NCBI RefSeq assembly: GCF_000015045.1
Contig: NC_008609.1
Span: forward strand, 682,001-746,000
DNA from: Pelobacter propionicus DSM 2379
Lineage (GTDB): Bacteria; Desulfobacterota; Desulfuromonadia; Geobacterales; Pseudopelobacteraceae
Length of the DNA: 64,000 bases
Reading direction: 5' to 3'
Part shown: positions 1-64,000 of the stretch, piece after piece
Layout: each line of letters begins with the position of its first letter
How positions within the stretch are numbered: position 1 is the first letter of the stretch
Program-made: the position numbers and the translations under genes
The notes under the pieces: model-generated
Database searches by the model: none
The model's input: the letters and a program-made list of their open reading frames with translations, nothing else
What the model was told of the DNA's origin: nothing

Positions 1-62
1 TCAAGCGATGTGCTACTCTGCCTGCCAATGAAGCATGACTACATGGACCACAGGGAGGGATC

Positions 63-722
63 GTGAAAAAGGATATTCTTGAAAAAGGCGCCATTCTGCA
101 GCGGGACCGTGAAACCTATGCCATTGCTCCCCACATCCCGGGGGGGCTCACCGACAGCGCCACACTGCGCAAGATCTGCGCTGTGGCCGACAGGTATGGC
201 CTGCAGCTGAAGCTTACCTCGGCCCAGCGCATCATGCTGATCGGCATCAGGGAGGATGACCTGGACAGGGTCTGGAGCGAACTGGCGGAGAAGCCTGGCG
301 CTGCCATCGGCCTCTGCGTGCGCAGCGTCAAGATCTGCCCCGGAACGACCTACTGCAAGAGAGGGGTGCAGGATTCCATCTCGCTGGGGCTCAAGATTGA
401 TGACAAGTACCACGCCATGGTCCTGCCCAACAAGATGAAGATGGGGGTCTCCGGATGCATGGTTTCCTGCGCCGAATCGGCATTGAAGGATATCGGCATC
501 GTTGCCACGGCAAAGGGATGGAGGATTCTGGTGGGGGGTAACGCCGGTGCGCGCCCCCGCCTGGCTGATCTTCTCACCGATGTGGAGGCCGACGAGGAGC
601 GGGTGTTGGAGGTCGTCGACAGGATCGTCAGTTGGTACCGCGGTTGCGGACGCGAGGTGCGTCTCGGTCGCCTGGTGGAGGAGATGGGTATCGACGCCTT
701 CCGCCAGCAGATCCTGGGTTGA
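63..722 (+). CDS. Small siroheme/[4Fe-4S] sulfite (nitrite) reductase-like protein
   Basis: A 219-residue protein with one ferredoxin-like half domain (about residues 10-80) followed by the siroheme-[4Fe-4S] binding half. The cluster ligands are visible as a CX5C motif (CPGTTYC, about residue 98) and a CX3C motif (CMVSC, about residue 136). Full assimilatory sulfite or nitrite reductases are two to three times longer. The length matches the low-molecular-weight assimilatory-type sulfite reductase known from Desulfovibrio, so sulfite or nitrite reduction in the cytoplasm is likely but the substrate is inferred. The GTG start at 63 follows a GGGAGGGA ribosome site. It stands alone and ends in a strong hairpin. 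Confidence 0.8.
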   Translation: MKKDILEKGAILQRDRETYAIAPHIPGGLTDSATLRKICAVADRYGLQLKLTSAQRIMLIGIREDDLDRVWSELAEKPGAAIGLCVRSVKICPGTTYCKRGVQDSISLGLKIDDKYHAMVLPNKMKMGVSGCMVSCAESALKDIGIVATAKGWRILVGGNAGARPRLADLLTDVEADEERVLEVVDRIVSWYRGCGREVRLGRLVEEMGIDAFRQQILG

Positions 723-736
723 ATTCACTCTGGACC

Positions 737-774
737 GGGGCGCTGTTCAGGGACAGACGTCCGAACAGTGCCCC
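737..774 (+). terminator. Hairpin terminator after the siroheme protein
   Basis: A 12-bp stem with one G-T pair (GGGGCGCTGTTC, 737-748, against GAACAGTGCCCC, 763-774) encloses a second small hairpin (GGAC/GTCC). The downstream T tract is weak (CTTTGTT), so termination may be partial. The rest of the 723-904 gap shows no convincing gene. Confidence 0.6.
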
Positions 775-904
775 AACCGCTTTGTTATATCTCAACAAGA
801 TTATCAGTGCCGCACAACGGAATCAGTACTCTTTCGACGGGTCACCGCCGTCAAAACCGCCCCCGCCACCGCAGAATCCGTTCCTTTGTGGTACCTCCGC
901 CCGG

Positions 905-1177
905 TCATGGCGAGATGCCGTCGTTGTGGTCATAGTACAGCTTCAGGACGCATAGGCCGCAGTTGCAAGCCAGCGGGATGATGTTGGCCAGGATCAGCGG
1001 CAAATCGTGGATAAGCATGCCGTAAACCATCCAGAGCGCAACGCCCACAGACAGCAGCAGTGGCTGCCAGATGGAGATGTCCCTGGTATGGCGGGTTCGC
1101 AGGGTCTTGATCACCTGGGGAAGGGCGGCAATGCTGGTGAGGGTGCCTGCCACAAGACCGACGTTGGTTGGGTTCAC
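905..1177 (-). CDS. SemiSWEET-type (MtN3/PQ-loop) small membrane transporter
   Basis: A 90-residue hydrophobic protein with three predicted membrane helices (about residues 5-22, 38-56 and 61-80) and the PQ motif (LPQVIKTLRTR) at the end of the first helix. This is the layout of bacterial SemiSWEETs, which dimerise to make a sugar uniporter. The substrate cannot be read from sequence. Its ATG overlaps the stop of the upstream methyltransferase gene by 4 bp, so the two are probably translationally coupled, although no functional link is obvious. Confidence 0.85.
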   Translation of the reverse strand: MNPTNVGLVAGTLTSIAALPQVIKTLRTRHTRDISIWQPLLLSVGVALWMVYGMLIHDLPLILANIIPLACNCGLCVLKLYYDHNDGISP

Positions 1178-1929
1178 AGGCGCTTCCTGCCGTCGAAGCC
1201 GGAGCAGGCCCAGTCCACCTGGGAGAACATGCCTCGCAGGATGGCCAGTTCGCGGTTATCCAGTTCGGAACGAAAGAGAATCCTGCGCAGGGAACGCATG
1301 ATGTGGCCGGGGTTCTGTTCGTTGAGAAAGCCGATGCGCTGCAAGCTGGTATCCATCTGGCTGAAGAGCGTCTCCATTTCGGCCGAGGTGGCCGGTATTT
1401 CCGTTCTGCCCCCACCGGGAGAGTCACTGGCCTTGCCCAACTCATAGCAGAACAGTAGGACCGCCTGGGACAGGTTGAGGGAGCCATACTCGCTGGAGGT
1501 GGGGATGGTCGCGTGCCAGCGGCAGAGGGATAGTTCATCGGTGGTCAGGCCGCTGTCCTCGCGGCCGAAGACGAGAGCTCCCCTGCAGTCGCCCTGTGCC
1601 CGCGTCCTGAGTAGGGTGGCCACCTGGGGAGGGGAGAGTATCTCCTGGCGGTACTTGCCGTGGCGGCGGGTGGTTCCCACGGTCAGGGCGCAGTCTGCCA
1701 GGGCGGATGCCAGGTCGTCGTACAACTCCGCCCGCTCCAGCAGATCCTTGGCCGAGACCGCGAACTTGAGTGATTCGGGGTGAAATCGGTCGCACCCTTT
1801 CACCAGGCGCAGGCGGGAGAGCCCCATGTTCTTCATGGCGCGACAGACCATGCCGATGTTGCCGGGTGATTGCGGTTCCACCATGACGATGGAAACACTG
1901 TCCGCGATGCTGTTGTCTGGTTCGTTCAT
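1174..1929 (-). CDS. trmJ: TrmJ/TrmH-family (SPOUT) RNA 2'-O-methyltransferase
   Basis: A 251-residue SPOUT methyltransferase. Motif 1 is at about residues 18-34 (VEPQSPGNIGMVCRAMKNMG), and the knotted SAM site is at about 115-160 (VFGREDSGL, then IPTSSEYGSLNLSQAV). The N-terminal catalytic domain followed by a C-terminal extension of about 85 residues fits TrmJ, which methylates position 32 of tRNAs in other bacteria. Subfamily assignment (TrmJ rather than another SpoU member) is by overall similarity. It is first gene of a two-gene unit with the SemiSWEET gene. Confidence 0.85.
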   Translation of the reverse strand: MNEPDNSIADSVSIVMVEPQSPGNIGMVCRAMKNMGLSRLRLVKGCDRFHPESLKFAVSAKDLLERAELYDDLASALADCALTVGTTRRHGKYRQEILSPPQVATLLRTRAQGDCRGALVFGREDSGLTTDELSLCRWHATIPTSSEYGSLNLSQAVLLFCYELGKASDSPGGGRTEIPATSAEMETLFSQMDTSLQRIGFLNEQNPGHIMRSLRRILFRSELDNRELAILRGMFSQVDWACSGFDGRKRL

Positions 1930-2492
1930 TTTCTGTACTCATGCTCCGTACGGCCCTGCTTCAGCGAGTTCAGGCGAAGCTGTATTCGGGCAGGTTTCAT
2001 GACTGGTTGTCGTAAAGTGGATAATGAAAGCAGCGCCGTTTTGGCTCTTTCCGAGGTCGGGTCGGATGCCGTGTTGTTTTTCCCGCTTTCATGGTGCAGG
2101 GTGCGCCAGCCAGACAAAGGCAGGTGAACTGCTTCGGCGTCAGGGAAAACGGTGAGATGGCGCATAGTGGTTTTTTTGCTGAACGATAACCTGGCCAGAC
2201 CTGCTGAGCAGGTTGATGTCTTTGTAACTGTTTTTGAGCTGTTCCGCTGGGAAACGCGTTTTCCGGGTTCAGGGCAGTGCATTAGCAGGGTGCGAACGGA
2301 GATGCAACACTAATTCATTTTCCGGCTCGTGTCAAAAGGTAACCGGTGGCCGTGACGAGTCAAAGAAACCGCTGATTTAAGAGCGTTATTGTTCTTGACA
2401 TGCCGTGCCGGTTACTATAATTTTCGTAGCTGTTTTAATAAAAAAAGCGCTTATGTGGGCTGTTTTGCAACGGTGGAAAGGAACGGGGATCG
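1930..2492. other. Intergenic region of 563 bp between divergent genes
   Basis: This separates the leftward trmJ-like gene from the rightward TPR gene. It holds a promoter-like site at 2395-2421. Reading frames crossing it (for example 1926-2282 on the minus strand) have Ser/Thr/Lys/Arg-rich, low-complexity translations without a convincing ribosome site, and I do not call them genes. No RNA gene or repeat was recognised. Confidence 0.6.
2395..2421 (+). promoter_or_regulatory. Candidate sigma-70 promoter for the TPR gene
   Basis: A perfect TTGACA (2395-2400) and a perfect TATAAT (2416-2421) are separated by 15 bp, shorter than the usual 16-18. It lies about 70 bp ahead of the GTG start at 2493. 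Confidence 0.55.
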
Positions 2493-4328
2493 GTGAGTTC
2501 AAAGAAGGATAAGCTCATAGCGGAAGCACAGCGGTATGCGCTTCGCGGCCAGCTGGACAAGGCAGTGAAGGCTTATGAACAGGTCGTTGCCCTGGATCCC
2601 TCCGCCATAAATCAGCGACAGCGACTGGCTGAGCTCTTGGTTAAAGCCGGGCGTATTGACAACGCCCGCAACGAGTTTGAGGAGATCGGTAAATATTACA
2701 CAACCAACGGCTACTACCTGAAGGCCATCGCCGTCTACAAGAAACTCCAGGTAATGTTTCCCGGCGATATGGACATTACGCTGAAGCTGGCCGAGCTCAA
2801 CGAAAAACATGGCCTGGCCGCGAACGCCCTGGCCGAGTACAAGCAGGTCTACGATTACCACGAGAAAAACGGCAACAGTGACGCTGCCCTGAGTGTCCTC
2901 GAAAAGATGCATGCCGTTGACCAGCAGAATGTCGGAATCATGCTGAAGCTGGCCGAGGCGTACTGTCAGGCAGGCAACCGCGACGAATCCTACGATATCT
3001 TCAGTCGCCTGGCGACGCTGCTTCAGGAACGGGGCGACAGTGCGGGGCTGGGCAGGCTGAACTCCCGCATACAGCAACTATTTCCGGAAAAGAACGGTTT
3101 CATGTTGGATGTGCTGGCTGGACAGGTGCGGGGTGACGCCGCGAGCACACTCGGCGCGGTCGGCGCCCTGCAGACCATGCTGAAGAGCACTCCTGACGAC
3201 AGGCGGATCTGGGAACTTGTCATCGAGGCCTACCAGCGCCTCGACCAGCCAGAGCGGGTCAGGATAGCCTATCAGCACTGTATCAGGTTCTTTTCTGACG
3301 AAGTCTCCGTGCAGAAAGGCTTGCTGGAGTGCCTGATTGCCGAAAAGGACCTGCAAGAAGCAATCTCGCTGCTGGACAGGTACGAGCAGAACTTTATCGA
3401 CAAGGATGCCCTTGGCGACCTGCGGGACATCTACAGGTCGCTTGAACTGGTCGATCCCATCAACATGCGTGTCATCTTGGGATTGAAGCGGACCCTTACT
3501 GCGCTGGGGGACGGAGAGGGCGCCGCCGCGCTGAACCACAAGATTGACTCCCTGCAGACGTTCTCCGACAGCCATGCTGCTGTCCGGACGACGGACGCAG
3601 CCGCCGGCGGGATGCAGCCGGGTGTGCCCTCCGCGGAGTCGGATGGTGCGGATCAGGAGCTTGAGCTCTCCCTTGGGGAGCCAGAAACGGTCGGAATGGA
3701 GCCGTCTGCGGCGGAGCCTGTCGCGTTCGATTTTTCCGAACCGCCGGAGCTCGAGGTTGAAATCGAGATCGATGAAGATTCCGGGCCTTTTGCCGCCCTG
3801 TCCCCGGATGCTGCCGTTCCCGGCGTTGCCGAGGAGGCTTGGCTTGAAGCGGTGGAGGATGTTTTTGACGCGGCTGCCGGTTCGGAACGGAGCGTTAAGT
3901 TTGGCAGCGAGGTGGAAATAACCGATGCTCAGTCGCACTACGATCTGGGTGTTGCGTTCAAAGAGATGGGGCTCTTCGATGAAGCGCTCAACGAGTTCCG
4001 CCAGGCTGCCGATGATCCGTTGCGCCGGGTCGCCTGCCTCGTCCTCCAGGGAACCTGTCTGCGGGAGAAGGGGGCTCTGGAAGCTGCCGAGACGGTGCTG
4101 CGCGATCTGCTGAGGGGCGAGTTGGCCGTAGAGGACAGCTGTTCGGTCAAATACGAGCTGGCGCTGGTTTGCGAGGCCGCCGGCAAGTCAGAAGAAGCCG
4201 CCAGCCTGCTGGCCGAGATCGATGTGGCCCAGCCCGGTTTCCGCGATGTCCGTTCCCGTCTGGACGCCTCTGGGAATAAGCTGTCGCTAGATTTTTCCGA
4301 TGAAGATCTGCGGGGTTTCGATTTGTAG
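2493..4328 (+). CDS. Tetratricopeptide-repeat protein
   Basis: A 611-residue soluble protein with no signal peptide. Residues 1 to about 340 are tandem TPR/SEL-like helix pairs (first repeat AQRYALRGQLDKAVKAYEQV). An acidic, Pro/Ala-rich linker spans about 355-465. A second TPR block fills about 475-600 (DLGVAFKEMGLFDEALNEFR). TPRs are protein-interaction scaffolds; the partner is unknown. The GTG start follows GGAAAGGAACGGGG. It is monocistronic in layout, with its own candidate promoter, and faces a convergent gene 100 bp beyond its stop. Confidence 0.85.
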   Translation: MSSKKDKLIAEAQRYALRGQLDKAVKAYEQVVALDPSAINQRQRLAELLVKAGRIDNARNEFEEIGKYYTTNGYYLKAIAVYKKLQVMFPGDMDITLKLAELNEKHGLAANALAEYKQVYDYHEKNGNSDAALSVLEKMHAVDQQNVGIMLKLAEAYCQAGNRDESYDIFSRLATLLQERGDSAGLGRLNSRIQQLFPEKNGFMLDVLAGQVRGDAASTLGAVGALQTMLKSTPDDRRIWELVIEAYQRLDQPERVRIAYQHCIRFFSDEVSVQKGLLECLIAEKDLQEAISLLDRYEQNFIDKDALGDLRDIYRSLELVDPINMRVILGLKRTLTALGDGEGAAALNHKIDSLQTFSDSHAAVRTTDAAAGGMQPGVPSAESDGADQELELSLGEPETVGMEPSAAEPVAFDFSEPPELEVEIEIDEDSGPFAALSPDAAVPGVAEEAWLEAVEDVFDAAAGSERSVKFGSEVEITDAQSHYDLGVAFKEMGLFDEALNEFRQAADDPLRRVACLVLQGTCLREKGALEAAETVLRDLLRGELAVEDSCSVKYELALVCEAAGKSEEAASLLAEIDVAQPGFRDVRSRLDASGNKLSLDFSDEDLRGFDL

Positions 4329-4427
4329 CATTCCATCCCTGGTCTGTCCCGCTGGTGGCGGCAGGCCTTCCGCGTTCAGCATTTCTTCCTGTTCCGCTGA
4401 ATCTTTTCGTCTGCCATATGCCCTCTG

Positions 4428-5120
4428 TCAGGCTGGGACCGTTCCAGCGTTCTGCTGGCGGGCAACGGCGTTATTCCACAAATCCTGAATATCCACAATC
4501 TCCAACAGGTCGGTCTCCAGCGGCTCGGCCATGGCCGGGGTCGAATAGAGGTCTATTTTGGCCCCGGACAGGGATGCGATCCACTGTGATTCATTGGCGA
4601 CCGTCTCCAGGTCAGAGGAGCCGTCGTGAAAGAACCCCAGCGGACTGCCGTCCTGGTAGAATATAAGGGACGATCTGTCGTTGGTGTAGGTGCGCAGGCA
4701 GCCGGTGATCCGTTCCGAGCTGATCTGCTGAAGCAAGCCGGCGATGTTGAGCAGTTTCAGCTCCTGTGCCCCATAGACGACAGTACCCCTGAGGAGCGCC
4801 CGGATGCAGGCGCAGAGCCTGGGGGAGAGCGTGTACACACTCATTACCCCCTCCCCGGTGGAGAGCATCAGGTCGCTCAGCTCTGCCAGCGCTTCCCGGT
4901 CCGCTCTTCGTACTCCCCCCTGCTCTTCGAGCAGCAGGCAGCCCATCTTCCCCGTTTCGAGCGTCATGATGATCGTTGCCGAGGGGAACAGGAAGCTGAC
5001 GTAACCGCTGAAACCCGCCGATCTGAGCTTGGTGAGGACATCGGGCAGCATCAGCTTTGCCGTATCCAGGTTTTCGAACAGGGGGTTCCCCTTGGGAAGA
5101 AAAAGCATCCGTGCCTCCAT
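4428..5120 (-). CDS. Uncharacterised cytoplasmic protein, DUF4388-like
   Basis: About 230 residues from the ATG at 5120, chosen because GAGGT sits 8 bp upstream; an in-frame start at 5186 would add 22 residues but covers an inverted repeat that looks like leader sequence. There is no signal peptide, membrane helix or catalytic motif. The segment GFSGYVSFLFPSATIIMTLE and the later SERITGCLRTY/FYQDGSPLGFFHDG pattern resemble the 'group-relaxation' sensor modules (DUF4388-like) common in Geobacter and Myxococcus signalling proteins. I do not recognise a specific family with confidence. Confidence 0.6.
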   Translation of the reverse strand: MEARMLFLPKGNPLFENLDTAKLMLPDVLTKLRSAGFSGYVSFLFPSATIIMTLETGKMGCLLLEEQGGVRRADREALAELSDLMLSTGEGVMSVYTLSPRLCACIRALLRGTVVYGAQELKLLNIAGLLQQISSERITGCLRTYTNDRSSLIFYQDGSPLGFFHDGSSDLETVANESQWIASLSGAKIDLYSTPAMAEPLETDLLEIVDIQDLWNNAVARQQNAGTVPA

Positions 5121-5139
5121 GGCGTACCTCGGTTTCTCA

Positions 5140-5170
5140 CGGTGAGCCCTGGGTTCGTCACGGCTCACCG
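5140..5170 (-). repeat. 9-bp perfect inverted repeat in the leader of the 5120 gene
   Basis: CGGTGAGCC (5140-5148) and GGCTCACCG (5162-5170) are exact reverse complements with a 13-nt spacer, 20-50 bp ahead of the preferred ATG on the minus strand. It could be an operator or an mRNA hairpin; no T run follows. Confidence 0.5.
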
Positions 5171-5268
5171 AGCCTACTGTAACCAAAATTGCCCCGAAGT
5201 CAAACCTGTTCTTGTCCGCTCAAAGTGGATGTTTTCGTACAATTCTCCATCTCCCGCGCTATTTGTCG

Positions 5269-5296
5269 TTGTCACTCGCCCGGCTACTGCTACAAT
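5269..5296 (+). promoter_or_regulatory. Candidate sigma-70 promoter for the HIT-ROK pair
   Basis: TTGTCA (5269-5274), a 16-bp spacer and TACAAT (5291-5296) with an extended -10 TGC just before it. It lies 35 bp ahead of the HIT start codon. Confidence 0.6.
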
Positions 5297-5330
5297 TTGA
5301 GGCAATGGAATCAGCGAGGAGGAACGTCTT

Positions 5331-5822
5331 ATGGAAAGAATCTGGGCGCCGTGGCGCATGACCTATCTGGCGTCTCCGGTCAGGGAGGTCGGTTGCGTAT
5401 TTTGCAAGGTGCGGGATACGGCCGGCCAGGACCGTGAACTGCTGGTGCTGGCGAGGGGGAAACATTCGCTGATCATGCTCAACCGCTACCCCTATACCTG
5501 CGGTCATCTGATGGTTGTGGCCGCACGGCACACGGCTGAACTGGATGACCTGGATGATAGCGAATTGCTGGACCTTATGCGGGGCGTGCGGAGGGCGCGT
5601 GCCCTTTTGCGGGAGGTGGCACGGCCCGATGGTTTCAATATCGGTGTCAACCTGGGCAAGGCCGGCGGAGCGGCCATTGAGGAACATCTGCATATTCATG
5701 TCGTTCCGCGCTGGATCGGAGATACCAACTTCATGGCGACCTGTGGAGGGGTGAGGGTCATTCCCGACGGACTGCTGGAATCCTACGACCGACTGTATCA
5801 GGCCCTGGGGAGATGTCCCTGA
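5331..5822 (+). CDS. HIT-family nucleotide hydrolase/phosphorylase-like protein
   Basis: A 163-residue histidine-triad protein. The triad HLHIHVV (about residues 121-127) carries the catalytic histidine that attacks the alpha phosphate of dinucleoside polyphosphates or nucleotidyl conjugates. A CVFC pair near residue 24 and the N-terminal MERIWAPWRM match the AP4A-phosphorylase-like HIT branch. The ATG at 5331 follows GGAGGAACG. The stop overlaps the start region of the ROK kinase, giving a two-gene unit. Substrate is not determined by sequence. Confidence 0.9.
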   Translation: MERIWAPWRMTYLASPVREVGCVFCKVRDTAGQDRELLVLARGKHSLIMLNRYPYTCGHLMVVAARHTAELDDLDDSELLDLMRGVRRARALLREVARPDGFNIGVNLGKAGGAAIEEHLHIHVVPRWIGDTNFMATCGGVRVIPDGLLESYDRLYQALGRCP

Positions 5823-6802
5823 TCATGACGGAAAGGAACACTCTCGCCATAGCCGTTGATATCGGCGGCACCAATCTCCGCTTCGCCCTCGTGGATGCCG
5901 CCGGTTGCGTTCTCTCCCGCAACCGGACTCTCAGTCGTATCGACCATGGCCGCGACCCCTTCTGCCGTCGCCTCCTGGAGGGAATCTCCGGGATGGAGCA
6001 CGAGGCTTCCGCGAGGGGGGCGTCCGTCGTCGGTATTGGCGTCGGTGTGCCCGGACTCGTTGGCAGGGATGGAATGATCCATGCCTCGGTCAACATGCGC
6101 CCCCTGGACGGTTTTGTCCTGTCCAGATTTCTGGAACAGCAGACTTCACTGCCGTCCACATGCGACAATGACGCCAACCTCATCGCCCGGGGAGAGGCAG
6201 CCCACGGTGCCGGTCGCGGGCTGCACTCCTTCGTGGTGATCACCCTCGGAACGGGGGTGGGGAGCGGGCTTGTTCTCGACGGTCGGATCTGGAACGGTGT
6301 CGGCGGTTTTGCCGCGGAATTCGGCCATGTTACGGTTGAGCCGGAAGGGGCGCCCTGTAGCTGCGGCAACAGGGGCTGTCTGGAACAGTATGCCTCAGCC
6401 AGCGCGATTGCCCGCATCGCGGGGGAACTCATCAAGGGGGGGCAGGTGGATGATGCCTCCCCGCTGGACGCGGCCCGGGTCGCCCGACTGGCCCGCCAGG
6501 GGTGGGTGGAGGCGCAGACGGCATTCGAGGTGGCTGGCCGCTATCTGGGGATTGCCCTGGCCTCGTTGACCACGACCCTCAACCTGGAGGCGGCAATCAT
6601 CTGCGGCGGCGTGGCGCCCAGTCTGGAGTTGATGCGCCCCTCCCTGGTCAATGAACTGCGGATGCGCTGTTTTTCCCAAATCCTTGCCGATTTTTCAATC
6701 CTGCGGGGCGAACTGGGTGACGACGCCGGGTTGCTGGGGGCAGCCGCGACAATACGTGCCAGGGCCGCCCATGATGTCCCTGGTGACTCCTTGGCCACTT
6801 GA
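5813..6802 (+). CDS. ROK-family sugar kinase (glucokinase-like)
   Basis: A 329-residue ROK protein. The N-terminal phosphate-binding motif is VDIGGTNLRFALVD (about residues 14-27), the catalytic Asp lies in TCDNDANL (about residue 120), and the ROK zinc motif reads CSCGNRGCLEQYAS (about 181-194). It probably phosphorylates glucose or an N-acetyl amino sugar using ATP. There is no N-terminal winged helix, so it is an enzyme rather than a ROK repressor. The ATG at 5813 overlaps the HIT stop; an in-frame ATG at 5825 is better placed for the GGGGAG at 5807-5812. Confidence 0.9.
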   Translation: MSLIMTERNTLAIAVDIGGTNLRFALVDAAGCVLSRNRTLSRIDHGRDPFCRRLLEGISGMEHEASARGASVVGIGVGVPGLVGRDGMIHASVNMRPLDGFVLSRFLEQQTSLPSTCDNDANLIARGEAAHGAGRGLHSFVVITLGTGVGSGLVLDGRIWNGVGGFAAEFGHVTVEPEGAPCSCGNRGCLEQYASASAIARIAGELIKGGQVDDASPLDAARVARLARQGWVEAQTAFEVAGRYLGIALASLTTTLNLEAAIICGGVAPSLELMRPSLVNELRMRCFSQILADFSILRGELGDDAGLLGAAATIRARAAHDVPGDSLAT

Positions 6803-6855
6803 AGCCGGGGCCTGTGCGCGGCAAGGGGATGAGGGCCAAATCCAGTAGCAATTCA

Positions 6856-6884
6856 TTGACTTTGTGTGGTTTGTTCTATATTGA
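6856..6884 (+). promoter_or_regulatory. Candidate promoter for the HDOD/GGDEF cluster
   Basis: TTGACT (6856-6861) is followed by TATATT at 15 bp spacing or TATTGA at 17 bp, about 55 bp ahead of the 6938 start. Confidence 0.45.
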
Positions 6885-6937
6885 TACAGATTGCCTGAAC
6901 CGCTGTGCTATTTCGTGCAAACCGGGGTGCTCACGCA

Positions 6938-7276
6938 ATGCAGAAAATTACCTTGAAGTCCGCTGCCGCGGGAATGGTACTAGCCCGGGATATCTTCCGG
7001 AACGGGACTACTGCCGGATTTCCCGTCTGCGGGAAAAAGACCGTTCTGACCGCCTCTTTGATAACCCGCCTGGAACACATGGATATTGCGACCATCTATG
7101 TGGAGGGGTGCCCCTGCGGGGAGGAAGGCGACCGATCTCTTGATGCTGTGCTGCATGATCTTGAACACCGTTTCGTGAAGGTGCGACATGATCCTCTGAT
7201 GGCCAGGCTGTATGACATCTATTCTGATTATTACAAGCGCTCCATGGGAGATGAGGGTGGAAGACAGACGGAGTGA
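6938..7276 (+). CDS. Small DUF3391-like signalling protein
   Basis: 112 residues from the ATG at 6938, preceded by GGGGTG; the longer in-frame start at 6905 lacks a ribosome site. The opening pattern (LKSAAAGMVLARDIFRNGTT...) and the VCGKKTVLTASLITRL stretch resemble the N-terminal DUF3391-type domain found fused to HD-GYP phosphodiesterases, but here the domain is free-standing. A cysteine pair GCPCGEE lies near residue 55. It overlaps the HDOD gene by about 20 bp, so the two products are probably made together. The function is inferred from context only. Confidence 0.65.
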   Translation: MQKITLKSAAAGMVLARDIFRNGTTAGFPVCGKKTVLTASLITRLEHMDIATIYVEGCPCGEEGDRSLDAVLHDLEHRFVKVRHDPLMARLYDIYSDYYKRSMGDEGGRQTE

Positions 7277-8099
7277 AATAAAGAAAATTATCATGGATAC
7301 GCGAACCTTGCCGACACTGCCGGGGGTTATCCTCAAGCTCAACGAGCTCTCGGAGAGCAACAGGGCTTCGGTGCAGGAGATGGCCAGGATCGTTACCTCC
7401 GATCAGGCGCTTTCCGCCCGCATCCTGCGGCTGGCAAACTCCCCTTCCTACGGTTTTTACCGGGTTTCGACCATTTCCAATGCCATGATCCTGCTGGGGG
7501 TCAATGTGGTCAAGAGTCTGGCGCTCTCCTCTTCCTTCTTCGAGATCATGGAAAACGACAGCGTCGGATTGTGGGAGCACTCCCTGGGAGTCGGCGCGGC
7601 GGCCAACCTGATAGCCGGCAAGCTCAAGCTTCCCGAGAGCGAGGAGATAGCAACCGCCGGGCTGTTGCACGATATCGGCAAGGTGGTCATCTCCCTGAAG
7701 TGTCGTGATGCAGAGAGTCGCATCCGTTCCGCTGTCAGGGAAAAACAGCTCTTCTCGCGGGAAGCGGAACAGGAAATGCTCGACACCGATCATGCCGAGG
7801 TGGGCGCCTGGCTTGCAAAGTGCTGGTTTTTGCCGGACAAGCTGAGCGAGCCGATCGCTTTTCACCACGACGTCAGCCGGGCAATGAACCACCGGGTGAA
7901 AACCGCCGTGGTGCATCTTGCCGATGTGCTCATCAAGGCCAGCGGCTTCGGGAATGGCGGAGACTGTCTGGTTCCCTTGATCCAGCAGGAAGCCTGGGAT
8001 CTGCTCAGGCTGACCGATCAGCAACTTGCCGAGCTTGTGGATGAACTGGAAGATAAGCTAATTGAAGTAAAGTGTTTCAGTCAGGAGATGCAGGCGTAA
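7257..8099 (+). CDS. HDOD-domain signalling protein
   Basis: About 280 residues. The HDOD domain occupies nearly the whole protein: LPTLPGVILKLNEL, then SARILRLANSPSYGF (about residues 48-62), then LLHDIGKVVISL (about 140) and the DHAEVGAWLAKCW helix. HDOD proteins are HD-superfamily relatives, mostly thought to be non-enzymatic interaction modules. This one keeps the HD pair (HDIGK). I prefer GTG at 7257, 6 bp after GGGAG; ATG at 7251 is an alternative. It sits between the DUF3391-like gene and the GGDEF gene, suggesting one signalling operon. Confidence 0.85.
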   Translation: MEDRRSEIKKIIMDTRTLPTLPGVILKLNELSESNRASVQEMARIVTSDQALSARILRLANSPSYGFYRVSTISNAMILLGVNVVKSLALSSSFFEIMENDSVGLWEHSLGVGAAANLIAGKLKLPESEEIATAGLLHDIGKVVISLKCRDAESRIRSAVREKQLFSREAEQEMLDTDHAEVGAWLAKCWFLPDKLSEPIAFHHDVSRAMNHRVKTAVVHLADVLIKASGFGNGGDCLVPLIQQEAWDLLRLTDQQLAELVDELEDKLIEVKCFSQEMQA

Positions 8100-8102
8100 A
8101 CC

Positions 8103-9023
8103 ATGGCTCAGACGGTCAGGATAATGTTGGTGACAACCGATGCCTCCCTGGCAACCCATGCCCAGGTACGCCTGTTGAGCAAGGGGTACCTGGTCGTCTG
8201 TATTACCCGCAGCGACGAGGTCCTTAATACCGTCTACGACGATCCTCCCGATATGATGGTCGTGGATCTCTCGACGGGTAACGACGGCAGCGCCGAAATG
8301 ATAGCCAGCCTGCGGGGTGACAGCTTCTTCAGTGCCATCCCGATCATCGGCCTGGTTAAGCCGTGCGATGCCGGCGCCTTTGAATGGGAAAATTGTCCCC
8401 TGGACGATTTTATCCAGTTGCCGCTCGATTATAACGAACTCTTCTGCCGCATCTCTCTGGCGCTCTTCCGCATCAAGCGCATCTTCGACAACAACCCTCT
8501 GACGCGCCTTCCCGGCAACACCTCCATCCAGCGGGCCATCGAGGAATCCATGGGCAAGCCGCTGGCGGTCTGCTACCTGGATATCAACTGCTTCAAGCCC
8601 TATAACGACGTGTACGGTTTCGGCCGCGGCGATGAGGTTATCCGCATGCTGGGGCGCATCATATTCAATGCGGTGCGGGAGTCGGGGGGCGGTTTCTGCG
8701 GCCATGTGGGAGGTGACGATTTCGTCGCCATCGTCCCCATGGAACGGGCGGAGGTGGTCTGCCAGACGGTCATCGCCTACTTTGACCGAATCGTGCTGGA
8801 CCTGTTTGACGAAGAGACGAAGGCCCGCGGCTATTACAATGGCATCAACCGCAAAGGGGCTATGGATCAGATTCCGCTGCTCTCCGTCTCCATCGGCGTT
8901 GTCCCCACCGATTCTCCCCACCTGCGGCACGCCGCCAAGGTGGCGGAGGTGGCGGCGGATCTGAAGGCACAGGCCAAGGATTCCAAAAAGAGTTGCTATA
9001 TCATGGACAGGCGGAGAGGGTAG
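8103..9023 (+). CDS. Receiver-like/GGDEF diguanylate cyclase-family protein
   Basis: A 306-residue protein. Residues 1-120 form a CheY-like receiver fold (MVVDLS holds the expected phosphoacceptor Asp). Residues about 130-300 are a GGDEF domain with the substrate-binding YLDINCFKPYND segment and the active-site loop reading GGDDF at residues 203-207, an allowed variant. No RxxD inhibitory site is seen five residues before it. Production of cyclic dinucleotide is plausible. The ATG is 3 bp after the HDOD stop, and a terminator follows, so this is the last gene of the cluster. Confidence 0.85.
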   Translation: MAQTVRIMLVTTDASLATHAQVRLLSKGYLVVCITRSDEVLNTVYDDPPDMMVVDLSTGNDGSAEMIASLRGDSFFSAIPIIGLVKPCDAGAFEWENCPLDDFIQLPLDYNELFCRISLALFRIKRIFDNNPLTRLPGNTSIQRAIEESMGKPLAVCYLDINCFKPYNDVYGFGRGDEVIRMLGRIIFNAVRESGGGFCGHVGGDDFVAIVPMERAEVVCQTVIAYFDRIVLDLFDEETKARGYYNGINRKGAMDQIPLLSVSIGVVPTDSPHLRHAAKVAEVAADLKAQAKDSKKSCYIMDRRRG

Positions 9024-9060
9024 TGTCCTGCCCGCCGCCAACCAATGGTACGGATGACAG

Positions 9061-9090
9061 AGGCGCCTTTTCTCCGAGAGGCGCCTTTTT
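9061..9090 (+). terminator. Rho-independent terminator after the GGDEF gene
   Basis: The stem arms AGGCGCC (9061-9067) and GGCGCCT (9080-9086) enclose a loop of about 12 nt and are followed by a run of seven T. Confidence 0.85.
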
Positions 9091-9409
9091 TTGTTGCGGG
9101 CTCAAGCCGTATGGATTTCACCCTCGCGGACAGGCCGCATGATGACTCTGTCCCCCGACTCCTACGCTTGCCCTTGGGGTGGGCGGATTGGGAAACGATA
9201 AAAAAAGCGCGCTTTATCATCAGGGGACAGGAGTCCTGCAACGATTTGTGTCTGATTCTTGGCGGTTATTTTGCCCTGGATGCTCCACCGGACAGCGTAG
9301 GCTTTTGTCCGCCCCCCTGGAAAGCACTGCCCGGCGCGCCGGTTTTGCGGTTGATACCCCCCCTAACCTGTGGTATACAGGGACACATTTACCCTATCAG
9401 GCGGATGAC
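9091..9409. other. Intergenic region upstream of nadC
   Basis: About 320 bp without a supported gene. It contains two exact palindromes, AAAGCGCGCTTT (9204-9215) and CCGGCGCGCCGG (9331-9342, followed by TTTT), and the nadC promoter. In-frame upstream extension of nadC through this stretch is possible but has no ribosome site. Confidence 0.5.
9351..9379 (+). promoter_or_regulatory. Candidate promoter for nadC
   Basis: TTGATA (9351-9356), a 17-bp spacer and TATACA (9374-9379), with an extended -10 TGG immediately before. The nadC ATG is about 30 bp downstream. Confidence 0.65.
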
Positions 9410-10237
9410 ATGCTTACACTTGACCGATTCATCGATGCTGCCCTGGCCGAAGACATTCACACCGGAGATATCACCACCCGTGCCCTCCTGCCGAAGAAGC
9501 GGCCGGCAACCGCGCGCCTGGTGGCCAAGGAAGACTTCGTGCTGGCCGGCATCTCTGTTGCCGAAAGGGTTTTTGACCGCCTTGGCGGCTCTCCCGTTGA
9601 TTTTGCCGCCCGCGCCGTCGACGGAGAGTTGATCGCCAGCGGGAGCGTCTTCGCTACCCTGGAGGGGGATGCGGCCGACCTGCTCATGGGTGAGCGGGTT
9701 GCCCTCAACCTGCTGCAGCGCATGTGCGGTGTCGCCACCATCACCTCCCACTTCGTCCAGGCGGTGCGGGGGACCAGGACGCGTATCGTGGATACCCGCA
9801 AGACCACCCCCGGCCTGCGGGAGCTGGAAAAGTACGCCGTCCGGGTGGGCGGGGGCTTTAACCACCGCACCGGGCTGTACGACGGCGTGCTGATCAAGGA
9901 AAACCACATTGCCGCGGCTGGCGGCATTGGCGAGGCTATCAGCCGCGCCCGGGCATATATTCCCCATACCCTGAAAATCGAGATCGAGACTGAGACCCTG
10001 GCACAGGTTGAAGAAGCGCTGACTGCGGGGGCCGATGTGATCATGCTGGACAACATGACTCTGGATGATATGCGTGCGGCTGTCTCGCTGGTATCCGGTC
10101 GTGTGCCGCTGGAGGCGTCGGGAGGTGTCTCGCTGGATACGGTGAGAGCCATTGCCGAAACAGGGGTCGACATCATCTCGGTCGGCGCCCTGACCCATTC
10201 GGCGCGGGCCATGGACATATCGATGCTGCTTGAATAG
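9410..10237 (+). CDS. nadC: Nicotinate-nucleotide pyrophosphorylase (quinolinate phosphoribosyltransferase)
   Basis: 275 residues from the ATG at 9410. NadC converts quinolinate and PRPP to nicotinate mononucleotide, CO2 and pyrophosphate in de novo NAD synthesis. Family signatures are LAEDIHTGDITT near the N terminus, the RMCGVATIT helix, VDTRKTTPGLR (about residue 130), GGGFNHRTGLYDGVLIKENH, and the phosphate-binding C-terminal barrel strands (IEIETETL, VIMLDNM, EASGGVSLD, ISVGALTHS). Length matches the family. It is followed by birA and coaX, making a cofactor-gene group. Confidence 0.95.
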   Translation: MLTLDRFIDAALAEDIHTGDITTRALLPKKRPATARLVAKEDFVLAGISVAERVFDRLGGSPVDFAARAVDGELIASGSVFATLEGDAADLLMGERVALNLLQRMCGVATITSHFVQAVRGTRTRIVDTRKTTPGLRELEKYAVRVGGGFNHRTGLYDGVLIKENHIAAAGGIGEAISRARAYIPHTLKIEIETETLAQVEEALTAGADVIMLDNMTLDDMRAAVSLVSGRVPLEASGGVSLDTVRAIAETGVDIISVGALTHSARAMDISMLLE

Positions 10238-10266
10238 CCCGGACAGCCGTTTGATCCGGGCATGTT
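10237..10266 (+). terminator. Weak terminator-like hairpin after nadC
   Basis: GCCCGGA (10237-10243) pairs with TCCGGGC (10255-10261), with an 11-nt loop and a broken T tract (ATGTTTTATCTTTCT). It begins within the nadC stop codon, so some read-through to birA is likely. Confidence 0.5.
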
Positions 10267-10295
10267 TTATCTTTCTGGGAGGCTTGTAGCTGGAG

Positions 10296-11270
10296 ATGTT
10301 ACCATCGGCCGCCATACTGCGACTGTTCCGTGAACAGGACGGATTCGTCTCGGGTGAGATGATCAGCAGGGAGTTGCATGTCTCCCGCACCGCCATCTGG
10401 AAGCAGATCAATGCCCTGCGCAAGGCCGGGTACGTGATCGAAGCCGTGCCGTCGCGCGGCTACCAGTTGCTGTCCGCGCCTGACCTGCTCTCCTCCGCCG
10501 AGATCGCGGTCCAATTGGATGCGGTCGTCATGGGCAGCCGTATCGTCTGTCTGGAGCAGACCGCCTCCACCAACGGCGATGCTTTCCGCCTGGCGGAGCA
10601 GGGGGCCGCGGAGGGGACGGTGGTCCTTGCCGATACCCAGAGCGGCGGTAAGGGGCGCATGGGGCGGGTCTGGTCATCGCCACCCGGGGTCAACCTGTAC
10701 TGCTCGATCATCCTGCGGCCGGCTATCATGCCCTACGAGGCGCCGCAACTCACCTTTCTCTCCGCCGTGGCTGTGGCCCGTTCCATCGAACGGATCAGCG
10801 CTATCGTGCCGGAGATCAAGTGGCCCAATGACGTGCTGATCAAAGGACAGAAGGTGGCCGGCCTGCTCAACGAAATGAGCGCCGAGACCGATGCTGTCAA
10901 CTTCGTCATCCTCGGCATCGGTGTGAACCTGAACATGACTGCCGGGCAGTTCCCTGACGATCTGCGCCACCCGGCAACATCAATTTTGCTGGAGTCGGGG
11001 CGGCCGGTGGGGCGGGCGGGCTTCTGCGCGATTATGCTGAACGAACTGGACCGGCTCTACGCCGATTTCCGCACCCATGGCTTCGGTCCGGTGCGCGAGG
11101 AGTGGCAGCGGCGCTGCAACGCCCACGGACGCGAGCTTTCGGTCAGCGATGGCGGTTCGGAAGTTGTCAGAGGCATGTTCGCCGGCATTGATGGTTCCGG
11201 CGCCCTGCTGGTGAGCGGGGCGGATGGGGCGATCAGTAAAATTCTCAGTGGAGACGTGAGGGTACTTTGA
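10296..11270 (+). CDS. birA: Bifunctional biotin--protein ligase / biotin operon repressor
   Basis: A 324-residue BirA with an N-terminal winged helix-turn-helix (residues 1-60; [20 protein letters not shown]), so it should act as repressor as well as enzyme. The catalytic domain shows the [10 protein letters not shown] adenylate loop (about 112-121), the KWPND motif (about 176-180) and a C-terminal SH3-like domain (about 275-324). It makes biotinyl-AMP and biotinylates acetyl-CoA or pyruvate carboxylase carrier proteins. coaX starts one base after its stop, as in many Geobacter-type genomes. Confidence 0.95.
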
Positions 11271-11271
11271 C

Positions 11272-12036
11272 ATGCTTCTGGTAATAGACGTCGGCAACAG
11301 CAATATCGTTCTGGGTATCTGCGACGGGACGCAGCTGGTCCGCAACTGGCGGATCTCCACCGACAAATCGCGCACGTCGGACGAGTACGGGGTTCTGCTG
11401 CACAGCCTGTTTGCCTCGGCCGGACTGGGTTTCGATACCGTCGATGCCGCCATCATCTCCTCCGTCGTGCCGCCGCTCACCGGCGTGATGGAGGCCATCT
11501 GCCGGGATTTCTTTCACCTGACCCCCTTCGTGGTGGGGCCGGGCATCAAGACCGGCATGCCCATCCTGTACGACAACCCCCGCGAGGTGGGGGCGGACCG
11601 CATCGTCAACGCGGTGGCCGGCTACGAGAAGCACAAATGCTCGCTGGTGATCGTCGATTTCGGCACGGCGACCACCTTCGACTATGTCAATGCCAGGGGT
11701 GAGTACTGCGGCGGCGCCATTGCCCCGGGACTGGCCATCTCCCTGGAGGCGCTGTTCCAGCGAGCCAGCAAACTGCCGCGGGTGGACATCGCCCGGCCGC
11801 CCCAGATCATTGCCCGCAACACGGTAAACTCAATGCAGGCCGGCATATTCTACGGCTATGTGGGGCTGGTAGACGAGATCGTCAACCGCATCGTGGCCGA
11901 GAGCAAAGACACTCCCCGGGTGATCGCCACCGGCGGCCTGGCCAAGCTGATTGCCCCCGAATCCCGCACCATCGTCGAGGTTGATGACTTTCTGACCCTG
12001 GACGGGTTGAAAATACTGTACGAGAGGAACCGCTAA
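11272..12036 (+). CDS. coaX: Type III pantothenate kinase
   Basis: A 254-residue CoaX of the ASKHA fold, performing the first step of coenzyme A synthesis. The phosphate-1 motif is [11 protein letters not shown] at residues 5-15, and [12 protein letters not shown] lies at about 103. Phosphate-2 is [11 protein letters not shown] at about 128, and the adenosine motif is ATGGLAKLI at about 222. Type III enzymes usually need a monovalent cation and resist CoA feedback. It is translationally close to birA (1-bp gap). Confidence 0.95.
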
Positions 12037-12150
12037 GGATTACATAGAGCGACGTGCGTCGTGATGAATGAAGACGGTTGCGATGGCATGCCGTTCCAGT
12101 AGTGGAAACGTTGGTGTACCGATTTTATTTCATTCCAAGGAGGAATCAGA

Positions 12151-14235
12151 ATGGGACGGTTTGACACGAGCAAGATCCGCAATCTGGGTATCATCGCGCA
12201 CGGTGGCGCCGGCAAAACTTCGCTGGCCGAGGCAATCCTCTTCGATACAAAGATGATCGACCGACTGGGACGGGTAGACGACGGCACCGCTACCATGGAT
12301 TTCGAGCCCGAGGAGGTCAAACGCAAGATCTCCATTACCTCGGCCCTGGACCACTGCGAGTGGAAGGATCATTCCATTCACATCGTGGATACCCCGGGCT
12401 ATGGAAACTTCATCGCCGATACCCGCGCCTGCATGCGCGCCCTGGACTGCGCGGTGGTGATCCTCTCCGCCATTTCCGGCGTCAAGGCCCAGACCGAGGA
12501 GGTCTGGAACTGGGCCAACGAGTTCGAAATTCCCCGCATCGCCTTCGTCAACAAGATGGACCGGGAGCGGGCCAGCTTCCTGCGCGCCATCGACGACATG
12601 GAAAAGTCGCTGGGTGCGCGCGGCGTAGCCGTCCAAATGCCCATCGGCGCCGAGGCCGAGTTCGAGGGGATCATCGACCTGATCACCATGAAGGCCTGCT
12701 TCTACGCCAAGGACGGCTCGGGCGACTACAGCCAGGGGGATATTCCCGAAGAGTGCCTGACCGAGGCCAACCGTCTGCGGGAACTCATGGTGGAGACGGT
12801 TGCCGAGGCCTATGATGCCCTGACCGAGAAATATTTGGATACGGGCGAGTTGACCGAGGAAGAGATCCTGGACGGCCTGCGGGTCGGCACCATGCGCAGT
12901 ACCTTCACTGCTGTGCTGTGCGGCTCCGCCACCGCCAACATCGGTGTGGCGCACCTGCTGGATGCCATCTGCGCCTATCTGCCGTCGCCCCTGGATCGCA
13001 CCAAGGCGGTGGGCACCCATCCCAAGAGCGGCGACATCGTTGAGCGCGCTCCCGACGAGGCGGAACCGTTCTCGGCGCTGGTATTCAAGACCACCTCGGA
13101 TCCGTACACCGGCAAGATCACCATTCTGCGGGTCTATTCCGGGGTCCTGAATTCCGACTCAATGGTTTTAAACTCCACCAAGGGGGTCGAAGAGCGTATC
13201 GGGCAGCTCTACGAGCTGGAGGGGAAGAAACAGCATCCCATCAAGCAGGCGGTTGCCGGCGATATCGTGGCGGTTGCCAAGCTGAAGGAGACCGTGACCG
13301 GCGACACGCTCTGCACCCCGGCCAACCCCATTGTCTTCGAGCCAGCCAGGCAGCTGCTTCCGGTCATCTCCTACGCCATCGAGCCCAAGACCAAGGCAGA
13401 TGAGGACAAGATCCACAACGCCCTCCACCGCATGATCGAGGAAGAGCCGACCCTGGAGTCGCACCGCGATGCCAAGACCCGTGAGATGATTGTCTCCGGC
13501 ATGGGGCAGGTTCACCTGGAAGTGATCGTGGAGAAGATGAAACGCAAGTTCGGCGTCGACGTGGTGCTCAAGACCCCCAAGGTGCCTTATTTGGAAACCA
13601 TCCGCGGTTCGGCCAAGGTACAGGGAAAGTACAAGAAACAGTCCGGCGGGCGCGGCCAGTACGGCGATTGCTGGATCGAGATGTCGCCCGCGGAACGGGG
13701 CGATGGGTACATCTTCGAAGACAAGATCGTGGGGGGCGTAATTCCGCGCCAGTACATCCCGGCCGTTGACAAGGGGATCAGCGACGCGGCCCAGGATGGA
13801 TTCCTGGCCGGCTACCCGGTGGTGGACTTCAGGGTAGCGCTCTACGACGGCTCCTTCCACACGGTGGACTCCTCGGAGATGGCCTTCAAGGTTGCCGGTT
13901 CCATGGCCTTCAAGAAGGCCATGGAGGTCTGTAAGTCGGTGCTCTTGGAACCGATCATGAACATGAAGGTGACCGTGCCGGATGAGAACATGGGCGACGT
14001 CATCGGCGACTTGAACTCCCGTCGCGGCAAGGTGGTGGGGGTGGAGCCAAAGGCCAACTCCCAGATAATCAGGGCGGTGGTGCCCATGTCCGAGGTCCTG
14101 GCTTACTCAAACGACCTGAAATCCATGACAAGCGACCGGGGCATGTTCACGGTGGAGTTCTCCCACTACGAAGAGCTACCCACGCATCTGGCGCAGAAGG
14201 TCATTGCCGAGGCGAATGCGGCCAAGAAGGAATGA
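12151..14235 (+). CDS. fusA2: EF-G-like translational GTPase, class II (FusA2 type)
   Basis: A 694-residue protein with all five EF-G domains. The G domain reads AHGGAGKTS at residues 16-24 and NKMD at about 133-136, and domain IV-V extends through GGRGQYGDCWIEM. It differs from the canonical EF-G at 37027 in two places. The P-loop is GGAGKT rather than DAGKTT, and the G3 motif is DTPGYGNF with Tyr84 where EF-G has the catalytic His. These are marks of the EF-G II group, whose role is not settled. A strong AAGGAGGAATCAG ribosome site precedes ATG 12151. It is not linked to ribosomal genes. Confidence 0.9.
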   Translation: MGRFDTSKIRNLGIIAHGGAGKTSLAEAILFDTKMIDRLGRVDDGTATMDFEPEEVKRKISITSALDHCEWKDHSIHIVDTPGYGNFIADTRACMRALDCAVVILSAISGVKAQTEEVWNWANEFEIPRIAFVNKMDRERASFLRAIDDMEKSLGARGVAVQMPIGAEAEFEGIIDLITMKACFYAKDGSGDYSQGDIPEECLTEANRLRELMVETVAEAYDALTEKYLDTGELTEEEILDGLRVGTMRSTFTAVLCGSATANIGVAHLLDAICAYLPSPLDRTKAVGTHPKSGDIVERAPDEAEPFSALVFKTTSDPYTGKITILRVYSGVLNSDSMVLNSTKGVEERIGQLYELEGKKQHPIKQAVAGDIVAVAKLKETVTGDTLCTPANPIVFEPARQLLPVISYAIEPKTKADEDKIHNALHRMIEEEPTLESHRDAKTREMIVSGMGQVHLEVIVEKMKRKFGVDVVLKTPKVPYLETIRGSAKVQGKYKKQSGGRGQYGDCWIEMSPAERGDGYIFEDKIVGGVIPRQYIPAVDKGISDAAQDGFLAGYPVVDFRVALYDGSFHTVDSSEMAFKVAGSMAFKKAMEVCKSVLLEPIMNMKVTVPDENMGDVIGDLNSRRGKVVGVEPKANSQIIRAVVPMSEVLAYSNDLKSMTSDRGMFTVEFSHYEELPTHLAQKVIAEANAAKKE

Positions 14236-14260
14236 GAGTAACACATTAAACTGCGGAATC

Positions 14261-14296
14261 CCGGACCAGTGCGGCCTACACGGTCGCCTGGTCCGG
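14261..14296 (+). promoter_or_regulatory. Long hairpin between fusA2 and the SPOR gene
   Basis: CCGGACCAG (14261-14269) is an exact reverse complement of CTGGTCCGG (14288-14296). The loop itself can pair (GCGGCC with GGTCGC, one mismatch). No T run follows, so it could be an mRNA processing or stability element rather than a terminator. Confidence 0.5.
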
Positions 14297-14321
14297 TATG
14301 CATGAATGCTTGGAGGTTCCA

Positions 14322-15341
14322 ATGGGTCACAGCCGTAATTCTGTCAATACTTTTCAACTGAAATCATCCCCTGGCGGCAGGTATGCCCCGCGCACTGTTT
14401 TGGCGTTCTGTCTGGCGCTGATGATAGGCTGCTCCTCCTGCGACCGTTTTGGCCAGGAGAAGAGTCAGGATACCGAGGCGCCGGCTGATGCGGTGCAGAA
14501 GATGCCGTTGCCACGGCACGTGGAGGAACCACCCCAGGCTGGTGCTCAGGCTGATCAGGCGGCGAATAAGATCGCCTCTGAGCTAGACAAGGCTGGTGCA
14601 CCTTCTCTGGCAATGAAACAGGCACCACAGCAGAAGAAAGATGAAGCGAAGAAGCCCCAGTCCGCCCCCGACAAGGTGAAGGAAGAGAAGGGCGCCGCTC
14701 TCGTCAGGGGAGAGGCGAAACTGTCCGGTCAGGCGGCCAGGGCCAAAGTGCCTGCCGATAAAAAACCGGCTCCTGCCGCGGCCAAAACGACCCTGGCGGA
14801 CAAAAAGTCAGCCCCTGCCGCTGCCAAAACGCCGGCTGCCGTACCCACGGCAAAGAAGAAATCTCACTCGACAACGACCGCTGCCTCATCCAGAACGTGG
14901 ACGGTCGTCATGGGCCCCTACCTGCTGGAGGAAACCATGGCCTCCGATCTGACCAGAGTGAGGAAGGCCGGACTCAGCGCGAAGATCCAGTCGACGCCGC
15001 GCCAGAAAACGGCCATGAACCGTCTGCTTCTGGCACAGTTTGGCGACCGCGCCACGGCGCAGACGGAGTTTGACAGGCTCAAACGCCATACCTCGGATGC
15101 GTTTATCCTCGAACAGGGGGGGAAGCACGCGGTCTATGCCGGTTCGTACCTTCTGGACAGCCGAGCCCAGTCTGAAAAGGAACGCCTGGCTGCCGCCGGA
15201 TTCAGTCTGACTCTCAAGCGCACCGATGTGGCCGTTCCCTCCCGGCGTCTCGTGGCCGGGACTTATCACGATCGTGTTGCGGCGGAAACGGTCCAGAAAA
15301 AGCTGAAGGCTGCGGGAGTGAGGAGCATGCTGGTCCACTAG
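14322..15341 (+). CDS. SPOR-repeat envelope protein, probable lipoprotein
   Basis: 339 residues from the ATG at 14322, 6 bp after TGGAGG; the in-frame ATG at 14298 is less likely. A basic N-terminus and hydrophobic stretch end in LMIGC, an imperfect lipobox. Then comes a low-complexity Ala/Pro/Lys linker (about residues 40-185) containing a near-duplicate ADKKPAPAAAKT / ADKKSAPAAAKT. The C-terminal 150 residues contain two to three SPOR-like units (WTVVMGPYLLEE, HAVYAGSYLLDSRAQSEKER, RLVAGTYHDRVAAETVQKKL). SPOR domains bind denuded peptidoglycan at division sites. The gene is followed 6 bp later by the helical-repeat gene. Confidence 0.75.
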   Translation: MGHSRNSVNTFQLKSSPGGRYAPRTVLAFCLALMIGCSSCDRFGQEKSQDTEAPADAVQKMPLPRHVEEPPQAGAQADQAANKIASELDKAGAPSLAMKQAPQQKKDEAKKPQSAPDKVKEEKGAALVRGEAKLSGQAARAKVPADKKPAPAAAKTTLADKKSAPAAAKTPAAVPTAKKKSHSTTTAASSRTWTVVMGPYLLEETMASDLTRVRKAGLSAKIQSTPRQKTAMNRLLLAQFGDRATAQTEFDRLKRHTSDAFILEQGGKHAVYAGSYLLDSRAQSEKERLAAAGFSLTLKRTDVAVPSRRLVAGTYHDRVAAETVQKKLKAAGVRSMLVH

Positions 15342-15347
15342 CGGCGT

Positions 15348-16238
15348 ATGTCAGGCAAGATACGGCTCAAAATATCCTCCGCTGTTGCTGCATTGATCAG
15401 GCCGGATGTGGGAGGCGAGGTAAAGCTGCAGGCAGTGGGGACTGCCGACGGGTTCTCCCCTCCTGAACGGGTGACCCTGCTGTTCTGTCTGATGCGCGAC
15501 TCGGATAGCACCGTAAAGGTGGCCGCATCAGCCGCCTTTGCCGCACTGTCCGATGAGCTCCTTTTGGCCTGCGTTGCCACTCCAGGTATCCATCCCGCCA
15601 TCCTGGACACGATCGCCCGGATCCACCACGCCAGATCTGCGGTTGCTGCAGCGCTGCTGGAGTGCCCGGAACTCTCTCCCGCCGCGGCCGATTTTCTCTC
15701 CAGGAACGCTCTCGTCTCGCCCATGCCGCTGGAGGGGGGGGGAGAAATGGCCGCTGGCGATGCGGCGGCCGATGTTGCGGTCGGTGCAGCTTCTCCGGAA
15801 GAGTGTATGGCCGAGGATGAGGAGGGGTTCCTCAGCAAGTACCAGATGCTGCAGCGCATGGGGATCAGCGAAAAGATAAAGATGGCCCTTACCGGCGACA
15901 AGGAGTGGCGTGCCATCCTGGTCAACGACAGCAACAAGCTGGTGTCGGGCAGCGTGATAAAGAATCCCCGCATTTCCGAAGCCGAGATCCTTCAGTTCCT
16001 CAAGGTCGGCGTGCAGAACGACGAAATCGTCCGCCTGATCTGCGCCAACAAGGAATGGGTCAAAAACTGCCAGATCCGCAAGGCCCTTGTCGATTGTCCC
16101 AAGACCCCCTTGCCCAATGCCCTGCGCTTCCTTATGACTCTTGGAGAGAAGGACATTGCCGCCTACGCCAAGAGCAAGAACATTTCATCGGTACTTTCAA
16201 CACAGGCCAAGAGGATCATGCTGGCCAAGAAAAAATAG
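15348..16238 (+). CDS. Uncharacterised alpha-helical (HEAT-like) repeat protein
   Basis: 296 residues, predicted cytoplasmic. The N-terminal half (about 30-125) and C-terminal half (about 195-270) are made of short paired helices with HEAT or leucine-rich-variant character (ERVTLLFCLMRDSDSTVKVA; NDEIVRLICANKEWVKNCQI), separated by an Ala/Glu-rich linker. No enzymatic motif is present. It lies directly upstream of the MglA-like GTPase gene with a 16-bp gap, so an accessory or partner role for that protein is a reasonable inference. I do not recognise a named family. Confidence 0.7.
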   Translation: MSGKIRLKISSAVAALIRPDVGGEVKLQAVGTADGFSPPERVTLLFCLMRDSDSTVKVAASAAFAALSDELLLACVATPGIHPAILDTIARIHHARSAVAAALLECPELSPAAADFLSRNALVSPMPLEGGGEMAAGDAAADVAVGAASPEECMAEDEEGFLSKYQMLQRMGISEKIKMALTGDKEWRAILVNDSNKLVSGSVIKNPRISEAEILQFLKVGVQNDEIVRLICANKEWVKNCQIRKALVDCPKTPLPNALRFLMTLGEKDIAAYAKSKNISSVLSTQAKRIMLAKKK

Positions 16239-16254
16239 CAGGGCTGGAGTCTGA

Positions 16255-17136
16255 ATGGCGCTTGTCAACCACGCAACAAAGGAGATCAACGCAAAAATCG
16301 TCTACTACGGTCCGGAGAAGAGTGGCAAGGCCACCTCCCTGCGCTATGTACACGCCAGGATTCGCCCTTCGCTGCGCAGCGAATTGAAGAGCATACCGGC
16401 AAGCGGTTCCCCCCTGCTGTTTTTCGATTTTACCCCCTTTGAACACCTCGTCTTTGGCGGCTACCGCATCCGTTTTCATCTCTACACCCTGCAGGGCTCT
16501 GTTGCCAACCCGGCTGCCTGGAAAATGACCCTGAAAGGCGCCGATGGCCTGGTGATGGTCATGGATGCAACGCCGGGGAGGTATCAGGCCGCCCTGCAGA
16601 GTCTGACGCAACTGCGGGATTTCCTGGACAACTACGGTATGGGGTTGGATGACATTCCCGCTGTACTTCAGCTCAACAAGGCCGATCTCTCCGGAGAGCT
16701 GGTTGCCGAGGTTGCTGCCAGGGGGCTGGGCTTGAAGGGGTGCCGCGTCTTGACGACAAACGCGCTGACGGGTGCGGGGGTCCTGGAAACCCTATCTGCT
16801 CTTTCTCCTCTGGTCATGGGGCGTGTCGGCGAGCGTGACGACCTGCCCCGTCTGCGTGGTGCGGAAGCCCCTTCCGCGGAGAGCGGTATTCCAGCTGACA
16901 CTGCCCCGGAGAGACCCGCCGATGACGCGGGCGCCGTTGATGCCGGGCCACGTGGGGGCGAGTCCGCGCATCACCTGGCCGCGGCCGCACCCCCTGGCCA
17001 GGCGGTCGGACAGGTGAGCGTGTCGCAGGACGGGGTTCGCGTAGAGGCGGGAACGGTGGTCATCCCCCTTGAAGTCAGCTCTTCCCAGGGTATTCAGCGG
17101 CTGACGGTGACCGTCATGGTCGCCCCCGCGCCGTAG
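16255..17136 (+). CDS. Degenerate MglA-like small GTPase-fold protein with C-terminal extension
   Basis: A 293-residue protein. Residues 5-185 match the MglA/Ras-like family (INAKIVYYGPEKSGKATSL; RIRFHLYTLQGSV; LNKADL at about 140-145). The guanine-specificity motif NKAD (141-144) is intact. The P-loop is GPEKSGKA (19-26), with Ala26 at the Ser/Thr Mg2+ ligand position. The MglA switch II sequence, usually TVPGQVFYN, reads TLQGSVANP. A Pro/Ala-rich linker leads to a C-terminal beta-rich segment of about 45 residues. Nucleotide binding is likely, hydrolysis doubtful. MglA controls polarity and motility in Myxococcus; the role here is unknown. Confidence 0.8.
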   Translation: MALVNHATKEINAKIVYYGPEKSGKATSLRYVHARIRPSLRSELKSIPASGSPLLFFDFTPFEHLVFGGYRIRFHLYTLQGSVANPAAWKMTLKGADGLVMVMDATPGRYQAALQSLTQLRDFLDNYGMGLDDIPAVLQLNKADLSGELVAEVAARGLGLKGCRVLTTNALTGAGVLETLSALSPLVMGRVGERDDLPRLRGAEAPSAESGIPADTAPERPADDAGAVDAGPRGGESAHHLAAAAPPGQAVGQVSVSQDGVRVEAGTVVIPLEVSSSQGIQRLTVTVMVAPAP

Positions 17137-17189
17137 GAAAACGCGGTGTGCAGGCCGTTTCGTTCGTTCCAGCCGGGCTGGAGCACAGG

Positions 17190-17831
17190 TCAGTTGAGGT
17201 TGGGCGTCCGTGACCTTCGCGGCCAGGGGATCAGGAAAGGGATCTGTTGCCGATAGCGCCGGTAGCTATCGCCGAACTCTTCCACGAGGCGTCGCTCTTC
17301 CAGATGTCCGCCGATGATGAAATAGGGAATTGCCAGGACCGTCAGCAGGGCGCGCTGTGCCGTCATCACCGGACTCAGTATCAGGAAGATGATCGACAGG
17401 AGATACAACGGGTGGCGCACAACCGCGTACCAGCCGTCATCGATCAGCTGGGGCTGGCGATCCCCGCTGCCATGCAGTTGGGCAATCCCGAGAAAGTTCC
17501 CGACGCCGGTCTGGCGGAGGCAGCTGAACAGGGCTGCAGTGACCAGGATCTGGAGCAGGTACATGGCCAGGCTCCACACTCCCGGCGCAAAGTACAGCAC
17601 CCTTCCGCAACCGGTATCCGCCATGACCCATGCCAACAGTACCAGGGAAAGCAGGTTGTAGAAGAGGCGACAGGCGGCCAGTATCTTTTTCGAGCCACGA
17701 CAGACGAGGCTCTTGCACCACTGCGAGGCCAGGAGAGAGTGGATGATCGCGAAGAGTATAAAACGGAGCGTAAACGGCGTGCAGTCTGACAGAACGGACC
17801 CCTTGAATGTGGTGTCCGGCAAGAGTATCAT
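17190..17831 (-). CDS. Integral-membrane methyltransferase-like protein (ICMT/PEMT-NnrU type)
   Basis: 213 residues from the ATG at 17831, preceded by AAGG; a longer frame from 17915 would run into the divergent gene's start and is rejected. Five or so membrane helices are visible (for example residues 20-38, 50-70, 75-100, 150-168). The C-terminal hallmark is VRHPLYLLSI...GGHLEERRLVEEFGDSYRRYR, the SAM-binding region of isoprenylcysteine and phospholipid methyltransferase relatives. Substrate cannot be told from sequence. Confidence 0.8.
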   Translation of the reverse strand: MILLPDTTFKGSVLSDCTPFTLRFILFAIIHSLLASQWCKSLVCRGSKKILAACRLFYNLLSLVLLAWVMADTGCGRVLYFAPGVWSLAMYLLQILVTAALFSCLRQTGVGNFLGIAQLHGSGDRQPQLIDDGWYAVVRHPLYLLSIIFLILSPVMTAQRALLTVLAIPYFIIGGHLEERRLVEEFGDSYRRYRQQIPFLIPWPRRSRTPNLN

Positions 17832-17838
17832 TACGACC

Positions 17839-17867
17839 TTGTGTGTACAACCGCTACATGATATATA
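17839..17867 (+). promoter_or_regulatory. Candidate promoter for the kinase-like/BON gene
   Basis: TTGTGT (17839-17844), a 17-bp spacer and TATATA (17862-17867), about 40 bp ahead of the ATG at 17909 in the divergent spacer. Confidence 0.5.
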
Positions 17868-17908
17868 GCGAGCGCACTTGCGTACCGTAAACTTGCAGGA
17901 GGGTGGTA

Positions 17909-18736
17909 ATGGCAATCATCACAATATCGCGGCAAATGGGTACAGGCGCCTATCAGATCGCTACGGAAGTAGCCAAAAAACTCAAATTTACCTTCGTGGA
18001 TGGAGATTTGATCACAGCCAGTGCTCCTAAATACGGGCTTTCGCCCGAAATGCTCCAGATGGTGGATGAGAAACCCCCTTCGTACAACACCATCGAGGAC
18101 CGCAAGCGCGCCGCGGCCTTGAATACGATCGAGTTGATCCTGCTGGATTATGCCCGCAAGGGTAACGTTATTCTCTACGGCCGCGGCTGCCAGTACCTGT
18201 TGAAGGAGTGTGGCAATGTGCTGCGTCTTCGCGTCATCGCCGACTTTGAGGACCGGGTGGAGCGCTTTGCCGAGCGGGAGTGGATCGACCCTGATCTGGC
18301 GCGCTCCATGACGCGCCGCAGCGACCACCAGCGCCATGGTTTCATCCACTTCTACTTCAACCGCCCTTGGGACGATCCGCTTGGCTATGACGTGACCTTC
18401 AATACCTCGCGCCTCTCACCGGAGTCGGTTGTGGAGAGCATCGTGGTCGCAGCCAAGGATCCCTATCTGAAGGAGGCCGAGGCTGCTGCCCTGCCGCTGA
18501 TCGATAACGCCATCATGACAACCAAAATCAAGATCGCGCTGCTTAATGCCATGGATCTGGACTACCGTCCCTTCACTATCGTTGTCGAGGGGGGGGATGT
18601 CTCTCTCAGCGGTTACCTCACCTCCGAAGAAGAGAAAAAGAGCGCTATCAGGGTCGTTAAATCGGTCAAGGGGGTCACAAACGTGGAAGAGGATATCCAG
18701 GTGGTCAACTACGATGCCTACCGGGACAAGAGCTAG
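17909..18736 (+). CDS. Cytidylate-kinase-like protein fused to a BON domain
   Basis: 275 residues from ATG 17909, 5-6 bp after AGGAGGG. Residues 1-195 match the Cytidylate_kin2-type P-loop family (AIITISRQMGTGAYQIA; VDGDLITASA; YGRGCQYLL; then the Arg-rich lid ADFEDRVERFAEREWIDPD). The P-loop GTGAYQ lacks the classical GKS/T end. Residues about 205-270 are a BON domain (TTKIKIALLNAMDLDYRPFT ... VKGVTNVEEDIQVV), normally found in envelope or lipid-binding proteins. No signal peptide is present, so the fusion is cytoplasmic. It probably binds a nucleotide, but true CMP kinase activity is uncertain. Confidence 0.8.
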   Translation: MAIITISRQMGTGAYQIATEVAKKLKFTFVDGDLITASAPKYGLSPEMLQMVDEKPPSYNTIEDRKRAAALNTIELILLDYARKGNVILYGRGCQYLLKECGNVLRLRVIADFEDRVERFAEREWIDPDLARSMTRRSDHQRHGFIHFYFNRPWDDPLGYDVTFNTSRLSPESVVESIVVAAKDPYLKEAEAAALPLIDNAIMTTKIKIALLNAMDLDYRPFTIVVEGGDVSLSGYLTSEEEKKSAIRVVKSVKGVTNVEEDIQVVNYDAYRDKS

Positions 18737-18772
18737 GAATCTGGCCTGAAAACGACGGCGGTGCTGAGGATG

Positions 18773-19657
18773 CTACCTCAGTCGTCGCTGTGCCAGGCGT
18801 TCCCTGAGGGGGGCGAGGAGGCGCGCGCTGAAGCGTATGCCTCCCCGTCCCCTTCCCATTTCCTGACCTGCCTCGATGCCGTGATAATCAGACCCGCCGG
18901 TCAGCAACAGTCCTGCCTCTTCTGCGCGTCGCCGCAAAAATTCCATTTCGTCTGCTTGCGCCTGATTGTTGAAAACCTCGATGCCGTCGAGGCCCAGGTG
19001 GTGCAGTTCCGTGATAATGCGCCATAGTTCGGCCATGTCCTGGGAAATGGAGGTCGGATGAGCCAGGACCGAGACGCCACCCAATCGTCGAATCTCGGGA
19101 ATGGCCTCCTCCATGGGCCAGTAGTTCTTGGGGACGTTGCAGGGGGTCAGGTAGCGCCGGAATGAGTCCTCAACGCTCTTGGCGTAGCCTCGCTCCAGAA
19201 GGGCGCGGGCGATGTGGGGCCGTCCGATGGCGTCCCCGGCATGGGAGAGAACCTCGTCGAGAGCTATGGTCATGCGTCCTTCGTGAATCAGGCGCTGGTT
19301 GATCATGGCCAGCATCTCCTCGTTGCGGCGTTCCCTGTGCTGGCGAAAGGCATTCAATGTTGACCGGAAATCAGCGTCGGTATGGTCCACTCCATACCCC
19401 AACAGGTGAACATCCTTGAGTATCCCGTACTGCACGGACAATTCCACTGCGGGCATCAGTTCGATACCCCTCAGAACGGCGCAGTGCGCCGCCTGGTCCA
19501 CAGCGACTATGGAGTCATGGTCGGCGATGGCTATGGTTGACAATTCAAGCCGTTTGGCCTCTTCTACCAGCGCTGCGGGGGAGAGTGCGCCGTCCGAGCA
19601 GTTCGAGTGGACGTGCAGATCGATGTAACCTGGCGTAGATGCAATCATGGAGCGCAT
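18773..19657 (-). CDS. PHP-domain phosphoesterase (YciV/RNase AM-like)
   Basis: A 294-residue protein. The metal-binding residues of the PHP fold are visible as DLHVHSNCSDG near residue 13, IADHDS near residue 43, a conserved ELMPAVELS strand, SVLAHPTSIS around 195, and GGSDYHG near 258. Stand-alone PHP proteins of this length hydrolyse 3',5'-nucleotide bisphosphates or trim RNA 5' ends. An alternative start is Met4 (19648). It is divergent from nth and its own operon partner is not apparent. Confidence 0.9.
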   Translation of the reverse strand: MRSMIASTPGYIDLHVHSNCSDGALSPAALVEEAKRLELSTIAIADHDSIVAVDQAAHCAVLRGIELMPAVELSVQYGILKDVHLLGYGVDHTDADFRSTLNAFRQHRERRNEEMLAMINQRLIHEGRMTIALDEVLSHAGDAIGRPHIARALLERGYAKSVEDSFRRYLTPCNVPKNYWPMEEAIPEIRRLGGVSVLAHPTSISQDMAELWRIITELHHLGLDGIEVFNNQAQADEMEFLRRRAEEAGLLLTGGSDYHGIEAGQEMGRGRGGIRFSARLLAPLRERLAQRRLR

Positions 19658-19728
19658 ACTAGCCGCACGCCGTGCAAAAGTAAAACCATCTCTTGCGCTG
19701 CCATCCTGTGTTGGGCTAGCATGCCCAC

Positions 19729-20385
19729 ATGAAAGTCGATGAAATTCACCGAGTGATGGCGCTCCTGCGCGAAGAATACGCCTCCTGGCGGACGCCGGCG
19801 GTCACGATTGTCGCCGAATGCGAACGCAGCCCGTTCAAGGTCCTGGTCTCCTGCATCATCTCCCTGCGCACCAAGGATGAAGTAACCGCTGCTGCGTCGG
19901 CGCGCATGTTCGCCCGTGCCGACAGTGCGGAACGCATGCTGAAACTGGCAGAGGATGAAATCGCCGCTCTGATCTATCCTGCAGGTTTCTACCGCACCAA
20001 GGCCGGTCAGATTCATGGAATCGCGCACCGCCTAGTGACGGAGTTCGGGGGGAACGTGCCCGATGAGATGGAGGATTTGCTCAGGTTCAGGGGCGTCGGT
20101 CGCAAAACCGCCAATCTGGTGCTAACCCTCGGGTTTGGAAAACCCGGCATCTGCGTCGATACACACGTGCATCGTATCTGCAACCGCCTCGGCTATGTCT
20201 CGACGCGCTCCCCGGAGCAAACTGAAATGGCCCTGCGTGCACAACTGCCCGGGGAGTACTGGATTGCAATCAATGACCTGCTGGTGGCATTTGGACAGAA
20301 CCACTGTCATCCGATTTCGCCTCGCTGCACAACCTGTCGCATAGCAGAATTCTGTTCTCGCGTCGGAGTGAAAACATCCCGCTAA
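19729..20385 (+). CDS. nth: Endonuclease III, DNA glycosylase/AP lyase
   Basis: 218 residues. Base-excision repair enzyme removing oxidised pyrimidines. The helix-hairpin-helix FRGVGRKTANLVL contains the catalytic Lys, the catalytic Asp is in CVDTHVHRI, and the C-terminal [4Fe-4S] cluster ligands follow the C-X6-C-X2-C-X5-C pattern (CHPISPRCTTCRIAEFC). Length matches the E. coli enzyme. It is monocistronic in appearance; rpoH follows after 195 bp with its own promoter. Confidence 0.95.
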   Translation: MKVDEIHRVMALLREEYASWRTPAVTIVAECERSPFKVLVSCIISLRTKDEVTAAASARMFARADSAERMLKLAEDEIAALIYPAGFYRTKAGQIHGIAHRLVTEFGGNVPDEMEDLLRFRGVGRKTANLVLTLGFGKPGICVDTHVHRICNRLGYVSTRSPEQTEMALRAQLPGEYWIAINDLLVAFGQNHCHPISPRCTTCRIAEFCSRVGVKTSR

Positions 20386-20487
20386 ACACCTGCTCAGCCC
20401 GGTGATTGCCGGTTGAAGTTGTGTCGCCTCTGTATCTGGTAACTATTCGGTCGGCGAATAACGCTCAGGTCGGTGAGATAAATATCC

Positions 20488-20516
20488 TTGATTTTGTGAT
20501 GGTTTGTTGCTAGATT
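20488..20516 (+). promoter_or_regulatory. Candidate promoter for rpoH
   Basis: TTGATT (20488-20493), a 17-bp spacer and TAGATT (20511-20516) with an extended -10 TGC. The rpoH ATG is 65 bp further on. Confidence 0.6.
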
Positions 20517-20580
20517 TTTGGCAGTCGGACGGCTTGAGTGCTAATGTGCGCCAATCTGTCGTGAACGAGGAGAATCATGT

Positions 20581-21429
20581 ATGGTGGCACGTCTTCCGGT
20601 TGTTGCGGATAGCCTTGCGCTCTATCTGGCTGAGATCAGAAAATTCACCCTATTGAGCGAAGAAGAGGAGCATCGCACAGCGATTGCTTTTTACGAGAAA
20701 AAGGATCTTCGGGCAGCCCACACCCTGATTACGTCAAACCTCCGCTTTGTCGTTAGGGTTGCCTATGAGTACCGGCACTATGGCCTCAAGATGCTCGACC
20801 TGATCCAGGAGGGTAATATCGGCCTGATGATGGCGGTGAAAAAATACAACCCTTTTAAGGGGGTACGCCTGATTTCCTACGCGGTCTGGTGGATACGAGC
20901 CTATATTCAGAACCACGTCATATCGGCATGGAGTCTGCTCAAGATAGGAACCACCCAGGCCCAGCGTAAACTTTTTTTTAAGTTGCGCGAGGCCAGGAAC
21001 GCAATCCGCCACCTGAACGGAGGAGAGGACGACCTCCAATCCACGGCCCGCTCCTTAAATGTGTCCGACAGCGAAGTCGTGGAGATGGAGCAGCGCTTGC
21101 GGGGCGAGTGCTCCCTGGATGCAGAGTTGCCGGGCGGCGAAGGTGTTACCGGGCTGGACGGCCTGGTTGACGATCGCATGAACCAGGAAGAACTCCTGTC
21201 GGAGTGCCAGTTGCAGCGCAAGCTGCGCACGGACGTTGCGACCGCTGTTTCCGCTCTCAATGAAAAGGAACGTTTTGTCATCGAGCATCGGGTTTCCGCA
21301 GATACGCCGCTGACGCTGCAGGAGATTGCCTCCCGTTTCTCAATCTCGCGCGAACGTGTGCGACAGATAGAAGAAGCAGCGCTTAAGAAGCTGAAGCTGT
21401 CCCTTGTGTCAGCGGTAGCAGCAGTTTAG
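20581..21429 (+). CDS. rpoH: RNA polymerase heat-shock sigma factor sigma-32
   Basis: 282 residues. Sigma-70 family regions 1.2-2 (SLALYLAEIRKF; LRFVVRVAYEYRHYGLKMLD; YAVWWIRAYIQ), the RpoH box QRKLFFKLREARN (about residues 130-142) and region 4 with the -35 reading helix (SISRERVRQIEEAALKKL). The RpoH box separates it from RpoD and RpoS. The box is where chaperone and protease control acts in E. coli. AGGAGA precedes the ATG at 20581 by about 9 bp. The next element downstream is a tRNA operon with its own promoter. Confidence 0.95.
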   Translation: MVARLPVVADSLALYLAEIRKFTLLSEEEEHRTAIAFYEKKDLRAAHTLITSNLRFVVRVAYEYRHYGLKMLDLIQEGNIGLMMAVKKYNPFKGVRLISYAVWWIRAYIQNHVISAWSLLKIGTTQAQRKLFFKLREARNAIRHLNGGEDDLQSTARSLNVSDSEVVEMEQRLRGECSLDAELPGGEGVTGLDGLVDDRMNQEELLSECQLQRKLRTDVATAVSALNEKERFVIEHRVSADTPLTLQEIASRFSISRERVRQIEEAALKKLKLSLVSAVAAV

Positions 21430-21494
21430 TCGCTTCTGCGTAGGCCGCCACGGTGACTTGGTCGTGATTTTTTTGTTGAATCGAAAAAAACAAA

Positions 21495-21523
21495 TTGACA
21501 ACCGCTGGTTTTTTCTTTATAGA
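21495..21523 (+). promoter_or_regulatory. Strong sigma-70 promoter of the tRNA-tuf operon
   Basis: A consensus TTGACA (21495-21500), a 17-bp spacer and TATAGA (21518-21523). The first tRNA begins 35 bp downstream. This is one of the strongest promoter matches in the window. Confidence 0.8.
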
Positions 21524-21557
21524 CATAAATTCTGTTCACGAACTGGTGTGAGCCAAA

Positions 21558-21633
21558 GCTGGCGTAGCTCAATTGGCAGAGCAGCTGACTTGTAATCAGC
21601 AGGTTGCGGGTTCGAGTCCCATCGCCAGCTCCA
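21558..21633 (+). tRNA. tRNA-Thr (anticodon TGT)
   Basis: A complete cloverleaf: acceptor GCTGGCG/CGCCAGC, anticodon loop CTTGTAA, T loop GGTTCGAGTCC, and an encoded CCA. First of four tRNAs ahead of tuf. Confidence 0.97.
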
Positions 21634-21658
21634 GTGAATAGAGGCGCAAATCTCCCTT

Positions 21659-21743
21659 GGAGGGATTCCCGAGCGGCCAAAGGGAACAGACTGTAAATCT
21701 GTCGTCGTAGACTTCGGAGGTTCGAATCCTCCTCCCTCCACCA
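21659..21743 (+). tRNA. tRNA-Tyr (anticodon GTA)
   Basis: A class II tRNA of 85 nt with a long variable arm, acceptor GGAGGGA/TCCCTCC, anticodon loop CTGTAAA and encoded CCA. Confidence 0.97.
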
Positions 21744-21848
21744 CATACATCACCGAAGACCTGACAGGTGATGCCTGAATCCAGGAGACGAGAGTCGCAT
21801 ACTGGTAAAGGTGAGCAGGTTGGTCTTCATATATCTTCGTCTGGATGC

Positions 21849-21925
21849 GCGGGAGTAGCTCAGTTGGCTAGAGCATCAGCCTTCCAAGCTGAGGGTCGCG
21901 GGTTCGAGTCCCGTTTCCCGCTCCA
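21849..21925 (+). tRNA. tRNA-Gly (anticodon TCC)
   Basis: Acceptor GCGGGAG/TTCCCGC with one G-T pair, anticodon loop CTTCCAA, T loop GGTTCGAGTCC and encoded CCA. Confidence 0.97.
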
Positions 21926-21933
21926 GAATAAAT

Positions 21934-22009
<76 letters not shown>

Positions 22010-22084
22010 TTTCAGTAGAACAGCCAATAAACTGGTCATACGCACATCAAAGCAATAAACAGACTTCAAGGAGGGCCTGCTATC

Positions 22085-23275
22085 ATGGCGAAGGCTAAAT
22101 TTGAGCGCACCAAACCGCATGTAAACATTGGCACGATTGGTCACGTCGACCACGGCAAGACCACGTTGACTGCCGCCATCACAAAGGTGCTGGCAGGCAA
22201 GGGTCAGGCAGAGTTCAAGGCTTTCGACCAGATTGACAACGCACCTGAAGAGCGTGAGCGCGGTATAACCATTGCCACCGCACACGTGGAATACGAGACT
22301 GACAAGCGTCACTATGCCCACGTTGACTGTCCGGGTCATGCCGACTACGTCAAGAATATGATCACCGGCGCCGCTCAGATGGACGGAGCCATTCTGGTTG
22401 TTTCCGCAGCTGACGGCCCTATGCCCCAGACCCGCGAGCACATCCTGCTCGCCCGTCAGGTTGGCGTACCCTATATTGTCGTGTACCTGAACAAGGCCGA
22501 CATGGTCGATGACGAGGAGCTTCTTGAGTTGGTCGAGCTCGAAATCCGCGAGCTACTCTCCTCCTATGACTTTCCCGGTGACGATATTCCTATCGTTAAA
22601 GGTTCCGCCCTCAAGGCGCTAGAAGGCGAAAAGAGTGAGTTGGGCGAGGATTCCATCATCAAGCTGATGGACGCTGTTGATAGCTACATCCCCGATCCGG
22701 AGCGTGCGGTGGACAAGCCCTTCCTGATGCCGGTAGAGGATGTGTTCTCCATCTCAGGTCGTGGTACCGTTGCCACCGGTCGTGTTGAGCGCGGCATAGT
22801 CAAGGTTGGTGAGGAGGTCGAGATCGTTGGCATCAAGGCCACCGCCAAGACAACCGTCACCGGTGTGGAGATGTTCCGCAAGCTTCTCGACGAGGGTCGT
22901 GCCGGAGACAATATCGGCGCACTGCTGCGCGGTATCAAGCGCGAGGAAATCGAGCGCGGTCAAGTTCTTGCCAAGCCTGGTTCAATCACTCCGCACACCA
23001 AGTTCAAGGCTGAGGCCTATATCCTCAACAAGGAAGAGGGTGGACGTCACACCCCATTCTTCAACGGATACCGTCCCCAGTTCTATTTCCGGACAACGGA
23101 CGTTACCGGTATTGTCGACCTGCCGGCAGGCACTGAAATGGTCATGCCTGGCGACAACGTGGCTGTAACCGTCAACCTGATCACTCCGATCGCCATGGAT
23201 GAAGGTCTGCGCTTCGCCATCCGTGAAGGCGGCCGCACTGTTGGCGCCGGCGTCGTCAGCTCGATCATCGAATAG
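22085..23275 (+). CDS. tuf: Elongation factor Tu (copy 1)
   Basis: A 396-residue EF-Tu that delivers aminoacyl-tRNA to the ribosome as the GTP complex. G motifs are GHVDHGKTT (about 19-27), DCPGHADY (about 81-88) and NKADM (about 136). Domains II and III follow with intact tRNA-binding elements. The predicted protein is identical to that of the gene at 39135. GGAGGGCCTG precedes ATG 22085. The gene is cotranscribed with the four tRNAs upstream and probably attenuated by the hairpin just after its stop. Confidence 0.98.
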
Positions 23276-23284
23276 TCTATACTG

Positions 23285-23324
23285 CCGCGCGGAGCGTCTC
23301 AGGGCGCTCCGCGCGGATCGTTTT
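23285..23324 (+). terminator. Terminator/attenuator between tuf and rpmG
   Basis: A perfect 12-bp GC-rich stem (CCGCGCGGAGCG at 23285-23296 with CGCTCCGCGCGG at 23305-23316) and an 8-nt loop, followed by ATCGTTTT. The short T run suggests partial termination, which would lower rpmG-secE-nusG expression relative to tuf. Confidence 0.7.
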
Positions 23325-23337
23325 AAAGGATGCGTAT

Positions 23338-23487
23338 ATGAGAGATATAATTACCCTCGGCTGCACCGAATGCAAGCAGAGGAACTATACAACAACCAAA
23401 AACAAGAAGACGACACCCGCAAAACTGGAATTCAGCAAGTACTGCCGTTTCTGCCGCAAACACACTCCTCACAAGGAAACTAAGTAG
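23338..23487 (+). CDS. rpmG: 50S ribosomal protein L33
   Basis: A 49-residue protein, zinc-binding (C+) type, with a CTEC pair at residues 9-12 and a CRFC pair near residues 36-39. AAAGGA precedes the ATG at 23338. It lies between tuf and tRNA-Trp, the usual position ahead of secE in many bacteria. L33 sits near the E site of the large subunit. Confidence 0.95.
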
Positions 23488-23512
23488 TTCAGCAGACGGT
23501 ATCAGGGCATGC

Positions 23513-23589
23513 AGGCCAGTAGCTCTAACGGCTAGAGCACCGGTCTCCAAAACCGGGTGTTGTGGGTTCGAATCCCTCCTGGCCTGCCA
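23513..23589 (+). tRNA. tRNA-Trp (anticodon CCA)
   Basis: Acceptor AGGCCAG/CTGGCCT, anticodon loop CTCCAAA, T loop GGTTCGAATCC, discriminator G and encoded CCA. It sits between rpmG and secE. Confidence 0.97.
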
Positions 23590-23674
23590 TATTTTGATAC
23601 TGCTAAAAGCTTCCCTAAAAATACACCTCTACAACTGAATGTGTGTTTGCTGAACCTGACCTCGGGAGATACTA

Positions 23675-23857
23675 GTGCAGAAACTCAGGAGCTTTCTTGA
23701 ATCGGTAAAGATAGAGCTTGCCAAGGTTACTTGGCCGACACGCAAGGAGACAGTAGCAACTACCGGCGTCGTGGTCGTTATTATTGTTCTGATATCACTC
23801 TATCTGGGTGTCTGCGATCTCGTCCTGGCTAAACTGATGCGACTGATACTGGGGTAA
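23675..23857 (+). CDS. secE: Preprotein translocase subunit SecE
   Basis: A 60-residue single-span form. An amphipathic cytoplasmic helix (SFLESVKIELAKVTWPTRKE) contains the conserved VTWP[ST]R motif, and one membrane helix covers about residues 30-52. It clamps SecY in the SecYEG channel. GTG start at 23675 follows GGGAG. nusG begins 13 bp after its stop, and secY lies 26 kb downstream in the spc operon. Confidence 0.95.
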   Translation: MQKLRSFLESVKIELAKVTWPTRKETVATTGVVVVIIVLISLYLGVCDLVLAKLMRLILG

Positions 23858-23870
23858 AGGAATTAAAGTC

Positions 23871-24398
23871 ATGTCCAAAAAGTGGTACGGTGTTCACACT
23901 TATTCCGGTTTTGAAAATAAAGTCAGGCTGAATCTGCACGAACGCATCAAGAACGAAGGGATGGAAGAACATTTTGAAGAGATTCTCATTCCATCGGAAA
24001 CGGTAGTCGAACTTAAAAAAGGTGAGAAGAGAACCTCCTCCAGAAAATTCTTCCCCGGATATATCCTGGTCAAGATGGAGCTCAATGACGAAACCTGGCA
24101 TATCGTTAAGGAAACAGCGAAGGTTACCGGTTTTGTCGGTGGTAATACTCCTTTTCCGATTGCCGACGAGGAAGTCAACAAGATCACGCGACGCATGGAG
24201 GAAGGTGCTGAAAAGCCCCGTCCGAAGGTGCTGTTCGAGGTCGGAGAAACCGTTCGTGTGATTGATGGTCCCTTCCTCAACTTCTCGGGAATTGTCGAGG
24301 ATGTTAAGCCAGACAAGGGCAAACTTCGCGTTACGGTAACCATCTTCGGAAGGGCTACGCCGGTCGAGCTTGAATTCATGCAGGTTGAGAAAAACTAG
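23871..24398 (+). CDS. nusG: Transcription termination/antitermination factor NusG
   Basis: 175 residues. The NGN domain (residues 4-115; [20 protein letters not shown]) binds RNA polymerase, and a KOW domain (about 125-175; [14 protein letters not shown]) binds Rho or ribosomal S10. Standard length with no insert. It is cotranscribed with secE and probably leads into rplK. Confidence 0.97.
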
Positions 24399-24449
24399 AT
24401 ACGCTGTTGTATTTAAGATAAGAGCATTCGGACATAAAGGAGCACCATA

Positions 24450-24872
24450 ATGGCAAAAAAGATCACAGGATACATTAAGCTGCAGGTCCCTGCCGGCAAA
24501 GCCAATCCGGCACCTCCGATTGGACCTGCCCTCGGGCAGCATGGTGTCAACATCATGGAGTTCTGCAAGGCCTTCAACGCCAAGACTCAAGCGGATGAAG
24601 GCACCATCACGCCGGTCGTCATTACGGTGTATGCTGACCGCTCTTTTACCTTTATAACAAAGACTCCTCCTGTCCCGGTACTGATCAAGAAAGCCGCAGG
24701 GATTGCCAGCGGTTCTGCCGTGCCGAACAAAACCAAGGTAGGCAAGCTCACCAAGGCACAGGTGGAGGAAATTGCAAAAACGAAGATGCCGGACTTAAAT
24801 GCCGCCTCACTGGAGGCAGCCATGCGGACCGTCGAGGGAACTGCACGCTCCATGGGCGTTGATATCGTCTAG
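24450..24872 (+). CDS. rplK: 50S ribosomal protein L11
   Basis: 140 residues. The N-terminal thiostrepton-binding domain contains [14 protein letters not shown], and the C-terminal domain binds the 23S rRNA GTPase-associated centre. AAAGGAGCACC precedes the ATG. First gene of the rplKAJL-rpoBC cluster. Confidence 0.97.
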
Positions 24873-24909
24873 ATGATTCATATTTACGATACTAAGAGAG
24901 GTTGGACCA

Positions 24910-25611
24910 ATGTCTAAGACTGCAAAGAAACTTGCTGCGGCATCCGAAAAGATCGACAGAACAAAGGTCTATCCCGTTGCGGCAGCCATTGATGTTGTCA
25001 AGCAGGCGGCGTATGCCAAGTTTGACGAGACGGTCGACGTAGCGGTGCGTCTTGGGGTTGATCCTCGACACGCAGACCAGATGGTGCGCGGAGCGGTCGT
25101 TCTTCCCAACGGTCTGGGTAAGGATGTTCGCGTGCTGGTCTTCGCCAAGGGTGAGAAGGAAAAAGAAGCTCTTGACGCTGGCGCTGATTATGTGGGAGCC
25201 GAAGATCTTGTTTCCAAGATTCAGGAAGGGTGGTTTGAATTCGATACTGCCATTGCTACTCCCGACATGATGGGGGTTGTCGGCAAGATCGGTAAACTGC
25301 TCGGACCACGCGGACTGATGCCGAACCCCAAAGTGGGAACCGTTACCTTTGAAGTGAGCAGGGCGGTGAAGGAGTCAAAAGCTGGTAAGGTCGAGTTTCG
25401 CGTAGAGAAGGCCGGTATCGTGCATGCACCGGTGGGAAAGGTTTCCTTCGATGCCGACTCCCTGAAGGGCAATCTCCTGGCACTCGTGGAGGCGCTGGTC
25501 AAGGCCAAGCCTTCCGCCGCTAAGGGAATTTATATCAAGAAAATATCCATGTCTTCAACCATGGGCCCGGGCATTAATCTTGATATTGCCGATGTAACAT
25601 CGCAGATCTGA
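24910..25611 (+). CDS. rplA: 50S ribosomal protein L1
   Basis: 233 residues, full length. L1 forms the mobile stalk at the E site and in other bacteria represses translation of its own rplK-rplA message. The central [16 protein letters not shown] stretch is the family signature. A GAGAGG site precedes the ATG at 24910. Confidence 0.97.
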
Positions 25612-25617
25612 TGTTGT

Positions 25618-25769
25618 TCTGATGTGCCAAAGTTAAAGACAGCAGGCGAGCAGTTGGCTTAATCCGTTGTGTGCGGACCTGCCGAGACTTGGGTGCCGCG
25701 ACGCAGTGTCGCGCTTCCTAGCTTTGGCCGGGGCCATGCCCCAGATACCAAAAGAAAGGAGGAGAAAAC
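25618..25769 (+). ncRNA. L10 leader (autoregulatory mRNA structure)
   Basis: The rplA-rplJ gap of 158 nt has the features of the conserved L10 leader. There is a GCGAC/GTCGC hairpin near 25700, a GGGGC/GCCCC hairpin near 25730, and GCCAAAG...CTTTGGC (about 25626 and 25723) closing a long-range stem. In other bacteria L10 or L10-(L12)n binds this RNA and blocks rplJ-rplL translation. No covariance search was run. Confidence 0.65.
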
Positions 25770-26294
25770 TTGAACAGGGATAACAAGCAGGAACTAGTTA
25801 CTCAGATGCACGAACGACTGTCCCGTGCAAAGGCGGTCTTTCTGGCTGACTTCCGCGGTATGGCTGTCGGACAGGCAACCAGCCTTCGCAACGAACTTCG
25901 TGGCGCATCTGTAGAGTACAAGGTTTTTAAGAATACGCTGCTTGACCTGGCTGCCAAGGGTACCGATGTCGAGTGCATTTCACCGTACCTCGCAGGTCCG
26001 ACCGCCATCGCCATTTCCTATGACGATCCGGTCAGCGCAGCCAAGGTCCTCAGCAAGTTTGCAAAGGATCCCGCCGGCAAATTCGTGCTGAAAGCCGGTG
26101 TGCTGTCCGGAAAACTGCTGGATGTCACACAGATTCAGGCTCTGGCAGACCTTCCCTCGCGGGAAGTGCTCATCGCCAAGATGCTGGGTTCCATGCAGGC
26201 ACCCGCGACCAACTTCGTTGGCGTGCTGGCTGCGCTTCCAGGCTCACTTGTGCGCGTGCTTGATGCAATCCGCGCTCAAAAAGCTGACAACTAA
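25770..26294 (+). CDS. rplJ: 50S ribosomal protein L10
   Basis: 174 residues, anchoring L7/L12 dimers at the base of the stalk. The start is TTG at 25770, set by AAAGGAGGAG 5-13 bp upstream. The N-terminal rRNA-binding domain includes [13 protein letters not shown], and the C-terminal helix (about 135-170) carries the L12 docking sites. The rare start codon fits translational control through the leader. Confidence 0.96.
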
Positions 26295-26345
26295 TCCTAT
26301 TACGCATTCAAACACACTATTCAGATTCTCTGGAGGAATACGAAC

Positions 26346-26729
26346 ATGGCTGAAATCACGAAACAGGATGTAATCGAATATATCGAAAAGATGTCGGTTC
26401 TGGAGCTTTCCGAGCTGGTCAAGGAACTTGAAGAGAAGTTCGGCGTTTCCGCCGCTGCTCCCGTTGCCGTCGCCGCCGCTGGCCCCGCGACTGCCGATGC
26501 AGCTGCAGCTGAAGAAAAGACCGAATTCGACGTCATCCTCAAAGCTGCTGGCGCCAACAAAATCAACGTTATCAAGGTCGTTCGCGCCCTGACAAGCCTG
26601 GGTCTCAAGGAAGCCAAGGACCTGGTTGATGGCGCACCTGGTGCGGTAAAGACCGGTGTTTCCAAGCAGGAAGCCGAAGACGCACAGAAACAGCTGGTTG
26701 AAGCAGGCGCTGAAGTAGAAGTTAAATAG
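26346..26729 (+). CDS. rplL: 50S ribosomal protein L7/L12
   Basis: 127 residues. An N-terminal dimerisation domain (residues 1-32), an Ala-rich flexible hinge (about 36-55) and the C-terminal factor-binding domain ([33 protein letters not shown]). TCTGGAGG precedes the ATG. It is followed by the rplL-rpoB hairpin. Confidence 0.97.
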
Positions 26730-26753
26730 CAGCTTGTATCGCTGCGATGTTGA

Positions 26754-26790
26754 AAGCCAAGGTCGCCAGGTGCGGCCTTGGCTTGTCCTG
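26754..26790 (+). terminator. rplL-rpoB attenuator hairpin
   Basis: A 13-bp stem with one T-G pair (AAGCCAAGGTCGC at 26754-26766 with GCGGCCTTGGCTT at 26772-26784) and a CAGGT loop. The following tract is only GTCCTGTTT, suiting partial termination that keeps rpoBC below rplL, as known in E. coli. Confidence 0.75.
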
Positions 26791-26885
26791 TTTGGGCGGT
26801 TGCCCAACACTCCTGCAATCAGTAACTCCAGCCGGTAATCCCTCTTCGGCCGGATGTCGTCACGATAATCGCCAAAGGAGAAGCT

Positions 26886-29800
26886 ATGGCTTATTCGATC
26901 GCCAACAACCACCTGCTGCGTAAAACTTTTACCAAAATCAAGAATATCATCGATATTCCCAATCTCATTGACATACAGAAGAACTCCTACCGACGTTTCC
27001 TCCAGCAGGAGGGTGTTTCCGAATCCCGAAATAACACCGGGCTTGAAGCCGTTTTCAGAAGCGTTTTCCCGATCAAGGATTTCAGTGAAAGCGCTTCCCT
27101 CGAATACGTCTCCTATTCGCTCAGCAAGCCAAAATACGATGTGGTCGAGTGCCATCAGAGGGGCATGACTTTCGCCGCTCCCATGAAGGTCAAGGTTCGA
27201 CTGGTTATTTGGGATACCGGTAAAGAAAGTGGCATCAGAGCAATCAAGGATATAAAAGAGCAGGAAGTTTACTTTGGTGAAATTCCCCTGATGACTGACA
27301 ACGGGACATTTATCATCAATGGCACGGAGAGGGTTATCGTCAGTCAGTTGCACCGCTCCCCCGGCGTTTTCTACGATCATGATAAGGGCAAGACCCACTC
27401 CAGCGGAAAGGTGCTTTACTCTGCGCGCGTGATTCCTTACCGCGGGTCCTGGCTGGATTTTGAATTTGATCATAAAGATATACTTTATGTACGTATCGAT
27501 CGCCGACGCAAGATGCCGGCTACGGTCCTGCTGAAGGCGCTTGGATACTCGGCGGAACAGCTGCTGAACTACTATTACAAGAGCGAAGAGATTTTTCTTA
27601 CCGGCGAAACGCCTTCCAAGAGCATTGACGCGGAACTGCTGACGCTTCAGAAGGCGCTGGTTGACGTGGTCGATCCGAAGAGTGGCGAAGTCATCGTCAA
27701 GGCCAACCGCAAGTTCACCAAGGCTTCCATCAGGAAGATGGTCGAGCACGACATTAAGGCGGTACCCATCACCTTTGATAGCATCATCGGGCGTTACGCT
27801 TCCAGTGACGTCATCGATCCCGCAACCGGCGAGGTGCTGCTGGAGTGCAATGAGGAAGTGACGGCAGAAAAATTCGATGAGATTAAAGCCAAGGGGGTCG
27901 AGAGCTTCCGTCTGCTGTTCATCGACAATCTGCACATCACCTCATCCTTCCGCGACACACTGCTGATGGACAAGATCAGCACGAATGATGAGGCACTGAT
28001 CGAAATCTACCGTCGACTCCGTCCGGGCGATCCTCCCACGCTGAAGAGTTCACTGGCGCTTTTCGAAAATCTGTTCTTCAACCCGGAGCGCTACGATCTC
28101 TCCGCAGTCGGCCGCTTGAAACTCAACTTCAAACTCGGTCTCAAGGTCTGGCCGGAATGCACGGTGCTCAATGCCCCCTGCATGTTCGGTGCTGAAGACA
28201 TCGCTAGCTTCGATGAACTTTTCAGGCTCCTGCTTGCAGCTGATAACCGCTTTTCACAGTATGTTCTGGCGCGGCTTCCCGAGGATTTCGTTAAGGTGCT
28301 GCGCAAGCACGAACCTTCACAGCCGGTTGCGGAAAAATTGCGTGAACAGCTGCTTAAGGAACTGAATAATCTGGTCAAGGATCCTGACTTTTATCAGAAG
28401 GAACTGTTCACCGGCCTTGCGCTCAGCCAACAGACCGTTGCGCTGACGGAAGCCATCGAAGGGGGCGTCTTCGAGGAGAACCGTCGTGTGATCGAGGTTC
28501 TGCGCCGCAACCGGATGATCTTTGAGGACCTCTACGCCCCTGTGGTTCTGACCAGCCCCAAGAATGATATTCTTGAGATCGTCCGCTATCTGATCGACTT
28601 GAAGAACGGTCGCGGTGCTATCGATGATATCGATCATCTGGGCAATCGCCGCGTGCGCGCCGTGGGCGAACTGCTGGAGAACCAATACCGCATCGGCCTT
28701 GTCCGCATGGAGCGGGCCATCAAGGAACGCATGAGTCTGCAGGAGGTTGAAAACCTCATGCCGCATGACCTGATCAACTCCAAACCGGTATCTGCGGTGG
28801 TCAAGGAGTTCTTCGGCTCGTCCCAGTTATCCCAGTTCATGGACCAGACCAACCCGCTCTCCGAGGTAACCCACAAGCGCCGTCTCTCCGCTCTGGGACC
28901 GGGTGGCCTGACGCGCGAACGCGCCGGTTTCGAAGTTCGCGACGTTCATCCGACCCATTACGGCCGAGTCTGTCCGATTGAAACCCCCGAGGGACCAAAC
29001 ATCGGACTGATCGCATCTCTTTCTACCTATGCCCGGATAAACGATCATGGTTTCGTGGAGACCCCCTACCGTATCGTACTGGACGGCAAGCTGACCAATG
29101 AGGTCCGTTTCTTCTCAGCCCTTGAGGAGGAGGGGCATGCCATTGCCCAGGCCAATGCCGAGGTGGACGCAGAGGGGCGCTTTGTGAACGATTATGTTTC
29201 GGCGCGCAAGAGCGGCGAGTTCATCCTCGTTCACCGCGACGAGATCGAGCTGATGGACGTGGCTCCCAAGCAACTGGTTTCCGTTGCTGCCGCACTCATC
29301 CCGTTCCTTGAAAACGACGACGCCAACCGCGCGCTGATGGGCTCCAACATGCAGCGTCAGGCCGTTCCGCTGCTGCGCGCCGATTCACCGCTGGTCGGCA
29401 CCGGCATGGAGCGCATCGTGGCCAAGGACTCCGGGGTCTCCGTGATAGCCCGCCATAACGGCGTGGTGGAGTCGGTCGATGCCTCCCGTATCGTTGTCAA
29501 GATCGACGAGTCCGAAGTGGATGAAACCGGTACCGGCGTGGACATTTACAACCTGATCAAGTTCGCCCGTTCGAACCAGAACACCTGCATCAACAATAAG
29601 CCGGTAGTCAAGGTCGGTGATGTGGTCAAGCGGCACGATGTCATCGCCGACGGTCCCTCGACCGATATGGGGGAACTTGCCCTTGGCCAGAATATCGTTG
29701 TGGCATTCATGCCGTGGGGCGGTTACAACTTCGAGGACTCCATCCTGGTATCCGAGAAACTGGTCAAGGATGATCGCTATACCTCCATCCACATAGAAGA

Positions 29801-31385
29801 GTACGAGTGCGTGGCGCGCGACACCAAGCTCGGTAAGGAAGAGATTACCTCCGATATTCCCAACCTGGGAGAGGAAGCTCTCAAGGACCTCGACGAATCG
29901 GGCATCATTCGCATCGGCGCCGAGGTAAAGCCGGGTGATATCCTGGTGGGCAAGATCACTCCCAAGGGAGAAACCCAGCTTTCGCCCGAGGAGAAACTGC
30001 TGCGGGCCATCTTCGGCGAGAAGGCCGGCGATGTGCGTGATACCTCCCTGACCGTTCCCCCCGGTGTCGAGGGGACGGTCATCGGTGCCAAGGTGTTTTC
30101 TCGCAAGGGAGCCGACAAGGATACCCGCACGGAACTCATCGAGAAGGCCGAAGAGGAGAAACTGCGCAAGGATGAGCAGGATGAGATCAGGATTATCCGC
30201 CAGTCTGCGGAAGGCAAGCTTCATCGTCTGCTGATCGGAAAATCTTTGTCCGTCAAGTTGGAGGACGGCGAAGGGAACCTCATTCTGGCCAAGGGCAAGG
30301 AAATTACTGCCGAGGCCCTGAAATCCCTTTCCATCAACGACATGGGCGCAATCTCGGTGAGCGACGATGGCCAAACCGATGACAATGTCAGCAAGGTCAT
30401 CGATACGCTCAACCGCCAGATAGAGCTTATTCAGAGCGTGTTCGAAGACAAGATTCAGAAGCTTCGACGCGGCGATGACCTTCCTCCCGGGGTCATCAAG
30501 ATGGTCAAGGTGTACATCGCCATCAAGCGCAAACTGCAGGTGGGCGACAAGATGGCAGGTCGCCACGGCAATAAGGGTGTTGTATCGCGCATCCTGCCCG
30601 AAGAGGACATGCCCTACATGGAGGACGGGCGGCCGGTGGAGATCGTCCTCAATCCCCTGGGTGTTCCCTCTCGTATGAACGTGGGCCAGATTCTTGAGAC
30701 GCACCTCGGTTGGGCGGCAAAGGGGATCGGCTGGCGCATTGAGGAGATGCTCCAAAAACAGACATCCGCAGAGAGCCTGAAGGCGTATCTCAAAGATGTC
30801 TACGGCGACGACGAGGTTGGAACGTTCATAGATGGCATGGACCAGGAAGAACTCATGCTGGTCTGCAGGCGTCTCCAGCGCGGTGTATCCATGGCCTCCC
30901 CGGTTTTTGAGGGGGCTTCCGAAGACAAGATCAAGTCTATGCTCGGCAAGGCCGGATTTCACTCCTCCGGGCAGGTTACTCTGTTTGATGGCCGTTCCGG
31001 CGACCCGTTCAAGCACAAGGTCACCGTTGGTGTTATGTACGTTCTCAAGCTGCACCATTTGGTCGATGACAAGATCCATGCCCGTTCCATTGGCCCCTAC
31101 AGCCTGGTTACCCAGCAACCACTGGGTGGCAAGGCCCAGTTCGGCGGCCAGCGTCTGGGCGAAATGGAGGTTTGGGCCATGGAGGCGTATGGCGCGGCCT
31201 ACGCCCTGCAGGAATTCCTCACCGTCAAGTCCGATGACGTGTCCGGTCGTACGCGTATGTACGAAGCCATTGTCAAAGGCAAACATACGCTCGAACCGGG
31301 CTTGCCCGAATCCTTTAACGTTCTTATCAAGGAATTGCAGTCGCTCTGCCTTGATGTAGAGTTGCTAGAAGGCGAAGACGAATAG
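26886..31385 (+). CDS. rpoB: RNA polymerase beta subunit with an in-frame insertion of about 130 residues
   Basis: 1499 residues, against about 1340-1370 for E. coli and, from memory, typical Geobacter. Standard landmarks are present: [19 protein letters not shown], the rifampicin-cluster segment [33 protein letters not shown] and the C-terminal [11 protein letters not shown]. Between [12 protein letters not shown] and [17 protein letters not shown], where relatives have a short linker, there is an extra segment at about residues 425-558. It is helical in character with no stop, frameshift or obvious compositional break. AAAGGAGAAGCT precedes ATG 26886. Confidence 0.97.
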
Positions 31386-31484
31386 TATTTCGCGTGCGAG
31401 AAGGATTCGCGCATACCGCAGACCAGCACTGTCCGCCACGCACGGCGTGACGCGCAGCTTCAGATATATACGGAGGAGAGCAAC

Positions 31485-35714
<4,230 letters not shown>

Positions 35715-35727
35715 AGATGTTTGATGA

Positions 35728-35758
35728 GCGCCGATGGGTAGGGTCTCCCCATCGGCGC
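35728..35758 (+). terminator. Terminator-like hairpin after rpoC
   Basis: A perfect 11-bp stem (GCGCCGATGGG at 35728-35738, CCCATCGGCGC at 35748-35758) with a 9-nt loop. No T run follows, so it may be Rho-assisted or partial. It separates the rpoBC and str units. Confidence 0.6.
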
Positions 35759-35827
35759 GTGTGTTGCCCTGACTCACAAGTTTATCGGTTATTTGTACCA
35801 ACCGAATGGATGCAGGGAATAATTTTG

Positions 35828-35856
35828 TTGACAGTGGGTTTACAATACTGTATTTA
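35828..35856 (+). promoter_or_regulatory. Promoter of the str-S10-spc-alpha superoperon
   Basis: TTGACA (35828-35833), a 17-bp spacer and TATTTA (35851-35856). The predicted start near 35863 gives an untranslated leader of about 260 nt before rpsL. A weaker second candidate, TTGGAT (36008) with TATAGT (36032), lies inside the leader. Confidence 0.7.
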
Positions 35857-35865
35857 ACTAGTCTC

Positions 35866-35996
35866 TTTTGAGATCGAGTGCCCAAGGCCAGCGAGCCTTG
35901 ATACATGAATGGAGATGCCCTAGCGGCCCTACACCTATTCCATTCCCCACCTCAGTACGCCGCGATTTGCGGCTCATAAAAGGCGAGATCTCAAGT
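35866..35996 (+). ncRNA. Candidate structured leader RNA upstream of rpsL
   Basis: An 8-bp helix (TTGAGATC, 35868-35875, with GATCTCAA, 35987-35994) can close a domain of 127 nt containing three further hairpins: CAAGGC/GCCTTG (35883-35900), GAATGG/CCATTC (35907-35945) and GCCGC/GCGGC (35959-35973). GCC (35880-35882) can also pair with GGC (35982-35984). A separate AGCTA/TAGCT hairpin (36096-36110) abuts the rpsL ribosome site. I do not recognise a known riboswitch. It may be a ribosomal-protein-responsive leader. Confidence 0.5.
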
Positions 35997-36126
35997 AATG
36001 TGTTTGTTTGGATGTCTGGAGTTTTGGGCACTATAGTTGGGTGTGTAGGTTTTTGGTTTCTGACTTTTGAAGTTGCGATTGCCTGTTGGTGGTCGAGCTA
36101 AATTTTAGCTGGGAGAAGACAAGAAT

Positions 36127-36498
36127 ATGCCAACGATTAATCAGTTGATTCGTATAGGCAGGGAAAACAAGCGTGACAAGTCAACCGCGCCTGCACTGAA
36201 ATGCTGCCCCCAGAAGCGTGGGGTCTGTACTAGGGTGTATACAACGACACCCAAGAAGCCGAATTCGGCTCTTCGTAAGGTTGCCAGGGTTCGCTTGACT
36301 AATGGAATCGAAGTTACGTCCTATATCCCCGGTGTTGGTCATAATCTGCAGGAGCACTCGGTTGTTCTGATACGTGGTGGCAGGGTTAAAGACCTTCCTG
36401 GTGTGCGCTATCATATTGTTCGTGGTACGCTTGATTCTGTTGGGGTGAAGGACCGCAAGAAGAGTCGTTCCAAGTACGGCGCGAAGCGGCCGAAATAA
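36127..36498 (+). CDS. rpsL: 30S ribosomal protein S12
   Basis: 123 residues, decoding-centre protein. [18 protein letters not shown] holds the Lys associated with streptomycin resistance when mutated, here wild type. [13 protein letters not shown] carries the Asp that RimO methylthiolates in E. coli. GGGAG lies 12 bp before the ATG, directly after a small hairpin. Confidence 0.97.
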
Positions 36499-36528
36499 TT
36501 TTACGCTGTCTGAATTGAGGGGATTGGT

Positions 36529-36999
36529 ATGCCGAGAAGAAGAGAAGTTCCCAAAAGAAATATTCTGCCGGATCCGAAGTTTCACGATAAGACGGTTGCG
36601 AAACTCATCAATGTCCTGATGCTTGCGGGTAAAAAAAGTATCGCTGAGTCCATACTCTATGGTGCGCTTGATATTGTTGCGCAGAAAACGAATGACGAGG
36701 CCGTAAAGGTGTTGAAGAAGAGCCTCGATAATATAAAGCCCGCTCTTGAAGTAAAGTCCCGCAGGGTTGGTGGTTCTACTTACCAGGTACCGATCGAGGT
36801 TCGCCCTGATCGCCGTGTGTCGCTGGCGATGCGCTGGTTGATTAAGTATTCGACATTGCGTAGCGAGAAGACCATGAAGGATAAGCTCGCAGGTGAGATT
36901 CTCGATGCATATAACAGTCGTGGAGCCGCGGTGAAGAAGCGTGAGGATGTACATAAGATGGCAGAAGCCAACCGCGCTTTTGCCCACTATCGCTGGTAA
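36529..36999 (+). CDS. rpsG: 30S ribosomal protein S7
   Basis: 156 residues, nucleating assembly of the 30S head. In E. coli it is the translational repressor of the str operon. The start [10 protein letters not shown] and the [12 protein letters not shown] segment are diagnostic. GAGGGGATTGGT precedes the ATG at 36529. Confidence 0.97.
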
Positions 37000-37026
37000 G
37001 TAGTTCAGATCTGTTTGGAGGATTTT

Positions 37027-39105
37027 GTGCCCCGTTTAGCAACGCTTGATAAATACAGAAACATCGGCATCATGGCCCATATTGACGCGGGCAAGACTAC
37101 GACAACCGAGCGTATTCTCTACTACACCGGTGTCTCGCATAAGATTGGTGAGGTTCATGAGGGCGCGGCCACCATGGACTGGATGGAGCAGGAGCAGGAG
37201 AGGGGTATTACCATTACATCCGCTGCTACTACCTGTTCGTGGCGTGACCATCGCATAAACATCATTGACACCCCCGGACATGTGGACTTCACGATCGAGG
37301 TAGAGCGCTCGCTGCGTGTGCTCGATGGCGCGGTCGCCGTATTCTGTTCTGTAGGTGGTGTTGAGCCACAGTCAGAGACTGTGTGGCGTCAAGCTGATAA
37401 ATATGGCGTTCCCCGCATCGCCTTTATCAATAAGATGGATCGGGTCGGCGCGGATTTTTTTCGCGGCGTCCAGATGATCAGGGATCGCCTCAAAGCGAAT
37501 CCTCTGCCGATCCAGATACCGATCGGCAAGGAAGAGAATTTCAAGGGTGTAGTTGACCTTGTGCGCATGAAAGCTGTTATATGGGAAGAAGAAGCGCTTG
37601 GTGCCAACTACCATGAGGAAGAGATTCCTGCTGATCTGCTTGTCGAAGCTCAGGAGTACCGTGACAAGATGATCGAAGAGATTTCTAGTCATGATGATAC
37701 TCTCATGGAGAAGTATCTGAGTGGCGAGGAATTGACCGAGCAGGAAATCATGGACGCCATCAGAACCTGTACCATTGGCATCAAATTCTTTCCTGTTATC
37801 TGCGGCACTGCGTTTAAAAATAAGGGCGTGCAGAATTTGCTGGACGCGGTTGTTGATTATATGCCGTCCCCACTGGATATTCCTGCTATCAAAGGTCTTG
37901 ATGCCGATACAGGTGAAGAAGTTGAGCGTCCTGCATCTGATGATGTGCCCTTTTCGGCCCTCGGTTTTAAGATTATGACTGACCCTTTCGTAGGTCAGCT
38001 CACTTTTTTCCGCGTGTACTCAGGTGTCATAAATTCTGGTTCGTATGTCTATAATTCCACGAAGGGCAAAAAAGAACGCATAGGTCGCATTCTGAAGATG
38101 CATGCAAACAAGCGCGAAGAGATCAAGGAAGTCTTTGCTGGAGATATTGCGGCCGCCGTTGGTCTTAAGTATACGACAACCGGTGATACGCTCTGCACCG
38201 AGGATGATGCAGTAATTCTAGAGTCAATTGAGTTCCCTGAGCCGGTAATTTCCATCGCGATTGAGCCGAAGACCAAGGCTGACCAGGAAAAGCTCGGTCT
38301 GAGTCTTCAGAAGCTTGCAAGCGAGGATCCGTCCTTCCGTGTGAAAACCGACGAGGAAACCGGACAGACTATTATTTCCGGCATGGGCGAACTGCATCTC
38401 GAAATTATCGTCGACCGACTCCTGCGAGAGTTCAAGGTCGAGGCGAACGTTGGCAAGCCGCAGGTTGCCTACCGTGAAACGATTACCAAGAAAGTCAAGG
38501 TAGAGGGTAAATTCGTCCGTCAGTCCGGTGGTCGTGGACAGTATGGCCATGTCTGGCTTGAGGTTGAGCCTCAGGAGGCTGGAAAAGGTTACGAATTTGT
38601 TGATGCCATTAAAGGTGGAGTTGTACCCCGAGAATATATACCTGCTGTTGATAAAGGAATTAAGGAAGCAACAGAGAACGGTGTTCTGGCTGGCTTCCCA
38701 GTTGTGGACATCAAGGTTACCCTCATCGATGGATCGTACCATGAGGTTGACTCTTCGGAGATGGCGTTCAAGATCGCCGGTTCAATGGGTTTCAAAGAAG
38801 GCTGCCAGAAAGCTTCCCCAATTATCCTCGAGCCTATAGTATCGGTTGAGGTTGTTGTCCCTGACGAATATATGGGTGATGTCATCGGTGACCTAAATTC
38901 GAAGCGTGGCCGGATCATGGGGATGGATACGAGAGCTGGTGCACAGATTGTGAACGCCATGGTTCCTATGGCTTCAATGTTCGGTTATTCCACCGATCTG
39001 CGCTCCGCTACCCAGGGACGTGCTACATATTCGATGACGTTTGATCACTACGAGCCGGTACCTAAGTCGGTAGCAGAAGAGATTGTAGCTAAAGCAAAAG
39101 GTTAA
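37027..39105 (+). CDS. fusA: Elongation factor G (canonical)
   Basis: 692 residues, catalysing translocation. The G motifs are [20 protein letters not shown] (with the catalytic His, unlike the 12151 paralogue) and NKMDR. GTG at 37027 is taken as start because TGGAGGAT sits 5-12 bp upstream; an in-frame TTG at 37015 would overlap that site. rpsG-fusA-tuf order is standard for the str operon. Confidence 0.97.
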
Positions 39106-39134
39106 GAATACAAGGAAGAGGAGGGCCTGTTATC

Positions 39135-40325
39135 ATGGCGAAGGCTAAATTTGAGCGCACCAAACCGCACGTAAACATTGGCACGATTGGTCACGTCGAC
39201 CACGGCAAGACCACGTTGACTGCCGCTATCACAAAGGTGCTGGCAGGCAAGGGTCAGGCAGAGTTCAAGGCTTTCGACCAGATTGACAATGCACCTGAAG
39301 AGCGTGAGCGCGGTATTACCATTGCCACCGCACACGTGGAATATGAGACCGACAAGCGTCACTATGCCCACGTCGACTGCCCGGGCCATGCCGACTACGT
39401 CAAGAATATGATCACCGGCGCCGCTCAGATGGACGGAGCCATTCTGGTTGTTTCCGCAGCTGACGGCCCTATGCCCCAGACCCGCGAGCACATCCTGCTC
39501 GCCCGTCAGGTTGGCGTACCCTATATTGTCGTGTACCTGAACAAGGCCGACATGGTCGATGACGAGGAACTTCTTGAGTTGGTCGAGCTCGAAATCCGCG
39601 AGCTACTCTCCTCCTATGACTTTCCCGGTGACGATATTCCTATCGTTAAAGGTTCCGCCCTCAAGGCGCTAGAAGGCGAAAAGAGTGAGTTGGGCGAGGA
39701 TTCCATCATCAAGCTGATGGACGCTGTTGATAGCTACATCCCCGATCCGGAGCGTGCGGTGGACAAGCCCTTCCTGATGCCGGTAGAGGATGTGTTCTCC
39801 ATCTCAGGTCGTGGTACCGTTGCCACCGGTCGTGTTGAGCGCGGCATAGTCAAGGTTGGTGAGGAGGTCGAGATCGTTGGCATCAAGGCCACCGCCAAGA
39901 CAACCGTCACCGGTGTGGAGATGTTCCGCAAGCTTCTCGACGAGGGTCGTGCCGGAGACAATATCGGCGCACTGCTGCGCGGTATCAAGCGCGAGGAAAT
40001 CGAGCGCGGTCAAGTTCTTGCCAAGCCTGGTTCAATCACTCCGCACACCAAGTTCAAGGCTGAGGCCTATATCCTCAACAAGGAAGAGGGTGGACGTCAC
40101 ACCCCATTCTTCAACGGATACCGTCCCCAGTTCTATTTCCGGACAACGGACGTTACCGGTATTGTCGACCTGCCGGCAGGCACTGAAATGGTCATGCCTG
40201 GCGACAACGTGGCTGTAACCGTCAACCTGATCACTCCGATCGCCATGGATGAAGGTCTGCGCTTCGCCATCCGTGAAGGCGGCCGCACCGTTGGCGCCGG
40301 CGTCGTCAGCTCGATTATTGAATAA
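39135..40325 (+). CDS. tuf: Elongation factor Tu (copy 2)
   Basis: 396 residues, same predicted protein as the gene at 22085. The two coding sequences differ at about 14 positions, all silent: ten in the first 435 bp and four in the last 40 bp. An identical core of about 720 bp lies between them. The upstream ribosome-site sequence GAGGGCCTG[CT]TATC is also shared. It is the last str gene, and rpsJ begins 18 bp after its stop. Confidence 0.98.
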
Positions 40326-40343
40326 AACGTTACGAGGATATCA

Positions 40344-40652
40344 ATGCAGAGCCAGAAGATCAGAATTCGCCTTAAGGCATATGACCACAAGTTGCTTGAT
40401 GTTTCTGTTACAGAGATTGTCGATACTGCAAAAAGAACTGGTGCACGTGTAGCAGGTCCGATCCCTCTGCCCACAGTGATAAACAAGTATTGTGTACTTC
40501 GTGGACCTCACGTGGATAAAAAATCAAGGGATCAGTTCGAGATCAGGACACATAAACGCCTTATCGACATCTTGGATCCGACTCAACAGACGGTTGATGC
40601 TCTTATGAAACTTGACCTGGCTGCTGGTGTTGATGTTGAAATCAAACTGTAA
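40344..40652 (+). CDS. rpsJ: 30S ribosomal protein S10
   Basis: 102 residues. S10 (NusE) joins the 30S head and also bridges NusG to the ribosome or antitermination complexes. Signature GPIPLPTV and RTHKRLIDI are present. It opens the S10 set, read through from tuf without a promoter of its own that I can see. Confidence 0.97.
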
Positions 40653-40678
40653 CGTACTTTTTTCGAATAGGAATAGAT

Positions 40679-41308
40679 ATGAAAAAAGGTATTATCGGAA
40701 AAAAAATTGGAATGACACAGATTTTTACGGAGGATGGGACTCGAGTTCCCGTTACCGTTATCCAGGCAGGTCCGTGTGTGGTTACGCAGAAGAAAACCGC
40801 CTCTATTGATGGGTACAGCGCCGTTCAGGTTGGCTTTGATTCCACGCCGGCTGCGAACGCTTCGAAACCGATGCTTGGCCATTGTACCAAGTCGGGCCAG
40901 GGGGTATTTAGGTATCTCAGGGAATTTAAATTTGATGCTGCGTCTGAAATGAATCTTGGGGATGTGCTGACTGTTGAGCAGTTTACAGCAGGTGATTTTG
41001 TTGATGTGACCGGCACAAGTATAGGCAAGGGGTTTCAGGGGGTTATTAAGAGATATAACTTCAGGGGCGGCCGCGCAAGCCACGGTTCTCGCTTCCATCG
41101 TGCCCCTGGTTCCATTGGAGCATCTGCCACACCTTCACGTGTTTTTAAGAATAAAAAGATGCCCGGGCAGTTGGGTAATACCCAGGTCACCATGCAGTGT
41201 CTTCAGGTGATTCGCGTAGATGCAGATGATAATCTACTTCTTATCAAGGGAGCCATACCGGGCCATCGCAACAATATTGTTCTTATCAAAAACAGTGTAA
41301 AAGCTTAA
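40679..41308 (+). CDS. rplC: 50S ribosomal protein L3
   Basis: 209 residues, contacting the peptidyl transferase centre. [14 protein letters not shown] at the start and [11 protein letters not shown] near residue 160 are family marks. A GAATAGGAATAGAT stretch serves as a weak ribosome site. Confidence 0.97.
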
Positions 41309-41329
41309 GAATATAGCGGGAGTACGTGT

Positions 41330-41953
41330 ATGCCTTCGATAGCAGTCTATAACATGAACAGACAGCAAGTTGGTGAGTTGCAGTTAGCAGATGATGTCTT
41401 TAATGCAGATGTTAAAGAACATCTGATGCATCTTGCACTCCGTATCCAACTTGCAAATCGCCGCGCCGGAACCGTTAAAACTAAAACGCGCTCGGAAGTG
41501 GCAGGAAGCGGTAAAAAACCTTTCAAGCAGAAGGGCACGGGGAATGCTCGTCAAGGGTGTGTAAGGGCTCCCCAGTATCCTGGTGGCGGTGTTGCCTTTG
41601 GCCCACAGCCCAAAGAGTATCATCTGAGTATGAACAAAAAAGCGCGCAAATCTGCGATCTGCTCTGCTCTCTCTCTTCAGTGCAAGAATAATCGTATCAC
41701 TGTGATGGATAAGCTAGATTTTTCGTCTATCTCAACCAAGGCTTTTGTCGACTTCATGAAACGCTTTGAGATAGAGCGCTCTCTTATTATTACTGACGAT
41801 TTCAGCAACAATCTTCAACTCTCGTGTCGCAATGTTCCACATGTGAAGCTTCTCAAGCATGACGCACTCAATATCCATGACATTCTGAAATACAAGAATA
41901 TCATTTTCACACAGGGTGCCGTGCAATCCGTAGAAGGAGTTCTGAATAAATGA
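41330..41953 (+). CDS. rplD: 50S ribosomal protein L4
   Basis: 207 residues. The extended exit-tunnel loop has [14 protein letters not shown] and the GGGVAFGP stretch. In E. coli L4 also regulates the S10 operon, but no S10-type leader is seen here because rpsJ follows tuf. The stop overlaps rplW by 4 bp. Confidence 0.96.
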
Positions 41954-42234
41954 ACGTTTACTCAGTTATCAAGAAGCCGCATGTAACTGAAAAGGCTTCA
42001 CTTGGTAGTGATGCCACAAATACGGTTACTATAGTGGTGGATAGAGATGCAAACAAGATTGAGATCAAACAGGCTGTCGAGACCCTCTTCAAGGTTAAGG
42101 TTGACAGTGTGAGAACAGTTAATGTGGCCGGGAAGGTCAAACGTTTCGGTCGCAATTTCGGCAAACATTCAAACTGGAAGAAAGCATTTGTCACCCTTTC
42201 TGAGGGACAGTCACTCGATTTCTTTGAGGTTTAA
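41950..42234 (+). CDS. rplW: 50S ribosomal protein L23
   Basis: 94 residues at the tunnel exit, docking site for trigger factor and [14 protein letters not shown] is the diagnostic N-terminal motif. The ATGA overlap with rplD implies translational coupling. Confidence 0.97.
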
Positions 42235-42254
42235 AAACATTTTCGGGGTTCACA

Positions 42255-43079
42255 ATGGGAATCAAGATTTATAAGCCGACATCGCCAGGTCGTAGACACC
42301 AGACCTGCTCGTCGTTTGAAGAGATCACGACATCAACGCCTGAAAAGTCTCTTCTTATAAAACTGAAGAAGTCAGGCGGCAGGAATGCTTTGGGACGAGT
42401 AACATCTCGGCATCAGGGCGGGGGACACAAACAAAAGTATCGAATTATCGATTTTCGCAGGGATAAGATCAGCATCCCTGCCAAGGTCGCGAGCATAGAG
42501 TACGATCCGTACAGAAGTGCTCGCATAGCATTACTTCATTATGTTGATGGTGAAAAACGCTACATTCTGGCACCTCTGGATCTAAAAGTCGGGGATACTG
42601 TGCTCAGTGGCCCTGAAGCCGACATAAAGCCGGGTAATGCGCTTCCACTGAAAGCCATTCCGCTGGGTACGATCATTCATAATGTCGAACTCAAACTTGG
42701 TAAGGGTGCCCAACTAGCACGCAGTGCCGGAACGTTTGCTCAACTCATGGCAAAAGAGGGCAGATATTCTCAGGTTAAACTTCCCTCGGGTGAAGTGCGC
42801 ATGGTCCTTCAGGATTGTTATGCCACTATTGGCCAGGTAGGCAATGTTGACCATGAAAAGGTAAGTTTGGGGAAAGCCGGACGTGCACGGTGGCTTGGGA
42901 AGCGTCCCAAGGTTCGTGGTGTCGCAATGAACCCGGTTGACCACCCCCATGGTGGTGGTGAGGGTCGGACATCTGGTGGTAGACATCCCGTTACTCCTTG
43001 GGGTATTCCTACCAAAGGTTATAAGACTCGTACCAATAAATCCACTGATCGCTTTATTGTTAAGAAGCGCACCAAATAA
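42255..43079 (+). CDS. rplB: 50S ribosomal protein L2
   Basis: 274 residues. RNA-binding domain and the highly conserved [11 protein letters not shown] loop, whose His lies near the peptidyl transferase centre. Length is standard. Confidence 0.98.
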
Positions 43080-43095
43080 TCTGTGAGGTCTGAAC

Positions 43096-43374
43096 ATGGC
43101 ACGTTCCATTAAAAAGGGACCCTTTATTGATGAGCACCTGGCTAAAAAAGTGCTGGCTGAAGGTCCCAATTCTAAAAAAATAATTAAAACTTGGTCGCGT
43201 CGTTCTACGATCACGCCTGACTTCATAGGTCTCAGCTTTGCAGTTCACAATGGCCGCAAGTTCGTACCTGTATATGTCACTGAGAATATGGTTGGTCATA
43301 AACTCGGAGAGTTCTCTCCGACCAGAACGTTTCACGGCCATGCCGCCGATCGAAAGAGTAAAGCCAAGAGGTAG
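43096..43374 (+). CDS. rpsS: 30S ribosomal protein S19
   Basis: 92 residues, starting [15 protein letters not shown], with KTWSRRSTI and [11 protein letters not shown] family motifs. Head protein paired with S13. Confidence 0.97.
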
Positions 43375-43388
43375 TAAAAGGAGTTTTC

Positions 43389-43724
43389 ATGGAATCCAGT
43401 GCTAAGCTGACATCTGTTCGCCTTTCACCGCGTAAAACAAGACTTGTTGTTGATCTCGTTAGAGGTAAGGTAATCCAGGAAGCGCTTAATACTCTGCGGT
43501 TCCTTCCTCAGCCTTCAGCGAAGCTTGTTTCTAAGCTGTTGCAGTCTGCGGTAGCAAATGCGGAGCAAAAAGGTGTTTCAGATGTTGATGCTTTATATGT
43601 AAAGACAATTTATGTTGATGGCGGTTCTGTGTTGAAACGGTTTTTACCGCGTGCCATGGGACGGGCCAGCAAGATTCGTAAGCCGACAAGCCATATCAGT
43701 GTTACACTGTCAGATTCGAAATAG
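43389..43724 (+). CDS. rplV: 50S ribosomal protein L22
   Basis: 111 residues. Its hairpin lines the exit tunnel (LKRFLPRAMGRASKIRKP). Macrolide-resistance deletions occur in this hairpin in other bacteria; here it is intact. AAAAGGAG precedes the ATG. Confidence 0.97.
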   Translation: MESSAKLTSVRLSPRKTRLVVDLVRGKVIQEALNTLRFLPQPSAKLVSKLLQSAVANAEQKGVSDVDALYVKTIYVDGGSVLKRFLPRAMGRASKIRKPTSHISVTLSDSK

Positions 43725-43747
43725 TTTGATTTTCGCGGAGGTGCAGT

Positions 43748-44380
43748 TTGGGACAAAAAGTTAATCCGATAGGTTTCAGACTTGGAGTAATTAAATCATG
43801 GGACTCCAAATGGTACGCTGAGGCTGATTATGCAAAACTTCTGCACGAGGATCTAAAGATTCGTGCATTCCTTAAAAAACGTCTGTATAGTTCCGGCATT
43901 TCTAAGATAGAAATTGAAAGAGCTGCGAATAAGACGAAGATAAATATTTATACAGCTCGGCCCGGTCTGATCATCGGTAAAAAAGGTTCAGAGGTTGAAA
44001 CGATTAAGAAAGAGCTTTCAAATCTCACCTCCAAAGAAATTTTTATAAATATTATCGAAGTTCGTAAGCCAGAGCTTGATGCCCAATTAGTTGCTGAAAA
44101 TGTAGCATTGCAGCTTGAAAGGCGAATCGCATTTCGCAGGGCAATGAAGAAGAGTGTTACTTCTGCTTTGAAGTTTGGCGCTAAAGGCATACGTATTACA
44201 TGCTCTGGACGGCTTGGTGGAGCTGAAATGTCGCGTACCGAATGGTACCGCGAAGGGCGTGTCCCACTGCATACTCTTCGTGCTGATATTGATTATGGCT
44301 GTGCCGAGGCAAAAACGACTTATGGTCTTATTGGCATAAAAGTACTCATATTTAAAGGCGAAGTTCTTCCAGGTCATTAA
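43748..44380 (+). CDS. rpsC: 30S ribosomal protein S3
   Basis: 210 residues with a type II KH domain ([14 protein letters not shown], about residues 72-85) and the C-terminal mRNA-entry domain. TTG start at 43748 after GGAGGTGCAG. Confidence 0.97.
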
Positions 44381-44411
44381 TACATTCTTTGTGGAACAGG
44401 AGTAAGTTTCA

Positions 44412-44834
44412 ATGTTATTGCCGAAACGGGTTAAACATAGAAAACAGATGAAGGGGCGCATGACCGGCAAACCCTGCCGTGGTATTTCCCTGTCCTTTGG
44501 AGAGTTTGGCTTGCAGGCTACAGAATGCGGATGGCTTGACTCGAGACAGATTGAAGCAGCCCGTATTGCCATGACTCGTTACATTAAGCGTGGCGGGAAA
44601 ATATGGATTCGTATCTTCCCTGACAAGCCGCTTACCTCGAAACCTGCTGAAACAAGAATGGGTAAGGGTAAGGGTTCTCCTGATTCATGGGTAGCTGTTA
44701 TCAAGCCTGGTACCATTCTGTACGAGATGGAGGGCGTTTCGGAGGAAGTGGCACGGGAAGCGCTCAGGTTGGCTGCTCACAAGCTGCCAGTCTCGACAAA
44801 GTTTATTACCAGGAGTGAAAATCATGAAGCCTAG
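44412..44834 (+). CDS. rplP: 50S ribosomal protein L16
   Basis: 140 residues starting [16 protein letters not shown], near the A-site tRNA elbow. It overlaps rpmC by 11 bp. Confidence 0.97.
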
Positions 44835-45012
44835 AGACCTACGGAACATGTCCGCTGAAGGACTCGTGTCAAAGAAAAGCGAACTTGTTCAAGAATTGTT
44901 TAATCTCAAATTCCAGTTGCATACGGGAAGGCTAGAAAATACATCTAAGCTGAAATGTATACGTCAGGATATTGCCAGAATTAATACGATCCTCACCGAG
45001 AACAGGGCATAG
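44824..45012 (+). CDS. rpmC: 50S ribosomal protein L29
   Basis: 62 residues, two-helix hairpin protein by the tunnel exit ([20 protein letters not shown]). The ATG at 44824 is chosen over an in-frame one at 44815 because the preceding AGGAGTG lies at a better distance. Confidence 0.95.
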
Positions 45013-45022
45013 GGAGCGCTAG

Positions 45023-45271
45023 ATGAGCGAACGTGGTCATAGAAGAACACAAAACGGAGTTGTTGTCAGCGATAAAATGGATAAGACTGTAGTTGTAAAA
45101 GTTGATCGTCTGATTAAGCATCCCGTTTATAATAAATACATTAAAAGAAGCGCGAAATACAAAGTACATGACGAGAATAATGTCTGTAAGATTGGGGACC
45201 GTGTTCAGATTATAGAATGCAGACCTTTAAGTAAAGACAAACGCTGGAACCTTAAACAGATCAGCAATTAA
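45023..45271 (+). CDS. rpsQ: 30S ribosomal protein S17
   Basis: 82 residues, OB-fold primary binder of 16S rRNA. The motifs [13 protein letters not shown] and [13 protein letters not shown] identify it. AGGGAGCGC precedes the ATG. Confidence 0.97.
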
Positions 45272-45300
45272 TGCATCTCTTAAGACAGGGGTACTGAGTA

Positions 45301-45669
45301 ATGATACAGATGCAAACAATATTGGATGTAGCAGACAATTCTGGTGCCAAAAAACTTTTTTGTATTAAAGTGCTTGGTGGTTCTAAACGGAAATATGCGG
45401 GAGTGGGCGACATAATTGTCGCTTCGGTTCGTGAAGCTCTGCCCAATTCCAAAGTCAAAAAGGGTGATGTGGTAAAAGCTGTTATTGTGCGTACCGCAAA
45501 GGAATTGGGACGTCCCGATGGGTCATATATCCGTTTTGATGATAATTCAGGAGTAGTAATAAACAACCAGAAGGAACCGGTAGGAACGCGCATCTTTGGT
45601 CCTGTTGCCAGAGAATTGCGTGCTAAGAAGTTTATGAAAATAATCTCACTTGCGCCGGAAGTACTCTAA
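45301..45669 (+). CDS. rplN: 50S ribosomal protein L14
   Basis: 122 residues starting [18 protein letters not shown], at the subunit interface. First gene of the spc set. A terminator between rpsQ and rplN is not seen. Confidence 0.97.
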
Positions 45670-45688
45670 TCTAATCGGAGAATCATAG

Positions 45689-46015
45689 ATGCAAGCCACA
45701 AAAACACATGTCAGAAAAGGTGAGACTGTAATGGTCATTGCCGGTAAAGATAAGAATAAGACTGGTACAGTCATGCAGTTCTTACCCAAAAAGGACGGTA
45801 TTATTGTCGAAGGCCTTAATATGGTAAAACGTCATGTAAAGGCTCGTGGTAATGAACCAGGCGGGATCAAGGAAAAGGAAGCCTCAATCCATATCTCCAA
45901 TGTCATGCCATACTGTGCAAAGTGCGCCAAACCTGTACGGGTTAGGTTAAAAGTGCTTGAAAACGGCGATAAACAGAGATTATGTGCTAAGTGTGGCAAT
46001 TCTCTCGAGAAATAG
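45689..46015 (+). CDS. rplX: 50S ribosomal protein L24
   Basis: 108 residues with the KOW motif ([10 protein letters not shown]). The C terminus carries CAKC and CAKC pairs, about 27 residues apart, which look like a small zinc ribbon. This is a variant not present in E. coli L24. Confidence 0.96.
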
Positions 46016-46032
46016 ACAGGAGGAAGTGATTA

Positions 46033-46572
46033 ATGGCTCGTTTGAAAGAGATTTACCATAAAGACGTAATGCAAAAGCTACGTAGTGATTTTAGCTATGC
46101 AAATATAATGGAAGTGCCCAAAATCGTAAAAGTTGTTGTAAATATGGGCCTTGGTGAAGCAATTCAGAATGTGAAAATCCTTGATTCTGCTGCTGCTGAG
46201 TTAGCTGCTATTACCGGCCAAAAAACTGTTATCACAAAAGCTAAAAAATCGATAGCCACGTTTAAGCTCCGCCAAGGTATGCCTATTGGCTGTATGGTAA
46301 CACTCAGGCGTGCAAAAATGTATGAGTTTCTTGACCGGCTTATGAATGTGTCCCTTCCCAGGGTTCGTGACTTTAAGGGCGTGTCCGCAAAAGCTTTTGA
46401 CGGAAAAGGCAATTATACTCTTGGCATCAAGGAACAGCTGATTTTTCCTGAAATTAATTACGATGCTGTTGACAAGATAAAAGGCATGAATATTACCATT
46501 GTTACCAGCGCTAAAACAGATGAGGAAGGTAGAGCTCTACTTAAGTACTTGGGCATGCCGTTCAGGAACTAA
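46033..46572 (+). CDS. rplE: 50S ribosomal protein L5
   Basis: 179 residues, 5S rRNA-binding protein of the central protuberance. [14 protein letters not shown] and [14 protein letters not shown] are diagnostic. Confidence 0.97.
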
Positions 46573-46590
46573 GACATTCTGGAGGATTCC

Positions 46591-46776
46591 GTGGCAAAAG
46601 TTTCAATGATAATCAAATCTCAACGTAAACCAAAATTTAAAGTCCAACAACATAATCGTTGCGAAGTTTGCGGCAGACCTAAAGCTTTTTACCGCAAATT
46701 TAGAATGTGCAGGATTTGTCTTCGTAAGTATGCATCTATAGGACAGATTCCTGGCGTTATTAAATCGAGCTGGTAA
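46591..46776 (+). CDS. rpsN: 30S ribosomal protein S14, zinc-binding type Z
   Basis: 61 residues, the short C+ form with CEVC and CRIC pairs at about residues 24-27 and 40-43. GTG start at 46591 after GGAGGATTCC. Confidence 0.96.
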
Positions 46777-46815
46777 TCAACACCAAAAGAAGAAATTGAC
46801 AGGAGTACATGTACG

Positions 46816-47214
46816 ATGTCTATGACAGATCCTATTGCCGATATGCTTACAAGAATTAGAAATGCTAACATGGTTAAGCACCAGAAAGTTGACATTCCGT
46901 CTTCAACCATGAAAGTAAATATTGCTTCAGTTCTAAAGCAAGAAGGATATATTAAGAATTATAAGGTGATATCCGATAATCTGCAGGGCATACTGCGTGT
47001 TTACTTGAAGTATATTGATGATAAGGATGGTGTCATCAACGAAATCAAGCGCATCAGTAAACCGGGCGGTAGGGTGTATGTTAAAGCTGACGAAGTCCCG
47101 ACAGTTAAATCAGGACTTGGTGTTGTTATTCTATCAACCTCCAAAGGAATAATCACCGACAGTGCTGCTCGTAAGGCTGGTTTGGGCGGTGAAATCATCT
47201 GTACTGTTTGGTAA
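46816..47214 (+). CDS. rpsH: 30S ribosomal protein S8
   Basis: 132 residues, starting [17 protein letters not shown]. It is the translational repressor of the spc operon in E. coli. The C-terminal [20 protein letters not shown] is conserved. Confidence 0.97.
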
Positions 47215-47239
47215 TCATACATTCAAGGAGCACGAAGCA

Positions 47240-47779
47240 ATGTCGAGAATAGGGAAACTTCCCATAGATATATCCAAGGATGTAAAGCTTGCTTTTTCTG
47301 ATTCTATACTGTCGGTTCAAGGTCCATTAGGAAAATTATCGCGTCGGATCATGCCCTGTGTAAATTTAGAGATTACAGACTCATGTATAATTGTAATGCG
47401 AAATGACGAGTCAGGAACTGCAAGGTCAGCTCACGGCCTTACGCGTACATTAGTCAGTAATATGGTGAACGGTGTTACCAAAGGTTTTCAGAAGAGCCTT
47501 GAAATTAATGGTGTAGGATATCGTGCTGAAGTCAAGGGAAGTGAACTTGTTTTGAGTCTTGGCTACTCTCATCCTGTTGTTTTCACGATACCCGCTGGGG
47601 TTACTATAGAAGTTGATAAACTGACCAAAGTGGTGGTTAAGGGTTTTGATAAGGAACTTGTAGGGGAAACCGCTGCAAAGATTCGGTCATTCAGGCCGCC
47701 TGAACCCTATAAAGGTAAGGGTGTTAAATATGCTGACGAGACTATCCTGAGAAAAGCCGGTAAGACAGGCAAGAAATAG
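47240..47779 (+). CDS. rplF: 50S ribosomal protein L6
   Basis: 179 residues from the ATG at 47240, after CAAGGAGCACG; the frame is open further upstream but overlaps rpsH. Two ancient-duplication domains are visible, ending [15 protein letters not shown] near the sarcin-ricin loop. Confidence 0.97.
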
Positions 47780-47798
47780 TCTTTATAAGGAGAAAGCT

Positions 47799-48164
47799 GT
47801 GGCAAGAACGGCACAAAAACTAATCACGAGAATTAAACGTAAAGTTAGGGTACGCAAAAAAATAGTGGGTACTGCTCAGCGTCCTCGATTGAACGTTTTC
47901 AAGAGCGCACGCCATATCTACGCACAGTTGATCGATGATACTGCAGGGATTACTCTTGCTTCATGCTCAACTCTTTCTACTAGTGCAGAATCTCTTTCAT
48001 ATACTGGAAACATCGCAGCTGCAGTTCATGTTGGTAAGGAAATTGCCGGTCTTGCCAAAGAAAAAAATATAACTGCTGTGGTATTTGATCGTAATGGTTT
48101 TCTGTATCACGGAAGAATTAAAGCACTTGCAGATGCTGCACGTGAGTCAGGTCTTCTTTTCTAA
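47799..48164 (+). CDS. rplR: 50S ribosomal protein L18
   Basis: 121 residues, 5S rRNA binder. GTG start at 47799 following AAGGAGAAAGCT. The family tail [20 protein letters not shown] is present. Confidence 0.97.
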
Positions 48165-48184
48165 CTAGATTTAGGAGGTTTCAA

Positions 48185-48673
48185 TTGAGTAGAGTGAATC
48201 CAGCAGATTTGAACTTGACTGATCGCGTCGTGCATATCAGCCGTGTTGCAAAGGTGGTAAAAGGCGGCAGACGTTTCAGTTTTTCTGCTCTGATTGTAGT
48301 AGGCGATGGTTGTGGATATGTTGGTTACGGCCTTGGGAAAGCTAATGAAGTTCCGGAGGCTATTCGAAAAGGGGTTGAGCAGGCAAAGAAGAATCTCATC
48401 AAGGTTCCAGTAAATCAAAATCAAACGATTCCCTTCGAGATTGAAGGCAAGTTCGGGGCGGGACGCCTGCTGATGAAGCCTGCTTCCGCCGGTACTGGTG
48501 TTATCGCTGGAGGAGCAGCCCGTGCAATATTCGAGGCTGCTGGTATTAATAATATTCTTTCTAAGTGTTTGGGTTCTAACAATCCCCACAATGTGGTAAA
48601 GGCTGCTTTTGCTGGACTTCAACGTCTTAAGTCTCCTGAAGAGCTGGCTGCTCGCCGCGGTATTACTGAATAA
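48185..48673 (+). CDS. rpsE: 30S ribosomal protein S5
   Basis: 162 residues. The dsRNA-binding-like N-terminal domain carries [25 protein letters not shown] start at 48185 is set by AGGAGG 7 bp upstream. Accuracy (ram) protein next to S4. Confidence 0.96.
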
Positions 48674-48690
48674 TATGAGGTGTATTTATT

Positions 48691-48867
48691 ATGAGCAACA
48701 CTTTGAAGATCACACTGGTAAAAAGTCTTATAGGTACGCCTAAACAGCAACGAAATGTTGTTGCTGGCTTGGGATTGAAAAAGCTTAACACGACGGTTGT
48801 CCGTTCTGATACTCCTGAAATTAGGGGTATGATTAATAAAATTAGCCATATGCTTCATATTGCTTAG
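48691..48867 (+). CDS. rpmD: 50S ribosomal protein L30
   Basis: 58 residues (MSNTLKITLVKSLIGTPKQQ, then LGLKKLNTTVVRSDTPEIRG). The ribosome site is weak (TGAGGTG, about 14 bp upstream). It lies in the standard place between rpsE and rplO. Confidence 0.95.
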   Translation: MSNTLKITLVKSLIGTPKQQRNVVAGLGLKKLNTTVVRSDTPEIRGMINKISHMLHIA

Positions 48868-48881
48868 TAAAGGTGGATTGA

Positions 48882-49325
48882 ATGGATTTGAATACTCTCA
48901 AACCTGCATTGGGTTCAGTTAAACAAGGCAAGAGGATTGGTCGCGGGCCTGGGTCCGGGCACGGAAAGACTGCCACAAAAGGGCACAAGGGACAAAAGGC
49001 ACGCTCAGGCGGTAGTATCAAAGCCGGTTTTGAAGGTGGTCAGATGCCCTTGCAACGTCGTTTGCCGAAACGTGGCTTCACTCCGCTCAGCAGAGTTGAA
49101 TATGCAATCGTAAATCTTAAGCAACTCGATGCATTCGAAGCAAACTCATCTGTCGATACTGAGTCTCTTGTTGCCATGGGTCTTGTTAAATCTACAGCTT
49201 GTGCTGTCAAGATTCTCGGTAACGGAGATCTTGCTAAATCACTTCGCGTTTCTGCCTCTAAATTCAGTCAGTCAGCAAAGGATAAAATCCTTGCTGCTGG
49301 CGGAACAGTTGAGGAGACGGTCTAG
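48882..49325 (+). CDS. rplO: 50S ribosomal protein L15
   Basis: 147 residues, with the Gly/Arg-rich N-terminal arm ([20 protein letters not shown]). The last base of its stop is the first base of the secY GTG. Confidence 0.97.
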
Positions 49326-50632
49326 TGCTCGATGCACTAAGGAATATTTTTAGGATTCCAGAGCTAAAAAAGAGAGTTTTGTTTTCTCTGGCAATGCTCG
49401 CGGTCTATCGGATAGGGTGCCATATTCCTACCCCTGGTATAGACCGCATGGCATTGTCACATTTTTTTAAACAGGCCCAGGGAACGCTGCTTGGTCTGTT
49501 TGATATGTTTTCAGGTGGCGCGTTAGAGAGGCTTTCCGTATTTGCTCTTGGAATAATGCCTTATATCTCTTCATCGATTATTTTTCAGCTGTTGACTGTT
49601 GTTGTTCCTGCAATAGAGAAGTTGTCGAAAGAAGGCGAGTCGGGACGCAAGAAGATCATTCAGTATACGCGATATGGAACCATAGTACTGAGTATCGTTC
49701 AGGGGCTTGGTATTGCCGTAGGGCTTGAAAGTATGCGCGGTCCCGCAGGAGAGTTAGTCGTACCCACTCCTGGATGGTCTTTTCGTTTGATGACGGTTCT
49801 GACGCTAACAGCTGGGACTGCGTTCATCATGTGGTTGGGCGAACAGATGTCAGAAAGGGGGATTGGTAACGGAATTTCCCTGATCATATTTGCCGGCATA
49901 GTCGTGCGGATTCCTACTGCTCTCGGGAATACATGGAAGCTGCTGGGAGCTGGACAGCTTTCGCTTTTTGTTATTCTCTTCATCGTTGCGTTTATGTTCG
50001 CTGTGATTGCTGGAATTGTGTTCGTTGAACGTGGTCAGAGGCGATTGCCAATCCATTACGCAAAAAGGGTTACAGGTCTTAAGACATACAATGCGCAATC
50101 ATCTCACTTGCCGTTGAAGGTCAACATGGCTGGTGTAATTCCTCCCATTTTCGCGTCTTCGATTATTATGTTCCCCGCGACTATAGCCAATTTTATTAAT
50201 GTACCGTGGGTACAAAACATTGCAAAGAGTCTCATGCCGGGGCACTGGGCCTATAATGTTTTTTTCGTTGCCTTTATAGTCTTTTTTTGCTATTTCTACA
50301 CGGCTGTGACATTCAATCCTGTGGATGTCGCTGAAAATATAAAAAAACATGGTGGGTATATACCAGGTATTCGGCCTGGAAAAGAGACATCTGATTTCAT
50401 GGATTCGGTGCTGACTAAGTTGACCTTCGCCGGAGCAATATATATTTCAGTAGTGTGTGTCCTTCCGTCCATCCTAATTGGTAAGTTTAATCTACCATTT
50501 TACTTTGGTGGTACGGGTCTTCTTATCGCTATTGGCGTTGGGATGGATACTGTTTCGCAGATAGAATCTCATTTGATTACGCGAAGCTATGAAGGTTTTA
50601 TGAAGGGTGTTCGAATTCGAGGAAGAAGGTAA
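49325..50632 (+). CDS. secY: Preprotein translocase subunit SecY
   Basis: 435 residues with ten membrane helices, from [18 protein letters not shown] to the cytoplasmic KGVRIRGRR tail. It forms the protein-conducting channel with SecE (23675). GTG start overlaps the rplO stop by 1 bp, and its own stop overlaps the adk ATG by 1 bp (TAATG), so all three are coupled. Confidence 0.97.
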
Positions 50633-51294
50633 TGAACGTAATACTTTTTGGCCCTCCGGGGGCTGGTAAAGGCACTCAGGCTCAGTATGTTGTAGAACGA
50701 TTTGGGATTCCTCAAATATCTACCGGTGATATGCTGCGTGCTGCAGTAAAGAATTGTACTCCGCTTGGTCTTAAGGCCAAGGAGATAATGGATGCGGGCG
50801 GTCTTGTTTCTGATGAAATCGTACTCGGTATAGTCGCTGATAGGCTATCTTGTGAAGATTGTGGTACTGGTTTTGTGCTGGACGGTTTTCCTCGGACAAT
50901 ACCTCAAGCTGAGGCATTGATTGAAATCCTTGCATGCTTAGGAAAACAAACTGATCATGTTATTTCTCTTGAAGTGTCAAATGACGAAATTACTCGACGC
51001 TTGTCTGGTCGTCGTACTTGTCCTTCTTGTGGTAAAGGTTTTCATGTGCTTTTTGCTCCACCCAGAAAGGCGGGAGTTTGCGATTTCTGTGGTGCGGACT
51101 TGGTTCAGAGGGGAGACGACCACCCTGAGTCCATATGTAACCGGTTGAGTGTATACGAAAAGCAGACATCACCTCTGAAAGCGTTTTATGCACAAAAAGG
51201 ACTTTTGAGGGCTGTTGACGGTAGTCTGCCTGTAGAACAGATACAATTGCAGATTCGGAAGGTGTTGGAAGGTTGCTCTAGTGATTGTGCTTAA
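50632..51294 (+). CDS. adk: Adenylate kinase, zinc-lid type
   Basis: 220 residues. P-loop GPPGAGKGTQ at 7-16, and FVLDGFPRTIPQA near 80. The long LID carries four cysteines (CPSC and CDFC), a structural zinc site found in many Gram-positive and deltaproteobacterial enzymes. It interconverts ATP+AMP and 2 ADP. It overlaps map by 14 bp. Confidence 0.97.
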   Translation: MNVILFGPPGAGKGTQAQYVVERFGIPQISTGDMLRAAVKNCTPLGLKAKEIMDAGGLVSDEIVLGIVADRLSCEDCGTGFVLDGFPRTIPQAEALIEILACLGKQTDHVISLEVSNDEITRRLSGRRTCPSCGKGFHVLFAPPRKAGVCDFCGADLVQRGDDHPESICNRLSVYEKQTSPLKAFYAQKGLLRAVDGSLPVEQIQLQIRKVLEGCSSDCA

Positions 51295-52030
51295 ATCTCT
51301 CCGTGAGATTGAACGGATGAGAGTAGCTTGCAGATTGGTTGCCGAAGTCCTTGAGATGCTGAAAGAAGCTGTAAGGCCGGGTGTATCGACTTGCGATCTT
51401 GAAGATATCGCTTTGAAACACACTCTGAAAAACAAAGCCAAGCCGGCTTTTAAAGGTTATTGTAATTATCCTAGTGCTCTGTGCTGTTCACCTAATCAGC
51501 AGGTGGTGCATGGAGTGCCAAATCGGGAGCCTCTTCGGGATGGTGACATCTTAAGCCTTGATTTTGGGGTTCTTTATGATGATTTCTACGGAGACGCAGC
51601 AGTAACGCTTCCTGTCGGAATTGTTAGTGAAAAGGTGAAATCGCTTATTGCGACAACGGAGCAGTCTTTATATCGTGGTATTGAGAAGGCTATCCCTGGT
51701 AACCGTCTTACTGATATTTCGCATGCCATACAGGATTACGTTGAGAAACGGGGTTTTTCCGTGGTTCGCGACTTTGTGGGGCATGGTATCGGTAGAGGGT
51801 TACACGAGGAACCTCAGATCCCTAATTATGGTGCGCCTGCAAAAGGGGTAAAGCTCAAAGCGGGTATGGTCTTTGCTATTGAGCCAATGATAAACGAAAA
51901 ATCGCATGAAGTGAAAATCCTCGATGATGGTTGGACGGTTGTTACCTTGGATGGTGGTATGTCTGCGCATTTTGAGCACACCGTAGCGATTACGGATAAT
52001 GGACCTGATATTTTAACTCGGCTTGTTTAA
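51281..52030 (+). CDS. map: Methionine aminopeptidase, type I
   Basis: 249 residues. Metal ligands of the pita-bread fold are visible in SLDFGVLYDDFYGDAA (two Asp), GHGIGRGLHEEP (His) and AIEPMI (Glu), with the final Glu in HFEHTVAI. It removes N-terminal Met cotranslationally. GTG at 51281 overlaps adk; an in-frame GTG at 51287 is an alternative. Confidence 0.96.
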   Translation: MIVLKSLREIERMRVACRLVAEVLEMLKEAVRPGVSTCDLEDIALKHTLKNKAKPAFKGYCNYPSALCCSPNQQVVHGVPNREPLRDGDILSLDFGVLYDDFYGDAAVTLPVGIVSEKVKSLIATTEQSLYRGIEKAIPGNRLTDISHAIQDYVEKRGFSVVRDFVGHGIGRGLHEEPQIPNYGAPAKGVKLKAGMVFAIEPMINEKSHEVKILDDGWTVVTLDGGMSAHFEHTVAITDNGPDILTRLV

Positions 52031-52048
52031 GCGTGAAGGGGAGTAGAG

Positions 52049-52162
52049 ATGAAAGTGCGTGCTTCTGTAAAAAAAGTGTGTGACAAGTGTAAGATAATTA
52101 AACGTAAGGGTGTTGTACGCGTTATTTGCGATATCCCTAAACATTCCCAGCGTCAGGGTTGA
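52049..52162 (+). CDS. rpmJ: 50S ribosomal protein L36
   Basis: 37 residues ([20 protein letters not shown], continuing to [11 protein letters not shown]). Zinc-binding type, with CDKC, a third Cys and a His. AAGGGGAG precedes the ATG at 52049. No infA gene lies between map and rpmJ. Confidence 0.95.
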
Positions 52163-52182
52163 GTAGATAAGGAGGAGATCAA

Positions 52183-52551
52183 TTGGCACGAATTGCTGGT
52201 ATTGACTTACCAAAAAACAAGCGGATAGTAATTGCCCTGACCTATATTTATGGAATCGGCAATTCTACAGCGGAAAAGATTCTTGAGGCGACGAACGTTG
52301 ATCCGAACACACGTACCGACAATCTGACCGAAGCGGATGTGTCTCATCTGCGTGACGAAATCGATAGAAACATTAAAGTCGAAGGCGATCTGCGCAGAGA
52401 AATATCCATGAATATCAAGCGTCTCATGGATTTAGGTTGCTATCGTGGTTTGCGTCATAGAAAAGGGCTTCCGGTGAGGGGACAGCGTACAAAAACAAAC
52501 GCTCGTACTCGGAAGGGACCTGCTCGTACCGTTGCTGGTAAGAAGAAATAA
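52183..52551 (+). CDS. rpsM: 30S ribosomal protein S13
   Basis: 122 residues. TTG start at 52183 after [25 protein letters not shown] and the C-terminal [19 protein letters not shown] are conserved. First gene of the alpha set. Confidence 0.97.
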
Positions 52552-52575
52552 TATAATTTAGTCCTGGAGAATAGA

Positions 52576-52971
52576 ATGGCGAGTCCAGCTAAGAAAGTTG
52601 TACGTAAAAAAAGAGAACGTAAAAATGTAACTAATGGTGTGGCACATATTCATGCGACTTTTAACAATACCATGATAACTATTGCCGATACCGCCGGTAA
52701 TGTCCTTGCATGGTCCACTTCAGGGGCCAAGGGGTTCAAGGGATCTCGCAAGAGTACCCCTTTTGCTGCTCAAGTAGCAGCTGAGGATTGCGCGAAAAAG
52801 GCCCAGGAACATGGCTTGCGAAATGTGGAGGTCTATGTAAAAGGGCCGGGTTCTGGTAGAGAATCTGCTTTGCGTGCGCTTCAGGCGGCTGGCTTCAATA
52901 TAAGCTTTATAAAAGATGTGACGCCCATTCCTCATAATGGATGCCGTCCGCCTAAGAAGAGAAGAGTATAA
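52576..52971 (+). CDS. rpsK: 30S ribosomal protein S11
   Basis: 131 residues, platform protein. [16 protein letters not shown] and the C-terminal [18 protein letters not shown] are diagnostic. CCTGGAGAATAG precedes the ATG. Confidence 0.97.
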
Positions 52972-53001
52972 TAATAGCCTAACCATTTAAGGAGGTTTTC
53001 A

Positions 53002-53628
53002 TTGGCTCGGTATACAGGTCCATCCTGCCGTCTGTGCAGAAGAGAAAATATGGAATTATTTTTGAAGGGTGACAGATGCTATACGGATAAATGTGCCATA
53101 AAGCGTCGTAACTACCCTCCTGGACAACATGGTCAGGGCCGTACTAAGAACTCTGCTTACGGCATACAGTTGCGTGAAAAGCAGAAAGTACGCCGAATCT
53201 ATGGATTGATGGAGAATCAGTTCCGCGGTTACTTCGCAGAAGCTGATCGTATGAAGGGTGTGACTGGCGAGAACCTTCTTTCGCTTCTTGAACGTAGACT
53301 CGATAATGTTGTTTATCGACTTGGTTTTGCCTCTTCGCGCTCTGAGTCACGCCAACTCGTGCGCCACGGTCATTTCACACTTAATGGCAAGAAAGTAGAT
53401 ATCCCCTCGATACAAACAAGAGTTGGTGACGTAATAGAGTTGCGCGAAAAGAGCAGGAAGATTGTCTCGATTAATGATGCTCTTGACGCAGTGGCCCGTC
53501 GCGGAATACCGCAGTGGCTGGAACTTGATCGTGATGCCTTCAAGGGAAATCTGAAAGCTTTGCCTGTACGTGAGGATGTGACTACCCCCATACAGGAGCA
53601 ACTGGTCGTCGAACTCTATTCAAAATAA
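53002..53628 (+). CDS. rpsD: 30S ribosomal protein S4, zinc-binding type
   Basis: 208 residues, primary 16S binder and alpha-operon regulator in E. coli. TTG start at 53002 after AAGGAGGTTTTCA. The N terminus carries Cys9, Cys12, Cys26 and Cys31, a zinc site as in Thermus S4 but absent in E. coli. The S4 domain is at about residues 98-160. Confidence 0.97.
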
Positions 53629-53698
53629 GTAATGCTGACTGAATACGAGTGTTTTCAGTAACTCCCAGCACCGGGCGTAATCTCCGGAGGAGGTAGTA

Positions 53699-54721
53699 AT
53701 GTATAAAAACTGGCGCGATCTTATCAGACCTAAGCAATTACAGTTTGAAAAAGAGTCGCTTTCAGATACATACGGTAAATTTTTTGCAGAACCTTTTGAA
53801 CGTGGTTTTGCTACAACTTTGGGAAATTCTTTGCGGAGAATACTTCTTTCTTCACTTCAGGGTTCCGCAATTACTTCAGTTCGTATAAAGGGTGTTTTGC
53901 ACGAATTCAGTGCCATCCAAGGTGTTACTGAAGATGTTACAGATATCATTCTTAATCTTAAGGGCGTTCGTCTGAAGCTTCACTCTGTTGTTCAGGCTAC
54001 TATACGTGTAGTCCATACCGGTGAGGGTGTCGTAAAAGCTGGCGACTTTGTCGTCGGTCATAACGTTGAGATAATGAATCCCGAACACCATATTGCAACA
54101 TGCGGCAAAGATGCTCATTTTGAAATGGATATGACTGTCAAGATGGGTAAGGGTTATGTCTCGGCTGATAAAAACCGCGATGAAAAAGCCCCGGTTGGTA
54201 CAATTCCCATTGACTCGATATTTTCTCCGATCAAGAAAGTTAATTTTACCATTTCCAACGCTCGTGTTGGTCAAATGACAGACTATGACAAACTGACCTT
54301 AGAGATTTGGACGGATGGAAGTGTCAAGCCTGATGATGCTCTGGCCTATTCCGCAAAAATTATGAAAGAGCAGTTATCTATTTTCATTAATTTTGATGAA
54401 GAAGCTGAGCCTCAGGCTCCTGAAGAGTCACAGGATGAAATAGATAAGATAAACGAGAATCTCTACCGTACGGTTGAGGAACTTGAACTTTCTGTACGAT
54501 CAGCCAATTGCCTTAAGAACGCCGGTATCAAACTTATTGGCGAACTCGTTTCTAAGACTGAGGCTGAAATGTTAAAAACACAGAATTTCGGTCGTAAGTC
54601 TCTGAACGAAATCAAAGATATTTTGAGTGATATGGGACTTACGTTTGGTATGAAGCTTGACTCTTTTCCCGAGCCTGATATGTTACGTCGCTTGCGTGGA
54701 GAGCAGAACGAAGAAGAATAA
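53699..54721 (+). CDS. rpoA: RNA polymerase alpha subunit
   Basis: 340 residues. The assembly domain covers about 1-230 ([19 protein letters not shown]-like segment near residue 30). The C-terminal domain, about 265-325 ([20 protein letters not shown]), binds UP elements and activators. GGAGGAGG precedes the ATG. Confidence 0.98.
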
Positions 54722-54761
54722 ATCCTTTTATTTAAGCGTATTTTGAGAAAGGAACCGATAT

Positions 54762-55145
54762 ATGCGGCATTTAAAATCAGGAAGGCGTCTTGGAAGAAAA
54801 ACGAGTCATCGTGAGGCCATGTTCAGAAATATGGTAACTTCGCTTTTTGCGCACGAGAAGATTACGACTACCGATGCCAAGGCAAAGGAAATCAGGTCAG
54901 TGGCTGAGAAGATGATAACACTTGGTAAGCGCGGAGATCTTCACTCTACCCGTATTGCAGCTGCATTCATTCGTGAAAAATCCGTTGTTACCAAACTCTT
55001 TTCCACCATAGCACCTCGATACAAAGAGCGTGCTGGCGGGTATACCAGAATCATCAAGGTAGGCTCTCGTAATGGTGACGCTGCTCCCATGTCTATCATT
55101 GAGTTGGTGGAGGAAGAATTCACCCCTAAGGCATCCCGCGCTTAA
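54762..55145 (+). CDS. rplQ: 50S ribosomal protein L17
   Basis: 127 residues, starting [20 protein letters not shown]. Last gene of the superoperon. A strong terminator lies about 60 bp beyond. Confidence 0.97.
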
Positions 55146-55208
55146 TGTAGTTTGGTGGGACCCGTATTTGTGATCGTACCATTCGAATAAAGTAAGTTCA
55201 TATTTGAA

Positions 55209-55248
55209 CGAAAAGAGGCAAGTGCATACACTAGCCTCTTTTCGTTTT
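55209..55248 (+). terminator. Terminator at the end of the ribosomal superoperon
   Basis: An 11-bp perfect stem (CGAAAAGAGGC at 55209-55219, GCCTCTTTTCG at 55234-55244), extended in the loop by AGTG/CACT, followed by TTTT. On the other strand an A/T tract also flanks it, so it may serve the convergent DUF327 gene as well. Confidence 0.88.
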
Positions 55249-55290
55249 AGCCGCTTGAACAGACCGTGAGTGATACGTTGATTACGCTAT

Positions 55291-55737
55291 TCACGTTGTA
55301 AGGTCGACGACGAGTCCCTTGATCCCAATTATTTTTTCCGTAATTGCCATATGGTTGCGTTGCTCGTCAAGCAGCAATTTGTAAAGTTGGTCTGCCTCTA
55401 CATTGATAACCGTTATTATCTCGTAATAGCGTGGGTTTTGGGGCGTACCATTGATTTTATTCAAACGATAGGCTTCCGCGCTTATTCGCTTCGCAATCTG
55501 TCCCAATAAATTACGGAATCTGTGTAAATTATCTAAATTCGGTTCCCGCTCCAGCCTATCCCCTGCTTCGTCTATTTCTTGCTTCAACTCATCAACTTCC
55601 CGCTTATAGTCATTGTATTCATTTTCCTTTTGGGCCAACTCAGTTGTGAAGGTCCTTGTTGACGAACGTTTTAGATTTCCGGTTTTTGTGGTCTTATGTT
55701 CGAGGTCCTTGAGACCCGAAGTCTGAATGATCTTCAT
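55291..55737 (-). CDS. DUF327 (YaaR-like) protein
   Basis: 148 residues, soluble and helical. A coiled-coil-like stretch lies at about 33-65 (LAQKENEYNDYKREVDELKQ). The DUF327 core follows: FRNLLGQIAKRISAEAYRLN, then YYEIITVINVEADQLYKLLL, ending IGIKGLVVDLTT. Biochemical role is unknown. GGGAG precedes the ATG at 55737, and a candidate promoter lies about 40 bp upstream. It is convergent with rplQ and divergent from ntrY. Confidence 0.75.
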   Translation of the reverse strand: MKIIQTSGLKDLEHKTTKTGNLKRSSTRTFTTELAQKENEYNDYKREVDELKQEIDEAGDRLEREPNLDNLHRFRNLLGQIAKRISAEAYRLNKINGTPQNPRYYEIITVINVEADQLYKLLLDEQRNHMAITEKIIGIKGLVVDLTT

Positions 55738-55777
55738 GGTGACTTCTCCCTGGGAGCTGGATGCCGAGATTTTCGTC

Positions 55778-55805
55778 TTTATAGCACATACGATTTATAA
55801 GGCAA
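55778..55805 (-). promoter_or_regulatory. Candidate promoter for the DUF327 gene
   Basis: On the minus strand TTGCCT, a 16-bp spacer ending in an extended -10 TGC, and TATAAA. Confidence 0.6.
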
Positions 55806-55976
55806 TTGAAGCAAAAATGCTACAATCGCGTTTTCATCATGCACTGTTTGTGGTAGTTTGAAGCGGTTAGGAGTGGACGCTGCTGTCTGTCCGCTCTGAA
55901 TGTGATTGTGTGTTTCATAAGGAACAGGATGACAATCGAAGCGTCTGACCATTACCTGAGGACTATGTAACGGAGC

Positions 55977-58193
55977 ATGGGATACAAACTGTCAATCAAT
56001 GAGCGCAAAAAACGTGCCCGTGAAGCAATCGTTATTGTTGTTGCTTTGCTGTTGATTCTCTTTCTAACATCCGCGGAAATACGCCTTACCCAGTTAAGCG
56101 CAGATACATCAATGGGCAGCAACATCATGATCTTCGGCATCATCAATGTTGTGGTGTTGTTGGTAATTCTGCTGGTGTATCTGGTAAGCCGTAATGTAGT
56201 CAAACTGCTATTGGAGAACCGCTCCAATCCTGTTGCTACACGCCTGAGAACGAAGCTGGTCGTATCGTTTGTGGGTCTGTCCTTGGTGCCGACCTTGTTG
56301 CTTTTCTTCGCTGCGGCTGGTTTTATCAACAATACTGTACATAACTGGTTTAACACCCAGGTTGAAACGTCGCTTAGCGAGTCTTTGGAGGTTGCCCAGA
56401 CCTATTACAAGAACTCGGCGTCCAACACGATTTACTACGGACGTCAGATCAGCGCCATCATCCGCTCCTCGAAACTGCTTAACCAGGAAAATCTGCCCAA
56501 GCTTGAAGCGCTAATCAGGCAGAAGCAGAAGGAATATAATCTCGGTGTCGTCGAGGTCTACTCTGCCCAGCAGGAGGAACTAGTTCGCGCCACAAACCCT
56601 CTGGTTCCCAGGGGAGAGTTTACCAACCCTGCTTCGGATGATATCGTTCGTGCGCTGTCAGGTAATGAATTGACCAGGATTAACCCGGTCGGCAAGGCTG
56701 ATCTGATACGGGGAATAGTGCCGATATATTCAACCTGGAATGATCGTGATGTGGTTGGGGCGGTGGTGGTCAATTATTACGTACCCTATTCGCTGGTCAA
56801 TAAAATGAAGGAAATCACCGAGTCGTACCACGAGTTCCGACAGCTGAAAATTATGAAGAACCCGATACGCACCGGTTATATCGTCACGCTCTTCTTGATT
56901 ACTGTAGTTATTGTGTTCCTAGCCTATTGGATAGCCGTGTATCTGGCCAACAGTATGTCAAAGCCGGTACAGGAACTGCTTGAGGCAACCCGTGCTGTTG
57001 CGGAGGGCAATCTCGACGTACAGATAGAAAGTGCCTCGCTGGACGAAATCGGCATGCTTGTCACTTCGTTCAATCGCATGACCACTGACTTGCGTACTAA
57101 GCAGCAGACCTTAAACGCGGTAAACCATGAATTGACCAAGATCAACCTGGAACTGGATCAGCGGCGGCGTTACATGGAGATCGTGCTTCGCAATGTTGCC
57201 GCGGGTGTAATCTCCATTGACAGGGAAGGGTGCATTACCACCATTAATAAGTCAGCGGAGAAACTGCTCAGCATCTCAAATGGCGCGGTTGTGGGGCGCA
57301 ATTTTCGAGAGTTGCTGCAGGATGCCCACCTCGATATCGTTAAGGACATACTGCGCGACCTGCTCCTGTCAAAGCAAGACACCATAAACCGGCAGATCGT
57401 TCTCGATGTAAATGGGAACCGGCTGGCACTGCATCTGCATCTGAATATGTTGCGCGATGAAAATGGAAGCTTTGTGGGCACCGTGCTGGTGCTGGACGAC
57501 CTGACCCAGGTCATGAAGGTGCAGCGCATGGCCGCTTGGCGGGAGGTTGCCAGGCGCATAGCCCATGAGATAAAGAATCCGCTCACCCCGATACAGCTTT
57601 CCGCCCAGCGGCTTCGGAAACGCTACCTTTCGCGCTTCAGCGACGATGAAAAGGTCTTTGACGAATGTACGGAAATGATAATAAAGTCGGTGGATGATCT
57701 TAAGAATCTGGTGAACGAGTTTTCCAACTTTGCCCGCATGCCCGCCATACAACCGGAGCCCAACGACCTGAACGATATCATTCGTGAGGCGCTGACACTG
57801 TACCAGCAGGCACATCGCGATGTGCAGTTCGATTTCAAGCCCGATAGCAGGCTGCCGTTTCTGAAAATTGACCGCAGCCAGATCAAGCGCGTTGTCATCA
57901 ATCTGCTGGAGAATGCCGTTGCTGCCATGGATGGACAGGGGACGGTCAGGATAGTCTCTAACTACGACGCTGAACTGAGGCTGGCCTCGTTCGTTGTTGT
58001 CGATACCGGTCCGGGTATACCTGCCGAGGACAAGCCTCGCCTGTTCGAACCTTATTTCTCAACTAAGAAGACCGGGACTGGCCTCGGCCTGGCTATCGTC
58101 AACAGCGTCGTGTCCGATCACAACGGGTTTGTGCGTATCAGGGACAATGATCCCCATGGAGCCTGCTTCGTCGTTGAACTTCCCGCTGCCTGA
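55977..58193 (+). CDS. ntrY: NtrY-type membrane sensor histidine kinase
   Basis: 738 residues. Three N-terminal membrane helices (about 17-36, 45-66, 88-112), an extracytoplasmic sensing region (about 115-300) and a fourth helix (about 303-325). HAMP (about 326-380) and PAS (about 395-500) follow. The H box AHEIKNPLTPIQLSAQ has phosphoacceptor His530, and the ATPase domain has INLLENAVAAMDG and GTGLGLAIV. It should phosphorylate the NtrX encoded 67 bp downstream. NtrYX pairs respond to nitrogen, redox or envelope conditions; the signal here is unknown. Confidence 0.93.
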   Translation: MGYKLSINERKKRAREAIVIVVALLLILFLTSAEIRLTQLSADTSMGSNIMIFGIINVVVLLVILLVYLVSRNVVKLLLENRSNPVATRLRTKLVVSFVGLSLVPTLLLFFAAAGFINNTVHNWFNTQVETSLSESLEVAQTYYKNSASNTIYYGRQISAIIRSSKLLNQENLPKLEALIRQKQKEYNLGVVEVYSAQQEELVRATNPLVPRGEFTNPASDDIVRALSGNELTRINPVGKADLIRGIVPIYSTWNDRDVVGAVVVNYYVPYSLVNKMKEITESYHEFRQLKIMKNPIRTGYIVTLFLITVVIVFLAYWIAVYLANSMSKPVQELLEATRAVAEGNLDVQIESASLDEIGMLVTSFNRMTTDLRTKQQTLNAVNHELTKINLELDQRRRYMEIVLRNVAAGVISIDREGCITTINKSAEKLLSISNGAVVGRNFRELLQDAHLDIVKDILRDLLLSKQDTINRQIVLDVNGNRLALHLHLNMLRDENGSFVGTVLVLDDLTQVMKVQRMAAWREVARRIAHEIKNPLTPIQLSAQRLRKRYLSRFSDDEKVFDECTEMIIKSVDDLKNLVNEFSNFARMPAIQPEPNDLNDIIREALTLYQQAHRDVQFDFKPDSRLPFLKIDRSQIKRVVINLLENAVAAMDGQGTVRIVSNYDAELRLASFVVVDTGPGIPAEDKPRLFEPYFSTKKTGTGLGLAIVNSVVSDHNGFVRIRDNDPHGACFVVELPAA

Positions 58194-58260
58194 GTGAGCT
58201 GCGCTGACCAGGGTAAGAGTGGGACGGGCCGGTCTCTGGCCGTGCAAAAGAGAGGAGCAT

Positions 58261-59631
58261 ATGTCGAAATTAATACTTGTGGTGGATGATGAGAATGATA
58301 TCCGGACCTCGCTGACAGGAATTCTGGAGGATGAGGGCTTTCTGGTGTCCTGCGCTGCCAGTGGCGTTGAGGCGTTGGAGAACGTGTGCCATGAAATCCC
58401 TGATATCGTTCTGCTGGATATCTGGATGCCCGGGCTGGACGGTCTGGAAACGCTGGAAAAGCTGAAGCAATTGTTTCCGCACCTGACGGTCATCATGATC
58501 TCCGGTCATGGAACGATCGAGACTGCGGTCAGGGCAACCAAGCTGGGGGCTTTCGACTTCATCGAGAAGCCGCTTTCCCTGGACAAGGTGCTGATCACCG
58601 TAAACAATGCCCTGCGCATGGGGGAGTTGCGGGTTGAAAACGAAGAGCTCAGGCGCGTGGCTGGCTATGAATACGAGCTGATCGGCGAGAGCCCGGCCAT
58701 GGTCTGCTTGCGGGATCAGGTCATGCGTGTTGCTCCGACATCGTTATGCGTCCTGGTAAACGGCGAGAATGGCAGCGGCAAGGAACGGGTTGCCCGCTCA
58801 ATCCACTACTACAGCAAACGTTGTGCTCGGCCGTTTGTTGCCATCAACTGCGCTGCCATCCCCGAAGAGCTGATCCAGAATGAGTTGTTCGGTCATGAGA
58901 AAGGTGCCCTCGGGGGGGCGCCGTCCCAGAAGAAGGGGAAGATCGATCTTGCCGATGGCGGCACACTGTTTCTGGACGAGATCGGTGATATGTCGCTGGC
59001 GACACAGTCACGAATCCTGGGCGTCATTCAAGAGCACTGCTTCCAGCGGGTAGGCGGAAACCGGTCAGTGCCGGCGGATGTGCGGGTGATCGCCGCCAGC
59101 AGCAGGGACATTGCCGATGAGGTGCGCAACAGTCGCTTCCGCGAGGACCTCTTCTACCTCCTCAACGTCATTCCGTTGGTTGTTCCTCCCCTGCGGGAGA
59201 GGAGAGAGGACATCGCGCTTCTGGTGCCGCACTTCGTCGAGCAGTTCAATCGCCGCGAGGGGCGCGAGCAGAAGACGTTTTCTCCGCAAGCCATGGCGCT
59301 GCTTGCCCGATTGGACTGGCCCGGAAACGTACGCGAGCTCCAGAACATCGTCGAGCGCGTCCTGATCATGGTCCCCGGCAGGATGATAGCGGCGGAGGAT
59401 CTCTCCGGGCTGTTTGGTGATCAGGCGCGAATTTTGGCGAATGAGGAGATGCTCCAGGCTGCTGCGCCCGGCACGTTGCGGGAGGCGCGCGAGGAGTTCG
59501 AACGGGATTTCATTGTCAGGAAGCTGGAGGAGAACGACTGGAATATCTCGCGCACCGCCGAGACCATCGAATTGAAGCGGAGCAACCTGCACAGGAAAAT
59601 AAAGAGCTACGGAATAGATGTCAAAAAGTAG
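58261..59631 (+). CDS. ntrX: NtrX-type response regulator with AAA+ and Fis-like HTH domains
   Basis: 456 residues from ATG 58261 after GAGGAG. Receiver domain at 1-120 with phosphoacceptor Asp53 (LLDIWMPGLDG). AAA+ domain at about 140-370, with Walker A GENGSGKE at 168-175 and Walker B GGTLFLDEIGD. C-terminal Fis-like helix-turn-helix at about 410-452 (NISRTAETIELKRSNLHRKI). The sigma-54 contact loop, normally GAFTGA, reads GALGGA at 215-220, so classical sigma-54 activation is doubtful. It pairs with ntrY. Confidence 0.93.
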   Translation: MSKLILVVDDENDIRTSLTGILEDEGFLVSCAASGVEALENVCHEIPDIVLLDIWMPGLDGLETLEKLKQLFPHLTVIMISGHGTIETAVRATKLGAFDFIEKPLSLDKVLITVNNALRMGELRVENEELRRVAGYEYELIGESPAMVCLRDQVMRVAPTSLCVLVNGENGSGKERVARSIHYYSKRCARPFVAINCAAIPEELIQNELFGHEKGALGGAPSQKKGKIDLADGGTLFLDEIGDMSLATQSRILGVIQEHCFQRVGGNRSVPADVRVIAASSRDIADEVRNSRFREDLFYLLNVIPLVVPPLRERREDIALLVPHFVEQFNRREGREQKTFSPQAMALLARLDWPGNVRELQNIVERVLIMVPGRMIAAEDLSGLFGDQARILANEEMLQAAAPGTLREAREEFERDFIVRKLEENDWNISRTAETIELKRSNLHRKIKSYGIDVKK

Positions 59632-59654
59632 CTCTCCTGCCTGATGGTCATTGG

Positions 59655-60464
59655 CTAACGGTTGCCCAGCAGTATGCGCAACTGGGAGCCGATGTCCGTC
59701 TCGCGCATCAGTGACTCGCCGATCAGGAAGGCGTCGGCGCCATCGGCCGCGAGGCGCTCAATGTCCGCCCGGGTGGAAATGCCGCTCTCCGCCACCAGCA
59801 GGTGTTCTGGCGGCAGCATGCTGGCAAGGCGTCCGGTGGTGGCAAGATCAGTCGTGAACGTGCGCAGATTACGGTTGTTGACGCCGATCAGGGTGCAGTC
59901 GGTGCGTAGGGCGACATCCAACTCTCGCTCGTCATGGACCTCCAGCAGGATGTCCAATGACAGATCCCGTGCCAGTGTAATGTAGTCGATCATCTGGGGC
60001 AGTTCGAGGATAGCGGTGATCAGCAGGATAGCGTCTGCCCCGGCGCAGCGGGCCTCGTATATCTGGAAGGGGTCCAGAATGAAATCCTTGCGTAGGAGTG
60101 GCAGGTCGACCTCGCCACGGATCCTGGTTAGATTCTCCAGACGGCCCATGAAAAAATGCTGGTCAGTCAGAACGGACAGGCAGGTGGCTCCGTTTGTCTC
60201 GTAGATGCGCGCGATCTCCAGCGGGTCGAAATCGGCCCTGATCAGCCCCCTGCTGGGCGAGCCCTTTTTTACTTCGGCGATTATTGCGGTCTGCCCTTGC
60301 CCTTTCTTGCGCCGCAGGGCTGCCTCGAATCCGTGTGTCGGCGCCATGTCCCTGGCCCGTACACGGAGTTCGCCCAGAGCAGTGTGCGCCTTGAGGTCCC
60401 GCAGTTCCTCGTACTTGTGGGCAACGATCTTTTTCAATGTGTCCGGTGTGTTGTTCATGCTCAT
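59655..60464 (-). CDS. trpC: Indole-3-glycerol-phosphate synthase
   Basis: 269 residues, stand-alone (no TrpF fusion). It closes the indole ring in tryptophan synthesis. Visible active-site strands are IIAEVKKGSPSRGLI (catalytic Lys), LLRKDFILDPFQI, LLEVHDERELD, IGVNNRNLRTF and VAESGI. A second in-frame ATG (60458) is better placed after GGGGAT. It begins 15-21 bp after trpD and converges on ntrX. Confidence 0.96.
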   Translation of the reverse strand: MSMNNTPDTLKKIVAHKYEELRDLKAHTALGELRVRARDMAPTHGFEAALRRKKGQGQTAIIAEVKKGSPSRGLIRADFDPLEIARIYETNGATCLSVLTDQHFFMGRLENLTRIRGEVDLPLLRKDFILDPFQIYEARCAGADAILLITAILELPQMIDYITLARDLSLDILLEVHDERELDVALRTDCTLIGVNNRNLRTFTTDLATTGRLASMLPPEHLLVAESGISTRADIERLAADGADAFLIGESLMRETDIGSQLRILLGNR

Positions 60465-60479
60465 ATCCCCAGTTGCTGC

Positions 60480-61532
60480 TCAGTCCTTCGTTATCTGGAT
60501 CAATTTCCTCAGCTGCTCCATGGCCCGGCCGCTGTCGATGGCCTCGGCAGCCAGGGCGATGGCCTGCTCTGGAGTTGCCGCCCTGTCGGCGGCAACCAGC
60601 GCATAGGCGGCGTTGATCAGGACGATATCACGCCGGGGGCCGGCAACGCCCTGCAGGACGGATCTGACGATGTCCGCGTTGGCTGTCGCGTCTCCACCGC
60701 GCAACTCATCCATCGAACAGCGGCTAAAACCCAGTTCCTCCGGGTGTATGGTGCATATACTGACGCCGCTGGTGGTTACCTCGGCAATCAGGGTCTCGGT
60801 CGTGGTGGTGATTTCATCCATGCCGTCCATGCCGTGTACCACGAAACCGTGCCGGCAGCCGAGCCTGTGCAGCACGCCGGCCAGTTTTTCCACCAGGCCG
60901 GGACGGTAGACACCCATGACCTGGCAATCGGCGCCTGCCGGATTGGTCAGGGGGCCCAGGATGTTGAATATCGTACGGATGCCGATCTCGCGGCGGGGGC
61001 CGATGGCATAACGCATGGCTCCGTGCAAGGCCGGGGCGAAGAGGAAGCCGATGCCGATTTTGGTGATGCACTGTTCGACGGTTTCCGGCGTAATATCCAG
61101 GTTGACTCCCAACTTTTCCAGCACGTCAGCACTGCCGCACAGGGAGGAGACTGAGCGGTTACCGTGCTTGGCTACCTTCACGCCGCAGGCGGAAACAACG
61201 AAGGCCACAGTGGTGGAAACGTTGAATGTATTGGTTCCGTCCCCTCCGGTTCCCACCACGTCCAGTATGGTTTCCCGGTCGATATTGATGTCGTCGCGAT
61301 CGATATCCAGCAGGTCCTTACCGGCGCGGATGCGTGTGGCGTGCTCCCTCATGACCCTGGCGGCGCCGGTGATCTCATCGATTGTCTCGCCTTTCATGCG
61401 CAGGGCGGTGATAAAGGCGCCGATCTGCGCCGGGGTGGCTTCACCGGTCATGATCTGTCCCATGACCTCGATCATCTCCCCCTCCGTCAGATCCTTCTGT
61501 TCGACAATGCGCGCAATGGCTTTTTTTATCAT
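60480..61532 (-). CDS. trpD: Anthranilate phosphoribosyltransferase
   Basis: 350 residues, joining PRPP to anthranilate. The PRPP loop is [16 protein letters not shown] (about residues 90-105), followed by [18 protein letters not shown], and anthranilate contacts lie in the N-terminal helical domain. Stand-alone, without a TrpG fusion. AGAGGCAGAG precedes the ATG. Only trpC accompanies it in this window; trpE, G, F, B and A must lie elsewhere. Confidence 0.96.
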
Positions 61533-61627
61533 CTCTGCCTCTTCAATCCGTGTGGGTCGGTCGGATTTCGAAAAACCGATGCCGCATTCTCTCCGCCAAT
61601 GCCGGTCTCGTGTCCCGCATAACGGCT

Positions 61628-61656
61628 AAAAAAAGGGGGATGCGTAAACACCCCCC
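61628..61656 (-). terminator. Terminator after the receiver-domain gene
   Basis: On the minus strand, GGGGGGTG pairs with CATCCCCC (one G-T pair) around a TTTACG loop, followed by seven T. It separates the response regulator from trpDC. Confidence 0.85.
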
Positions 61657-61680
61657 TCAGGCTACGGATGCTTGCCTGGT

Positions 61681-62646
61681 TCAGGAATCGTGGACTCCCT
61701 CCCTGATCCTCTGGATCGCCTCTCGTATCATCGTTTCCGCCAGGTCCGGGACGATCTCCCAGACGATCCGCTCGATGACCTCTTTCGACATGGACGCGAT
61801 GGCTGCCCGCACCTGCTCTTCTGTCACTGCTGTCGCCGTTGCCGGATGCTGCGCATCCGCAGGGGCAGTGCTGGCCGAAACAGCGGGGATCTCGGGCGCT
61901 ATGGCAGGCTCGGCAACCGATGCGGCAGGTTCGGTGAAGGGCGTGTCGGCGAAGGAAAACTCGTTTACCGGGGACGGCTCGCCATAGGTCGTGGTGGTCA
62001 CGTCGGCCGCGGTTTCCTCTTCAAACTGAAAGCTCTTTTCGTCGATGGGAACCCAGGGAGAGGCGATCGGTTCCGGTTCCGGCACTGCAAAAGACGTCTG
62101 CTCGAGTCCGACCAGGGGGGGCGTTGCCGCCTCTTCGGGAGACGTGGTAAAGGCGTCCCAGATGTTATTGGGGGGAACGATGCTCTCCTCTGCTGAGGCG
62201 GGGGAGAAGGGTGCCGTTTCTTGAAGGAGGGATGCCGTCTGCGGCGGTGTCTCAAGTGGTTCGAAGGAACGCAATGCGCTCCGCTCGCACAGTTCGGTGA
62301 CCTTGTTGATGATCTGCTGGGATTCAAACGGCTTTGCGATGAAGTCGTCGGCGCCGCATTCCCGCGCCTTTGTCTCGTCGAACGGTTCGAAGGAGCCGGT
62401 CAGAAGCAGGATTGGCTTGGCGGCCAGTTCGGGGATCTCGCGGACACGTTGGCATACCTCATAGCCTGACATGCCAGGCATCAGGGCGTCGATCAGCAGG
62501 ATGTCGGGAATGACTTCAAGCGCCCTGTCAAGGGCTGCCTTGCCATTGTCCACAACGGTGAGGGCATACTCTTCAGACCCGAAAATGATGCCGATCACCT
62601 TCTGGATCGTGATGCTGTCATCTGCAAGGAGAATCTTGGTGCTCAT
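61681..62646 (-). CDS. Receiver-domain protein with long tail and conserved C-terminal helix
   Basis: 321 residues. Receiver domain at 1-120 (ILLADDSITIQKVIG; phosphoacceptor in ILLIDALMPGMSG; Lys in DDFIAKPF). A Pro/Ala/Glu-rich, probably disordered linker covers about 125-270. The last 45 residues form a helix (ASMSKEVIERIVWEIVPDLA) seen in other deltaproteobacterial receiver proteins. There is no DNA-binding or enzymatic output domain, so output is probably by protein contact. GGGGAGGGG precedes the ATG, and a candidate promoter lies 50-78 bp upstream. Confidence 0.85.
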   Translation of the reverse strand: MSTKILLADDSITIQKVIGIIFGSEEYALTVVDNGKAALDRALEVIPDILLIDALMPGMSGYEVCQRVREIPELAAKPILLLTGSFEPFDETKARECGADDFIAKPFESQQIINKVTELCERSALRSFEPLETPPQTASLLQETAPFSPASAEESIVPPNNIWDAFTTSPEEAATPPLVGLEQTSFAVPEPEPIASPWVPIDEKSFQFEEETAADVTTTTYGEPSPVNEFSFADTPFTEPAASVAEPAIAPEIPAVSASTAPADAQHPATATAVTEEQVRAAIASMSKEVIERIVWEIVPDLAETMIREAIQRIREGVHDS

Positions 62647-62695
62647 CGGCCCCTCCCCTGATTAATGGCTGCGTAAATGTGATAAACGAGTAAAA

Positions 62696-62724
62696 TACCT
62701 AACATACCACCACAGGAGTGTCAA
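62696..62724 (-). promoter_or_regulatory. Candidate promoter for the receiver-domain gene
   Basis: On the minus strand a perfect TTGACA, a 17-bp spacer and TAGGTA with an extended -10 TGT. Confidence 0.55.
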
Positions 62725-62735
62725 GTTTTCGCTGT

Positions 62736-63914
62736 TCATCGGCCGGGCTGCCGTACCCCGTTGGCATGCGCGGGTGTGGCATCGTGGAATGCGGCTACGG
62801 CGAGCGTGGAGATATCCCCGCGCAGGCGATTGAACAGCCGTATATTCCGGTAGTCAAGGCGTATTGTCAGGACGATCGCGAACAGGTCCCGCTGGGGATC
62901 GATCCAGAGCGATGAACCGCTGTAGCCGGTGTGGCCAAAGGACATCTCGGAGAAATAACTCCCCCGGGGGGTTGAATAGGGAGAGGTGATGTCCCAGCCC
63001 AGGCCGCGCACGACCCTGCCGTTACTGTAGAAGTAGGGGGCTGTCATCTGTGCCACGGTGCGCTCTGAGAAAATCCGATGGCCGTCCAGGATGCCACCGC
63101 AGAGTATGAGGCGGGCAAAGCGGGCCATGTCGTATGCCGAGCCGAAAAGTCCCGCATGCCCGGCAACGCCACCCAGGTTGCGCGCATTGGTATCCTGCAC
63201 AACCCCGCTGACGAACTGTTGCGCGTTCGTCAGGGTAGGTGCAACGGAAGTCGACAGCTGGGGCGGTGGGAGGAACATGGTTTCATGGAGGCCCAGCGGA
63301 GCATAGATGTGCTGGACGCAGAAAACGTCCAGGCGCGAGCCGGAAACCCGTTGCACCAGTTCCCCCAGCAGGATGAAGTTGATGTCGGCATAGAGAAAGT
63401 GCTGTCCCGGCTGGCGCCAGGTTTTCTGGGTCGCCACCTCCCTGATGACGGTGGCAATGGGAACCGCGCTGGGGATGGTGATGTCGTGGAGGCCCGATGT
63501 GTGGGTCATCAGGTTGAGGATGGTGATGTCCTCTCGCCCTGACCCTTCGAATTCGGGAAACCAGCGGGTCAACGGGTCCATCAGGGAGATGCGCCCCTCT
63601 TCCAGCAGTTTCATGACCGCCGGCGTGGTGGCCAGCACCTTTGTCAGCGAGGCCAGGTCGAAGAGTGTTGCGTCATCCAGTTGAGCCCTGTTCGCAGTAA
63701 CCGGGATGCGTCCCCGCGCCGTGCTGTGGAGCACGCCGGCGTGGTTGCCGACTACCACCACGCCGCCGGCGATCAGGCCCTGTGATATGGCCTGCTCAAG
63801 GAGGTCGTCGATGGTGGTTGCGTGCCCGGCAAGTGGGAGATCGTCGGAGGCGGAGATGATTAAGGCCCATGAGATGAGGATGATTGTTGTGAAAAAAATG
63901 CATACGGCGCGCAC
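62736..63914 (-). CDS. Exported serine hydrolase of the class C beta-lactamase family
   Basis: 392 residues with an N-terminal signal peptide (hydrophobic residues 3-22). The SxxK motif is SLTK (about residue 93), Tyr/Asn elements lie in FLYADINFILLGE (about 170), and the KTG-like triad is HTG in GHTGYSGSS (about 325). This family includes D-aminopeptidases, esterases and penicillin-binding proteins; true beta-lactamase activity cannot be assumed. The GTG start at 63914 follows GGAGG by 6 bp. It seems to be transcribed alone. Confidence 0.88.
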   Translation of the reverse strand: MRAVCIFFTTIILISWALIISASDDLPLAGHATTIDDLLEQAISQGLIAGGVVVVGNHAGVLHSTARGRIPVTANRAQLDDATLFDLASLTKVLATTPAVMKLLEEGRISLMDPLTRWFPEFEGSGREDITILNLMTHTSGLHDITIPSAVPIATVIREVATQKTWRQPGQHFLYADINFILLGELVQRVSGSRLDVFCVQHIYAPLGLHETMFLPPPQLSTSVAPTLTNAQQFVSGVVQDTNARNLGGVAGHAGLFGSAYDMARFARLILCGGILDGHRIFSERTVAQMTAPYFYSNGRVVRGLGWDITSPYSTPRGSYFSEMSFGHTGYSGSSLWIDPQRDLFAIVLTIRLDYRNIRLFNRLRGDISTLAVAAFHDATPAHANGVRQPGR

Positions 63915-63945
63915 GGCTGGCCTCCGCGGCTGTTCAAAGGACGTT

Positions 63946-63970
63946 AAAAAAGCCCCCTCGAGAGGGAGCT
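63946..63970 (-). terminator. Terminator of a gene lying beyond the right edge
   Basis: On the minus strand, GCTCCCTC can pair with GAGGGGGC (one T-G pair, tight loop), followed by six T. Confidence 0.6.
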
Positions 63971-64000
63971 TCTGAAGGAGATGAGACTCTCTACGGCAGG

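Follow-up and report, generated by a model that had tools for sequence, protein, structure and literature searches.

The closest described relatives of the protein reported here are the MglA proteins of Group 1, known from Myxococcus xanthus and Thermus thermophilus. A survey of the small GTPases of prokaryotes, published in 2014, placed the MglA family in the set of GTPases that do not exceed 240 aa; it reported an Arg finger throughout Group 1 and used this finger adjoining the G2 Thr (R53-T54) as a Group 1 criterion (PMC4316618). MglA-GTP works via the TPR protein SgmX (PMC7519303), and in M. xanthus R53 and T54 are moved into the nucleotide site by MglB (PMC6876712). In one mutational study of M. 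xanthus MglA, the G19A, K25A, T26N, Q82A/R, N141A, K142A and D144A proteins were undetectable and K25A did not complement, while T54A was produced but was diffuse and largely non-functional; the same paper cites stable Q82L and T26/27N forms from other laboratories (PMC3000849).

Fremgen et al. (2010) described an 'MglA2' group, whose MglA-like proteins are longer, are extended at the C-terminus and lack an mglB partner. The protein described below resembles this group in length, extension and absent mglB partner; loss of catalytic residues is not mentioned for MglA2 in the available text (PMC3000849). The 'MglA2' table contains a G. sulfurreducens protein of 291 aa with 39% identity to MglA (PMC3000849), which is possibly an orthologue of our protein. 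Eukaryotic pseudoGTPase domains, so named by the authors, are described for p190RhoGAP (PMC5593906). They likewise have a GTPase-like fold but belong to an unrelated lineage, whereas the protein studied here is a stand-alone bacterial protein. Judged by titles and abstract starts, the pseudo-GTPase papers that we found are mostly eukaryotic, and a degenerate MglA family was not found described in the one literature collection searched at that depth.

The window, i.e. the whole stretch of 64,000 nucleotides that was analyzed (C3:682001-746000), belongs to a genome that totals 4,241,119 bases; it has three contigs, and the chromosome accounts for 4,008,000 bases. It contains an open frame for an MglA-like protein, referred to as pseudo-MglA, with the following features:

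16255..17136, + strand: pseudo-MglA, 293 aa, with G domain (about 1-193), linker (about 194-251) and C-terminal beta element (about 252-289)
16309..16335, + strand: P-loop residues 19-27, GPEKSGKAT; Ala replaces the Mg2+-ligand Ser/Thr26, Lys25 is present
16411..16428, + strand: switch-I residues 53-58, PLLFFD; R53 (Arg finger) is replaced by P and T54 (Mg2+-binding) by L, F57-D58 are present
16483..16527, + strand: switch-II residues 77-91, YTLQGSVANPAAWKM; Q82 is replaced by S and R89 by W
16675..16686, + strand: G4 motif NKAD, residues 141-144, intact in the window protein
17008..17121, + strand: C-terminal beta element in the AF2 model, which by eye also ends canonical long-tail MglAs

The initial annotation had described an altered P-loop and switch II next to an intact NKAD (141-144), and the translation bears this out: residues 19-26 read GPEKSGKA, with Ala26 encoded at 16330-16332, and residues 78-86 read TLQGSVANP. 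Beyond that description, the protein has lost R53 (now Pro) and T54 (now Leu). The canonical MglA of the same genome, which aligns without gaps up to residue 150, carries GPGLCGKTT, TVPGQVFYD and NKRD; it is encoded at C3:3213821-3214405, with a Robl_LC7 (MglB-type) match at C3:3214601-3214873. Pseudo-MglA shares with Group 1 the G-domain fold and residue numbering, the FFDF strand, TxxG in place of DxxG, and G19, G24 and K25. It differs by T26A, R53P, T54L, Q82S and R89W, by the 100-residue tail and by the lack of an adjoining mglB. In terms of the Group 1 motifs, GPEKSGKA stands where G1 demands GxxxxGK[ST], P53-L54 replaces R53-T54 and TLQGS replaces the TVPGQ of G3, while G4 is retained as NKAD. 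Adjacency to mglB (Robl_LC7), a Group 1 trait though not one of every member, was not observed for the frame in the window: Robl is matched twice in the genome, at C3:3214601 and at C3:3447454. A phmmer search linked the window protein to T. thermophilus MglA (1.8e-41); its match to the Arf family of Pfam (PF00025) stayed below the cut-off (19.1 vs 22.3 bits). Scanning for promoters and terminators revealed nothing exceeding chance.

From 238 MglA-like ORFs in the collected loci we retained 145 distinct rows, comprising 21 short canonical, 12 long canonical and 112 sequences with Trp at position 89; row counts do not equal independent events, many of the genomes are drafts, and all evidence is sequence-based. 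G19, K25, T26, R53, T54, Q82, R89, N141, K142 and D144 were present in all 33 canonical rows. In the alignment of the Trp89 group, T54 was retained in none of the 112 rows, Q82 in 4, R53 in 24, Ser/Thr26 in 38 and NKxD in 46, so that NKxD is gone in 66. No row combined Ser/Thr26, T54, Q82 and NKxD, and the first three were jointly missing in 71/112. Gly19 and Lys25, on the other hand, occurred in 112/112 and Gly24 in 110/112. Leaving out rows known only from a pattern scan (n = 79) gave the same picture (T54 0, Q82 3, Ser/Thr26 27, NKxD 42, K25 79), and four sequences met later all had Met54 and Trp89 and lacked Gln82. In addition to any short canonical MglA, 57/57 near relatives have a long MglA-like frame of 271-431 aa, and most, not all, of these frames were read letter by letter; the median length of the Trp89 rows was 285 aa. 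Since the relatives have lost these sites too, the motif loss in the window protein is more than chance, and pseudo-MglA is apparently an order-wide family rather than a single-strain quirk.

Conservation of Ala26 among orthologues, which the initial annotation had put up for examination, was not borne out. Ala occupies position 26 in only 13/112 Trp89 rows, which rules it out as a conserved, selected substitution; judged from the alignment, position 26 is freed rather than fixed as Ala. Orthologues with a normal GKT and QVFY, which would have spoken against an altered GTPase, were sought as well and account for 0/112 rows. Only the 12 canonical long-tail MglAs that lie nearest on the tree had these motifs (T26 and Q82 in 12/12, F84 in 9/12). 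Retention averaged 0.60 over 12 nucleotide sites and was no lower than over 31 further positions at which canonical MglA does not vary (also 0.60). Within the nucleotide sites the losses fall on T26, R53, T54 and Q82, and K142 and D144 are kept in about half of the rows. Short MglA paralogues of the same genomes (L271, L272 and L275), which may be SofG-like, differ by keeping GKTTN, TVPGQ and NKRD and form a separate branch.

A short MglA of 194 aa was encountered at L301, in a small genome (G586, 1.7 Mb, 81% complete). It carries GPALCGKTK, Met54 and QVSDVTPHK and is perhaps, by its sequence, a second, separate degeneration of MglA.

The AF2 model of pseudo-MglA (106 rows, pLDDT 87.4, pTM 0.71) has a confident G domain of the MglA type. 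In structure comparison the eleven best entries were all MglA, with 5ymx at the top (Z 28.5, rmsd 2.3 over 197), and the best non-MglA chain reached Z 18.5. Scores were 26.5-28.5 for GDP forms (rmsd 1.7-2.3), 26.4 for GTP-gamma-S and 24.1-26.1 for MglB-bound MglA; the lean of the model to the GDP form is slight and no proof of a locked state. The tail of about 100 residues noted earlier was confirmed and is modeled as a linker with pLDDT under 60 (about 201-250) followed by a confident beta element (about 252-289). By eye, a similar element closes the canonical long MglAs. When 20 genomes were searched for the tail element, the best match lay inside the pseudo-MglA frame in 18; in G010 and G041 it lay outside at chance level (E 0.24 and 0.91), and across the 20 genomes the best match outside these frames reached only E 0.09. 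One family member, L245, has no tail element as read. The long canonical MglA of L178 (genome G098) measures 947 aa and has a very long acidic insert ahead of its C-terminal element.

The tree was built by a quick method from the G domain with the trait columns removed and carries SH-aLRT support without bootstrap. All 112 Trp89 rows form a single clade (SH-aLRT 99); 50 of 142 inner forks were weakly supported and drawn open. Closest to this clade are the 12 long canonical MglAs, in two groups that the tree does not order. These proteins (e.g. L128, L161, L246) resemble pseudo-MglA in tree proximity, in their locus position beside a helical-repeat gene and, by eye, in the tail element. They differ by having T26, R53, T54, Q82, N141, K142 and D144 intact in 12/12. 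The fewest changes on the tree, a count that does not separate gain from loss, were 1 for T54, 5 for Q82, 7 for NKxD, 9 for R53 and 20 for Ser/Thr26. Three members (L224, L226 and L140) have GK[ST]T and NKxD, yet they carry Met54 and Trp89 and lack Gln82. Their pattern therefore suggests that the changes in switch I and II preceded the loss of GK[ST]T or NKxD.

Pseudo-MglA belongs to a conserved gene block, whose upstream members in the window are:

12151..14235, + strand: EF-G-type elongation factor
14298..15341, + strand: SPOR-domain protein, upstream of HELIX
15348..16238, + strand: helical-repeat protein (HELIX) with a HEAT-like N half, an acidic linker and a strongly conserved C half (SKY..GDKEWR..)

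Of the 77 named loci, 76 have HELIX upstream on the same strand; the one exception is a canonical MglA from a cyanobacterium. The gap between HELIX and MglA measures 8-147 bp (median 17) in 75 loci; L095, where the HELIX frame is interrupted, was left out. EF-G and SPOR genes precede HELIX wherever the locus extends far enough, with the exception of L128, in which tblastn found no SPOR. HELIX matches were obtained in 53/57 relatives, in 185/195 genomes of the class and in 130/395 genomes sampled across the phylum. A canonical long MglA adjoins HELIX in L178, L180, L181, L162, L163, L246-L249, L252 and L255. The run nadC-birA-coaX-EF-G-SPOR-HELIX, in which SPOR was not detected every time, recurs outside the order (L168-L187) with or without a terminal MglA, and in several families it ends at HELIX without MglA. 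Many genomes have HELIX but no pseudo-GTPase, and HELIX therefore does not depend on it.

No Pfam family matched HELIX at E 0.1. Its model combines the HEAT-like N half with another helical array and has a break of 33 residues modeled at low confidence; the best known fold scored Z 6.8, too low to mean much for helical repeats. Conservation is far stronger in the C half (residues 158-296; tree length 9.1) than in the N half (36.0), and the C half also matches shorter frames elsewhere in the phylum. Of 18 SPOR proteins examined, 16 have an N-terminal TM-like segment, mostly ending in YLYFFTG or similar. In the genus of the window (14298-15341; L064) a CSSC/CSCD stretch resembling a lipobox takes the place of this segment. 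Rate covariation over 123 branches and 68 taxa gave partial r values, given EF-G, of 0.66 for HELIX-MglA, 0.57 for SPOR-MglA and 0.73 for HELIX-SPOR. The difference between the first two, 0.09 (95% -0.07 to 0.24), is not significant and does not single out HELIX.

Four genomes from two genera (G009, G036, G039 and G044) have pseudo-MglA and no HELIX match, and the partnership is therefore not absolute. F57 or D58 is altered in all four of their rows vs 0/108 HELIX-bearing rows (0/75 once pattern-scan-only rows are omitted) and 0/4 further sequences. Because G036, G039 and G044 belong to one genus, these changes represent at most three events, and the association was spotted after the fact. The HELIX-less rows also change somewhat more at conserved sites in general (2-4 changes, where the others have a median of 0 and at most 3). 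In MglA, F57-D58 sits between F56 and F59, which mark how switch 1 is displaced by three residues when MglA-GDP is compared with MglA-GTP-gamma-S (PMC6876712). The initial annotation had supposed that the protein works with the adjacent helical-repeat protein. Gene order and the F57/D58 changes do suggest a link between pseudo-MglA and HELIX, which the four HELIX-less genomes limit.

Canonical MglA was looked for in G009, G036, G039 and G044 and was absent. None of them has an MglB-like Robl match of normal strength: there was no match in G009 and G036, the one in G039 reached 5.5e-4, and the one in G044 (5.1e-5) is just over the cut-off. All four genomes match PilM strongly (E 1e-76 or better). 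Among the 195 genomes of the class, HELIX and canonical MglA are both absent in 4, only HELIX in 6, only MglA in 12 and neither in 173. With these exceptions, the joint absence (Fisher 0.005, ignoring kinship and draft quality) is no more than suggestive of a shared loss. In six further HELIX-less genomes (78-88% complete) no complete pseudo-MglA was found, G606 yielding an unclassified fragment.

How can these losses be explained? A decaying duplicate on its way to a pseudogene would account for the several nucleotide-site residues that vary freely and for the G009 copy on its long branch (0.99). It was rejected as hardly conceivable, contradicted by the long frame in 57/57 relatives and by a dN/dS of the G domain of 0.04-0.26 in 15/15 Trp89 pairs (0.02 and 0.06 in two canonical pairs), which places the gene under purifying selection; Y77, L93, K94, G95, D97 and G98 are moreover invariant in 108/108 HELIX-bearing rows. 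A GTPase working by an unusual mechanism, in which a partner such as the helical-repeat protein supplies catalytic and Mg2+ residues, is very unlikely. For the Rup GTPases of Group 1 it has been suggested that the catalytic Gln comes in trans (PMC4316618), and GK[ST]T plus NKxD persist in L224, L226 and L140; against this, T54 is missing throughout the Trp89 group and NKxD from most of it. A partner is not known to replace NKxD, and, on the sequences at hand, the family as a whole cannot have GTP switching as its function.

More weight is due to a non-hydrolyzing, ligand-bound G protein, close to the view of the initial annotation, although we consider it unlikely on balance. Its GxxxxGK loop would permanently hold a nucleotide or phosphate compound without Mg2+, as a structural cofactor, or would sense another ligand. 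The constancy of G19, K25 and G24, while T26, T54 and Q82 of the same site are freed, fits this proposal, as does NKAD in the window member. The missing NKxD in 66/112 rows counts against it and means that guanine is not the common ligand of the family; moreover, the role of Lys25 may be purely structural, the failure of K25A to complement in M. xanthus fitting both readings (PMC3000849).

We favor as probable, with reservations, a pseudo-GTPase that descends from a small GTPase of the MglA type and that would no longer switch but act as scaffold or adaptor in the conserved SPOR / helical-repeat / MglA gene block. The family combines a GTPase fold with lost catalytic and nucleotide motifs in a conserved gene. 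Of the initial proposal of a pseudo-GTPase scaffold, the first part is thus supported (T54, Q82, Ser/Thr26 and R53 lost in a clade under purifying selection), and the scaffold role is what we infer, together with the absence of GTP switching, HELIX binding and the cellular place. The M. xanthus MglA mutants at these sites, which were undetectable (PMC3000849), were counted in favor. Counted against the pseudo-GTPase scaffold were the constancy of Gly19, Lys25 and Gly24, odd if phosphate is never bound, NKAD in the window member, the four genomes without HELIX, the frequency of HELIX without the pseudo-GTPase, rate covariation that does not favor HELIX, equal retention of nucleotide and other sites (0.60 each) and the post hoc nature of the F57/D58 association. 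The unbroken Lys25 argues against a pure scaffold, and a phosphate ligand may remain.

Under the pseudo-GTPase reading, the ancestor would be a catalytically complete long-tail MglA, probably already beside the helical-repeat gene, whose product it may have bound in a GTP-dependent manner. In the ancestor of the clade, Thr54 of switch I would have disappeared and Arg89 would have become Trp; the catalytic Gln82 most likely went at this stage as well. Later, the Mg2+ ligand at position 26 would have been lost many times and guanine recognition by NKxD several times. With T54, Q82, the ligand at 26 and in many members NKxD gone, a Mg2+-GTP switch cycle is no longer expected. The protein would most likely be a fixed scaffold or adaptor, in which the FFDF strand and the remodeled switch II (N-P-A-x-W-K-M) hold HELIX constitutively and the C-terminal beta element may form a second contact. 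By analogy with MglA-GTP and SgmX, HELIX would be held without a nucleotide signal, and the SPOR protein would connect the block with the septal or polar envelope.

For the whole order Geobacterales we tentatively propose, with almost even prospects, that a Ras-like polarity GTPase became a non-switching part of an envelope-linked complex of SPOR protein, HELIX and pseudo-MglA. Thr54 and switch II would have gone before the Mg2+ ligand and guanine recognition, with Lys25 kept, maybe for a non-guanine phosphate ligand. Judged by titles and abstract starts, the pseudo-GTPase papers found deal mostly with eukaryotes; in the present case, a family of bacterial small GTPases seems to have undergone this conversion across an order. 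The 240-aa limit of the 2014 survey (PMC4316618) would miss more than half of the Trp89 rows. A relative of the Ras switch that apparently order-wide kept the fold and lost the parts of the switch is a natural experiment in turning a switch into a fixed building block. If true, bacteria would possess a Ras-like family of pseudo-GTPases, with its active ancestral type still living in the same gene position. This active type and the intermediates make the order in which a G-protein switch is dismantled testable, as well as the question of which MglA surface serves partners after the nucleotide has become irrelevant.
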